Shown: positions 1 to 49,138 of the stretch, in pieces | How the letters are laid out: each line of letters starts with the position of its first letter | Numbering within the stretch: the first letter of the stretch is position 1 | NCBI GenBank assembly: GCA_913044165.1 | Contig: CAJWMY010000006.1 | Location: 1 to 49,138, forward strand | Direction of reading: 5' to 3' | DNA from: an uncultured Puniceicoccaceae bacterium | Lineage (GTDB): Bacteria > Verrucomicrobiota > Verrucomicrobiia > Opitutales > Coraliomargaritaceae | DNA length: 49,138 nucleotides | Position numbers and translations under genes: made by a program | The notes under the pieces: model-generated | What the model was told of the DNA's origin: nothing | Seen by the model: the letters and a program-made list of their open reading frames with translations, nothing else | Databases searched by the model: none

Positions 1-1189
1 GCTCAGGTTCTGGTTCTGGTTCTGGTTCAGGTTCAGGTTCAGGGCCAAATTCAGCACTTATATTTTTAACTTCCGTTGTGTAAATAAGTGTTGGATCATA
101 TTCATGAATAAAGTTTAATTCATAACTTTCACCACTAGGATATAAGTTCCATTTAATAAATTTTTGTCCAATATCAGGAGTTGCCGTATAGGTTTCTATA
201 ATCAAATTATCAGAAACCACCTCATAATTAAAACTTACTGTTCCGCCATTTGTTTCATCTACGTAGTAGAACGGCCCTATAGGCGGCTCTGGTTCGGGAT
301 ATACAGAAGGAAGTACTGAAATAGAAACTCCTTGACCTCCCATTCCGCTTGAGTCGAGAACTTGAACATTGTTTAAATTATTATAAAAAGGCGCCCAATC
401 AATAATTGTAGATATGCTATCATCAGCATCTATTTTAAAATCATTTATTGGTGTTGGTGTTGGAGGAGTTGAGGATACCAAACTGGTCCATGTCGATGAA
501 GAAATTACTCCTTGGCTACCATTCAAAGCATCAATTAATATTAAAGGAATTCCTGAAAAACTTACGTTATCAATTTGCTGGTCAATACCCGCGTAACCCC
601 ATATCCCAAATGGATCATTTCCGATATCTAGCGATGGAGTTAATGGATTAAGGTCTGTATCGACTAATGATATTCTAAAAGCATTCGAAAATAATGCCCC
701 TCCTAATTCTCTACCTGAACCCCAACTTACAACTGCGCTAGGAGTAACGACCATTCGAACATAAACGGCATCAGCTTCACCTGAGACTATTTGAGTTGAA
801 ACTTCTCTTGTGTTATCAGGCAAGCTACTCTGAGAAATTACAGCGATTGTACCATCGTCTGATTCCTCCCCACTTGAATGATAATTAACTAAATCTTTTG
901 ACCATTGGTACTCAACTTCAATCTCTGTAGCATCTTCTTTAACAGAATGCTCAATGTGAAATTGCCCGTTCTTCATTTTAGGGACAATATGCTTTCTTGA
1001 TTTAGTTAGAGGATTTGTACCTAGAACATATTCTAGTGCATTAGGAAGTCCATCGCAATCTGCGTCACCTTTAATACTATGAATCTCTTCCCTTAAATCG
1101 TGAGCGCGCATCCACTCCCTAAATGATTCAGCTGTTACTGAAGAATATAATATGAAATAAGAGAGTAATAGTAGACGTAAGCTTCGCAT
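1..1189 (-). CDS. Secreted multidomain protein, N-terminal part (C-terminus beyond window)
   Basis: An open frame of 396 codons starts at the ATG read leftward from 1189 and leaves the window at base 1 without a stop. Residues 1-20 are a typical signal peptide (basic start, hydrophobic core, VTA before the cut). Residues 41-60 carry an acidic Asp-rich motif, GDADCDGLPNALEYVLGTNP, of the kind common in secreted Verrucomicrobiota proteins; it usually sits near the C-terminus, but here it follows the signal peptide. The body is beta-rich with a Pro/Thr linker near residue 255, a PEPEPP patch near 305, and a run of Glu-Pro dipeptides at the window edge that probably links to another domain. I do not recognise a catalytic domain in the visible part. 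It faces away from the symporter gene at 1357. The protein may be an adhesin or a carbohydrate-active enzyme; the missing C-terminus would decide. Confidence 0.75.
   Translation of the reverse strand, partial: MRSLRLLLLSYFILYSSVTAESFREWMRAHDLREEIHSIKGDADCDGLPNALEYVLGTNPLTKSRKHIVPKMKNGQFHIEHSVKEDATEIEVEYQWSKDLVNYHSSGEESDDGTIAVISQSSLPDNTREVSTQIVSGEADAVYVRMVVTPSAVVSWGSGRELGGALFSNAFRISLVDTDLNPLTPSLDIGNDPFGIWGYAGIDQQIDNVSFSGIPLILIDALNGSQGVISSSTWTSLVSSTPPTPTPINDFKIDADDSISTIIDWAPFYNNLNNVQVLDSSGMGGQGVSISVLPSVYPEPEPPIGPFYYVDETNGGTVSFNYEVVSDNLIIETYTATPDIGQKFIKWNLYPSGESYELNFIHEYDPTLIYTTEVKNISAEFGPEPEPEPEPEPEPE
4..39 (-). repeat. Hexanucleotide tandem repeat encoding a Glu-Pro linker
   Basis: Six consecutive 6-bp units (CAGGTT or CTGGTT on the plus strand) encode alternating Glu and Pro on the minus strand and probably continue past the window edge. 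Unit changes would alter linker length without shifting the frame. Confidence 0.8.
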
Positions 1190-1356
1190 AAATATGAGTT
1201 AATAAACATTATAAATATTTAACGCAAACATATAATAAACCTATAAAAATCGATCCATTTTGAAATTTTTATGCTTGTTTTATATTTACATAATTCCTTT
1301 ATAATTGAGTCTCTTTTGTAATTTTTAGGTAAAAATCATTATACCCCTTTATTAAT

Positions 1357-3042
1357 ATGGAAAATATCGACTGGATTATTGTGACGGTTTATTTCTTTGT
1401 ACTAGGTTGTATAGCGTGGTGGTCATCACGAAAACAACACGATACTAAGGATTATTTTTTAGCAGGCCGTCATGCAGCATGGTTTGTAGTTGGCGCTTCA
1501 CTTTTTGCATCTAATATTGGCTCAGAACATATTGTTGGTTTAGCAGGAAACGGAGCTACCTCTGGAATGGCAATGGCTCATTATGAGTTACATGCTTGGA
1601 TTATGGTTCTACTCGCTTGGGTATTTGTTCCCTTCTATTACAAAAGTGGCGTTTTTACAATGCCTGAATTTTTAGAGCGTCGTTTTGACGCCCGCTCTCG
1701 ATGGACATTATCTATTGTTAGTCTAATAGCGTATGTTTTTACTAAAGTATCAGTTACAGTTTATGCGGGTGCTTTGGTATTTATGACTCTTTTGCCAGAC
1801 ACTTTCGGAACCCCAGATAATGCTTTTTGGGTTGGAGCTATCACAACAGTTATACTAACAGGTATTTACACCATTTCTGGAGGCTTAAGAGCTGTATTGT
1901 ATACAGAAGTACTCCAAGCTTTTGTTTTAGTTATAGGTTCTTTCTTTATAACTTTTATCGGCTTAGATATGCTTGGTGGGTGGGATGAATTAAAAAGTAT
2001 TTTAGGTGCAAACAAGGAACAATTTAAATTATGGCGTCCTATTGTCCAGGAAGGGATTCCTTGGTGGAAAAATAGTGATTTCCCGTGGCTAGGAATTATG
2101 ATAGCTTCTCCTGTTGTAGGAATATGGTATTGGTGCACAGACCAATATATTGTTCAAAGAACACTCGCTGCTAATAGTTTAAAAGATGCTCGAAGAGGAG
2201 CATTATGGGGAGGTTTTTTAAAAATTTGGCCCGTATTTATTTTTCTTATCCCTGGTCTAATTGGCTATGCATTACATCAAAAAGGATTGATGTCTATTCC
2301 GCTGAAAGCAGAAGGTATTGACGGAGACCAAGTCTTTCCAACTATGGTTTCAAATTTGCTTCCGGTTGGCCTTAGAGGACTTGTGGTTGCCGGCTTATTG
2401 TCTGCATTAATGAGCTCACTTGCATCTTTGTTTAATTCATGCGCAACTTTATTCACTTTAGATATTTATAGTAAATTAAAGCCAAACAAAAGCGAAAAGC
2501 ATTATGTAGGTGTTGGTCGAATTGCCACTTCTATTGTTGTTGTGTGTGGTTTAATTTGGATCCCTATTATGAAAGCAATGGCTGGCGGAGGAATTTATAA
2601 GTATTTGCAACAAGTACAAGGCTACCTAGCACCTCCTATAACAGCAGTATTCTTACTGGGTTTATTTTGGAAGAAAACAAATTCAACTGGAGCTTTTGTT
2701 GGTTTGATCAGTGGGTTTATTTTAGGTGTTCTTAAACTTTTAGTTGAAGCAGTTGTAAGCTTTAATGAAATACAAATAGGCACTTTAAGAAATATAGCAG
2801 ACTTCAACTTCCTTTATTATTCAGGTATACTATTTTTAATTAGTGTAATCATAATGATTGTTGTTTCAATCATTACTGGGTCTAAAGATAAACCTGAAAC
2901 AAATGGATTATCTTACGATACATTAACAGAAGCAGACAAAGCAGAAATACGAGCAAGTTGGAATCACTGGGATATTCTGGGAACTATTGTCATTTTAGGC
3001 CTTGTTCTAGCAATATACATATACTTCAGCTTCTGGATATAA
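1357..3042 (+). CDS. Sodium:solute symporter (SSS family), probably sugar uptake
   Basis: A 561-residue polytopic membrane protein with about 14 hydrophobic segments, a normal size for the SSS/SGLT family. Near residues 172-186 it has the family motif SGGLRAVLYTEVLQ; other typical elements are the N-terminal DYFLAGR segment (residues 31-37) and the SSLASLFNSCATLFTLDIY segment near residue 350. The family couples inward sodium flow to uptake of sugars or other solutes across the inner membrane. The neighbouring GH1 glycosidase, sulfatases and TonB receptor suggest a sugar substrate, but this is inference. A weak promoter candidate (TTGTTT at 1275, TATAAT at 1300, 19-bp spacing) lies upstream. 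A strong terminator follows, so it looks monocistronic. Confidence 0.9.
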   Translation: MENIDWIIVTVYFFVLGCIAWWSSRKQHDTKDYFLAGRHAAWFVVGASLFASNIGSEHIVGLAGNGATSGMAMAHYELHAWIMVLLAWVFVPFYYKSGVFTMPEFLERRFDARSRWTLSIVSLIAYVFTKVSVTVYAGALVFMTLLPDTFGTPDNAFWVGAITTVILTGIYTISGGLRAVLYTEVLQAFVLVIGSFFITFIGLDMLGGWDELKSILGANKEQFKLWRPIVQEGIPWWKNSDFPWLGIMIASPVVGIWYWCTDQYIVQRTLAANSLKDARRGALWGGFLKIWPVFIFLIPGLIGYALHQKGLMSIPLKAEGIDGDQVFPTMVSNLLPVGLRGLVVAGLLSALMSSLASLFNSCATLFTLDIYSKLKPNKSEKHYVGVGRIATSIVVVCGLIWIPIMKAMAGGGIYKYLQQVQGYLAPPITAVFLLGLFWKKTNSTGAFVGLISGFILGVLKLLVEAVVSFNEIQIGTLRNIADFNFLYYSGILFLISVIIMIVVSIITGSKDKPETNGLSYDTLTEADKAEIRASWNHWDILGTIVILGLVLAIYIYFSFWI

Positions 3043-3071
3043 ATAATATTTAAAAAACTCAGAAACCTCTA

Positions 3072-3101
3072 AAAAAGCACGCTCCTCAAGGCGTGCTTTT
3101 T
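3072..3101. terminator. Bidirectional intrinsic terminator between symporter and GH1
   Basis: A 10-11 bp stem (AAAAGCACGC paired with GCGTGCTTTT) with an 8-base loop is flanked by A-runs and T-runs on both sides. It lies between two convergent genes and can serve both. Confidence 0.85.
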
Positions 3102-3143
3102 AATTATTTTAAATTATTAGAATTAACCTAGCCTTTATCAAAT

Positions 3144-4547
3144 TTAGAATAGATTTTTACCCTTTGTTTTTATACAAGATTGATACCAATAAGCTGAATC
3201 TTTGAAACATCGTTTTTGGCTTTCAAAATCAACATAGATAATACCAAATCGCTCCTCATAGCCTTGCTCCCACTCAAAATTGTCCATCAAAGACCATAAG
3301 AAATAGCCTTTTATTGGAAGATTTTCATCTGAAGCTCTTCGGTAATATTTCAAGTAAGACTTAAGAAATTCAATCCGTTGTGGATCAGACACCTTATCTG
3401 AATCCGACAACCAATCATGCGCCGACATTCCATTTTCTGTTATATAAATTGGCTTTTTATAACGCTCATAAAAGAATTTAGGTGCCCAATACATTATTTC
3501 AGGTGTCATAGACCATTTAAAGGCAGTTAGTGGGTTTCCTAAAGGCCTTTCTTTAGCGTACCAACCGCACTCAGCGTCCGCAACAACTGGAAAACCGCTA
3601 TATAGATTAAGACCACAATAGTCGACAGGTTCGCTAATAATTTCCATTTCTTGATCTGTAAATTTTGGTGCTTTATTTCCTAATACCTCTAATCCTTGTT
3701 CCGGATAATGCCCAAGAAATATTGGGTCTGCATACCAAGCAAAATTCCAAAGAGGGTTTACAGGCACTTTCCATTGATAGTATCCATGATTATCTTCGTT
3801 CGAGCCATGCACATTAAATGTAGCTCGGTAAGCAGCTTCTTTATATGCAGGATTATTCTCAAAAGGGTATGCAACTGTTCCTGTTTGAACCGGACCAACT
3901 TTAATTGGATTTTTAGCATTAGAACGCAACGCTCTTACAGAATGACCATGAGCAAGCAAAGAATGATGCAAGGCTTGAAGTGACTCCTTAACATCTAGTT
4001 GAAGTCCAGGCGCTTTAGAACCCACATGATAACCAAGACCAATAAAGCATTGGGGTTCGTTAAGTGTAAACCAATTTTCAACCCTATCAGAAAAACGCTC
4101 AGATAAAACTCCCGCATATTCTCCAAACCATCTTGCAATATCTGCATTTTGCCAGCCGCCTCGATCTTCTAAGGATTGAGGAAGATCCCAATGAAATAAA
4201 GTAATGTAAGGCTTAATTTTCTTTTCTAATAATCCATCAATAAGGCGATCGTAAAAATCAATACCCGCCTGATTAACTTCGCCGCATCCATTTGGCATAA
4301 TGCGTGACCAAGAAATAGAAAAACGATAGGCCTGTAATCCAAGCTGCTCCATAAGGCCAATGTCATGTTGCCAATTCTCATAATGATTACAAGCAACCTC
4401 ACCCGAGGAATAATCTCTAATATTACCTTTGCCCCTACAGAAAGTATCCCAAATCGAATCAGTTCTACCGTCTACATTTGTAGCTCCTTCAATTTGGTAA
4501 GCTGATGTTGCTGCACCCCAAATAAAATCGTCTTTAAATCTGCTCAT
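3144..4547 (-). CDS. Glycoside hydrolase family 1 (beta-glucosidase/beta-galactosidase type)
   Basis: A 467-residue full-length GH1 (alpha/beta)8-barrel enzyme. The N-terminal signature FIWGAATSAYQIEGA is at residues 8-22, the acid/base Glu164 lies in TLNEP (161-165) and the nucleophile Glu371 lies in YITENG (368-373). The C-terminal SLMDNFEWEQGY segment of the aglycone/sugar site is also present. There is no signal peptide, so it should act in the cytoplasm on imported oligosaccharides, releasing sugars from beta-linked di- or oligosaccharides; exact specificity (glucoside, galactoside, fucoside) cannot be read from sequence alone. It is divergent from the FGE gene across 140 bp and convergent with the symporter. 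Together they suggest import followed by cytoplasmic hydrolysis. Confidence 0.93.
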   Translation of the reverse strand: MSRFKDDFIWGAATSAYQIEGATNVDGRTDSIWDTFCRGKGNIRDYSSGEVACNHYENWQHDIGLMEQLGLQAYRFSISWSRIMPNGCGEVNQAGIDFYDRLIDGLLEKKIKPYITLFHWDLPQSLEDRGGWQNADIARWFGEYAGVLSERFSDRVENWFTLNEPQCFIGLGYHVGSKAPGLQLDVKESLQALHHSLLAHGHSVRALRSNAKNPIKVGPVQTGTVAYPFENNPAYKEAAYRATFNVHGSNEDNHGYYQWKVPVNPLWNFAWYADPIFLGHYPEQGLEVLGNKAPKFTDQEMEIISEPVDYCGLNLYSGFPVVADAECGWYAKERPLGNPLTAFKWSMTPEIMYWAPKFFYERYKKPIYITENGMSAHDWLSDSDKVSDPQRIEFLKSYLKYYRRASDENLPIKGYFLWSLMDNFEWEQGYEERFGIIYVDFESQKRCFKDSAYWYQSCIKTKGKNLF

Positions 4548-4687
4548 GTTTATGTATTATAAATATTAAGATATAATAACGACATTGATATTATTTCTTA
4601 ACCATACACAAATAAAAAATTTCGCTAAGCTTTAAATTAATTTTCATTGGCTTACTTTAATCTTAAATTATTAAATTTATAATACCT

Positions 4688-5821
4688 ATGACTTATTTAA
4701 TTTTTATTATAAATATTTTGCTTATATTTCAACTTTCACCATGTTTTTCAGAAGAAAGATTATCATGTTGTGATGCAGTCCCATCAAGATTTACTGCCAA
4801 TGATAATTCGCTAGCTGAGCCAAAAGACGATTATTCGAAAAATCCACAAACTGAAGGTATGGTTTGGATTCCAGCCGGAGAATTTACTATGGGCGGGGAA
4901 GTGGCAGATTTTATGCAAAAATGGCCCAAACAAGCACGCTCAAGAAATGACGAACGCCCTCTTCACTCTGTTAAATTAAGTGGCTTTTGGATAAGTGAAA
5001 CGCCTATAACTAATAAACAATTTAAAGAATTTGTATCTGCTACTGGTTATATAACGACAGCAGAAATAGCCCCTAAGCTAGAAGAGATTCTCCCTCTATT
5101 ACCTCCAAATACTCCGCCCCCTTCTGAAGAATTACTTGTTGCCGCATCCTTAGTATTCAATCCTCCTAAAGGTCCAGTTCCACTTAATAACGCACTTGTT
5201 TGGTGGGAATGGAAGGCTGGCGCAAGTTGGCAACGCCCAGAAGGGCCAGGTAGCTCTATTAATAATAGATTAGATCACCCTGTTGTTCATATTTCTTATT
5301 TTGATGCCGAAGCCTATGCAAAATGGAAAGGAATGAATCTACCAACTGAATCTCAGTGGGAATATGCTGCTAGAGGTGGTCTTGATAGTAAACATTTTGT
5401 ATGGGGAGATATTCCCTTATCTGAAGATGAACCAAATATAAACATATGGCAGGGAAATTTTCCAAATGAAAATACTTTAGTTGATGGCTTTCTAACGACA
5501 TCTCCCGTAAAATATTTCAAACCTAATGGATATGGCCTCTATGACATGTCAGGTAATGTTTGGGAATGGGTTGCCGATTGGTACCATATATCCGCCTACG
5601 AGCAAAGAATAAATTCTAATGGAGGCATAGTTAACCCTAAGGGTCCTGATAAAAGCTATGACCCTCAAGAACCTCACTTAAGCAAGAGAGTAATTAGGGG
5701 TGGTTCATTTCTTTGCAATGACTCCTACTGTTCTGGTTATCGTCCAGCCGCAAGAATGCGTAATAGCCCAGACACAAGCACCAATCACACTGGATTTAGG
5801 ATTGTAAAAAACATAGATTAA
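4688..5821 (+). CDS. Formylglycine-generating enzyme (SUMF1/FGE family)
   Basis: A 377-residue protein with a hydrophobic signal segment (residues 1-22), so probably exported. The FGE-sulfatase domain begins at GMVWIPAGEFTMGG (57-70). It includes LPTESQWEYAARGG (218-231), SGNVWEWVADWY (288-299) and the C-terminal RVIRGGSFLCNDSYC segment. Cys343 and Cys348 match the two catalytic, copper-binding cysteines of human and bacterial FGE, so this looks like a true FGE rather than one of the many paralogues lacking the pair. FGE oxidises the Cys of C-x-P-x-R in sulfatases to formylglycine with O2. All five sulfatases in this window carry that motif and a signal peptide, which makes them likely substrates. 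An extra Cys pair (27-28) sits just after the signal segment. Confidence 0.92.
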   Translation: MTYLIFIINILLIFQLSPCFSEERLSCCDAVPSRFTANDNSLAEPKDDYSKNPQTEGMVWIPAGEFTMGGEVADFMQKWPKQARSRNDERPLHSVKLSGFWISETPITNKQFKEFVSATGYITTAEIAPKLEEILPLLPPNTPPPSEELLVAASLVFNPPKGPVPLNNALVWWEWKAGASWQRPEGPGSSINNRLDHPVVHISYFDAEAYAKWKGMNLPTESQWEYAARGGLDSKHFVWGDIPLSEDEPNINIWQGNFPNENTLVDGFLTTSPVKYFKPNGYGLYDMSGNVWEWVADWYHISAYEQRINSNGGIVNPKGPDKSYDPQEPHLSKRVIRGGSFLCNDSYCSGYRPAARMRNSPDTSTNHTGFRIVKNID

Positions 5822-5836
5822 CCTCAAAAATTAATG

Positions 5837-5854
5837 TATTGCACTTTTATGCAC
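5837..5854 (+). promoter_or_regulatory. Putative LacI-type operator A
   Basis: TATTGCACTTTTATGCAC, containing the symmetric core TGCA-N6-TGCA. The identical 18-mer occurs on the minus strand at 9501-9518, in both cases exactly 20 bases upstream of an ATG (5875 and 9480). It begins TG and ends CA over 14 bp (5840-5853), the usual layout of LacI-family operators. The regulator is inferred to be the LacI protein at 16836. Confidence 0.6.
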
Positions 5855-5874
5855 TAGAGTCTAACTTTATAATT

Positions 5875-8556
5875 ATGAAAATACCTCAGCTAATTGCCCT
5901 AACCTTATCACTATCTCTAAATGCTATCGCCAATACAGACATTTACGTAAGTTATGGAGAATTCTCGCCCCCTTTTTATCAATTCTATTCTGATTCAGAT
6001 GGAACTATTCCATTCGATATAATTGGAGAAAATGCGACAGAATCACTTGTTGTTGGAGAAACCTATACCTTTAGAAGAATTGACGAGGCAGAAACTCATC
6101 CATTTGCACTACAAACTGGCGCAACTAGCACTAGTTCAATTAGTGGAGGCTCTAGCATAATTGGAACACAAACTTTAGTTGTTAATATAAATGATGATCA
6201 GGATTTAACTTACATTTGTACTGCCCACTCATTTATGACAGGCACCATAAATGTCACAGCAAGTTCATTAGCATCAAATCCAAAAGTTGGAACTAGCGAG
6301 CTATTTAGTAGTACAACTAACGACGATTGGCCTTATGTTATTACAATTTCACCTGCAGGCACTGCTGGGTCAAGCCACCAAGTTATGATAAACATTACTA
6401 GCCTGCCTGAAGGAGGCGCTAATATCCGTTGGCCTAGAACTGTAGCTAATGGGAATTGGTACATGGGAGGAAATGGAACTACCCTATCCGAAGGAATAAA
6501 TACCCTAACTCTTCCAGAAGTAGCTTTTGATAGAACAGTAAAAATGCAATTTAGTTCCGGAAATGTAGAATTCTCTAGCTTAACTAGAGATGGAACCACA
6601 TTGTATGGAGATGAAGGTTACTCTTTCGTAGCTCCTGCTGGCTCTGTTTTAGCAAGTACAATTTTCGATGGTACAGGAAATAGTTCATGGCCATATTCAC
6701 TTACTTCTGTTATAGCAGATGATGCTGATAGCAATGCTCAACAAGTCTTTACGCTTAATATTACAGAATTGCCCGAAGGCGGTGCATCATATTCAATCGC
6801 TAAAACAGTTGCTAACGGAAATTGGGACTCTGGAGCAGCTCAAGCTTTGGCATTAGGAGAAAACACAATCGTAGTTGCAGGTGTTGATTTTCTTAGATCT
6901 GTAAAGCTTAGAATATCTAGTGATATTGCTGTTGATGCACTTAGTGCAAATGGAGTTTATGCGCTTGGTGAGAGTCCATCAGACGACGATATTACTGTTG
7001 ATGCAGACTCTGTCCGTGCAAGTTCTTTGTTTGATGCTTCTGGGAATAGCGGATGGCCATATACACTTACTGCTGTTACTTCCGATGATGGAGTTGATAG
7101 CCAATCTCAGCAAGTTTTCAATCTAAACATTACATCACTCCCTAGTGGTGGAGCTCAGTATTCTGTTTACAAAACAACATCTAATGGAAATGACTGGGTT
7201 GGAAATGGGATCGATCTTCAAGAAGGAGAAAATATAATTACCATTGCTGGAGTAAGCTTTGACAGATCTGTAAAGCTTAGAATATCTGCTGATGTAGCTT
7301 TAGATAATATTAGTATCAACAATTCTCCCGTCTTTGGAGATTCACTAAGTATTCCTATTGATTCTGTTGCTGCCTCATCAGTATTTGATCAGGGAGATAA
7401 TGCGGCATGGCCCTTAGCTATAAACGACCCAGACTTTGGTACCGGTGGAATTGCAAGTAACATTCCGCAACATTTTTTATTAAATATTACAGCACTTCCA
7501 TCTGAAGGTGCAAAGTATTCTATTGCAAAAACAGTCGAAAACGGAAATTGGGATTTTAGTGCAGCGCAAGATTTAGTATTAGGAGAAAACCTTATTTCTG
7601 TTGATAGAGTTGATTTCCAAAGAAGCGTTAAATTAAGACTCTCTACTGATGTTGCTATTGATGCTTTGAGTGTTAACGGCACTTACTCAGTTGGTACATC
7701 TCCTGTGCACCGAATTGACCCCCCTGGCTACTCGACTACAATTCCAACAGCTACAGGTTGGTTTAATGGTTCTCCAAATCCTGCTTATCCCCTTGTACTT
7801 AATAGAAATATTGTTACTCCCGCTGACGGCCCATTAAGCCAAACTAGCCAAATCTATGTAATAAATGTTACAGATTTACCTCCTGGAGGAGCAAAAGCTT
7901 CTATAGCAAGAACTGTGGCTAATGGGAATTGGGATATAATAGAAAAAGATTTAGTAATAGGATTAAACTTTATGCATCTTAGAGCAGTTGACTTTGATCG
8001 TTCTGCTAAATTCAGATTATCTACTCCTCATATCGCATTTGACTATATAGCATACGAAGGTGGCGACGAATTAGGTGATGATAGATTCGAAAGAGGCAAA
8101 GGTGGACTTATAAATTATACACCTGATGGCTTGTGGGATGATAATGACTCTGATGGAATTTATAACTTCATTGATGCGTTCCCGGAAGATTCTAGCGAAT
8201 ACATTGATGCCGACAATGATGGCGTCGGGGCAAATTCCGACCCAGATGACAACGATTCTGAGAATCCAAATCCATCAATAACTGAATCACCTAAGATGAG
8301 TGTAATAGTTGGTGACAACCACTTCTTATTCTTATCTTGGACTCCAATTACAGGAACTTCATATACTTTAAAATCAGCTGAAAATCCTGGTGGTCCTTAC
8401 ACAACCGTTATATCAGATGCTCAAAATGAGTTAGATGGTCAAAATAGATTATCACTAGGACCCATATCCGGTGAAGGAGTATTTGTTGGACCTAGTTCTA
8501 TACCTCTTGGTTCAGAATATAATTTCAAGGGCTTCTTTAAAGTAGAGGTTGAATAG
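5875..8556 (+). CDS. Secreted cupredoxin-like protein with five tandem repeats and a calcium-type motif
   Basis: The start at 5875 is preferred over an upstream in-frame ATG (5839) because a clean signal peptide follows (MKIPQLIALTLSLSLNAIA) and the upstream ATG lies inside an operator-like site. The mature protein starts with a cupredoxin-like domain (residues about 20-128): THPFALQTG supplies a His and YICTAHSFMTGTI gives Cys115-x2-His118-x2-Met121, a type 1 copper pattern. Five divergent repeats of about 110-125 residues follow, each with WPY, NIT.LP.GGA, K/RTVANGNW, GEN and F.RSVK.R.S elements. Then come an Asp-rich thrombospondin type 3-like stretch and a C-terminal segment (SYTLKSAENPGGPY) typical of secreted Verrucomicrobiota proteins. 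Function is unknown; copper binding and surface or glycan interaction are inferences. It directly follows the FGE gene and ends at a terminator. Confidence 0.85.
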   Translation: MKIPQLIALTLSLSLNAIANTDIYVSYGEFSPPFYQFYSDSDGTIPFDIIGENATESLVVGETYTFRRIDEAETHPFALQTGATSTSSISGGSSIIGTQTLVVNINDDQDLTYICTAHSFMTGTINVTASSLASNPKVGTSELFSSTTNDDWPYVITISPAGTAGSSHQVMINITSLPEGGANIRWPRTVANGNWYMGGNGTTLSEGINTLTLPEVAFDRTVKMQFSSGNVEFSSLTRDGTTLYGDEGYSFVAPAGSVLASTIFDGTGNSSWPYSLTSVIADDADSNAQQVFTLNITELPEGGASYSIAKTVANGNWDSGAAQALALGENTIVVAGVDFLRSVKLRISSDIAVDALSANGVYALGESPSDDDITVDADSVRASSLFDASGNSGWPYTLTAVTSDDGVDSQSQQVFNLNITSLPSGGAQYSVYKTTSNGNDWVGNGIDLQEGENIITIAGVSFDRSVKLRISADVALDNISINNSPVFGDSLSIPIDSVAASSVFDQGDNAAWPLAINDPDFGTGGIASNIPQHFLLNITALPSEGAKYSIAKTVENGNWDFSAAQDLVLGENLISVDRVDFQRSVKLRLSTDVAIDALSVNGTYSVGTSPVHRIDPPGYSTTIPTATGWFNGSPNPAYPLVLNRNIVTPADGPLSQTSQIYVINVTDLPPGGAKASIARTVANGNWDIIEKDLVIGLNFMHLRAVDFDRSAKFRLSTPHIAFDYIAYEGGDELGDDRFERGKGGLINYTPDGLWDDNDSDGIYNFIDAFPEDSSEYIDADNDGVGANSDPDDNDSENPNPSITESPKMSVIVGDNHFLFLSWTPITGTSYTLKSAENPGGPYTTVISDAQNELDGQNRLSLGPISGEGVFVGPSSIPLGSEYNFKGFFKVEVE
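6290..8085 (+). repeat. Five protein-coding tandem repeats of about 115 residues
   Basis: Approximate units: 6290-6651, 6652-7017, 7018-7371, 7372-7752 and 7753-8085. Each opens with a short F-D/N...WPY block, then NIT/NVT.LP.GGA, then NGNW or NGND, and closes with an R-S-K core near LRIS. Units 2-4 are most alike; 1 and 5 are more diverged, the usual picture for internal duplication. Confidence 0.85.
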
Positions 8557-8581
8557 TAATTTTAAAATCTTACTGAAATCG

Positions 8582-8609
8582 AAAGGCGAGTAATACACTC
8601 GCCTTTTTT
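8582..8609. terminator. Bidirectional intrinsic terminator
   Basis: A 9-bp stem (AAAGGCGAG with CTCGCCTTT), 7-base loop and a T-tract. It serves the repeat protein on the plus strand and overlaps the stop codon of the minus-strand gene ending at 8608. Confidence 0.85.
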
Positions 8610-9480
8610 ATTTAACTTTAACGCCAACAGCATCTTGAATACTATTTTTGGAAACTCTTATTTCATCAAACCTTACATTAGTTGTATTAAAAACAAATGG
8701 AGTAAGAATTATGCCTTTATACAAACTACGTTTTGTAGACTTTAAATCTTTTCTACCAAACTGACAAACGTTGTTCTCTAAAGAACCTGGCTCAGCTAAA
8801 TTAAATAACTTTTCATCAAAATTTTTACTCGAAAAATAATCGACTTGCTTAGAATTTAAAACCCAAAACGATAATGATACATTTCCCTCTTCTCCAGTTT
8901 TGGGTAAACCACTCATTTTCCAAATAACAAGGTATTCTTCACCATTAACACAAGGGGAACCTTCAACAACTTTATAAGTTTTACCCTTTGCTCCTATCAT
9001 TCCTAATTTACCACCCCACCTCTTAGGGCAAATTGCAAATAATCCGTTTCTCACAGACATATCGCTAGTGTTAGGGAGCGCAAAAATCATACCCACTACC
9101 GTATCCTCAGTCATAAATCCTGGGACTACACGGAAACTACCGAAAACTTCACCTTCAAAGGCTTGATCGGTTTGCCTAAACATATAGCCGTTCGCGAAAA
9201 AATTTTGATTTTTTCTTTCACCCTTTACAACGGCAGAACCACCTGAAGAAATCAGAGGACTAAATGAAATATCCTTTTTAGATAAAACAGCATTCCCGTT
9301 ACCAATTTGCCAAGTACTCATCCAGCCAATGCTTGATTCACCTCCCAATGAACCAAACTCTCCAAAGGGCAGATTTTTTTTTCCTTTACAATCAAAGCCC
9401 TCATATAAATCTAGACCATTTAAAAGTGTTGATACAGAAAGTAGTGTAATAATGAAAATTAATAATTTTTTAAATTGCAT
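8608..9480 (-). CDS. Secreted protein of unknown function, possible concanavalin A-like fold
   Basis: The start at 9480 is chosen over 9516: it gives a signal peptide (MQFKKLLIFIITLLSVSTLLNG), whereas the longer reading begins inside the operator. About 290 residues. The mature N-terminus reads LDLYEGFDCKGK and continues with a Gly-rich stretch and GWMSTWQIGNG, the pattern of many secreted Verrucomicrobiota and Planctomycetota proteins predicted to have a jelly-roll/LamG-like fold. The C-terminal VRFDEIRVS strand fits that fold. I do not recognise catalytic residues. It is divergent from the TonB receptor gene across only 54 bp holding the putative operator, so co-regulation is likely. It may bind glycan, but this is a guess from context. 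Confidence 0.75.
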   Translation of the reverse strand: MQFKKLLIFIITLLSVSTLLNGLDLYEGFDCKGKKNLPFGEFGSLGGESSIGWMSTWQIGNGNAVLSKKDISFSPLISSGGSAVVKGERKNQNFFANGYMFRQTDQAFEGEVFGSFRVVPGFMTEDTVVGMIFALPNTSDMSVRNGLFAICPKRWGGKLGMIGAKGKTYKVVEGSPCVNGEEYLVIWKMSGLPKTGEEGNVSLSFWVLNSKQVDYFSSKNFDEKLFNLAEPGSLENNVCQFGRKDLKSTKRSLYKGIILTPFVFNTTNVRFDEIRVSKNSIQDAVGVKVK

Positions 9481-9500
9481 AAAACACCTATTGATAGATT

Positions 9501-9518
9501 GTGCATAAAAGTGCAATA
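9501..9518 (-). promoter_or_regulatory. Putative LacI-type operator B in divergent control region
   Basis: Minus-strand copy of the 18-mer TATTGCACTTTTATGCAC. It sits in the 54-bp gap between the secreted-protein gene (start 9480) and the TonB receptor gene (start 9535). For the plus strand it would lie within the spacer of a weak promoter candidate (TTGATA at 9491, AATAAG at 9515, 18-bp spacing), consistent with repression by blocking polymerase. Confidence 0.65.
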
Positions 9519-9534
9519 AGAATTCGCCGCCCTC

Positions 9535-12500
9535 ATGAAAAGATTAATACTTTTTCTACTATCTACTTACCTAATAGCATCAATCAGCCCTGCCCTTTTT
9601 TCAGAGGAGGAAGATGAGAATGTTCACGTTTTATCTGATTTCGTAGTTTCGGAGAGTGATGACAAAGGTTACTATTCAGCTAATACAACTTCTGTCACTA
9701 AAGCTAATGAGCTCATAAAGAATACCCCTGTAAATGTTACCGTTATAAATGAAGACTTGTTGAGAGATTTAGGTATAAATACAACCGAAGACCTGGCACA
9801 AGTATCAGCATCGATTGATACTGACCCAACTTCTTATAGCTTAGATCAAATTAGGATTAGAGGCTTTAGGAACACATTTACTCGCTTTAATGGTTTTAGA
9901 AGAACATTAGCAAGAGATGGTTATAATATTTCTCGCTATGATATTATTAAAGGTGCAAATAGTTTAATTTTTGGGCAAGCCTCCCCCGGAGGAACTGTAA
10001 ATGCAATACCCCTTATTGCTAATTTTAGAAAAGATTCAGGTGCACTAGTTTTAGCTTTAGGTAATAAAAATTACGAAAAGAAGGTATTTAATTATAACAA
10101 AATACTTAGCGATAATTTAGCAGCAAGATATATGCATGTTGACCATTACCAAGAGTACGAGCATGCCTACAAAAACTATGACTTAGAATCTAAAACCATA
10201 TCAATTAATTTTAGACCGGATTCAACGAGTTCATTATTGGGGCATTTTGAAAAAGTTGATTCCAAATTTAGTTTCCCTACATTAGCGCTCAGAGATGATA
10301 CTAAAGTCGATGACTCAGTTGTTGCTCTAGGAACTAATCGATATGGCAGCCAACAAGATGATGGAACTAATGCTACTAATAGTTGGGCTTATGATGGATA
10401 CCTTAGTAGTGCTGAACATCGAATTATGAGACAAGACTTTCAAGTTCCATTTACTTCCGAATGGCTATCCTTTGCACCGCAAGCTTTAATTGATAACTTA
10501 ATATCGCATACACAATACAATCTAGATCCTAATGGGCTTACCGGAGATCCAAATTTAGATGCTTTAAATAATCAATTTAATCAAAGCTACGGACCTAATT
10601 CCGGAATCGTAAATACGAATCCAAACGAACCTTTTTTGCCAATTTTTCCAGCTGAAAGTGACGAATTTGTTGGTGGTGGAAGGAAGATAACAGGCGCAGA
10701 ATTCTTAAAAAATTATTACAAATTAATTAATGAGTCTAATTACGGTTACCAATCAGGACCTGATAAAAGTAAAACCGTGTCCGGATATTTTTCTACTTTA
10801 GATTATCAAAAAGTACTTAATAATAATTTAGAGCTAAGTTTATCCCTCAATTATCAAGAACAAAAAGGAGAAAATTTTGCTAGAGATTCCCATGGTATAT
10901 CCAGAGTTGTGGATAGTTTTTCCGTACATAACAAAAATTGGCCCAAACCTCAAGAGCACCTTTTTTATACCGTAAATGAGAATGGTGTTGATGAGCAAGG
11001 TGGAAGCTTTAGCCCTGTTACGAATATTAGTTTTGATCCAAATACTTTTCAGGTAACCGGAGAAAGGGATTCTGATGCTATTGATGATTATATTGATTGG
11101 CATACTCAATTCTACCCAGAACCTTTTATTAGAACATATTGGACAAAAACAAATGGAGAAAGCGAAAGATTAGGCGCTAAAGCTACACTCCTATATGAGA
11201 AAAATCTCAATATACCTGTCATAGGTAAATCAGAAAATAAATTCTTACTTGGTATTGATTACCACGATTTAAATAAGGATGAAAAAAGATATGATCAGAT
11301 ACCCGATTACACAAGTAACCCAGAAGATCCTATGAACCCATTAAATCCCGATGGTTCCTATTTAGGACCATATGAATCAGATTTAAGAACACGATCTGAG
11401 TGGGTAACCTCAAATAGCATTACAGATAGAGAAAGAGCATTTGATTATATTTCTTTACGAAAAGGATTTGGACCCGAACGTTCTATAATTAGGCTAAATA
11501 ATAAGATTGAGACTGACTTTATTATTTTAGATGAAAATGGTGATTTTATTGAAACAGTTAAAACTGGATATATAAGAACGGGATTAGAAAACCTAGAGGA
11601 TTCTAAAAAACCAAATACTGAAGCAGCTAATTATAATAGCGTCCTATTCAATGACGGTGAAGGCGAAAGAATTGTTTCTGCGAAATGGACAGAATCAGCA
11701 AAATTATCAGCTAATATAGAAACTAATAGCCAATGGTTAGCCTCTCAAAGCAGTTTTTTCAAAGGTAGGCTAAGAACCCTTCTAGGTTTAAGATATGATG
11801 AAATTGAAGTTGAATCCACAAACCGGAAAACTTCACTCTTTGGTGATGGAAGTTCAAATTTAACGTATAAAGATGAAAATGGGAATACTCAAAGTTTTGG
11901 AATAGATGATATAAACCAAAAAGATCAAAATAAATACACTGAATATAGTCCAAGCGTTGGAGGATTATTTTGGTTAAAAAATAATTTTGGAATATTCGCA
12001 AATTATGCAGAATCTATTCAAACCCCATCAGGACAAGATAGGACCCCGCTAGGAACTTTAGTTGCTCCAGAAATTGGTAAAGGTCTTGAGATTGGCTTTA
12101 GGTATTCAAGCAATGACAACAAGATAGATGCCCAACTAGCATATTATTCAATTGAAAAAGAAAATGATGACGAATTCAAATACTCTAACGTTCAATTGAA
12201 TCAAATTTATGACTTCGATGTTTATAAATTCAAGAGACCATACATATACAGAATAAATACAGACTCCGAGGGTAATGTTCTAGGAGGTACACTAAATAGC
12301 TCAACGTTACCTGGAAGAAGGTCGGATGGAGACGTAACACTGTCTAAAGGTGTTGAGCTAGATGTAAATTATAACCCTAATAAAAACATCACTTTCATCA
12401 CCTCTATAAATCATAATATTGGGAATAAAATCTTAAAGGTTCATCCCAAGGTTCAAGATTGGCTTGATGAAAATAATTATAATATAAATGACCAATTTGA

Positions 12501-13077
12501 ATTATATGGGAGGCCAAGTATTCGGGCTTCTGTTACTGGGAAGTATTCTTTCCGAGGAGGCAAACTCAGAGGTCTTTCGTTTGGAATTGCCCAGCATTTT
12601 AGATCGTCTAGTAAATTAGGAAAATACAGCTTTCATTATGGAACAGAATCATTTACCGATCAAAATGGAAATGGAGTTTACGACCAAGGGGAAGCATTTG
12701 ATGACTTAAATAATAACACATCATGGGATAATGAATTTTTATGGAATAAAAATTCATTAGTTAACCAACCTAATATTAATCATGATCCTAATTCGGATAA
12801 TCCCCTCCACCAAAGGAATGAAAACGTTTTAGATGCCCATGAGCAAAATATGATTAGCAAAACAAGCACACATTATTTAGAATCAGACCCTGAACATAAT
12901 ACCATTGGATTTATTTCATATACAGGTAAGTTTGACAAAAAGGACAAAAAGATACCTTATTCAATAAATTTCCGAATTAATAATTTATTCGATAAAAGAC
13001 AATTTATAAACAGAGGAACTTATGGATATTTTAGGGAATCTAGATCCTACAACATATCTGCCAAAATTATGTTCTAA
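9535..13077 (+). CDS. TonB-dependent outer-membrane receptor
   Basis: A 1180-residue protein with a signal peptide (residues 1-23). It starts directly with the plug domain: a TonB-box-like segment VLSDFVVSES (31-40), then NTPVNVTVINEDLLRDL and IRIRGFRNTF, followed by the conserved GANSLIFGQASPGGTVNAI segment near residue 140. The remainder alternates polar strands and long loops as in a 22-strand barrel and ends SYNISAKIMF with the terminal Phe needed for outer-membrane assembly. There is no SusC-type N-terminal carboxypeptidase-like domain, as usual for Opitutae receptors. The sulfatases directly downstream (14-bp gap) suggest uptake of sulfated oligosaccharides. The ExbBD-TonB operon at 24019-29678 could energise it. 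Confidence 0.93.
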   Translation: MKRLILFLLSTYLIASISPALFSEEEDENVHVLSDFVVSESDDKGYYSANTTSVTKANELIKNTPVNVTVINEDLLRDLGINTTEDLAQVSASIDTDPTSYSLDQIRIRGFRNTFTRFNGFRRTLARDGYNISRYDIIKGANSLIFGQASPGGTVNAIPLIANFRKDSGALVLALGNKNYEKKVFNYNKILSDNLAARYMHVDHYQEYEHAYKNYDLESKTISINFRPDSTSSLLGHFEKVDSKFSFPTLALRDDTKVDDSVVALGTNRYGSQQDDGTNATNSWAYDGYLSSAEHRIMRQDFQVPFTSEWLSFAPQALIDNLISHTQYNLDPNGLTGDPNLDALNNQFNQSYGPNSGIVNTNPNEPFLPIFPAESDEFVGGGRKITGAEFLKNYYKLINESNYGYQSGPDKSKTVSGYFSTLDYQKVLNNNLELSLSLNYQEQKGENFARDSHGISRVVDSFSVHNKNWPKPQEHLFYTVNENGVDEQGGSFSPVTNISFDPNTFQVTGERDSDAIDDYIDWHTQFYPEPFIRTYWTKTNGESERLGAKATLLYEKNLNIPVIGKSENKFLLGIDYHDLNKDEKRYDQIPDYTSNPEDPMNPLNPDGSYLGPYESDLRTRSEWVTSNSITDRERAFDYISLRKGFGPERSIIRLNNKIETDFIILDENGDFIETVKTGYIRTGLENLEDSKKPNTEAANYNSVLFNDGEGERIVSAKWTESAKLSANIETNSQWLASQSSFFKGRLRTLLGLRYDEIEVESTNRKTSLFGDGSSNLTYKDENGNTQSFGIDDINQKDQNKYTEYSPSVGGLFWLKNNFGIFANYAESIQTPSGQDRTPLGTLVAPEIGKGLEIGFRYSSNDNKIDAQLAYYSIEKENDDEFKYSNVQLNQIYDFDVYKFKRPYIYRINTDSEGNVLGGTLNSSTLPGRRSDGDVTLSKGVELDVNYNPNKNITFITSINHNIGNKILKVHPKVQDWLDENNYNINDQFELYGRPSIRASVTGKYSFRGGKLRGLSFGIAQHFRSSSKLGKYSFHYGTESFTDQNGNGVYDQGEAFDDLNNNTSWDNEFLWNKNSLVNQPNINHDPNSDNPLHQRNENVLDAHEQNMISKTSTHYLESDPEHNTIGFISYTGKFDKKDKKIPYSINFRINNLFDKRQFINRGTYGYFRESRSYNISAKIMF

Positions 13078-13091
13078 ATTTATTTAAAATC

Positions 13092-14531
13092 ATGAAACTT
13101 ATATTACATTTATTTATTTTAAAATTCTTACTATCATCTTTATTAGCTTCAAATAGTGATAAGCCTAACATCATCTTTATACTAACAGATGACCAACGCT
13201 ATGATGAAATTGGAGCAGTCGGAAATTTCCCTTGGCTAGTTACCCCTAATTTAGATAAGCTTTTAAATGAAGGCATACATTTTGAAAATGCCTTTGTTAC
13301 AACTTCTTTATGTGGACCCTCAAGAGCTTCCTTTCTTACAGGAACTTATGCAAATCACCACGGAGTTGTTGTAAATGAGTATATAGATTATGACAAAAAC
13401 CTCCCTACTTTTGCAACCCTACTACAAGATGCAGGATATTCAACTGCCTATTTTGGGAAATGGCACCAAGCAATGCATAATAGACCAAGACCTGGATTTG
13501 ATAAATGGATGGTCTTTTGGGGACAAGGCAAATACTATAATGATGCACTATTAACTGAAACTGGAGAGAATTTCTACATCCCTGAAGGGAAATACCTCAC
13601 AGACCAGCTAAACGAACTTGCAATCGATTATATTGATAATGCATCTAAAGGCGACCAACCATTTCTTTTATATTTAAGTCATAAGGCACTTCATGAACCT
13701 TTCACTCCTCCTGATAGACACAAAAACTTATATAAAGACATGGCTGTTCCGACCCAAGATGACTTAAGGGATGATATGTCAAAAAAGCCAGAGTACATAC
13801 AAACTATGGCCAAAAAAAATAGAGAACGTGGTGGAGGCATAGCCCCTATTCACTGGAAAATACCTGATAAGATGAGAACAGTTACTGCTGTAGATGAGGG
13901 AGTTGGTATGATTTTTAAAAAGTTAGAGGAAGAAGGTATGCTTTCAAATACAGTTGTCATCTTTGCCGGAGATAATGGATATTTCGTAAGTGAACACGGA
14001 GGGCTTCACGACAAACGAAAAGCGTACGAAGAATCAATTCGTATTCCTTTATTGATGTGGAATCCATTTGAAAAGCAGCCAAACAAAATTGACTCTATTG
14101 CTTTGAATATTGATTTGGCACCATACATTTGCGATCTCGCAAATGTAAAAATACCTAAACACATGCATGGTAAAAGCTGGAAAAATATCTTACGTGGGAA
14201 GAAAAGTGGAAGAGACGGTTTTCTTTATGAATATTACAGAGAAAATCAATATCGGCCTACAGGAGGTTTCGGTGGTACTCCAACAATCCTAGCTTACCGC
14301 ACTGAAGATTGGAAATATGTAACTTACCCGGAGGCAAATTATATTTCAGAACTATATGATTTATCAAATGACCCCAAAGAGCTTTATAATTTAATAGATG
14401 ACCCTGATCATACCAAAATGGCAAATAAGTTAGAAAAATCTCTGACTAAATTACTTAAAACCATAGATTATAAGCCTCCTACTAGAATCAGGGGCGAAGG
14501 AAAATCTATTAAAGAAATATATAAAAATTAA
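13092..14531 (+). CDS. S1-family sulfatase, FGE-type (sulfatase 1)
   Basis: A 479-residue alkaline-phosphatase-fold arylsulfatase with a signal peptide (1-19). The metal-binding TDDQ follows at 32-35. The maturation motif is Cys74-Gly-Pro-Ser-Arg78, so Cys74 should become formylglycine. FGKWH (121-125) and the later GDNGYFVSEHGG segment carry other active-site residues. The protein removes sulfate esters from a substrate that cannot be named; the strong resemblance to the sulfatases at 14579 and 21550 (GQG.YY, DKR..YEESIRIP) groups the three. It lies 14 bp behind the TonB receptor gene and probably shares its transcript and its LacI-type control. Confidence 0.93.
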   Translation: MKLILHLFILKFLLSSLLASNSDKPNIIFILTDDQRYDEIGAVGNFPWLVTPNLDKLLNEGIHFENAFVTTSLCGPSRASFLTGTYANHHGVVVNEYIDYDKNLPTFATLLQDAGYSTAYFGKWHQAMHNRPRPGFDKWMVFWGQGKYYNDALLTETGENFYIPEGKYLTDQLNELAIDYIDNASKGDQPFLLYLSHKALHEPFTPPDRHKNLYKDMAVPTQDDLRDDMSKKPEYIQTMAKKNRERGGGIAPIHWKIPDKMRTVTAVDEGVGMIFKKLEEEGMLSNTVVIFAGDNGYFVSEHGGLHDKRKAYEESIRIPLLMWNPFEKQPNKIDSIALNIDLAPYICDLANVKIPKHMHGKSWKNILRGKKSGRDGFLYEYYRENQYRPTGGFGGTPTILAYRTEDWKYVTYPEANYISELYDLSNDPKELYNLIDDPDHTKMANKLEKSLTKLLKTIDYKPPTRIRGEGKSIKEIYKN

Positions 14532-14578
14532 TTCCTAACATTTACATTTTTTATATATTATAATACAATATAAAGGAT

Positions 14579-16780
14579 ATGAAAGGGTTCACTTTATATT
14601 CCATCATATCCATAACATGTCTTGCGCATGCTTTAATAGCTAACGCAACACCACCAAACATCATAGTAATAATTTCTGATGATCAAAGGTGGGACGCTAC
14701 CGGCTATATGCAATCACGATTGGCAACAGACGAGAGGATTGCAAGATTCCCATGGCTAATAGGGACCACTCCAAACCTAGACCGACTATCGTCCGAAGGT
14801 ATACATTTTGATAATGCTTTTACTGTTTTCTCAACATGCTCTCCATCCAGAGCAACAATGCTAACTGGTCTTTATCCTCATTTACATGGTATCACTGATA
14901 ACCAAACTCCCCTGCCTGCTGATTCTGTCACTTACGCAAGTTTACTAAAAAATAATGGCTATGCGACAGGCTATTTCGGTAAATGGCACCATGGCAGACA
15001 AACTGATCGTCCAGGATTTGATAATGTTGCTACTTTTCATGGACAAGGCTCCTACTTTGAAACTGAATTTTATAATGGGAACGATGTTCTGATAAGAGAA
15101 ACTGGACCCAATGAATGGGTTGATGATGTATCTACCGACTATGCTATTAATTTCATTAACCAAAAAACAAATGAAGGCATTCCATTTCTATTAGTTTTGG
15201 GATTTAAAACTCCTCATCAACCATTTGATCCTCCATCAAGAACAACTTCAATCTATGATGGTGAGTCAGCACGAGATGTCCCTAATTTAAATTCACCGCC
15301 CCCAGGTCAAATAATTAATGAAAACTCAAGTAATTATGCTGTCCCGCTTAGAAAATATATGTCAACTATTGCTGGAATTGACAACTGTGTTGGGCGTGTG
15401 ATGGATCAACTAGAGTCTCTAAATATAGTAAATAATACTGCGATTATTTACTTAAGTGATAACGGATTTTTTAGAGGGGAACATAAACTTGGAGATAAAC
15501 GGGCTCCATATGAGGAAAGCATCAGGATTCCTTTTATAATTAAATACCCTAACGAACAAATCTCTCCCACTAATGTTAGTCAAATTGCTCTTAATCTAGA
15601 CCTCGCGCCAACTATTTTAGACATAGCTGGTTTAAGTATACCAGAGAATATGCAAGGCTTGAGCTTGCTTCCTATAATTAAAAATGAAGTTCTAAACACT
15701 TGGAGGAATTACTTCTTTTACCAATATAATCATGACCCAGAATTCCCTGTAGCTAAAGCTAGACCATACATTGCACTTCGTCACGAAAATGGTCTAAAGA
15801 TAATAGAATATGAAGAAAACAAATCATGGTCCGAATTCTTTGATACAGAAATCTCCACTGACCCGTATGAAATCAATAATCTTTTTACTAATTCTGAAAT
15901 GTCAGATCAAAAGGAGCAAATGCAAAATATTCTCTTACAAGAAATGGCTTCAACGGGATTCTTAAAAACAGAGGGAATTTCTTCAACAGATACAGAGAAC
16001 TTTGCTAAAATTAGTTTAGGGAAAAATTATAATTTTTCGATACTTACTTCGTCAGATTTAAACACATGGTCATATGTCGACCAAGTACAAGGCAATGGCA
16101 GCTTAACCAACTACTCTTTAACTTCTCCTACCAACAATGGCTTTCAGATAATCGTAAACGGAAATTCCAACGACTATGGCATAATTAATTCTAATTTTGG
16201 AACAGCACAAAATTTCCAAGGCGAAGAATTAATCATAGGGGCACCTAATCCTTGGGATGGAGTTACTGGCGGTGATGTAATTTTTATCTTTGAAATACCA
16301 GTTGAAGAAGTAGATTTTAATTTAAACAAAATAGAGCTTGAGTTTACAGCTAGAAGAAAGTGGATTCCTAGTTCAATATTATGGAACGCAAATCTTGAGA
16401 CTCTTGGAATCTATAATAATACAAATCCATTCTCAACTTACTCTCAATACACTTTAAATAACCCTAACATAATCATGTTAGAAGAAGCTATATTAACTCC
16501 TTCTTTCCCTAATGTTGATACCCTTGTTCAGTCTAATAACAATATACTGATTAATTATATAAAAGATTTTTATACTAATAACCAAAACTATGCGGGAGGA
16601 AAATATATCTTTCTTAGAATTAGTGCGGATAGAGATCCTGAAACTCAAGCCTACAAATTTTACTTACAATCATCAAATACATCACAACAGGCAAACAAAC
16701 CTAAATTAAAATTTTACTACAACGAAATTAGTGAAAAACCTGATGAATTATTTTATAAAGTAATATATGGCCAAAATTAG
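14579..16780 (+). CDS. S1-family sulfatase with long C-terminal extension (sulfatase 2)
   Basis: A 733-residue protein: signal peptide (about 1-23), sulfatase domain to about residue 460 with SDDQ near 33, maturation motif Cys87-Ser-Pro-Ser-Arg91, FGKWHHG and SDNGFFRGEHK. The extra 270 residues are not part of the sulfatase fold. They start with a SILTSSDLNTWSYV segment like the 'YTLEYSTDLxxW' tails of Verrucomicrobiota secreted proteins. A beta-rich region (about 16200-16740) follows that resembles DNRLRE-type domains; this match is by eye only. The extension may bind glycan or anchor the enzyme. It lies 47 bp after sulfatase 1 and is probably in the same operon. Confidence 0.9.
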   Translation: MKGFTLYSIISITCLAHALIANATPPNIIVIISDDQRWDATGYMQSRLATDERIARFPWLIGTTPNLDRLSSEGIHFDNAFTVFSTCSPSRATMLTGLYPHLHGITDNQTPLPADSVTYASLLKNNGYATGYFGKWHHGRQTDRPGFDNVATFHGQGSYFETEFYNGNDVLIRETGPNEWVDDVSTDYAINFINQKTNEGIPFLLVLGFKTPHQPFDPPSRTTSIYDGESARDVPNLNSPPPGQIINENSSNYAVPLRKYMSTIAGIDNCVGRVMDQLESLNIVNNTAIIYLSDNGFFRGEHKLGDKRAPYEESIRIPFIIKYPNEQISPTNVSQIALNLDLAPTILDIAGLSIPENMQGLSLLPIIKNEVLNTWRNYFFYQYNHDPEFPVAKARPYIALRHENGLKIIEYEENKSWSEFFDTEISTDPYEINNLFTNSEMSDQKEQMQNILLQEMASTGFLKTEGISSTDTENFAKISLGKNYNFSILTSSDLNTWSYVDQVQGNGSLTNYSLTSPTNNGFQIIVNGNSNDYGIINSNFGTAQNFQGEELIIGAPNPWDGVTGGDVIFIFEIPVEEVDFNLNKIELEFTARRKWIPSSILWNANLETLGIYNNTNPFSTYSQYTLNNPNIIMLEEAILTPSFPNVDTLVQSNNNILINYIKDFYTNNQNYAGGKYIFLRISADRDPETQAYKFYLQSSNTSQQANKPKLKFYYNEISEKPDELFYKVIYGQN

Positions 16781-16835
16781 ACTCATAGCCTATAAATTAT
16801 TGAAAAAAACCTGATGATGTATCTTATTCATCTTT

Positions 16836-17897
16836 ATGGAAAATGAGTTTAAAAAAGTAAGTCAGCAAAAAATTGCAGATAACTTAAATATCTCTCGAAC
16901 AACTGTATCTCGATGTTTCACTAACCATAGTGGGATTAATTCACTCACTAGGGCTCAAGTCTTTGCTGAAGCTAAAAGACTAGGATACGATTACTTTGAA
17001 ACAAAAACTGAAAAGAAGATAACCCAAAAAAGAATCGGAGTTTTAATATGTACAGATCATGAAGAAATTAACCAATCTCATGACCTTAGTCCTGGATTTA
17101 ATTTGATGCCAGGCATTACAGAATTTGCCCTAATAAACGATATGCAGGTAGATACTAAAATCATATCCTCATCTCTTGAGAAGAATTCCAAAGAATTCAT
17201 ATCTCTTATAAAAGATAATAAAAAGAACTGGCAAGGCATACTACTGATATACCCATTTAAGCCTTTATTAATTAAAGAGCTGAAAGCTAATTTCCCATGT
17301 GTTTCCTTGGTAGAGCAATTTGGTTATGATACAATAGACTGTGTTGATGTTGACCATTCAAGGGGAATTTCCCTACTAGTAGACTCATTAATTGAAAACA
17401 ATCACAAAAGGATTGGTTTCTTAACTCGAGCGTATGCAGTAGATGCATGTTGGTCACACAGAAGATTCAGCGCCTTTAATGATAAACTGATAAGGGAAGG
17501 TATACCATTAAATAAATCTGATGTTGTTAATATATACCCTGACAGATTATTAAAACCCGACGAATCAATTTCAGAAGCTATAAAACAAACAAAAAATGGT
17601 GTCACTGCTTGGGTCTGTGCGGCAGATCACATTGCATATGACCTTATAGATAATCTTGAAAGAGAAGGGATAAGTGTTCCCTATGATGTCTCAGTAGTTG
17701 GATTTGATGGTATGACACCAAAGGATAGTCATAAACATAAACTCTTTAGTATTAAACTTCCTCATAGAGCTATAGGATACTATGCTACAAAGCGTTTGTC
17801 TGAGATTATTAGAAATCCTTATGACAAATCACAATTAATTTCAATAAAAGGCGAAATTATGCCAGGTAATACGATTCATAATGCCATTAATGTCTAA
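16836..17897 (+). CDS. LacI/GalR-family transcriptional regulator
   Basis: A 353-residue regulator. The helix-turn-helix at residues 9-28 (QQKIADNLNISRTTVSRCF) is typical LacI family, followed by the hinge region and a periplasmic-binding-protein-like effector domain beginning at KRIGVLIC (about 65). Motifs such as ENNHKRIGFLT and WVCAADHIAYDL fit sugar-sensing members. It presumably senses an intermediate of glycan breakdown and binds the TGCA-N6-TGCA sites at 5840, 9502 and 17930; this assignment rests on proximity and operator geometry. It lies 55 bp behind sulfatase 2 and 116 bp before the promoter-bearing PEP-CTERM gene. Confidence 0.93.
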   Translation: MENEFKKVSQQKIADNLNISRTTVSRCFTNHSGINSLTRAQVFAEAKRLGYDYFETKTEKKITQKRIGVLICTDHEEINQSHDLSPGFNLMPGITEFALINDMQVDTKIISSSLEKNSKEFISLIKDNKKNWQGILLIYPFKPLLIKELKANFPCVSLVEQFGYDTIDCVDVDHSRGISLLVDSLIENNHKRIGFLTRAYAVDACWSHRRFSAFNDKLIREGIPLNKSDVVNIYPDRLLKPDESISEAIKQTKNGVTAWVCAADHIAYDLIDNLEREGISVPYDVSVVGFDGMTPKDSHKHKLFSIKLPHRAIGYYATKRLSEIIRNPYDKSQLISIKGEIMPGNTIHNAINV

Positions 17898-17928
17898 TAA
17901 TTAATACCTTATGGAAAATAAAAAAAAC

Positions 17929-17943
17929 GTGCATAATTGTGCA
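17929..17943 (+). promoter_or_regulatory. Putative LacI-type operator C
   Basis: GTGCATAATTGTGCA, matching 13 of 15 bases of the plus-strand reading of site B (GTGCATAAAAGTGCA). The core TGCATAATTGTGCA is palindromic at 12 of 14 positions. It lies 6 bases upstream of a -35 hexamer. Confidence 0.6.
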
Positions 17944-17949
17944 AAAAAG

Positions 17950-17978
17950 TTGACACAATCTTAATTTAGTCAATAATG
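17950..17978 (+). promoter_or_regulatory. Strong sigma-70-type promoter for the PEP-CTERM gene
   Basis: A perfect -35 TTGACA (17950-17955), a 17-bp spacer and a near-consensus -10 ATAATG (17973-17978). Predicted transcription start is near 17985, giving an untranslated leader of about 30 bases before the ATG at 18014. This is the clearest promoter in the window. Confidence 0.75.
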
Positions 17979-18013
17979 AGAACCATTATCAAATAAATAA
18001 CCCTTCATACCCT

Positions 18014-18628
18014 ATGAAAAATCTATTATTAATTACACTAACTTTCCTTACTTTCTCATTAGCTAATGCTGGAACAGTAAGTCTTGGACACAATCAATTC
18101 GGAACACCTTTCGATAAAGCAATAGGTACTACTTTTAGCCCTCCAGCTAATGGTTCTACAGTAGATGGACTTTCATTAGCCATGGCTGATGTGTTCCAAC
18201 AAGCTACAGTTCAAGGTGTAGCAGGTACAAGTGTTTACAAAAGAGGACATGGTAACCCAGCAAATTCAAATGCTTGGGCTTTCTCATCTGGTCCACAATA
18301 CTTCTACTTAACACCTGATGCTTCTTATAGTGCTGGCGGCGAGTGGAGAACACTCAAAACAGCAGCAAATGGTACTAGTTATGCTTTTGGCGGTTGGACT
18401 GCTATCAACGCAGGAGTTGAAAATTCAATTGGTATAGCAGTTGGAACTGAATTCCTTAGACAAGTTGGCGTGCAAGTTCGTGGTGTTAATGGCTTTACTA
18501 ATTTCGGACATTACCAACAAACATCTCATGGTTACAGTACTCTTGAGGTAGTTCCTGAACCATCTACATACGCACTGCTTGCTGGATTAGTAGCATTCGT
18601 ATTTGTTGCAATCAAACGCAGAAAATAA
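18014..18628 (+). CDS. PEP-CTERM sorting-signal protein
   Basis: A 204-residue exported protein: signal peptide MKNLLLITLTFLTFSLANA (1-19) and a C-terminal sorting signal, VPEPSTYALLAGLVAFVFVA followed by IKRRK. The PEP motif, transmembrane helix and basic tail define substrates of the exosortase/EpsH system, which moves and processes proteins at the cell surface, often with exopolysaccharide. No exosortase gene is in the window. The mature part is Gly-, Ser- and Ala-rich, beta-type, and unfamiliar to me. A strong promoter with an operator-like site precedes it and a terminator follows, suggesting a highly inducible surface protein tied to the sulfatase locus. A role in holding or binding the glycan is inference. 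Confidence 0.88.
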   Translation: MKNLLLITLTFLTFSLANAGTVSLGHNQFGTPFDKAIGTTFSPPANGSTVDGLSLAMADVFQQATVQGVAGTSVYKRGHGNPANSNAWAFSSGPQYFYLTPDASYSAGGEWRTLKTAANGTSYAFGGWTAINAGVENSIGIAVGTEFLRQVGVQVRGVNGFTNFGHYQQTSHGYSTLEVVPEPSTYALLAGLVAFVFVAIKRRK

Positions 18629-18656
18629 TTTTACATTTAAGTTAGATTTTTCTTTT

Positions 18657-18685
18657 AAAGAGCGAGGATTAGTCCTCGCTCTTTT
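18657..18685 (+). terminator. Intrinsic terminator abutting the sulfatase 3 start
   Basis: A 12-bp stem (AAAGAGCGAGGA with TCCTCGCTCTTT), TTAG loop and a T-rich tail. The ATG of the next gene lies only 6 bases beyond the stem. Confidence 0.85.
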
Positions 18686-18690
18686 ATTTT

Positions 18691-20064
18691 ATGAAAAAAG
18701 TCATCTACAGTATTCTATTAACCTTATCCTTTTCTTTATATAGCGAAACTAGGCCGAACATTATTCTTATATTTGTAGATGATATGGCTTATGGAGATGC
18801 CTCCTGTTATGGTGGCAATCTAATTAAAACTCCTAATATTGATCAACTTGCAGAAGGTGGATTAAAGTTTACTCAGGGATATAGCATTAGTTCTGTATGC
18901 GGTCCTAGTAGAGTTGGATTGATGACCGGAACATCACCGGCTAGATATGGTGTATATTGGAATCCTGATATGGGTGCAGTACAAATCCCAAACGAAAGAC
19001 CACTCCTACCAATTCAATTAAAAAAAGCAGGTTATAGCACCGCAATAGTCGGAAAATGGAATTTAAATAATCCTTCTTGGGACCCGATACCTGCTGAGAA
19101 ATATTTCGATTTCACTGCAAATACAATGGTTTGGGAGGGAGATTACTGGCCTAACAAAAACGGCAAATATCATGGTGTGAATGATAAAAACTATGGAAGT
19201 TCAAAAACGTACGGAAAGTGGGGGCCAGAGATTAATGAGGAGAAATACCTAACTGACTTATTAACGCATAGTGCGTGTGAATTCATCCTAAAAAGCCATA
19301 GTAATCCATTCTTTTTATACCTTGCATATAATGCCCCTCATACACCCCTACAGGGCAAAAAAGAACACTTAAGTGAACTATCTCACATTAAAGATGAACC
19401 CTTAAAACTCTATGCATCAATGCTTAAATCGGTAGATGAAGGCGTTGGAGAGATATTAGAATCACTTAGAAGTAAGGGCATTGAGGATAATACTCTAATT
19501 GTATTTCTCAGTGACAATGGGCCAGCAAGAACAAACTACCTAAAAGGGTACCCGGATGATTGGCCAGATGTAATGCTTGTCGCAGGAGACAATAGAGGAT
19601 TAAGAGGAAAAAAAGGAGAATTTTTTGAAGGTGGCATAAAGGTTCCATTCATTGCCTATTGGCCTAATATTATAAATGCTAACAGCAAAAACAATAAACC
19701 TATATATTCTTTAGACCTCTACCCTACTTTTTCTTCTGTAGCTAAAATAGATTTACCAGATGGCGAGGTATTTGAGGGACTAGATTTATTTCCCATATTC
19801 AAAAACAATTCCGAAGAATTGGATAGAAACAATATGATATGGATTGGTGATAATAGGAAAAGAAAGAGTGGAGCCATTAGAATTAATAATTGGAAGCTGG
19901 TTTTGGATAAGCGAGGCAAAAATCATCTTTTCAATATTGAGAAAGATCCACTTGAAAAACATAACTTAATCCAAGATGAAGCAGACAAATATCAAAATCT
20001 CTTAGAAGTTTTCAATAAGTATCTAGAGGATTTTCCTCCCCCAATTACTAATAGAAATAAATAA
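18691..20064 (+). CDS. S1-family sulfatase, FGE-type (sulfatase 3)
   Basis: A 457-residue arylsulfatase with a signal peptide (about 1-18, LYSET at the cut). Metal-binding VDDMAYGD follows near residue 29; the maturation motif is Cys70-Gly-Pro-Ser-Arg74. In place of the usual GKWH it has GKWN, an Asn where most S1 enzymes have His, and later SDNGPARTN. It belongs to a different subgroup from sulfatases 1, 2 and 5. The first ATG is fixed by the signal peptide, yet it lies immediately behind a terminator hairpin and has no Shine-Dalgarno sequence. It therefore probably depends on read-through of the PEP-CTERM transcript. It ends 8 bp before the convergent sulfatase 4 gene. Confidence 0.9.
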   Translation: MKKVIYSILLTLSFSLYSETRPNIILIFVDDMAYGDASCYGGNLIKTPNIDQLAEGGLKFTQGYSISSVCGPSRVGLMTGTSPARYGVYWNPDMGAVQIPNERPLLPIQLKKAGYSTAIVGKWNLNNPSWDPIPAEKYFDFTANTMVWEGDYWPNKNGKYHGVNDKNYGSSKTYGKWGPEINEEKYLTDLLTHSACEFILKSHSNPFFLYLAYNAPHTPLQGKKEHLSELSHIKDEPLKLYASMLKSVDEGVGEILESLRSKGIEDNTLIVFLSDNGPARTNYLKGYPDDWPDVMLVAGDNRGLRGKKGEFFEGGIKVPFIAYWPNIINANSKNNKPIYSLDLYPTFSSVAKIDLPDGEVFEGLDLFPIFKNNSEELDRNNMIWIGDNRKRKSGAIRINNWKLVLDKRGKNHLFNIEKDPLEKHNLIQDEADKYQNLLEVFNKYLEDFPPPITNRNK

Positions 20065-20072
20065 AGATAAAA

Positions 20073-21515
20073 CTAATACCTTTCAAAAAACTGAGTTTTT
20101 ACTTTTCCATTCTGACCATTTTTCTCCCAAGTAAAGCTTTCTTCAGGAATTTCAGCACCTACCTCAATTAGATACTCATCTAACTTGGATTCTAATGATG
20201 ATGCCAATAACTTTTGTTTTAAAAATAAATCCTTTCTTTCAGAGATATCTACAGATAAATCAAACAATAGACTTCTCTTTGAAGAATAAAACTTAACTAA
20301 TTTGTGGTCCCCAATCCTTATTGCAGAATGAGGCTCATTTAAGCCAACAATATTGTAATGCGGGAAATGAAAGATAATTCCATCGTGTGGCCTTTTAGGA
20401 GATAAAGATGTGTCTGTTTTTAGCACTTCAACCAAGCTCACTCCGTCTAATTCTTTAGGTAAAAAGACTTCATCTTTTGTCTTACTAGACTGGGCTAATT
20501 CTACTATCGTAGGCAATAAATCATAACCGATGACAGGAGTATTAGATGTTTGTTCGCTTATTATTCCAGGTCCTGAGATATGAAATGGAACTCTAATTCC
20601 GCCCTCCATGAGGTCCCATTTGCCTCTGACTAAAGGGCTATTAAATCCATTCTTATATGGCTTCCCTCTATTTACTTGTATTGGAAGCACGGGCATTCCA
20701 CCGTTATCAGAAGTAAAAATTATGTATGTATTTCTACCTAGATCTAACTTTTCATAAGTATTTAATAGATTTCCTATTGATTTATCTAAATCCATAATCA
20801 TAGCAGCATATGAAGTATTGCTATGGATTTTTCCTGGTTTATCTAAAATCATTTCTGCAAAGCTTTCAGTACTATAAACTAAATCAGAGTGTACGGCATA
20901 ATGAGATAATTGAACATAAAAAGGGCGATTTTCATCAATAGCTTTGCTTATAAAGGCAATAGTTCGATCGGTTAAAGAGTTAACTCGCTTCGGGTCTTCT
21001 TCAGCATATCCGCCCCATTGCAATTGGTGGTCGTTATGATGAAAATTACCCTCTTTATTTTTAGTTATTCCATCATGGATATCGTAACCATAATCAGATG
21101 GATCAGCGTCAATATGCCATTTCCCTAAATGAGCACATAAATAATTTTTATTAATAGATTTAAGTAATTGAGCTATGCCGACTTGATTATGATCTACTTT
21201 ACTCTTTCCCCTAACAATAGTCTTCTTTAATCTTGCTGGAGACTTTCCAAACTGAATACTATAACGCGAAGGTGAACATACAGGAGAAGCGGCATAACCA
21301 TCTGTAAAATTAACGCCCATCTTGATCAACCTATCCATATTCGGCGTTTTATGATAATCACTCTTTGCATCAGGGAACTCAGGATTAATTGCCGATGAAA
21401 GACTGTTCCATCCTTGGTCATCAGTTAATATGAAAATAAAATTAGGCGATTTGTCTCCAAGTACTTTAATGCACAGTATGCTTGCCAAAGATAAAATTAA
21501 TAGGAAGAATTTCAT
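20073..21515 (-). CDS. S1-family sulfatase, FGE-type (sulfatase 4)
   Basis: A 480-residue arylsulfatase with a signal peptide (1-20). TDDQGWNSLS follows near residue 31, the maturation motif is Cys80-Ser-Pro-Ser-Arg84, then GKWH and TSDNGG with a MEGGIRVPF segment. It is read on the opposite strand to all other sulfatases here, divergent from sulfatase 5 with only 34 bp between starts and convergent with sulfatase 3. The GGIRVPF and DGVSL elements resemble N-acetylgalactosamine-6-sulfatase and arylsulfatase A-like enzymes, but I would not assign a substrate. No operator-like TGCA-N6-TGCA site was seen in its 34-bp upstream gap. Confidence 0.92.
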   Translation of the reverse strand: MKFFLLILSLASILCIKVLGDKSPNFIFILTDDQGWNSLSSAINPEFPDAKSDYHKTPNMDRLIKMGVNFTDGYAASPVCSPSRYSIQFGKSPARLKKTIVRGKSKVDHNQVGIAQLLKSINKNYLCAHLGKWHIDADPSDYGYDIHDGITKNKEGNFHHNDHQLQWGGYAEEDPKRVNSLTDRTIAFISKAIDENRPFYVQLSHYAVHSDLVYSTESFAEMILDKPGKIHSNTSYAAMIMDLDKSIGNLLNTYEKLDLGRNTYIIFTSDNGGMPVLPIQVNRGKPYKNGFNSPLVRGKWDLMEGGIRVPFHISGPGIISEQTSNTPVIGYDLLPTIVELAQSSKTKDEVFLPKELDGVSLVEVLKTDTSLSPKRPHDGIIFHFPHYNIVGLNEPHSAIRIGDHKLVKFYSSKRSLLFDLSVDISERKDLFLKQKLLASSLESKLDEYLIEVGAEIPEESFTWEKNGQNGKVKTQFFERY

Positions 21516-21549
21516 AAAATCATTAGAGACATTAATTTAGAAAAAGAAA

Positions 21550-23052
21550 ATGAAAAAACTACGTCCTTCAAATAAACTATACATCCCAATCATTTTCATC
21601 CTATCATTCGCCACCACATCAACTCTGTTAGGCTTTGGAAGTAAAAATATATCAAAAGAACGACCTAATAGAATTATATTCATTCTAAGCGATGATCATC
21701 GTTACGATTATATGGGATTCATGGATGCAGTAGAATGGTTAGAGACTCCAAATATGGATAAATTAGCAGAAGAAGGAGCCCATTGTTCAGAAGCATTTGT
21801 CACAACTGCTCTGTGTTCTCCAAGCCGTGCTACAATTTTGACAAGCTTATACACTCATGAGCATACGATTGTAGATAATCAGGCACCTAACCCTGGAATT
21901 CATACTTATTTCCCAAAACACCTTCAAGAAGCAGGTTACAAAACTGCTTTTTTTGGGAAGTGGCATATGGGAGATGATAGTAATAAGCCTCAGCCTGGAT
22001 TTGACCATTGGGAAAGCTTTAAAGGACAGGGAGAATACTATGGCCCTACTTTAAATATTAATGGGAAAGAGATAACATACCCTGATACAGTATATACTAC
22101 TGACTTGTTAACTCAGCATGCAATAGATTGGCTAGATGATCAAGATCCCGAACAACCATGCTTTATTTATCTATCACATAAATCTGTTCATGCCGCTTTT
22201 CTTCCTGCAAAACGACACGAAGGTTTGTATGAAGGAAAAAAAATAAAGCTACCTATTTCGTATAACCAAACGAAAAATGGCGAATATAAAGATTTAAAAT
22301 GGCCAGAATGGGTTAAACAACAACGAATAAGCTGGCACGGAGTTGATTATATGTACCACAGATCAATTGATCTTCACGAACAGGTAACAGATTACTGTGA
22401 AACACTTATGGGTGTCGATGATAGCATTGGTTCGGTACTTAACTACCTAGAAAAATCTAATCAGATACAAAATAGTATGCTGATTTATATGGGCGATAAC
22501 GGATTTTCATGGGGTGAGCATGGACTTATTGATAAACGTCATTTTTATGAAGAATCTACACGCGTGCCGTTAATATTTCATTACCCTAAAGGTATAAATG
22601 GGGGGCAAACTAACAGATCCTTGATTCTTAATACCGATATAGCACCAACCATTCTTGATTATGCGGGTGCAAAAATACCTAGTTATTATGTTGGTAAGTC
22701 TATAAAGCCTACATTCAACCAAGATACTGTATACCCCCTTCGAGACACGGTTTTTTATGAATATTACTGGGAATACGATTTTCCAATGACCCCGACCACT
22801 TTTGGTGTTAGAGATGCGCAATATAAATTAATTCGCTACCATGGGGTTTGGGACCGTAATGAATTTTATGACCTTAAAAATGACCCTAACGAATTAAATA
22901 ATCTAATTGAGTCAGAACAGCATCAAGAAAAAATTATAGCTATGACTGAAGAATTATATCATTGGCTTGAAGATACCGATGGTATGCAAATTCCACTAAA
23001 GCGGACGGTTAAATGGCGTTGGGGCGATTATAAGCATTCACAACAATACTAA
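21550..23052 (+). CDS. S1-family sulfatase, FGE-type (sulfatase 5)
   Basis: A 500-residue arylsulfatase with an N-terminal hydrophobic signal segment (about residues 10-29). SDDHRYDYMG follows at 47-56, the maturation motif is Cys89-Ser-Pro-Ser-Arg93, then FGKWHMGDD and GDNGFSWGEHG. It has the GQGEYYGP and KRHFYEESTRVP elements shared with sulfatases 1 and 2, so the three probably act on related sulfate esters. A segment of about 30 residues (HGVDYMYHRSIDLHEQVTDY) lies between the GLYEG and GVDDSIG blocks and includes many aromatic and His residues. It is the last gene of the sulfatase locus. Confidence 0.93.
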   Translation: MKKLRPSNKLYIPIIFILSFATTSTLLGFGSKNISKERPNRIIFILSDDHRYDYMGFMDAVEWLETPNMDKLAEEGAHCSEAFVTTALCSPSRATILTSLYTHEHTIVDNQAPNPGIHTYFPKHLQEAGYKTAFFGKWHMGDDSNKPQPGFDHWESFKGQGEYYGPTLNINGKEITYPDTVYTTDLLTQHAIDWLDDQDPEQPCFIYLSHKSVHAAFLPAKRHEGLYEGKKIKLPISYNQTKNGEYKDLKWPEWVKQQRISWHGVDYMYHRSIDLHEQVTDYCETLMGVDDSIGSVLNYLEKSNQIQNSMLIYMGDNGFSWGEHGLIDKRHFYEESTRVPLIFHYPKGINGGQTNRSLILNTDIAPTILDYAGAKIPSYYVGKSIKPTFNQDTVYPLRDTVFYEYYWEYDFPMTPTTFGVRDAQYKLIRYHGVWDRNEFYDLKNDPNELNNLIESEQHQEKIIAMTEELYHWLEDTDGMQIPLKRTVKWRWGDYKHSQQY

Positions 23053-23130
23053 CGATTTAAACTATTTTTTTAGAAATTTCACAATACTGTAACCTATTTT
23101 AGTGAAATAATGTTGAAATTCTGCCCCAAA

Positions 23131-23157
23131 CTTATGCACTATTAATAAGTGTATAAG
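23131..23157 (+). promoter_or_regulatory. Inverted repeat covering the start codon of the phosphoesterase gene
   Basis: CTTATGCACT and AGTGTATAAG pair over 10 bases with one G-T pair and a 7-base loop. The GTG start (23149-23151) lies in the right arm, so an RNA hairpin would bury it; as DNA it could be a protein-binding site. Confidence 0.45.
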
Positions 23158-23901
23158 CTACCTCTACAGTTAAAAACACTAATTCTTTCAGACATTCATC
23201 TTGGAACTCCATTTTGCAAAGCTGAGGAAGTCCTTATATTTTTAGAAAATTGCGAATTCAAAAAACTTATTCTAAATGGAGATATAATTGATGGCTGGAG
23301 TTTAAAACGTAAAGGTGGCTGGAAAGAAAGTCATGCCGAAGTTTTAAATAAAATTTTATCCTATATTGAGGATGAAAAAACTGATGTGCTATTTCTTAAA
23401 GGAAATCATGATGAAGAATTGGAAGATGTCTTAGATTTCCCAATTAATAAATTAAATATCATACATGAATCTATTCATAAAACAACCAAAGGTGATTACC
23501 TAATCACTCATGGGGATAGATTTGATACAATCAATCAAAATCATAAATGGGTCGCAATTCTAGGCGACATTGCCTACCAATTTATGATGGGGGTTAATAA
23601 AATATATAATCGCTACCGCTCTTGGCGCGGAAAACCATATTACTCAATAAGTAAAGCAGCTAAATCTCTTGTGAAATCAATTGTAAGTTCAGCTGATCAA
23701 TTTGAAGACAAGTTGGTCGAAGCTGCAATAAAAGCAGATTGTAAAGGTATTATATGTGGCCATATTCACACTGCAATAGACAAACAGATCAAAGGCATTC
23801 ATTATCTTAATTCGGGAGATTGGGTTGAATCACTAACTGCAATTGCGGAATTTGAAAACGAAGAATTTGAAATTCTTCGATATTCTGATCTTATTCAATG
23901 A
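23149..23901 (+). CDS. Metallophosphoesterase, LpxH-like (UDP-2,3-diacylglucosamine diphosphatase family)
   Basis: A 250-residue calcineurin-like phosphoesterase. The metal-binding blocks appear in order: SDIHLG (14-19), NGDIIDGW, KGNHDEE, THGDRFD and GHIHTA. This arrangement matches the COG2908 proteins related to LpxH, which cleave UDP-2,3-diacylglucosamine in lipid A synthesis; some members are membrane-associated phosphatases with other roles. The start is GTG at 23149: an in-frame stop lies directly upstream and no ATG precedes the SDIHLG block. The start codon lies in an inverted repeat, and no Shine-Dalgarno sequence is visible. The gene stands alone between the sulfatase locus and the TonB operon. 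Confidence 0.88.
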   Translation: MYKLPLQLKTLILSDIHLGTPFCKAEEVLIFLENCEFKKLILNGDIIDGWSLKRKGGWKESHAEVLNKILSYIEDEKTDVLFLKGNHDEELEDVLDFPINKLNIIHESIHKTTKGDYLITHGDRFDTINQNHKWVAILGDIAYQFMMGVNKIYNRYRSWRGKPYYSISKAAKSLVKSIVSSADQFEDKLVEAAIKADCKGIICGHIHTAIDKQIKGIHYLNSGDWVESLTAIAEFENEEFEILRYSDLIQ

Positions 23902-24018
23902 CTTTTCCAATTATCTCCACCCGTCCTTAAAAGTTGAATTTCTATAAATAAATATCGACTAATATTATATCAACACAAAGATACCTTAATTAATTTAAAT
24001 ACATAAACTTAAATCCAT

Positions 24019-24774
24019 ATGCGAATTCTAAAACTTTACCTACTTTGTTTTACCATTTCATTATTAAATGCTTCCCAAAGTGAAGATACTCGATCAACGA
24101 TTGATAAATGGGTTGAAACGGAGCAAATCCTATCAAAAGAAACTTCAGAATGGGCAACAGAAAAAGCATTATTAATTGATACTGATAGCTTACTTTCTTC
24201 TGAATTAACTAGACTTAACTCAGCACTAGACGATCTGGAATCTTCTGTATCTGCTGCAATCGAAGAAAGAACAAATTTAAATACAAAAAAAGAGAAATTA
24301 AAGTCTGGTGAATCAATTATATTAAGGAGCATTAAGTCTTTAGAAGAATCACTAATTTCTTTATTTCCAATTTTGCCTGAACCTTTACTGGATAAAATTA
24401 GACCCGTAATCAAAAGAATACCGCAAAGCAAAAATAATTCTGACGCACTTATTACTGAGCGACTTCAAAATATAATAGTTATTCTAAATCAAGCTAATAA
24501 ATTTAATAATCTAATTCATATAAAAAATGAACTAAGAGAACTTGAAAATGGAAAAACTGTTCAAGTAAGCACTATTTACTTAGGTTTAGCATCTGCTTAC
24601 TATGTTGATGGTGAAGGAAAAATTTCTGGTATAGGAAGGCCATCATTAGAAGGATGGATTTGGGAAGAAGATAATTCCATTAGTCGAGACATAAGGAAGC
24701 TTGTTGATATCGCAAATGGCACTGAGGCGGAAGTTGAGTTCATAAGTGTACCAGCAGCAATAACTAATTTATAA
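24019..24774 (+). CDS. Exported coiled-coil protein, DUF3450-like, TonB-system accessory
   Basis: A 251-residue protein with a signal peptide (1-18, ending LNAS). A long helical, Ser/Glu/Leu-rich coiled coil spans about residues 25-110, followed by a helical middle and a C-terminal beta part (VSTIYLGLASAYYVDGEGKISGIG, then EGWIWEED). This layout matches DUF3450 proteins, which lie beside TtpC-type ExbB genes in many marine bacteria. The biochemical role is unknown; it is thought to work in the periplasm with the energy-transducing complex. It is the first gene of a co-directional block with gaps of 3-28 bp. Family assignment is from memory of motif and neighbourhood. Confidence 0.75.
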   Translation: MRILKLYLLCFTISLLNASQSEDTRSTIDKWVETEQILSKETSEWATEKALLIDTDSLLSSELTRLNSALDDLESSVSAAIEERTNLNTKKEKLKSGESIILRSIKSLEESLISLFPILPEPLLDKIRPVIKRIPQSKNNSDALITERLQNIIVILNQANKFNNLIHIKNELRELENGKTVQVSTIYLGLASAYYVDGEGKISGIGRPSLEGWIWEEDNSISRDIRKLVDIANGTEAEVEFISVPAAITNL

Positions 24775-24790
24775 TAGCGAGAATTTAAAT

Positions 24791-26191
24791 ATGAATTTCA
24801 AAAAAATAATTATAACTTTAACAATAATCTTATCGCAATTATCTACTAATCTTTTTTCTGATACATTAGATAAAGCATATAAATTGGCTAAAGATGATTT
24901 AAACTCATCACTAGAAAGATTATCCTCATTAAGAAATAATATTTCTAAAGAAAAGGTTCCTTTATTAAAAAAGATAAATGAGCTTGAAGTTGAAGTTAAA
25001 AATCAACAATCAAAAGTAGACAGACAATTAAGACTAAGAGATAATAGTGATATGAGTCTAGAAAGACTCCAAAACCAAGTTGAAGCTGCTAAGAAACAAA
25101 ATTCCTACTTTACCAGCATTCTAGAAAATTTCGTAGATCAATTTAGTAGTAGTATTGATTACAGTGAAACACAAATATACGGAGAAATTATAAACGATGC
25201 ACAAGACTTAGCATTCAACTCAGCCTTGATTGATGACAATTCTGAAACATTTAAGAATCAAATTAAAGTAATAGAAGTTGCTATAAATCGTTTGAAAAAA
25301 CTTACTGGGGGTTACTCATATCAAGGGAAAGCATTAGCAGAGGATGGATCAATTGTAGATGGATCTTATTCTATTTTCGGCCCTCAAGTATACTTTAAAT
25401 CCGATGATAATTCAGTTCAGGGAATTGCTGACATGGAATTAAATGCTGCAACATCTTCTATCAAAAACCCTGGGAATAGGTTTCTTTCTTCAATAAATTC
25501 TTATATAGAAACTGGAATTGGAAATCTTCCTGTTGATGGTAGTGATGGAAATGCTCTTAAAGTAGAAGCGTCAAATGAAACATTATATGAACATCTTCAA
25601 AAAGGTGGTGCGGTTGGATTGGCAATAATTTTAATTGGCATCGCTTGTTTAGGCATTGGTATTATGAAATACCTCGAGATTACTAAATTTATAACCCCTC
25701 GAAGGGACCAAGTACAAAATATATTAACTCAACTGCAAAATAATAACACGGAAGAAGCTTTATCTATTGCTTCCAAAGCTTCAGGTGAAGCGGGAGAATT
25801 GTTAAAGATAGCAGTTGAAAATTTCCAAACTAAAAGAGGGAATCTCGAGGAATTGCTTTACGAAAAAATCCTCACTTCCCAGCCAAAACTAGAACGATAC
25901 CTACCATTTATGGCACTGACTGCTGCCGCTGCACCTCTTATGGGGCTTTTGGGTACCGTTACTGGAATGATCAATACGTTCAGCTTAATTACCATTTTTG
26001 GGACAGGTGACGCTAAGAGTCTTTCATCTGGAATATCTGAAGCACTTGTAACCACTGAACTTGGACTTATCGTAGCAATACCCTCATTAATTTTGCATGG
26101 TCTACTTTCTAGAATGGCTAAACAGAAGATAAGCGATCTAGATAATGCATCCGTAAGCTTTATTAATGGAGTAAGTAATTTTAAGGACTAG
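24791..26191 (+). CDS. Long MotA/TolQ/ExbB proton-channel protein, TtpC type
   Basis: A 466-residue protein: signal peptide (1-23), an extended periplasmic coiled coil (about 25-110), a linker domain, a transmembrane helix (about 273-295) and a C-terminal ExbB domain with the conserved AAAAPLMGLLGTVTGMINTF segment and GISEALVTTELGL. Ordinary ExbB is about 230-250 residues; the long N-terminal periplasmic part is the mark of TtpC, an extra component of TonB2-type systems in Vibrio and relatives. It probably forms the proton channel or contacts the TPR and DUF3450 partners. It is 16 bp after the preceding gene and 21 bp before the short ExbB. Confidence 0.88.
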   Translation: MNFKKIIITLTIILSQLSTNLFSDTLDKAYKLAKDDLNSSLERLSSLRNNISKEKVPLLKKINELEVEVKNQQSKVDRQLRLRDNSDMSLERLQNQVEAAKKQNSYFTSILENFVDQFSSSIDYSETQIYGEIINDAQDLAFNSALIDDNSETFKNQIKVIEVAINRLKKLTGGYSYQGKALAEDGSIVDGSYSIFGPQVYFKSDDNSVQGIADMELNAATSSIKNPGNRFLSSINSYIETGIGNLPVDGSDGNALKVEASNETLYEHLQKGGAVGLAIILIGIACLGIGIMKYLEITKFITPRRDQVQNILTQLQNNNTEEALSIASKASGEAGELLKIAVENFQTKRGNLEELLYEKILTSQPKLERYLPFMALTAAAAPLMGLLGTVTGMINTFSLITIFGTGDAKSLSSGISEALVTTELGLIVAIPSLILHGLLSRMAKQKISDLDNASVSFINGVSNFKD

Positions 26192-26212
26192 TAATTCATT
26201 AATAAAAAAAGT

Positions 26213-26806
26213 ATGCTAGAACATATAGAATTTATTATAAACACTTGGCTTAATGGCGGATGGGTAATGATGCCCTTATTCATCTTAAGCGTAATGATTT
26301 ATTATTATGGGTCCGAGATGTTTCTGTTTTTAGACAATTTCAAATCACCAAATAATGACTCAAAAGATTTAGATTTATGGATAGAAGATCCATTAAAAGC
26401 TCCTAGAGAATTGAGAAACATAATAACATACTCTTTAGATAATGTTACTACTAAAAAACAGCTAACAAATAGATTTAAAGAAGTTGAACAAACCATACTC
26501 GATGGTGTTGAGAAAAAAATAATATTACTGAGTACTCTTGTAGCTGCTGCCCCCTTAATGGGATTACTCGGGACTGTAATTGGAATGTTATCAACATTTT
26601 CAGGAATTTCAATGGGAGCGGGAGAAGAAACAATTAGTGCGATCTCTAGCGGAATATCAGAAGCACTTATTACAACACAAACTGGACTATTTATAGCTTT
26701 GCCAGGTACATTTTTGATAATGTTCCTTCAAAGGAAAAAAGCTGCTATTGAAACATTTATTCTGACACTAGAATCGAAATCACTTACTACCCTAACTTTT
26801 AACTAA
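26213..26806 (+). CDS. exbB: ExbB-like proton channel protein
   Basis: A 197-residue short ExbB/TolQ-family protein with three transmembrane helices: about 13-35 (GGWVMMPLFILSVMIYYYG), 100-125 and 145-170. The central segment AAAPLMGLLGTVIGMLSTFSGI and GISEALITTQTGLFIALPG are the family signatures. It should form a pentameric inner-membrane channel with the ExbD proteins and drive TonB by proton flow. It lies 7 bp before the first exbD. The N-terminus is close to the first helix, as in TonB2-system ExbB. Confidence 0.9.
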   Translation: MLEHIEFIINTWLNGGWVMMPLFILSVMIYYYGSEMFLFLDNFKSPNNDSKDLDLWIEDPLKAPRELRNIITYSLDNVTTKKQLTNRFKEVEQTILDGVEKKIILLSTLVAAAPLMGLLGTVIGMLSTFSGISMGAGEETISAISSGISEALITTQTGLFIALPGTFLIMFLQRKKAAIETFILTLESKSLTTLTFN

Positions 26807-26813
26807 TTTCATA

Positions 26814-27209
26814 ATGCTTCGAAAATTAAGCCATCGGGATACTGAAGATGTATCTATAAATTTATCTCCAATGATAGATATGGTTTTTATATTATTAATT
26901 TTCTTTATAGTCACAACCGTATTTGTTGAAGAAATAGGAGTGACTCCAAATAACTCAGAGCCCGGAGAATCATCATTAAATGAAGACTCAATTATAAGCG
27001 TAGAGGTTTATGAAAGCCAAATTAACGTCGCTGGTGAAATTGTGAGTATTGATAATTTCGAAGGTATTATACGGAATAAAGCCAGAGATAAAGAGGCTAA
27101 ATTCTCCATTATTTGTCAAGACGGAGTAACTCATGGAACATACGACAAAGTGCATAGTATAATGTTTAAAGCTGGCCTAAATGATAGGATGAGCACCAAA
27201 CCATTCTAG
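26814..27209 (+). CDS. exbD: ExbD-like protein 1
   Basis: A 131-residue ExbD/TolR protein with a single N-terminal transmembrane helix, SPMIDMVFILLIFFIVTTVF (about 19-38). It includes the conserved membrane Asp that takes part in proton transfer. A periplasmic domain of about 90 residues follows. It is 3 bp from a second exbD with an almost identical membrane helix but a different periplasmic domain, so the two may form a heterodimer on one ExbB channel. Confidence 0.9.
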   Translation: MLRKLSHRDTEDVSINLSPMIDMVFILLIFFIVTTVFVEEIGVTPNNSEPGESSLNEDSIISVEVYESQINVAGEIVSIDNFEGIIRNKARDKEAKFSIICQDGVTHGTYDKVHSIMFKAGLNDRMSTKPF

Positions 27210-27212
27210 ATA

Positions 27213-27614
27213 ATGAATAGAAGGCACAATAAAGTTTCAGATGAAACAGAGATAAATCTATCTCCGATGATTGATATGGTATTTATACTTTTAATATTTT
27301 TCATTGTGACGACTGTTTTTGTTGAAGAAGTCGGAGTTGAAATCGTGGAACCACCAAAGTCAATTGCGGAAGATTTAGAAAAGAATAGTATATTATTTGG
27401 AATTACTGCGGATAACAAAATTGTTTATGGTGGCAAAGAGATAGAGGCTCAAAATGTACGAGTTATAGTCAGAAGATTATTAAAAGACGGAATAAAGCCT
27501 GTTATCATCAAGGGACATATGCAGTGCTCTCATGAAACTTATCAAAGTGTTTTTAGAGAAGCAAAAAATGGGGGCGCTAAGATCATTCACTACACCCAAC
27601 ATAATAACACGTAA
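27213..27614 (+). CDS. exbD: ExbD-like protein 2
   Basis: A 133-residue ExbD/TolR protein. The membrane helix and its flank (INLSPMIDMVFILLIFF) match the first ExbD residue for residue, but codons differ at most wobble positions. The periplasmic part (EIVEPPKS to the C-terminus) is distinct and includes the common ExbD element IKGHMQCSHETYQSVFREAKNGG. Together with ExbB it should transmit proton-motive force to the TonB protein encoded 23 bp downstream. Confidence 0.9.
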   Translation: MNRRHNKVSDETEINLSPMIDMVFILLIFFIVTTVFVEEVGVEIVEPPKSIAEDLEKNSILFGITADNKIVYGGKEIEAQNVRVIVRRLLKDGIKPVIIKGHMQCSHETYQSVFREAKNGGAKIIHYTQHNNT

Positions 27615-27637
27615 AAACATTTAAATAATAAAACTGC

Positions 27638-28291
27638 ATGCAGATTTATAAAAATAAAGATACAGATAAAAAAAGTAGGCAAAAAAGCTTATTAATTGCC
27701 TTTGGTATCAGTTTTATTCTTTTTGTCTTATTAGCTCTTACCCAATATTTTACTTCAGGCGCAAAAACAAAGAATGAATATAAGCAATATAATATTGCTT
27801 TACCGCCTCCCCCTCCACCTGAAGAAGACCCGCCGCCGCCACCTGAACCAGAAGATGAAGAACCCCCACCTGAGTTAGATCAAAGCCCACCACCTCTTAG
27901 TTTAGCGGAACTAGAAGCTTCTCTAGAGGTCGGTTCAGGAGACATGAGTGGTGATTTTGCATTACCTTCATTTGATGCTAGAAAAAGTAACTTAGGTATG
28001 GATATTTTTGATATAAATGATCTAGAAAAGAAACCTATGGCTAGGCGCCAACTCCCACCACGCTATCCTAGTAAAGCTAAGAGAATGGGCCTTGAGGGAT
28101 TTGTGCTAGCCGAATTTATCGTTGACCAAAATGGTAATGTTGAATCTGTGATCATAAAAGATTCTAGTGAATCATTGTTTGAGGCACCCACCATTGAGGC
28201 TATAAGAAACTGGGTATTTACACCTGGAGAAAAAGATGGCCGAAAAGTAAGAACGAGGGTTAGGGTCAAAATACCTTTTACTTTGCAATAA
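27638..28291 (+). CDS. tonB: TonB-family energy transducer
   Basis: A 217-residue protein: cytoplasmic basic N-terminus, one transmembrane helix (about 17-37), a Pro/Glu-rich periplasmic spacer (about 49-85) and a C-terminal TonB domain from about residue 130. The domain has PRYPSKAKRMGLEG, a VDQNGNVESV segment and AIRNWVFTPGEKDGR, all family signatures. It should contact the TonB box of outer-membrane receptors such as the one at 9535. At about 45 residues the spacer is short, typical of TonB2-type transducers. Confidence 0.93.
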   Translation: MQIYKNKDTDKKSRQKSLLIAFGISFILFVLLALTQYFTSGAKTKNEYKQYNIALPPPPPPEEDPPPPPEPEDEEPPPELDQSPPPLSLAELEASLEVGSGDMSGDFALPSFDARKSNLGMDIFDINDLEKKPMARRQLPPRYPSKAKRMGLEGFVLAEFIVDQNGNVESVIIKDSSESLFEAPTIEAIRNWVFTPGEKDGRKVRTRVRVKIPFTLQ

Positions 28292-28319
28292 TTTAATTTT
28301 AATAACTAATCCTAACATT

Positions 28320-29678
28320 ATGAAAAAAATTCTCATAACACTCCTTTTCACTATCTTTTTTACCCAGATTATTGGGTATGCAAAGACTAGAAACCCAATG
28401 GCAGATTTATGGGCTGATAAAGAATTTCAGAAAGAATTCACTGCAAGCTATGGAACATTAGCTGGATTTGAGCCTAAACTTAATGAGGAAGAAAGAGGCA
28501 GACTTCGTGACTTGATTAATGTCATCAAAAGTAATCCACCAAAAGCGATCGAGAAACTTATTGCAGATATTGAGAATGAAAAAAATGCGGCTTTTATATT
28601 TATTCTCGCTAATTTATATTTCCAAGAAGGCCAAATTGATGAAGCGGAAAAATATTACAAACTAGCAATTGAAAAATATCCTATTTTCCGACGAGCATAT
28701 AAGAACCTAGGATTAGTAAATATACAAGCCAACGACTTTAAATCAGCAATAATTCATTTATCAAAATCTATGGAGCTCGGTGAGGTTGATGGAAGAGCCT
28801 ATGGACTACTTGGCTATAGCTATTTAACTGAAGAAAATTACTACCCCGCAGAAGCTGCATATCGCCAAGCTATTTTAATGCAGCCAGAGATCACAGATTG
28901 GAAATTAGGTCTTGCCCGTTGTCTATTAGAAATGGGAAACTACTCGGACGCTGTATCAACTATTGAAACTCTAATACAAGAAGATCCAAATAATACTGAT
29001 TATTGGATCTTACAAAGTAATGCATATTTAGGTTTAGATAATACCCTTAAGGCAGTTAGAAATTTAGAAATTGTTAAACGAATGGGGAAAGCTGACCTAT
29101 TGACCCTAAGCTTAATCGGTGATATTTACATGAACAACGAAATGCCAGATTTAGCTTTGATTGCTTATCTTGAGGCTGCTGAACTCGCTGATAATGATGA
29201 CTTAGATACCTTACTAAAGTCTGCTGAAGCTTTAACTCTAACTGTGAATTTTTCACAGGCAGAGCAAATGATTCAAAAAATTCGAGAAAACTTTTCTCAG
29301 AGTATTGATGATGAATCGGATCTAGAACTCTTAACCTACGAGGCAAAAATTGCTAGGGCAAACGGTAAAGACCAACTTGCTGCTAACTTGTTATCAAAAA
29401 TTATTGAAAGAGATTTGCTTAATGGTGAAGCAATAATTGAACTTGCAAAATACTACGCCGACCAAGGAAAGTTAGCGGAGGCTTTTACCCGTTTTGAACA
29501 AGCTCAAAAAATTAGAAAATATGAGCGCTCTGCTTTAGTTGCTCATGCCCAAGTATTAGTGAATCAAAAAAGCTATGATGAAGCGCTACCTTTACTAAAT
29601 AGAGCCTTGCGACTACAATCCGATAGAAATCTTAAGGACTTTACTGACCGCGTTGAGCGAGCTGCTCGTAAGCAATAA
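28320..29678 (+). CDS. Exported TPR-repeat protein of the TonB operon
   Basis: A 452-residue protein with a signal peptide (1-21) and about ten tetratricopeptide repeats from residue 90 on (for example AEKYYKLAIEKYPIFRRAYKNLG). TPR proteins close the TtpC-ExbB-ExbD-TonB operons of Vibrio, Shewanella and other marine bacteria, where they are thought to assist TonB-receptor function in the periplasm. The molecular role is not settled. It lies 28 bp behind tonB and is followed by a terminator, so it is the last gene of the operon. Confidence 0.85.
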   Translation: MKKILITLLFTIFFTQIIGYAKTRNPMADLWADKEFQKEFTASYGTLAGFEPKLNEEERGRLRDLINVIKSNPPKAIEKLIADIENEKNAAFIFILANLYFQEGQIDEAEKYYKLAIEKYPIFRRAYKNLGLVNIQANDFKSAIIHLSKSMELGEVDGRAYGLLGYSYLTEENYYPAEAAYRQAILMQPEITDWKLGLARCLLEMGNYSDAVSTIETLIQEDPNNTDYWILQSNAYLGLDNTLKAVRNLEIVKRMGKADLLTLSLIGDIYMNNEMPDLALIAYLEAAELADNDDLDTLLKSAEALTLTVNFSQAEQMIQKIRENFSQSIDDESDLELLTYEAKIARANGKDQLAANLLSKIIERDLLNGEAIIELAKYYADQGKLAEAFTRFEQAQKIRKYERSALVAHAQVLVNQKSYDEALPLLNRALRLQSDRNLKDFTDRVERAARKQ

Positions 29679-29680
29679 TA

Positions 29681-29712
29681 AAAAGACCCATATTATATAA
29701 TATGGGTCTTTT
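29681..29712. terminator. Bidirectional intrinsic terminator between TonB operon and porin
   Basis: A perfect 14-bp stem (AAAAGACCCATATT with AATATGGGTCTTTT) and a 4-base ATAT loop, followed by T-rich sequence in both directions. It lies between convergent transcription units. Confidence 0.9.
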
Positions 29713-29746
29713 GAATTTAAGATCTGATTTTGGATTTTACTAATTA

Positions 29747-30841
29747 TTACCAAAGAACTTGGACGCGTGCACGTAACCCATCCATAGTAAAGGTATCTAT
29801 TCCATTTGTTGACTCTGCATCCTCATAGCCTGCCATGAATGTTACAGCTTTACTATAATAGTAATTAAGCCCTATATACTTAGAATCAAGTTCACTGCCT
29901 TGGCCACCTAATCCTCCGCCATTTGGTGCTCTTCTAATGAGTTCATCTGAGTCGATTGCCCAGTCTGACTCTACCGATGAATACCTAATTACTGGCTCCC
30001 ATTTTCCGTTTCTCATGGATGCCCTTAACGAAACACCCTCTGTATCATTACCTGCACCTAAATTTCCATTAAAGTACTCCCAAAGAAGATCCATGCCACC
30101 TGCTTTATAGTTTACGTAAGTAGTGTATGCACTTACGTCAGTCCCAGTCACCAAGTTTTCGGCTTGATTACCGCCATCTATACCAAAAGTTACATTATCT
30201 TGCTTATATTGTAATCTATAAAAAGAAGCTAGATCGTTACTTGAATTTGACGCACCTCCTAATCTAGAACCCTCTCCTTGTGCAGAATTCACGACTGCTA
30301 CTGCGTAAGAAACTCCGTTTCCGAGCTTTCCTTTAGCATGAAGGCCCATATGTCTTGATGAGAAGTCGATATCATCAGCAAAGAAGCGATTTGCAGCTGA
30401 ACGCTCAATTGTTTGAAGTTTTGAAGAAGATGTAGTTTCCTCAAAGCCGAATGGTACTTTTTGAAAACCTATTGCTCCAGTAGTACCATCAGCAAATTTA
30501 TAACCAATGATAGCTTTATCAAAAGCTATTTCTGGAGACTCATCACCTGCAAAATCAAAGACTGATTCAGCATAGATACCATTACTCAATTTTGCTTTAG
30601 CGCCAAAAAACAGTCTTCTGAAATAGAAGTGATTAGTCCTATTTAGATCAATATCAGAAGGTAATCCCGCTTCTAACGATTGATGCATAGATAGTCCATC
30701 ATACTGCGCCTGCATTCGGCCGTTGAATCTTACTTCAATGGTTTCTTTTCCCTTAGCCTTAAAAGCTAAGCCATCATCAGCTATCAGCAAGCTCCCGATA
30801 AAAATCAGAGAACTGAATATTGTATATTTAATATAATTCAT
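29747..30841 (-). CDS. Outer-membrane porin, phosphate-selective (OprO/OprP) type
   Basis: A 364-residue protein: signal peptide (1-21), mature start DDGLAFKAKG, then VRFNGRMQAQYDG and beta-barrel strands such as RTNHFYFRRLFFGAKAKLSNGIYAE. The terminal residues RARVQVLW end in an aromatic residue, as outer-membrane barrels do. The pattern fits the phosphate-selective porin O/P family. It lies 27 bp behind pstS on the same strand, so both are likely co-transcribed under phosphate starvation. Solute specificity is inferred from neighbourhood; related porins carry other anions. Confidence 0.85.
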   Translation of the reverse strand: MNYIKYTIFSSLIFIGSLLIADDGLAFKAKGKETIEVRFNGRMQAQYDGLSMHQSLEAGLPSDIDLNRTNHFYFRRLFFGAKAKLSNGIYAESVFDFAGDESPEIAFDKAIIGYKFADGTTGAIGFQKVPFGFEETTSSSKLQTIERSAANRFFADDIDFSSRHMGLHAKGKLGNGVSYAVAVVNSAQGEGSRLGGASNSSNDLASFYRLQYKQDNVTFGIDGGNQAENLVTGTDVSAYTTYVNYKAGGMDLLWEYFNGNLGAGNDTEGVSLRASMRNGKWEPVIRYSSVESDWAIDSDELIRRAPNGGGLGGQGSELDSKYIGLNYYYSKAVTFMAGYEDAESTNGIDTFTMDGLRARVQVLW

Positions 30842-30868
30842 AATTAGTTAATCGTTGTTTAGCATTAT

Positions 30869-31690
30869 TTAGTATAAAGGTAAAAAATGTACTTTTTTAA
30901 CAATTTCTTGTCCTTCTGGACTCATTGTAAAACCAATAAAGTTATTGGCAGTGCTACTAAGTGCTTCGTTATTGTTTATTAGATAGTAAAGTGGCCTTGC
31001 TAGAGGATAATCAGCAGCTGTAGGATGAGAACCTTCGACTGGTAATACTTTAACTCCTGGAGTATTAATGTATGCAAGTCCTACGTATCCAATTCCATTT
31101 GGATTTTTAGCGACTTCAGAAGCAATTTGCTCGTTTCCAGCCATCTTTTGAGTGTCGGTTCCATAGTCTCTAGAATTCATTCCCATTTTTTGGAATACAG
31201 CGTACGTACCAGATGAAGTGTTTCTAGTATATGCTGAGATGTCACCCGATTCAGCAGAAATAGCTGACCAATCTGTGATATCCCCAGAAAAGATCATCTC
31301 GATTTCTTCTAATGTTATGCTATCGAGAGAACTTGATTCATTGACTATAATAGCAATACCATCCTTAGCTACAGTTATAGCCTTCATATCAACACCTTTA
31401 GATTTAGCCTTAGCTATTTCTTTAGCCTTTGGATCTCTAGAAGACATTCCAATTTCAGATGTACCATCTATAACTGCTGCGACACCTGTAGAAGAACCTT
31501 CGGCAGCAATTTCAAAGGATACTTTTATACCCAATTTCTTCATATTAGCTTTAAATGCCTCGGATAGCTGAGGAACCATTTTTGCGCCCAATGTATCAGA
31601 ACCTTTGATTACCAGTGTATCCGAAGCGTATGTGAATCCGCTGAAAAGCACTGAACTAATCAATGCGATTAAAAGATGAGTTTTTCTCAT
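30869..31690 (-). CDS. pstS: Phosphate ABC transporter, periplasmic phosphate-binding protein
   Basis: A 273-residue PstS-like binding protein: signal peptide (1-22), [18 protein letters not shown] at about 29-46, [22 protein letters not shown] near 64-85, and [17 protein letters not shown] in the second lobe. These phosphate-contacting Ser/Thr/Arg loops are family signatures. Length and motifs match the short PstS subgroup. It binds phosphate in the periplasm and delivers it to PstC/PstA, encoded divergently from 31968 on. The 277-bp gap carries putative Pho boxes. Confidence 0.93.
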
Positions 31691-31755
31691 TATTATATTT
31701 TGTATTATGTTATAGTTTATAGCACATGCTACAAAACAGAATATAAACTAATATT

Positions 31756-31795
31756 GTCACATTTTAATGGCTTTAAAGTTACAAACTTGTTACAA
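31756..31795 (+). promoter_or_regulatory. Putative Pho box 1 (11-bp direct repeats)
   Basis: GTCACAT at 31756, GTTACAA at 31778 and GTTACAA at 31789. The steps are 22 and 11 bp, the helical phasing expected of PhoB-type binding sites, which use 7-bp repeats with 4-bp spacing. It lies 65 bp upstream of pstS but reads in the pstC direction. Confidence 0.55.
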
Positions 31796-31869
31796 TTTCC
31801 ACATATATATTAAATCTGAAAATAAGCTACTAACGGCCTTTGACTTTCATCGCCTTCTTATTTTAAAAT

Positions 31870-31887
31870 GTCACACAAATGTAACAA
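31870..31887 (+). promoter_or_regulatory. Putative Pho box 2 (11-bp direct repeats)
   Basis: GTCACAC at 31870 and GTAACAA at 31881, 11 bp apart, in the transcription direction of pstC and 81 bp before its start codon. It matches the layout of box 1. Confidence 0.55.
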
Positions 31888-31967
31888 AAGTCCGGCTTTT
31901 AAACTTGGATAAAAATCTACGTTAAATAACTTTAATTAATTTAGTATCTCAATATTAGATTTTTTAA

Positions 31968-33776
31968 ATGGAAGACCCTAATTTAGAACCAAAGGACACA
32001 GCCCCTAGCTTTAGTAGAAAGCGACTTGTTCTTTTCGGAAAAGATTCTGATTCTATAATCAAGAGTTTCTTTGGAAGCTCTGCAACCATCTCTATAGTAG
32101 TCCTCGCATTGATTACTATTTTCCTTTTCAAGGAGGGTGCGGGGTTCATTAATCAATATCACAAAAGCCTTAAAGAATATAGACTTTCAGGGTTAGAGTA
32201 TGTTGATATATTAAAGGAAAATCGGGAAAATTTCACGGAGCTTAACAGGTTATTAACCGATATACGATCAAATTGGATTAAAAGCCTTAAGAGCAATGGA
32301 CTATCTCAATCTGAAATATCTAGTATAGTCATGTCCCCTGATTCAAAGAGTCTTTTTCTAGGATATATGAGAGCTGGAAAATCTCTTAAATCATATATAA
32401 AAAATAAAATGGATTTGGCCATTGAAGTAAGGGATCAGCATATAACCAACAAGAATTTGCGTGAGACCTTAAATAATTTTGCTCAAAAAATTGAAGACGT
32501 AGAAAAGTTTAATTACCAACTTAATGATGTGGATAGGTCTCAGTTTATTCTACGGCTCAAAGAAAAAAATTTAAACAACGCTACAGATTATGAATTAGTA
32601 ACAAATAACGAATCTCTCATAAACTCATTAAGGGATGGAGATGCAATCAATAGCCAAACAAGAAAAATATTCTTAGAACTTATAAAAGAGCAATATGTAG
32701 ACATTGAAAATACGATCAAACCTGTAGATTTTAGTTCAGAAATAGTAAAAATTACTAGCAACAAAGAGGCTTATTTTAAAATTCTAGTAGGCTTAGAATC
32801 AGATATTCAAAAAATTCTAAATGAAAAAAGTTTATTCGACTTTAACGATGATGAGCTTAATAAACGATTCTCTAAATTCAAAGACCTAAATTATTTATAC
32901 TTTGAAACTATAGATGAGCATAAAGATAAAATCAAACAATGGAATCAAAACCAGCCAATTGAAATCTTACATGCACTTATTTCTTTTATAACGGGAAAAG
33001 ACTGGATAACTGCAAGTGATCAACAAGATTGGTACGGACTTCTTCCACTGCTATCTGGGTCTTTATTGGTTTCCTTCATAGCTTTATTCTTTGCTGTACC
33101 ACTAGGAGTTGGAGCAGCAATATACACTAATCAAATGGCTAGTTCAATTGAAAGAAATTGGATAAAACCATACATTGAATTTGTTTCAGCAATACCTTCT
33201 GTCGTGATCGGTTTTTTTGGTGTTGTAGTTTTAGGTGAGGCTATAAGAAATTTTTCCAACTTAAGTATCCTATCGTGGGTTCCATTTTTTCCTCTAGGAG
33301 AGAGACTTAATGTATTCACTGCAGGTCTTCTATTAGCATTAATGGCGATACCAACAATTTTCACATTAGCAGAAGATGCCATAAATAATGTTCCTAAGCA
33401 TTTAAAAGAGGCCTCCCTCGCTATAGGCGCAACACGGCTACAAACCACTGCAAGAGTTATTGTTCCCAGTTGCTTGTCGGCAATAATATCTGCAATAATG
33501 CTCGGGTTTGGTCGTGTTATTGGAGAAACTATGGTCGTCTTATTATGCGCTGGAAATCGAATTAAAATCCCTGAATTCACGGATGGCATAGGAGTATTTT
33601 TTGAGCCAGTTCATACTATGACCGGAATTATAGCTCAAGAGATGGGGGAAGTCGTACAAGGTAGCGTACACTACAGGGCATTATTTATGGTAGGAATTGT
33701 TCTTTTCTTTACGTCTATGCTAATAAATATCGGCGCACAATGGATTGTAAAAAAATATAAGAAATTAGAAGCTTAA
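31968..33776 (+). CDS. pstC: Phosphate ABC transporter permease PstC, long form
   Basis: A 602-residue permease. Residues about 34-58 form the first transmembrane helix. Then comes a charged, mostly helical periplasmic region of about 290 residues (65-355), and from about 362 the permease domain with five or six helices. The EAA loop reads [23 protein letters not shown], contacting PstB. Classic PstC (E. coli) is about 320 residues; the long inserted form occurs in various marine bacteria. It is followed 1 bp later by pstA. Confidence 0.92.
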
Positions 33777-33777
33777 T

Positions 33778-34980
33778 ATGGAGGGAAAAGTTATACATAG
33801 ATTTTCTAAAAGATTTTCTAAAAAAGCTTTTTTTGAAAATCTTATCTTAAATATTCTTAGAATATCAACTTATTTGGTGATACTTTTTGCAGGATTCATA
33901 TTCTTAGATATCGGAATAAATGGCTCTAAGGCTATTTTTAAAAGCCAAGCCCCTTTTATTAATACAGATTTCTTAACACAAAAACCCGAAACGCTTCATG
34001 TTTTTGAACCAAAACATATCGATAAAAAACTCAAAGAAATTAATGCTAAAATTTTATCAACAAATATTGAAAATAAAAACCTAAGCAATTTGGCAATTGA
34101 GGATTCTAAGAAAAATGATTTATTAATTAAAAGTTTGCAGGCAAAATATCACGTCTTGGATAAACAGAGAAAGGAAGAACGATTACTTTTTAGTGATACA
34201 GAATTTAGAGCGTTAGAAATAAAGCCTTCAAAAAGTGAATATGTTTATGAAACTTATGCATACTCAGGAGGTGGTATTGGCCCTGCAATTATTGGTACAT
34301 GCTTATTAGTTTTAGGTTCTATTGCTATAGCATTAAGTCTAGGAGTTTTATGTGCAATTTATCTTAGTGAGTATAGTCGACCTGGAAAGGTACTTCAAAT
34401 CATAAGACTCTCTATACTAAATCTATCAGGCGTCCCATCTATAGTATTTGGTCTTTTTGGTTTTGGTATGTTTGTACTTTTCTTTGGTTGGGGTGTCTCA
34501 ATGATAGCTGGTTGGTTTACCTTAGCAATTATGGCCCTACCCGTTATAATTTCAGCTAGTGAGGAATCAATGCGCTCCATTCCTAAAGGCTTCCGTGAAG
34601 GTTCACTTGCTTTAGGTGCCTCTAAATGGACAGCTATACGCACAAATGTTCTACCATATGCCTTACCAGGCATCCTTACATCATCAATCATGGGAATAGC
34701 ACGTGTTGCAGGGGAAACGGCACCTATAATGTTTACAGCTGCATTTGCTTTGAGGGATCAATTGCCGTGGGAGGGATTAGAAAAAGCAAGTGACTTTATA
34801 TTTCAAGGAGTCATGGCTTTACCTTATCATATTTATGTTGTTAGTTCGAAAATTCCGCAAAACGAATATACTGAAAATATGCAATATGGTTCAGCATTTG
34901 TTTTCTTATTTATTGTTGGATTCTTTGCAATTAGTAGTATTGTTTTAAGAATTCGAGTTAGAAAAAAATATAAATGGTAA
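33778..34980 (+). CDS. pstA: Phosphate ABC transporter permease PstA
   Basis: A 400-residue permease. One transmembrane helix (about 28-50), a periplasmic insertion (55-160) with charged helices, then the permease domain from [20 protein letters not shown]. The EAA loop is [22 protein letters not shown], and [15 protein letters not shown] precedes it. Longer than the roughly 290-residue E. coli PstA because of the insertion, as in the partner PstC. It forms the channel with PstC. Confidence 0.92.
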
Positions 34981-35022
34981 CCAATTAAGACACTTTTTTA
35001 AATTTAATTATATAATCATTTT

Positions 35023-35832
35023 ATGAGTTTAGATATCCAAGTAAAACCAGCTGAAGCAGGCTCAAAAGTTCTTCCTCCAGAAGTAATCAAAATCAGAAAT
35101 CTAGATTTTTCATATGGGGAATCACAAGCACTTTTTGACATAAGTATGGATGTCTATGAAAAAGAAGTTACTGCTTTTATTGGCCCTTCTGGATGTGGTA
35201 AATCAACATTCTTAAGATGTTTCAATAGAATGAATGATCTTATAGATATTGCTAAAATAAAAAGTGGTACAATTAAGATTAGCGATGTTGATATATATGA
35301 TGAAGAAATAGACGTCATCGAACTAAGAAAACATGTTGGAATGGTATTTCAAAAATCGAATCCATTTCCAAAATCTATATATGATAACATTGCTTATGGT
35401 ATGCGCATTCAAGGGATCAAGAAATCTAGTGAATTAGATAGTACAGTTGAATCGTGCTTAAAAAGTGCAGCGCTATGGGGCGAAGTTAAAGATCGTCTTA
35501 ATGAAAGTGCTCTTGGACTATCTGGTGGTCAACAGCAAAGACTTTGTATTGCGCGCGCTCTTGCAGTTAAACCCAAAATTCTATTAATGGATGAACCTTG
35601 TTCTGCCCTTGATCCAATTGCTACGGCTAAAGTTGAAGAACTAATTCATGAGCTGAAAAAAAACTATACAATAGTAGTTGTTACCCATAACATGCAGCAA
35701 GCAGCTAGAGTCTCTGATCGAACTGCATTTTTTTATCTAGGCCGTCTCATTGAATACGGACCAACCGAACAAATATTTATGAATCCAGAAAATTCACAAA
35801 CCGAAGCTTACGTATCAGGAAGATTTGGCTAA
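35023..35832 (+). CDS. pstB: Phosphate ABC transporter ATP-binding protein PstB
   Basis: A 269-residue ATPase with every ABC motif: Walker [10 protein letters not shown] (about 54-62), Q-loop [15 protein letters not shown], signature LSGGQQQRL, Walker B ILLMDEP, and the switch His in VTHNM. The [13 protein letters not shown] motif after the Q-loop is characteristic of PstB. Residues 1-20 are a short variable extension. It powers phosphate import through PstCA and sits between pstA (42-bp gap) and phoU. Confidence 0.95.
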
Positions 35833-35866
35833 TAAAAATATCTTAACAATATAATCTTTTAATACA

Positions 35867-36505
35867 ATGAAACGTTATTTCCACAAAGAACTTAATGACC
35901 TTAAAAATAAGCTAATTCTATTGGGAGAAAAATCTAATGAGATTGCCAGGCTGGCTATGGATGGATTGCTTGAAAATGATATTGAAAAGGTAAATAAAGC
36001 TGCTGGCATGGATGACTATCTTGATGATTTAGAGCAAGAAATATCATACGCATGCATTAGGTATATTTCTCTTCGTGCTCCTGTTTCATCTGATTTAAGA
36101 CTTATTTTCGTTGCCCTTAAAGCCAGTAGAGATTTCGAAAGAATTGGCGATGAAGCCCATTCTATTACTAGAAAGTCTTCAAAAATCCTGATTAATGATG
36201 GCAAACTTTCCGAACAATTTAATTTACAAGAAATGAGTAATCTTGCCTGTCAATTAATTAAAGACGCCATATCTTGCTTCGTTGAAGAAGATTTAGAAAA
36301 AGCTTTTGCAGTTCTTAAAAAAGATCGAGAAATAGACACTATTAATCAAAAACATTTCGAACTTATTTCAGATATTTCAATGCAAGAAAAAATATCCGAC
36401 CCTACTCGATTCAATACTTTATTGATTTCTAAATCAATAGAAAGAATGGGAGACCATGCTAAAAATATAGCCCGAGAAGTCATTTTCTTACTTAGTAAAG
36501 AATAA
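35867..36505 (+). CDS. phoU: Phosphate-transport regulator PhoU
   Basis: A 212-residue all-helical protein with two PhoU repeats. Each has the metal-binding E/D-x-x-x-D pattern: ASRDFERIGDEAHSI (about 82-96) in the first and SIERMGDHAKNIAREV (about 190-205) in the second. It links Pst activity to the PhoR/PhoB two-component system, keeping the regulon off when phosphate is ample. It is the last gene of the pst block, 34 bp behind pstB. The phoB and phoR genes are not in the window. Confidence 0.94.
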   Translation: MKRYFHKELNDLKNKLILLGEKSNEIARLAMDGLLENDIEKVNKAAGMDDYLDDLEQEISYACIRYISLRAPVSSDLRLIFVALKASRDFERIGDEAHSITRKSSKILINDGKLSEQFNLQEMSNLACQLIKDAISCFVEEDLEKAFAVLKKDREIDTINQKHFELISDISMQEKISDPTRFNTLLISKSIERMGDHAKNIAREVIFLLSKE

Positions 36506-36555
36506 TAACAATATCTATAGAAGTTTATTAAATATAAGCTAAAGTTTGATAAGCT

Positions 36556-38220
36556 TTATAAATTAACCTTGCTTTCGCCTTTTAAGGAAATTGTTTGATT
36601 GAAATATAAACTATTTCCTAGGGCATTATTGCTAGTATTGCTTTTATCGGCATCTCGACAAAAATAGCCAATACGCTCAAATTGACATGTTTCTTCAGCA
36701 TTCAATTCTAATACACTTGGCTCGCAATAGCATAAAATTTCCTCAGATGATGATTTATTTAAAGAATCTATAAAGTCTCCATCTTCTTCTGGCTTTTCCT
36801 CTGTAAAAAGCCTACCTAACTTCCTTACAATTGCTTTTACAGATGAACTTGGATGTACCCAATGAATAACTCCTTTTACTTTACGATCTTCAGGGTTTCT
36901 ACCAAGTGTTTCTTTATCTACATAACAAAGCAACTTTTTGATTTTTCCTGAATTATCTTTAATTACAGAATCACAGCGAATGATGTATGAATTCCTTAAT
37001 CGAACTTCACCACCTAGCTTTAAACGAAAAAACTTACGATTTGCCTCCTCCTTAAAATCATTTTGCTCAATCCATATATGTTTACCAAATGGAATTTTTC
37101 TAGTACCTAAAGTAGTATCTTCTGGATTAATCGCTCCTTCCAAAAATTGAACCCCTTCATCCCAATTTATTAATTCAATTTCTAGAGGATCGAAAATTGC
37201 CATCCTCCTTGGAGCAAATCGATTTAAAACATCTCGAACTGAATGCTCTAATAAGGCAATATCACTCATTGAAGGGACTTTTGTAACCCCAGCAATCTTG
37301 CAAAAATTTCGGATGGCCTCTGGCGGGTAGCCACGCCTTCTCATTCCGGCCAATGTTGGCATCCTAGGGTCATCCCATGAATCAACATATCCCCCTTCCA
37401 CTAAGGTCCTAAGCTTGCGTTTGCTTAAAATAGTGTAACTCAAATTCATTCTTGAAAACTCTGTTTGTTTTGAAGGAAAAATCTTTAATTTTTCAATAAA
37501 CCATTCGTATAAAGGTCGGTGATCCTCAAATTCCAAAGAACATAACGAATGTGTAATTTTTTCAATAGAATCACTTTGTCCATGAGTAAAATCATAGCTA
37601 GGGTAAATCGGCCAGGTATTTCCTAATCTATGATGCTTCATTCGCTTGATTCTATACATTACTGGGTCCCTCATATTCATGTTAGGATGAGCCATATCAA
37701 TTTTTGCCCTTAAGACCATAGAACCATCTCTAAATTCACCAGAACGCATTTTTGTAAATAAGTCCGCACTTTCCTCAATTGGTCTATCTCTATATTTACT
37801 ATTAGTTCCAATTTTAGTCAAACTACCACGATTTGTTCGAATAGTTTCTGGATCAGATTCATCTACATAAGCATTACCCGATTGGATTAATTCATGAGCC
37901 CATACATAAAGCTGTTCAAAATAGTCACTTGCGAAACAAAGCTTATCCCAACTAAATCCAAGCCATTTAATATCTTTTTGGATAGCTTTAACAAATTCCT
38001 CGCTCTCTTTTTCTGGATTAGTATCATCAAATCGTAAATTACATTTACCACCAAACTCATTTGCTATTTCAAAATTTAAGCAAATAGCCTTTGCATGCCC
38101 CATTTGTAGATAACCATTAGGCTCTGGAGGAAAACGAGTATGTACACGACCTTGATGCAGATCATTTAAAACGTCTGCTTGTATTTTTTGTCGTATAAAA
38201 TCTACTGGCTTATCATTCAT
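36556..38220 (-). CDS. glnS: Glutaminyl-tRNA synthetase
   Basis: A 554-residue class I synthetase. The HIGH-equivalent is PPEPNGYLQMGHAK (31-44); the KMSKS-equivalent is LSKRK in YTILSKRKL (about 265-272). The GlnRS marker GYPPEAIRNFCKIAGVTK distinguishes it from GluRS. The C-terminal half has the two beta-barrels of the anticodon-binding domain. It charges tRNA-Gln directly, so the transamidation route is not needed for glutamine. It is 23 bp downstream of gltX on the same strand. Confidence 0.95.
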   Translation of the reverse strand: MNDKPVDFIRQKIQADVLNDLHQGRVHTRFPPEPNGYLQMGHAKAICLNFEIANEFGGKCNLRFDDTNPEKESEEFVKAIQKDIKWLGFSWDKLCFASDYFEQLYVWAHELIQSGNAYVDESDPETIRTNRGSLTKIGTNSKYRDRPIEESADLFTKMRSGEFRDGSMVLRAKIDMAHPNMNMRDPVMYRIKRMKHHRLGNTWPIYPSYDFTHGQSDSIEKITHSLCSLEFEDHRPLYEWFIEKLKIFPSKQTEFSRMNLSYTILSKRKLRTLVEGGYVDSWDDPRMPTLAGMRRRGYPPEAIRNFCKIAGVTKVPSMSDIALLEHSVRDVLNRFAPRRMAIFDPLEIELINWDEGVQFLEGAINPEDTTLGTRKIPFGKHIWIEQNDFKEEANRKFFRLKLGGEVRLRNSYIIRCDSVIKDNSGKIKKLLCYVDKETLGRNPEDRKVKGVIHWVHPSSSVKAIVRKLGRLFTEEKPEEDGDFIDSLNKSSSEEILCYCEPSVLELNAEETCQFERIGYFCRDADKSNTSNNALGNSLYFNQTISLKGESKVNL

Positions 38221-38243
38221 TAAATCATGAGGTAAAATATAAA

Positions 38244-39614
38244 CTAGAACTTCTCTGCAAAAGATTGCAAGCGAGTAAGCACACGCTCTTTCCCCATAAC
38301 CTCAAGCATTGGTAAAAGATCAGGGCCTCCCATACGTCCACTCACGGCCATTCGGATTAGAGGAAAGTATGTAAAAATTTTACGATTCGACTGTTCTGCA
38401 ATTGTTCTCAAGCTCGCTTCAAGTTCTAAGGCCTCAAATAATTCGGTTTTCTCAAATACAAGCATCAATTCAGAAAAGAGGGCATTTGATTCGTCACCAA
38501 TAAGTATACGTTGAAGAGCTTTTGGTTCGAATTCATAATTATCTTGAAAAAAGTAATTTGTAAAATCTACTAAAGTTTCAATTGATTTTACCTTTTCTTG
38601 ACATAAAACCAACACTCTAGACAGGTATTCTAGATCTGTATCAGCATCTACCAAATTGCTTTCCTTAAGAACCGGAAGAGTTAATTCGATTAATCTTTTT
38701 ACTGGCATTGCTTTTATGTAATCACTATTCAAGGCCATTAATTTAGCCTCGTCAAAACGGGCACTCCCTTTATTTATTCCAGGAAAATCAAATCGTTTAA
38801 TAATAGTTTCTACTGACATTTTATCGGTGTCATCCTTTGGACTCCAACCCAATAAACTAATGTAATTAATAATCGCCTCAGAAATAAATAGGCGTTTTTC
38901 ATACTCATCAATTAAAGCACCCCTATCACGCTTACTCATTTTACCTGATCCTGATTCCTTTAAAATAAGAGGAATATGTGCAAAAATAGGTGTATCTACT
39001 CCGAATGCTTTATACAATTCAATATGCTTACTGGTATTTGAAAGATGGTCTTCACCACGAATTACATGAGTTATCCCCATAGTAATATCATCTACAACAT
39101 TAACAAAGTGGAAACTAGGTTCTCCATTAGAACGTACTATAACAAAATCTCGATCCTCTGTTCTCTCCACCCTACCACGAACTTCATCCTCAATAAATAC
39201 TGGTTCATTTCTAACTTTTTCAATTTCTGCCTTATGAAAAGGATCGAACTTTATATAGCGTTCTCCCAGCAATTTAAACCATAATGCACCATCTTTCTTA
39301 TAGACCCTACCTTTGTCTTCTAGAATCTTTAAATGCTCATCGTAAATAGCTTTTCTTTGACTTTGAAAATACGGACCAAAATCACCTCCAACATTTGGCC
39401 CCTCATCCCAATCCATTCCAAGCCATTTCATCCCTTGAAGCAGTAAATCAAGAGCATCATCCGTGTTTCTATTTTGATCAGTATCTTCTATTCTAAGAAT
39501 GAATTTCCCACCCGTATGCTTTGCGTAAAGCCAATTAAATAAGGCGGTACGTGCACTGCCTATATGAAAAAACCCAGTCGGACTAGGAGCAAAACGAACT
39601 CTTACGTTTGACAT
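38244..39614 (-). CDS. gltX: Glutamyl-tRNA synthetase
   Basis: A 456-residue class I synthetase: [17 protein letters not shown] (8-24) carries the HIGH motif as HIGS, and KMSKR is at 225-229. The IEDTDQNR and [11 protein letters not shown] segments are GluRS signatures. The C-terminal helical anticodon-binding domain is a bit shorter than in E. coli (471 residues). It makes Glu-tRNA for protein synthesis and for tetrapyrrole synthesis through HemA, encoded divergently from 41734. The next gene, fcl, ends 4 bp upstream, so they probably share a transcript. Confidence 0.95.
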
Positions 39615-39618
39615 AAAT

Positions 39619-40566
39619 TTATACTCTTAGCCTACCTTCTGAATTTTCAATAAGAAAATCTTTATACGCTAAAGTAATACCTTCTTCTAAATTAATTTTA
39701 GGCTCCCATCCCGTACTTTGAATAAGCGAAATATCCGTCATTTTCCTGGGCGTTCCATCTGGCTTAGATGTGTCAAAAGCGATATCACCTACATAACCAA
39801 CAACTTTGGCAATTAAGTGAGCCAAATCCCTAATAGAGACTTCAAAACCACTACCAAGATTAACCCAGTCCGGTGGATTTTTAATAGAAAGTAAATGTAT
39901 AATACCAGCTGCAGCATCATCCGAATGCAAAAATTCTCGTAATGGTTTCCCGCTTCCCCAAACAACAACCTCATTCAACTCTTCTTCCTTTGCTTTATGG
40001 AAACGGCGGATTAAAGCAGGCATAACGTGAGAATTATCAGGATGATAATTGTCGCCAGTCCCATATAGGTTAGTAGGCATCGCTGAATGAAACAGGCAAC
40101 CATACTGTTTTCGATAGAATTGACAAAGTTTTAAACCAGCAATTTTTGCTATTGCGTACGCTTCATTAGTAGGCTCAAGTTCACCAGATAGTAATACAGA
40201 CTCAAGCATTGGCTGCTCAGCTAACTTTGGATAAATGCAAGTGCTTCCTAAAAATAGCAATCGATTGACACCAGAGTAATAAGCCTCATGAATTGTATTT
40301 TGAGCAATACTAAGATTTTCATATATAAATTCAGCTGGATAAGTGTTGTTAGCATGAATACCTCCAACCTTAGCAGCGGCAATAATAGCACAATCAATTT
40401 TTTCATTTTGAAAAAAGTCTCGAACTGCTGACTGGTCTTTTAAATCAAGCTCTTTTCGTGTTCGAGTAATAATATTGTGGTAACCTAACAGCTTGAGGCG
40501 ACGAATTACAGCCGAACCAACCATCCCTCCATGCCCTGCAACAAAAACTTTAGATGTACTATTCAT
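39619..40566 (-). CDS. fcl: GDP-L-fucose synthase
   Basis: A 315-residue extended SDR enzyme. The NADP-binding motif is [16 protein letters not shown] (8-23); the active site has LGSTCIYP with Ser-Cys and the Tyr-x3-Lys pair in [31 protein letters not shown] is characteristic of Fcl/WcaG. It performs the epimerase and reductase steps that turn GDP-4-keto-6-deoxymannose into GDP-L-fucose. It is 16 bp behind gmd, the gene for the previous step. Confidence 0.94.
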
Positions 40567-40582
40567 AGCACTTTAGAGCAAA

Positions 40583-41605
40583 TTAAAGATTTTCTCCAGT
40601 TGCTTCTTTGTATGCTGCTTCCTTTTTAGCAAGTTCCAAATCAGAATCTACCATAATTTTGACTAAATCTTTAAAACGCACTTTAGGCTCCCAGTCTAAT
40701 TGGCGTTTTGCTTTAGCTGGATCACCAATCAATAAGTCAACTTCAGTTGGCCTCTCATAGCGTTTATCATAATCCACATATGCCTCCCAATCAAGATCGA
40801 GTAAAGCAAAGGTCTCTTGAACAAATTCTTTAACTGAATGTGTCTCATTAGTAGCCATCACATAATCATCGCCACTATCTTGCTGAAGCATAAGCCACAT
40901 AGCTTCGATGTACTCTTTAGCATAACCCCAATCACGTTTAGCATCAAGATTACCCAAATAAAGTTTGTTTTGTAAGCCCATTTTAATTCGGGTAGCCGCA
41001 CGGGTGATCTTGCGTGTAACAAAAGTTTCTCCTCTCCGAGGGGATTCATGATTAAAAAGAATCCCATTTGTAGCGTGCAAATTGTAGGATTCCCGATAAT
41101 TAACCGTTAACCAATAAGCATAGACTTTCGCGCATCCATAGGGAGATCTTGGATAGAATGGAGTTTTTTCAGTTTGAGGAACCTCCTGAACTAATCCAAA
41201 CATCTCCGAGGAAGAAGCCTGATAGAATCGACATTTTTTATCTAAACCAACTTCTCTAATTGCCTCAAGAATACGCAAGGTTCCTAATCCAGTAACATCG
41301 CCAGTATACTCTGGTACATCAAAAGAAACCCGGACATGACTTTGAGCTCCAAGGTGGTATATCTCATCTGGCTCTAAAGAATATAAAAGCTTAACCATTT
41401 GTACACCATCGGCTAAATCCCCATAATGAAGAAATAAGCTTTTACCTAAGATTTGAGGATCTTGGTATAAATGATCAATGCGATCTGTATTGAAAGTTGA
41501 AGAACGTCTAATGATTCCATGAACTTCATAACCCTTTTGCAATAAGAGTTCAGCTAAATAGGAGCCATCTTGGCCTGTTATTCCTGTAATAAGTGCTTTT
41601 TTCAT
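40583..41605 (-). CDS. gmd: GDP-mannose 4,6-dehydratase
   Basis: A 340-residue extended SDR enzyme. The Rossmann motif is [15 protein letters not shown] (8-22). The catalytic Ser/Glu lie in QASSSEMFG (about 128-136) and the Tyr/Lys in [12 protein letters not shown]. The [19 protein letters not shown] segment is a Gmd signature. It converts GDP-mannose to GDP-4-keto-6-deoxymannose, the substrate of Fcl. The pair supplies GDP-fucose for surface polysaccharide or O-antigen; no glycosyltransferase is nearby. It is the first gene of the minus-strand cluster. Confidence 0.95.
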
Positions 41606-41733
41606 TTTAAATTGGAGTATTTACAACATAGCAAAAAGAAAATCCTTCAAGCTCCAATTTATAGCATTTAGGTAAGTTTTTTACTGACTCATCCTACAAT
41701 TTATTTTCAAAATAATATTATGAATCTTAATAT

Positions 41734-42870
41734 ATGGCAAAAGTAGCCATAAAAAGCATTTACTCAAAAATGTCCTTTATTACTGAAAAGACGAATAAAA
41801 TCTCAACAATTATCGTGCCAACGGGTGAGGAACCAACACTTGTTATAATTGGGGTATCCCACAAAGAAGCAAAATTAGAGGAGAGAGAAACTTTCAGCTT
41901 AAATGAATCTGAAATCGAATTACTATCAAATGATCTGTCAAAACAAGAAGCAATTGAAGAATGCCTAGTATTAAATACATGTAACCGACTAGAAATTTAT
42001 AGTTATTTAAAACAAGGTTTTGAATTAAAAAGCATACAGCAATTTATAACTTCTCACCCAACACTTAGAGATAGTCTTTTCCTGAAATATCATTTTGTAA
42101 AAACACAAACCCAGGCAATTGAGCATAGTTTTGAATTAGCTGCAGGTCTAGCATCTCAAATGATAGGGGAAACAGAAATTTTAGGACAAATTAAAAATGC
42201 CTATAAAAATGCCCAATATTCTAAATTCTCTAACACTAGATTAACCCGTCTACTAGAAAAAAGCTTCCAAGCTGCAAAAATAATTCGAACCCAAACTAGA
42301 ATTTCAAGAGGTCAAGTAAGCATTGGAACAGTAGCTGTTCATTTGGCTACAAGGATTTTTGGGAATATTAAAGAAAGCCGTATCTTGCTTATTGGAAGTG
42401 GTTTCGTGTCTGAAAAAACAGCACAAGCATTAAAAACTAAAGGCGTAACCGATATAACTGTTACAAGTCGTTCAAAAGATAAAAATCACAAGCTATCAGA
42501 AAAGTTCAGTGCTGCTTCAATTCATTTCCATGACATCAAAAATCAAATAAAACATTACGATATTGTAATTAGTTCAACTTCTTCAACAGAAACCATAATT
42601 GGTTTAGAATGTATTGAAGATGCGATTAAAAAACGGCCTAATCGCCCACTATTTTTAATCGACCTAGCTGTGCCGAGGGATATTGAAGAATCGATTGCTA
42701 ATTTGAAAAATATTCATCTCTACAATTTAGATGCTTTAGCAACTATCGCTAACGAAAATATAGAACAAAGAAAACTAGAACTGAACCGAGCAAAACAAAT
42801 AGTAAAATCTAGAGCTTGGAACTTTTGGCTAAAGTCACAAAGACAAATACTTTATCGGAAGATTCAATAA
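41734..42870 (+). CDS. hemA: Glutamyl-tRNA reductase, C-terminally short
   Basis: A 378-residue HemA. The catalytic Cys83 lies in LNTCNRLEIYSY, and VIIGVSHKEAKLEERE (37-52) is the usual N-terminal block, here preceded by an extra 35 residues; ATG at 41770 (M13) is an alternative start. The NADPH domain has ILLIGSGFVSEKTAQAL. Typical HemA has about 420 residues with a helical dimerisation domain; this one stops after about the first helix (ENIEQRKLELNRAKQIV). As I recall chlamydial HemA is also short, so this may be a lineage trait. It reduces Glu-tRNA to glutamate-1-semialdehyde for heme, and its 3' end overlaps glcD by 7 bp. Confidence 0.93.
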   Translation: MAKVAIKSIYSKMSFITEKTNKISTIIVPTGEEPTLVIIGVSHKEAKLEERETFSLNESEIELLSNDLSKQEAIEECLVLNTCNRLEIYSYLKQGFELKSIQQFITSHPTLRDSLFLKYHFVKTQTQAIEHSFELAAGLASQMIGETEILGQIKNAYKNAQYSKFSNTRLTRLLEKSFQAAKIIRTQTRISRGQVSIGTVAVHLATRIFGNIKESRILLIGSGFVSEKTAQALKTKGVTDITVTSRSKDKNHKLSEKFSAASIHFHDIKNQIKHYDIVISSTSSTETIIGLECIEDAIKKRPNRPLFLIDLAVPRDIEESIANLKNIHLYNLDALATIANENIEQRKLELNRAKQIVKSRAWNFWLKSQRQILYRKIQ

Positions 42871-44312
42871 TCCCAAGGGAGCTTATTTTTAATTTTAGGG
42901 TAGTTCCAAACTTCAAAGGGCTTAAAGATTTTCCCTGGATTCAAAATACCTTTTGGATCTAAGGCAGATTTTAAAGCATACATTGCCTCTATCTCAACTT
43001 TAGAATGCTGAATCTTTAAAAAAGGTGTTTTGGCTAGTCCAATTCCATGTTCCCCTGTAATCGAACCTCCAATTGATACAACAAAACGCATTAATTTCAA
43101 AATTCCTGCCTTAGCTCTTTTTTGTTCACTTTTACTTGCTCGATTATACATAATATGAACATGTAAATTTCCATCCCCCGCATGACCAAATGTTGGAGTT
43201 GCCAAACCAATTTGGTTTTTTAATTCCTTAGTAAATAAAATTAAATCATATTGTTTCTCTATTGGCACTACAACATCCTCGTTTAACTTTGTGTCAGCAA
43301 TTGAATACATAGCTTGCGAACATCTTCTCCTAATACGTAGAATAGATTCTGCATCTTTTAAAGATTTTGCTTCAACTGAAGCTATTGCAATTTTCTCTAT
43401 TTGATATTTAAGTAAACTTTTTTGCTGAATTAGTTGATCAAGCGAACCATCCAATTCAAAAATTAAGATAGAAGAACCAGGACATTCTTTAAAAATACTT
43501 TTACCACTAAGATCCTCAGCACATTGAACAGACTGTTTGTCAAGAAATTCACAGATTGATGGGTTTAAGCCGGATTTTAAGAGGCGCCCTACCATTTTTA
43601 ATGCTTCTTTTTCATCCTTGAAAGCATACATTGCCATCCATCGTTCTTCCGGCTGTGGAATACATTTTAAATGAGCCTTTGTAACTATCCCTAGTGTACC
43701 TTCTGATCCAATCCATAAATCCTTCAGATTCAGACCTGAAACATTTTTCTTCAATGGTAATCCCCACTGCACAAAAGAACCATCAGCTAAATAGCCCTCT
43801 AAACCTAAAACATAATCTCTAGTTACTCCATATTTTACACATCGCATACCACCGGCATTACAAGCAATGTTGCCACCAATAGTAGAATATTTCTTAGATG
43901 AAGGGTCAGGTGGGTAAAACAACCCTTTCTTTAACATTTTCTTTTGCAGTATTTCAGTAGTAACACCAACGCCTACTGAAACAATATTAGAATAAGAATT
44001 AAGTGAAATCGTCTTTAAAAGCGATAAGTCTAGAATCCAACCTCCGCTTACTGGAACTGCAGCACCAGTAGCAGATGAGCCAGCACCACGGGCTGTAATT
44101 GGAATATTAAAACTGTGAGCGCATCTCAAAACATGACCAACTTGCTTAGCTTCTTTGACACGTATAACAGCATCCGGAGGAAATGCTATACGCAAATTAT
44201 CAACTGAAGCTTTTTTTAAAGAATTCGCATCGAGCATAACACAATTAGGCATAAGCTTAATGATTTTCTTTAATGCTTTTTTCGAATCACCAAATTTCAT
44301 ATCTTGCGTCAT
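42864..44312 (-). CDS. FAD-linked oxidase, glycolate/D-lactate dehydrogenase GlcD-like
   Basis: A 482-residue flavoprotein of the FAD-linked oxidase family (FAD_binding_4 plus C-terminal oxidase domain). The FAD-binding stretch includes ITARGAGSSATGAAVPVSGG (about 74-93) and IGGNIACNAGGMRCVKYGVTRDY. The C-terminal part has PTFGHAGDGNLHVHI and GGSITGEHGIGLAKTP, matching GlcD. Such enzymes oxidise 2-hydroxy acids such as glycolate or D-lactate. There are no GlcE/GlcF partners next to it, so the substrate is uncertain. Its 3' end overlaps hemA by 7 bp. Confidence 0.88.
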   Translation of the reverse strand: MTQDMKFGDSKKALKKIIKLMPNCVMLDANSLKKASVDNLRIAFPPDAVIRVKEAKQVGHVLRCAHSFNIPITARGAGSSATGAAVPVSGGWILDLSLLKTISLNSYSNIVSVGVGVTTEILQKKMLKKGLFYPPDPSSKKYSTIGGNIACNAGGMRCVKYGVTRDYVLGLEGYLADGSFVQWGLPLKKNVSGLNLKDLWIGSEGTLGIVTKAHLKCIPQPEERWMAMYAFKDEKEALKMVGRLLKSGLNPSICEFLDKQSVQCAEDLSGKSIFKECPGSSILIFELDGSLDQLIQQKSLLKYQIEKIAIASVEAKSLKDAESILRIRRRCSQAMYSIADTKLNEDVVVPIEKQYDLILFTKELKNQIGLATPTFGHAGDGNLHVHIMYNRASKSEQKRAKAGILKLMRFVVSIGGSITGEHGIGLAKTPFLKIQHSKVEIEAMYALKSALDPKGILNPGKIFKPFEVWNYPKIKNKLPWDY

Positions 44313-44414
44313 ATTATTAAAATAAAAGAAAATACCAGCATTGAGGCAAATTCATTTACAAAAATTAAAGATTTAGCATTGCCCTAAGAGTATTACTACT
44401 CTTTTTCTAAGTGT

Positions 44415-45518
44415 ATGTTAAAAGCAGGTATTGTTGGGCTTCCAAATGTAGGTAAAAGCACCCTTTTTAATGCGCTAACGCGTACCCGAAAAGCGGAATC
44501 AGCAAATTATCCATTTTGCACAATTGATCCAAATATTGGCGTTGTTCAGGTTCCAGATAATCGACTTGAGCCTTTAAGAGAAATCGCGAAAACAAATACG
44601 ATCATTCCCGCAGCTATCGAGTTTGTAGATATTGCTGGATTAGTTAAAGGTGCCAGTAAAGGTGAGGGATTAGGAAATAAATTCCTAGCTAATATACGAG
44701 AAGTTGATTCAATTGTACACGTTGTTCGTTGCTTTGAAGATGAAGATATTATTCATAATATGGGATCAATTGACCCAATAAGAGATATTGATATAATCCA
44801 TACTGAACTTATACTTTCTGATATTGCCTCTTTAGAGACTCAGAAAGAAAAATTAACAAAAAAAGCCCGAAGCGGAGATAAGGAAGCCATAGAATCTCTA
44901 GATTTAATTGAGCGCTTAATACCCCATTTAAATGATAATAAACCAGCAATTACACTTTCGATGAATGAGGAAGAAATTTCTGTAATTAAGAGGCTCTGCT
45001 TACTTTCAGCAAAGAAAGTACTCTATGCGTGTAATGTGGCTGAATCTGATTTAGCTAACTCAGTCGAAAACCCATTTGTAAAAAAGGTAGAACAATTTGC
45101 GAAAGAAAATCATAACGCAGAAACATGCATAATTTCAGCTTCAGTTGAGGCAGAATTAATCGATTTTAATATGGAAGAAGCGGGCGAATACTTAGCATCT
45201 CTAGGGATTTCTGATTCAGGCGTTTCCCTCTTAATTAGGTCAACATATAAACTCTTGGGTTTAGCATCCTATTTCACAGCCGGAGAAAAAGAAGTTCGAG
45301 CTTGGACATTTCGAATTGGAATGAAGGCGCCAGAATGTGCCGGGGTTATTCACACTGATTTTGAACATGGTTTCATTAAAGCGGAAGTTGTTTCTTGCAA
45401 AGACCTTATTTCTTTGGGTGGTACTCACAAAGCAAAGGAGGCAGGCAAGTATCGCTTGGAAGGTAAAGACTACCTTTTTCAAGATGGAGATGTTGCAGTT
45501 TTTCGCTTTAATACTTAG
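44415..45518 (+). CDS. ychF: Ribosome-associated ATPase YchF
   Basis: A 367-residue Obg-family protein. G1 is GLPNVGKST (8-16), G3 is [20 protein letters not shown], and the G4 motif reads NVAE in YACNVAESD rather than NKxD, the hallmark of YchF and the reason it prefers ATP. The C-terminal TGS-like domain includes [16 protein letters not shown] and a KAEVVSC element. It has roles in translation and stress response. It stands alone between glcD and the cytochrome biogenesis genes. Confidence 0.95.
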
Positions 45519-45594
45519 TTAAAAGGAATCTGATATTTCATAATCCTTCACTGAACGATTTGACGAATTATCTAAATAAGGCTCAATAAATAAA

Positions 45595-46257
45595 ATGAGA
45601 GAACTCAAATTTCAGAGTATTCAATTAATTATACCAATAGTATTAAAATTCCAAAAACAATTTCTTTCACTGTCTTCTGGAGTTTTTATTTTTATGCTAA
45701 TAATAACATTAGGCTGTAATGAACCAGTAGTAGAAACTTATACTATTGCAAAGGAAGCTTCTAATGAAAAATTAATACCGGAATTACAAAGTCAAAAAAT
45801 GCAGACTTTGCCAGGTATGGAAGCATATACTGAATCTGCTCCCAGTCTCCAATATGAAACTCCATTAGGATGGAATGAGCTAACCCCGACATCGATTCGC
45901 AAAGCAAATTTCAGCATCAAAAATAATTTAGGTGAAGCTGAAATAAGTGTAACTGTTTTTCCTGGTGATGTTGGAGGGCTATTAGCAAATATTAACCGAT
46001 GGAGAAGTCAGATTGGTCTTCAAAGAGTAGCGGCTTCAAACCTAAATACTTTAATTGAGGCTTTGGAGATCTCCCAAAACCCTGGCTATTTCACAAAAAT
46101 TAATGGAAATAAAGAATCAATTCTAGGGGGTATCTTACCACTTAATGATGCTACTTGGTTCATAAAGATGCAGGGATCTATACTATGCGTGGATGCCGAA
46201 ACAAAGAACTTTAAAAGCTTCTTATCTAGTTTAAAAATTAAAGACGAACACAATTAA
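45595..46257 (+). CDS. Membrane-anchored protein of unknown function, possible lipoprotein
   Basis: A 220-residue protein with a hydrophobic N-terminal segment (about 24-40) ending LIITLGC. The Cys could be a lipid site, though the lipobox is imperfect (ITLGC). The mature part has a Pro/Thr-rich stretch, then LQYETPLGWNELTPTSIRKANF and an alpha/beta region. I do not recognise the family, though similar proteins seem common beside cytochrome c assembly genes in this phylum. The start at 45595 is the first Met; M34 is a less likely alternative because it would leave a very short signal. It overlaps the ResB-like gene at TAATG, which implies translational coupling. Confidence 0.7.
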   Translation: MRELKFQSIQLIIPIVLKFQKQFLSLSSGVFIFMLIITLGCNEPVVETYTIAKEASNEKLIPELQSQKMQTLPGMEAYTESAPSLQYETPLGWNELTPTSIRKANFSIKNNLGEAEISVTVFPGDVGGLLANINRWRSQIGLQRVAASNLNTLIEALEISQNPGYFTKINGNKESILGGILPLNDATWFIKMQGSILCVDAETKNFKSFLSSLKIKDEHN

Positions 46258-47456
46258 TGAATTCACTACTTAAGTTTTTTAGTTCTCTTAAACTGACTGT
46301 CGTACTATTAACACTTTCCTTGGCACTAATCTTTTTTGGAACCCTTGATCAAGTAGAATACGGTATATGGGAAACGCAAAAAAGATATTTTGAAAGCTTC
46401 TTTGTTATCTGGTCCTATCCGGAGCAAGCAGCAGGTAGCTCTTTTTTAAATTGGATTAAAATACCAATGCCTGGTGGTTACCTTTTAGGTGGATTTCTTT
46501 TACTTAACCTTTTTGCTGCTCATACTACTCGCTTTAAGCTTACATGGAAAAAATCAGGTATTTTCGCTATTCACCTCGGCTTAATTCTTCTTCTTATAAG
46601 TGAGCTTTTGACTGATATAATGTCAAAAGAAAGTCAAATGTCAGTTAATGAAGGGCAGAGAAAAAACTATTCTGAAACGGCATTAGAAAATGAATTAGTT
46701 TTAATAAACCGATCAAACCCAAATTTCGACACTGTTCATTCAATATCGGAGAAGAGATTGGAGAGTGGTAAGGTTATAGACATTCCTGATTCAAACCTCT
46801 CATTTCGAACAATTAAATATTTTCCAAATGCTAGGATCGCTCGTTCAACTAAAACTACAACGCTAAAAGACAATTTAGCAAATCGTGGAGTTGTAGAAAA
46901 AATTCCCATACAAGTTATCGAAAGACCAATAGATTATGCTATCGATGCAATCAATACTGCTACCGCCTACATTGAAATATTTAAAAGAAGCTCAAATAAT
47001 CAAGAAACTGATGACTCACTTGGAATCTGGTTAGTGTCTAATGTAATCGATGAACGATTTCCAAATCAGATCGTTGTTTCAGGTGCAGAAAAATTTGAAT
47101 TAGCAATGCGTTTTAAGCGCACATATTACCCATTTGATGTTGAGCTAGTTGATTTTACCCATGAAAAATATCCAGGAACTGACATCCCATATAACTTTTC
47201 AAGTGCCGTAATACTACATGATTCTAGAATGAACACCAAACAGCAGGCTTTGATTTATATGAATCATCCACTCCGCTATGCCGGTCTAACTTTCTACCAA
47301 GCTTCATTTGCCAATGAAGATACAACTTCAATATTTCAAGTTGTAAAAAACCCTGGTTGGTTACTCCCCTATATTAGCGTCTTATTAATGGGATTGGGGA
47401 TGATTTTCCAATTCGGAATGCATTTTTTTAAATTTTCAAAAAAGAAAAAAGTCTAA
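46257..47456 (+). CDS. ResB/CcsB-like cytochrome c biogenesis protein
   Basis: A 399-residue membrane protein with the ResB N-terminal segment (LLKFFSSLKLTVVLLTLSLAL, followed by FFGTLDQVEYGIWETQKRYF) and transmembrane helices at about 11-29, 71-90 and 98-117. A large periplasmic domain follows and a final helix lies near 368-388. ResB with CcsA forms the system II machine that delivers heme to apocytochrome c. The start overlaps the previous stop (TAATG, 46255-46259) and the stop overlaps the next start (47454-47458), so the three genes are coupled. Confidence 0.85.
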   Translation: MNSLLKFFSSLKLTVVLLTLSLALIFFGTLDQVEYGIWETQKRYFESFFVIWSYPEQAAGSSFLNWIKIPMPGGYLLGGFLLLNLFAAHTTRFKLTWKKSGIFAIHLGLILLLISELLTDIMSKESQMSVNEGQRKNYSETALENELVLINRSNPNFDTVHSISEKRLESGKVIDIPDSNLSFRTIKYFPNARIARSTKTTTLKDNLANRGVVEKIPIQVIERPIDYAIDAINTATAYIEIFKRSSNNQETDDSLGIWLVSNVIDERFPNQIVVSGAEKFELAMRFKRTYYPFDVELVDFTHEKYPGTDIPYNFSSAVILHDSRMNTKQQALIYMNHPLRYAGLTFYQASFANEDTTSIFQVVKNPGWLLPYISVLLMGLGMIFQFGMHFFKFSKKKKV

Positions 47457-49138
47457 TGAAAGTACTTTTATATTTAGCGATAAGCTTATTTGTATTAACT
47501 ACAATTATCCGTCAAAATAGCTCAGAGAAAGTAGAATCAGATTTTGATATCATCGGTTTTTCTAAGCTTCCAGTACAAGTAGGTGGACGAATCAAACCCC
47601 TAGATTCAGTTGCAAGAAACACTTTGCTAATCCTCTCAGGCAAACAATCAGTAGAATCCCCAGAAGGCATAAATTTAACGGCAATAGAATGGTTTTTAGA
47701 TCTTTGTATGAGGCCCGAAATTGCAGACACATACAGAGTTTTTAAAATTGAATTTCCTGATGAATTAGGACTAAAGGGTTTGGCAGAAAAATCCAAAAGG
47801 CACTATTCTTATAACGACCTTCTACCTCACTTCTCGAACATACAAAATTTATATCAAACTATTGAACCTGAAGTACAAAAAAGAAATGCTTATGAACAAC
47901 AACTATCAAAGATCTATAATGGTCTTATTCTTTATAATGCAACTCTTCAATCTCTTCATCCAACTGGTGATAGCGAGCGCCTAGATCGATTAATTGACGA
48001 ATATCAAAGTTATGAAAGCGCCATAAGTAATGGACTGATTGCAATAAAGAACCAACAGGCAGGCAATGATTTTGATAAAATAGCATTAGATCGCTTCATA
48101 GGATATGCCGATAGTTATTTGAAACTATCTAAAACAGCCAAATTACGTATCATACCCCCTTTAAATTCAGAAGATTCAAATATGTTGGAGAATTGGAAAA
48201 ATATTGGACTTGAGCTACTCGATGTAGTTAAGGGAAACTCACTGAACCCTGTAGCTAAGGATTACGCTCAATTAACAATGGCATACCGATCAAATGACCC
48301 TCAAACATTCAATCAATCAATTAAGAATCTATCAGATCGTTTTTATGAAAGTCCCAATTACATAAATCAACGCATTGTATTTGAACGATGGTTCAATGCA
48401 TTTAAGCCTTTTGCTCTTTCCATACAACTTTACATATTTGCCTTTGTATTATTACTTTTTTCATGGCTGAAATCCTACAAACCACTTAATCATTCTGCCT
48501 TTTTTATATTAATACTTACCTTTACTATCCATACTTTTGGCTTACTTGCTCGAATGTATATTCAGGACCGGCCACCAGTGACTAATTTATATTCCTCAGC
48601 AGTATTTGTTGGATGGGGTGCTGCTCTTCTAGGAATTATCCTTGAGTACTTTTACAAAAACGGAATTGGAGGAGCTATGGCTTCCTTAGTCGGATTTTCC
48701 ACTTTAATTATTGCACATCATTTAGCAATGAGTGGCGATACTTTGGAAATGATGCGCGCGGTTCTCGATTCAAATTTTTGGTTAGCTACACACGTTATAA
48801 TTATTACCTTGGGATATTCAGCAATGTTTTTTGCGGGTGCGATTGGTATCGCATTTATTTTTAAAGGACTGCTATCAAAAAACTTTTCAACAAAAGATGC
48901 TAGGTCACTTGCTACAATGGTTTATGGCGTAACCTGCTTCGCCGCACTTTTCAGTTTAGTAGGAACAATACTTGGCGGCATTTGGGCAGACCAGTCATGG
49001 GGAAGATTTTGGGGATGGGACCCAAAAGAAAATGGTGCTCTTATGATCGTAATTATGAGTGCAATTTTACTACATGCACGATGGGGTGGAATTTGCGGAG
49101 AAAGAGGGTTAATAACTTTAGCAATATTAGGGAATATA
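47456..49138 (+). CDS. ccsA: CcsA-type cytochrome c assembly protein (C-terminus beyond window)
   Basis: An open frame of 561 codons that continues past the end of the window. It starts at an ATG overlapping the upstream stop (TAATG). Residues 1-17 form a membrane anchor; FSKLPVQVGGRIKPLDSVAR (about 37-56) resembles the 'LPVQxGGRxKPLDTxAR' element of CcsBA proteins. A periplasmic region of about 260 residues follows, then helices from about 322 on. Near residue 500 lies the tryptophan-rich heme-handling WWD motif, WGRFWGWDPKENGALM. A conserved heme-ligand His pair probably includes IIAHHLAMSG. It moves heme to the periplasm for cytochrome c, together with the ResB-like protein. Confidence 0.9.
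   Translation, partial: MKVLLYLAISLFVLTTIIRQNSSEKVESDFDIIGFSKLPVQVGGRIKPLDSVARNTLLILSGKQSVESPEGINLTAIEWFLDLCMRPEIADTYRVFKIEFPDELGLKGLAEKSKRHYSYNDLLPHFSNIQNLYQTIEPEVQKRNAYEQQLSKIYNGLILYNATLQSLHPTGDSERLDRLIDEYQSYESAISNGLIAIKNQQAGNDFDKIALDRFIGYADSYLKLSKTAKLRIIPPLNSEDSNMLENWKNIGLELLDVVKGNSLNPVAKDYAQLTMAYRSNDPQTFNQSIKNLSDRFYESPNYINQRIVFERWFNAFKPFALSIQLYIFAFVLLLFSWLKSYKPLNHSAFFILILTFTIHTFGLLARMYIQDRPPVTNLYSSAVFVGWGAALLGIILEYFYKNGIGGAMASLVGFSTLIIAHHLAMSGDTLEMMRAVLDSNFWLATHVIIITLGYSAMFFAGAIGIAFIFKGLLSKNFSTKDARSLATMVYGVTCFAALFSLVGTILGGIWADQSWGRFWGWDPKENGALMIVIMSAILLHARWGGICGERGLITLAILGNI

Follow-up and report, generated by a model that had tools for sequence, protein, structure and literature searches.

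The 49,138-nucleotide window, which is the whole contig of a draft genome (1.26 Mb, 87% complete), encodes a secreted protein of 893 residues that joins a cupredoxin head to five copies of an unnamed domain, termed the repeat below (Table 1). The gene lies in a conserved locus with a conserved operator, the copper ligands of its head are invariant among homologs, and the repeat recurs in frame inside enzymes of several classes. We favor, with modest confidence, an accessory role for the secreted protein in a LacI-controlled locus for sulfated-glycan utilization, in which glycan-binding repeats would hold a copper head near the substrate. The repeat itself is probably an insertable, glycan-binding beta-sandwich module, as its genomic context and its insertions suggest. 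Neither the family libraries nor the solved structures searched cover this domain family, which is tied to enzymes degrading laminarin-type and sulfated algal polysaccharides, whose breakdown is a large marine carbon flow.

Table 1. Positions in the window of the cupredoxin/repeat gene, its domains, and the features of the surrounding regulon.
Feature	Position	Strand	Basis
Secreted formylglycine-generating enzyme (FGE)	4688–5821	+	Pfam FGE-sulfatase 2e-79; PDB 6s07 E 1.7e-71
Operator TGCACTTTTATGCA, 21 bp before ATG of 5875–8556	5840–5853	.	
Secreted cupredoxin and five-repeat protein, 893 aa, ATG start	5875–8556	+	
Signal peptide MKIPQLIALTLSLSLNAIA, cleavage after AIA	5875–5931	+	read by eye
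Cupredoxin domain, residues 22–132	5938–6270	+	NCBIfam amicyanin E 1.1e-4; ligand conservation
Cupredoxin ligands His75, Cys115, His118, Met121	His75 6097–6099; Cys115 6217–6219	+	
Repeat 1, residues 144–245	6304–6609	+	profile match
Repeat 2, residues 264–365	6664–6969	+	profile match; modelled, pLDDT 91
Repeat 3, residues 386–488	7030–7338	+	profile match
Repeat 4, residues 504–607	7384–7695	+	profile match
Repeat 5, residues 630–734	7762–8076	+	profile match
Asp-rich, thrombospondin-3-like calcium-type stretch, residues ~751–800	8125–8274	+	sequence
C-terminal beta-type domain	8290–8553	+	comparison with other proteins carrying it mid-protein
Second operator copy, between 8608–9480 (-) and TonB receptor	9502–9515	.	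conserved in G001 (L087 13078)
TonB-dependent receptor of the regulon	9535–13077	+	Pfam Plug 1.8e-10
LacI-family regulator	16836–17897	+	Pfam Peripla_BP_3 2e-19; syntenic in G001
Third operator copy, before PEP-CTERM gene, beside LacI gene	17930–17943	.	conserved in G001 (L215 1882)
PEP-CTERM protein with diverged repeat copy (about 18212–18526)	18014–18628	+	E 5e-6

Against Pfam, nothing in the 893-residue protein scores above the cut-offs. The Asp-rich calcium-type motif noticed in an earlier, sequence-only reading of this DNA is present, and similar stretches occur in other secreted proteins of the same genome (contigs C27 and C16). That reading had also assigned a secretion-type C-terminus, which did not hold up: the last ~90 residues resemble a domain of the form SW...YTLxSS...KFFRL that sequence comparison also places mid-protein in other proteins, and they are thus a domain and not a signal at the terminus. 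Syntenic orthologs of the whole gene are found in two congeners, in G001 (L087:9364–11805) and, as a partial copy at a contig end, in G006 (L088:7566–8733).

The five tandem repeats, previously proposed by eye, are genuine. A profile built from the family matches them with domain E-values of 1e-23 to 1e-35, the best E-value in 1000 shuffles of the repeat region is 0.8, and the copies share 35–58% identity. Their proposed novelty is likewise borne out, as no Pfam or PDB family covers them and searches of Pfam, PHROGs, and the PDB gave no sequence family match; the bacterial Ig-like family Big_13 reaches 18.7 bits with the whole protein and 14.2 bits with one repeat, short of the Pfam gathering score of 27. 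The AlphaFold model of repeat 2 is a confident all-beta domain, in which the polar residues K53, T54, N57, R84, and K87 are strongly conserved. In a Foldseek comparison of this model with the PDB, no structure was found at E ≤ 0.001; toxin binding components came out on top, as beta-sandwich matches with TM-scores of 0.34–0.44 to the query. The nearest single-domain fold is the carbohydrate-binding module CBM80 with a TM-score of 0.38–0.45, which, like the scores for all CBMs, lies below the 0.5 threshold.

The profile finds the repeat in relatives from the window's own family as well as at 76 loci in other genomes, mainly marine Flavobacteriales with some Cellvibrionales/Porticoccaceae, so that copies occur in Verrucomicrobiota, Bacteroidota, Pseudomonadota, and one phage. 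The search in other Verrucomicrobiota that had been suggested returned the repeat in only 3 genomes of a sample of 388, none outside the window's family, and this sparse occurrence speaks for transfer between phyla. Matches from "Euryarchaeota" metagenome-assembled genomes group among those of Flavobacteriales, and an archaeal presence is not claimed. The repeat lies in or beside genes for sulfatases, GH1, GH5, and Glyco_hydro_cc enzymes. Within the window, the diverged copy in the PEP-CTERM protein is backed by its G001 ortholog, which matches the repeat with an E-value of 4.7e-15.

In several enzymes the repeat interrupts the catalytic domain itself. In sulfatases of L104, L106, L019, L021, and L022 it is inserted in frame after the motif GQGKYFG, whereas the window sulfatase at 14579–16780 is free of an insert at the corresponding site (15087–15118); in the relatives of this enzyme, the Pfam sulfatase domain is split around the inserted repeat. 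A GH5 cellulase with a CBM_4_9 domain (L103:9200–11755) carries the repeat directly after YLGEFGVDN, near the nucleophile strand, and in Glyco_hydro_cc enzymes of L063, L030, and L031 the repeat again splits the Pfam domain. A beta-helix enzyme family of Flavobacteriales has it at one site in six members and at another in two, while 11 have it at neither (carriers at one of the two sites include L129:7545–9818, L111:3451–5655, and L179). The six enzymes sharing the first site form one clade with a support of 100, and the two kinds of insert separate in a domain tree that has few columns and weak support. As this one family offers two insertion sites and, like the sulfatases, insert-free relatives, the effect of module insertion is directly testable. 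Further, long secreted proteins (L166, L185, and L135) carry the repeat within their own short repeats, and it also lies in the middle of a 500-residue protein of a 92-kb viral contig (L193:2455–3954) that has no PHROG or Pfam match. Together, the insertions allow a tentative view of the repeat as a plug-in beta-sandwich of ~100 residues that entered catalytic cores of marine bacteria and a phage protein by several independent in-frame insertions, each of which may provide a new glycan contact, and that spread over three bacterial phyla.

Two other explanations of this mobility were discarded. An intein is incompatible with the tandem copies and with the lack of a conserved catalytic Cys/Ser and of His-Asn ends on reading the sequences. 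For a recent mobile DNA element, domain-sized recent jumps were sought by DNA-level comparison and none was found. The sole near-identical repeat pair (98.6%, L120) belongs to a longer segmental duplication and not to a domain-sized jump, and the spread of the repeat thus looks like old domain shuffling.

The N-terminal head displays the Cys115-x2-His118-x2-Met121 pattern read earlier from the sequence, to which we add the fourth ligand, His75 (in ETHPF). The head thereby has the ligands of type 1 cupredoxins in the order His, Cys, His, Met, and these four residues do not vary across 14 homologs, a count that includes the window's own, at identities down to ~30%. The match to NCBIfam amicyanin (TIGR02657) amounts to 22.6 bits against a curated 110 bits; the head stays below the curated thresholds of both Pfam and NCBIfam, and Pfam Copper-bind matches 6 of the 14 homologs weakly. 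The AlphaFold model of the head is poor (pLDDT 50), and Foldseek with this weak model retrieves mostly plastocyanin, amicyanin, and pseudoazurin at E-values of 0.07–0.24, which lends weak support to a type 1 fold. A profile search against the PDB yields mainly antibody noise; azurin and amicyanin also appear among the matches. The invariant ligands support a type 1 copper-like domain with a complete, conserved ligand set, which would be expected to bind copper.

Several of the cupredoxin homologs are short and end in PEP-CTERM-like tails. Some are found in other glycan loci, and two carry the domain twice: the 291-residue secreted proteins L089:3441–4316 and L090:4856–5731 contain the motif (HPF...CxxHxxM) in duplicate and adjoin a GPH-type sugar transporter. 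At L090, a LacI gene is also present, with the same operator as in the window (12143). Additionally, a cupredoxin-like domain with His, Cys, His, and Met retained occurs in marine phage tail proteins (L186–L192). One would not expect a copper site in a virion, and our literature search found no paper linking cupredoxins with marine phage tail fibers.

The surroundings of the gene comprise a sodium/solute symporter, a GH1 glucosidase, FGE, a TonB receptor, a LacI regulator, the PEP-CTERM protein, and five sulfatases. The order transporter–GH1–FGE–cupredoxin/repeat gene–TonB receptor–sulfatases is kept in G001, and on the short contig of G006 the order transporter–GH1–sulfatase–FGE–cupredoxin/repeat gene is kept as far as the contig reaches. 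The operator suspected from the sequence is real: TGCAYNNTTATGCA occurs three times in the 1.26-Mb genome, always in the window, and is conserved in congeners, including the copies before the orthologs of the cupredoxin/repeat gene (G001, L087 9306; G006, L088 7533). The LacI regulator is its presumed binder. Two of the three sites serve repeat-domain proteins. The operator copy upstream of the TonB receptor is common to the receptor and a divergent gene (8608–9480, minus strand) for a secreted, LamG-like-sized protein with no family match, whose homologs adjoin sulfatases and receptors (L087 and L105). Of the glycan role considered earlier, the glycan-related setting and the shared control with the locus are thus supported.

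The three operator sites at this locus, with their conservation in congeners, and the gene order kept in G001 and within the G006 contig argue for the glycan-locus reading. When the glycan of the locus is present, LacI, as the presumed binder, would release both the TonB receptor gene and the cupredoxin/repeat gene. The product of the latter would be secreted and might stay at the cell surface, where its five modules would most likely bind the locus glycan or cell-surface glycans, weakly one by one and strongly through multivalency. Bound modules would then hold the amicyanin-like type 1 copper domain near substrate, receptor, and sulfatases, and the domain would most likely be copper-bound and serve in electron transfer or copper storage. 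Among titles and abstracts on Verrucomicrobia, cupredoxins, and polysaccharides, apparently nothing addresses the present system.

Glycan binding is suggested by the position of the module in and beside glycan-enzyme genes and inside catalytic domains, and by a confident all-beta model whose nearest single-domain fold is CBM80; the missing Foldseek hit at E ≤ 0.001 and the low CBM TM-scores count against it. The repeat might instead be a structural spacer or adhesin module of Ig/FN3 type that has no glycan specificity and forms a surface stalk that holds either the cupredoxin or the cell. In marine Flavobacteriales, very long secreted proteins carry tandem copies at their N-terminus, which would fit such a stalk, and the long T9SS-type repeat proteins of Bacteroidota could be adhesins. 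The weak Big_13 similarity points the same way, and Ig-like and FN3 domains have a known role as mobile decorations. We regard this as rather unlikely, since its insertion into catalytic domains in three enzyme classes, together with the strongly conserved polar residues, suggests more than a spacer. For the copper head, the invariant ligands have to be set against the poor model and the missed curated cut-offs. The head might instead be a worn-down, copper-free beta-barrel with a binding function like that in phage tails. The domain is indeed common to marine phage tail fiber families (PHROG 677, E 6e-10), but four ligands that stay invariant in bacteria and are kept in the phage copies, while the remainder diverges, make a loss of copper improbable.

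The sequence-only reading had also raised copper delivery to FGE, whose gene indeed lies directly upstream at a gap of 53 bp. FGE needs copper and a reductant (PMC12123546, PMC4505483), the latter in turnover (PMC12123546), and the cupredoxin could in principle supply Cu(I) or the two electrons needed per turnover. The encoded FGE (267 bits with Pfam) has both active-site cysteines (GGSFLCNDSYC), aligned with 6s07; the draft genome, 87% complete, yielded no second copy, the cupredoxin gene follows this only FGE gene in three congeners, and all five window sulfatases are of the Cys-type (C-x-P-S-R) that needs FGE. However, beyond the two syntenic congener copies, no FGE was found on the examined contigs of the cupredoxin homologs, including the one in another G001 glycan locus (L090). 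Moreover, one of the three operator sites stands before the cupredoxin/repeat gene and none before the FGE gene, and the former therefore has a control site of its own, separate from FGE. With the domain also present in phage tails and no paper found that links FGE with a cupredoxin, a service to FGE of either kind is very unlikely. Copper delivery, for which the neighborhood in three congeners speaks, is not supported and was rejected as the main reading for missing co-occurrence; electron supply is at least on a par with it and more readily tested. As a candidate reductant of bacterial FGE, a cupredoxin encoded beside a lone FGE gene is unlikely but can be tested.

Among known systems, the head comes closest to the type 1 cupredoxins of the amicyanin and plastocyanin/azurin kind, with which it shares the His...Cys-x2-His-x2-Met ligand pattern. 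It differs from them in scoring far below curated cut-offs, in an extra conserved N-terminal strand (IYV..G....YYNFY), and in being fused either to repeats or a PEP-CTERM tail. The repeat resembles CBM80 of Ruminococcus flavefaciens Cel5A (5aos/5aot/5fu2) as a small all-beta domain accompanying polysaccharide-degrading enzymes, but the structural match has E-values of about 0.005–0.02 with no sequence similarity found, and the repeat forms tandem arrays or interrupts catalytic cores. A parallel in arrangement, with no relation shown, is the ancillary domain X448 of CE20 esterases, an in-frame beta-sandwich within the catalytic domain of a polysaccharide-active enzyme that helps to form the substrate site (PMC12313940). 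In contrast to X448, which belongs to one enzyme family, the repeat spans multiple enzyme classes and phyla and also occurs in a phage. Finally, the Ig-like/FN3 decoration domains of phages are mobile beta-sandwiches on or in virion proteins and proposed binders of host carbohydrates (PMC8718954); the repeat is likewise inserted in one phage protein, yet it has no family-level match to Ig-like models.
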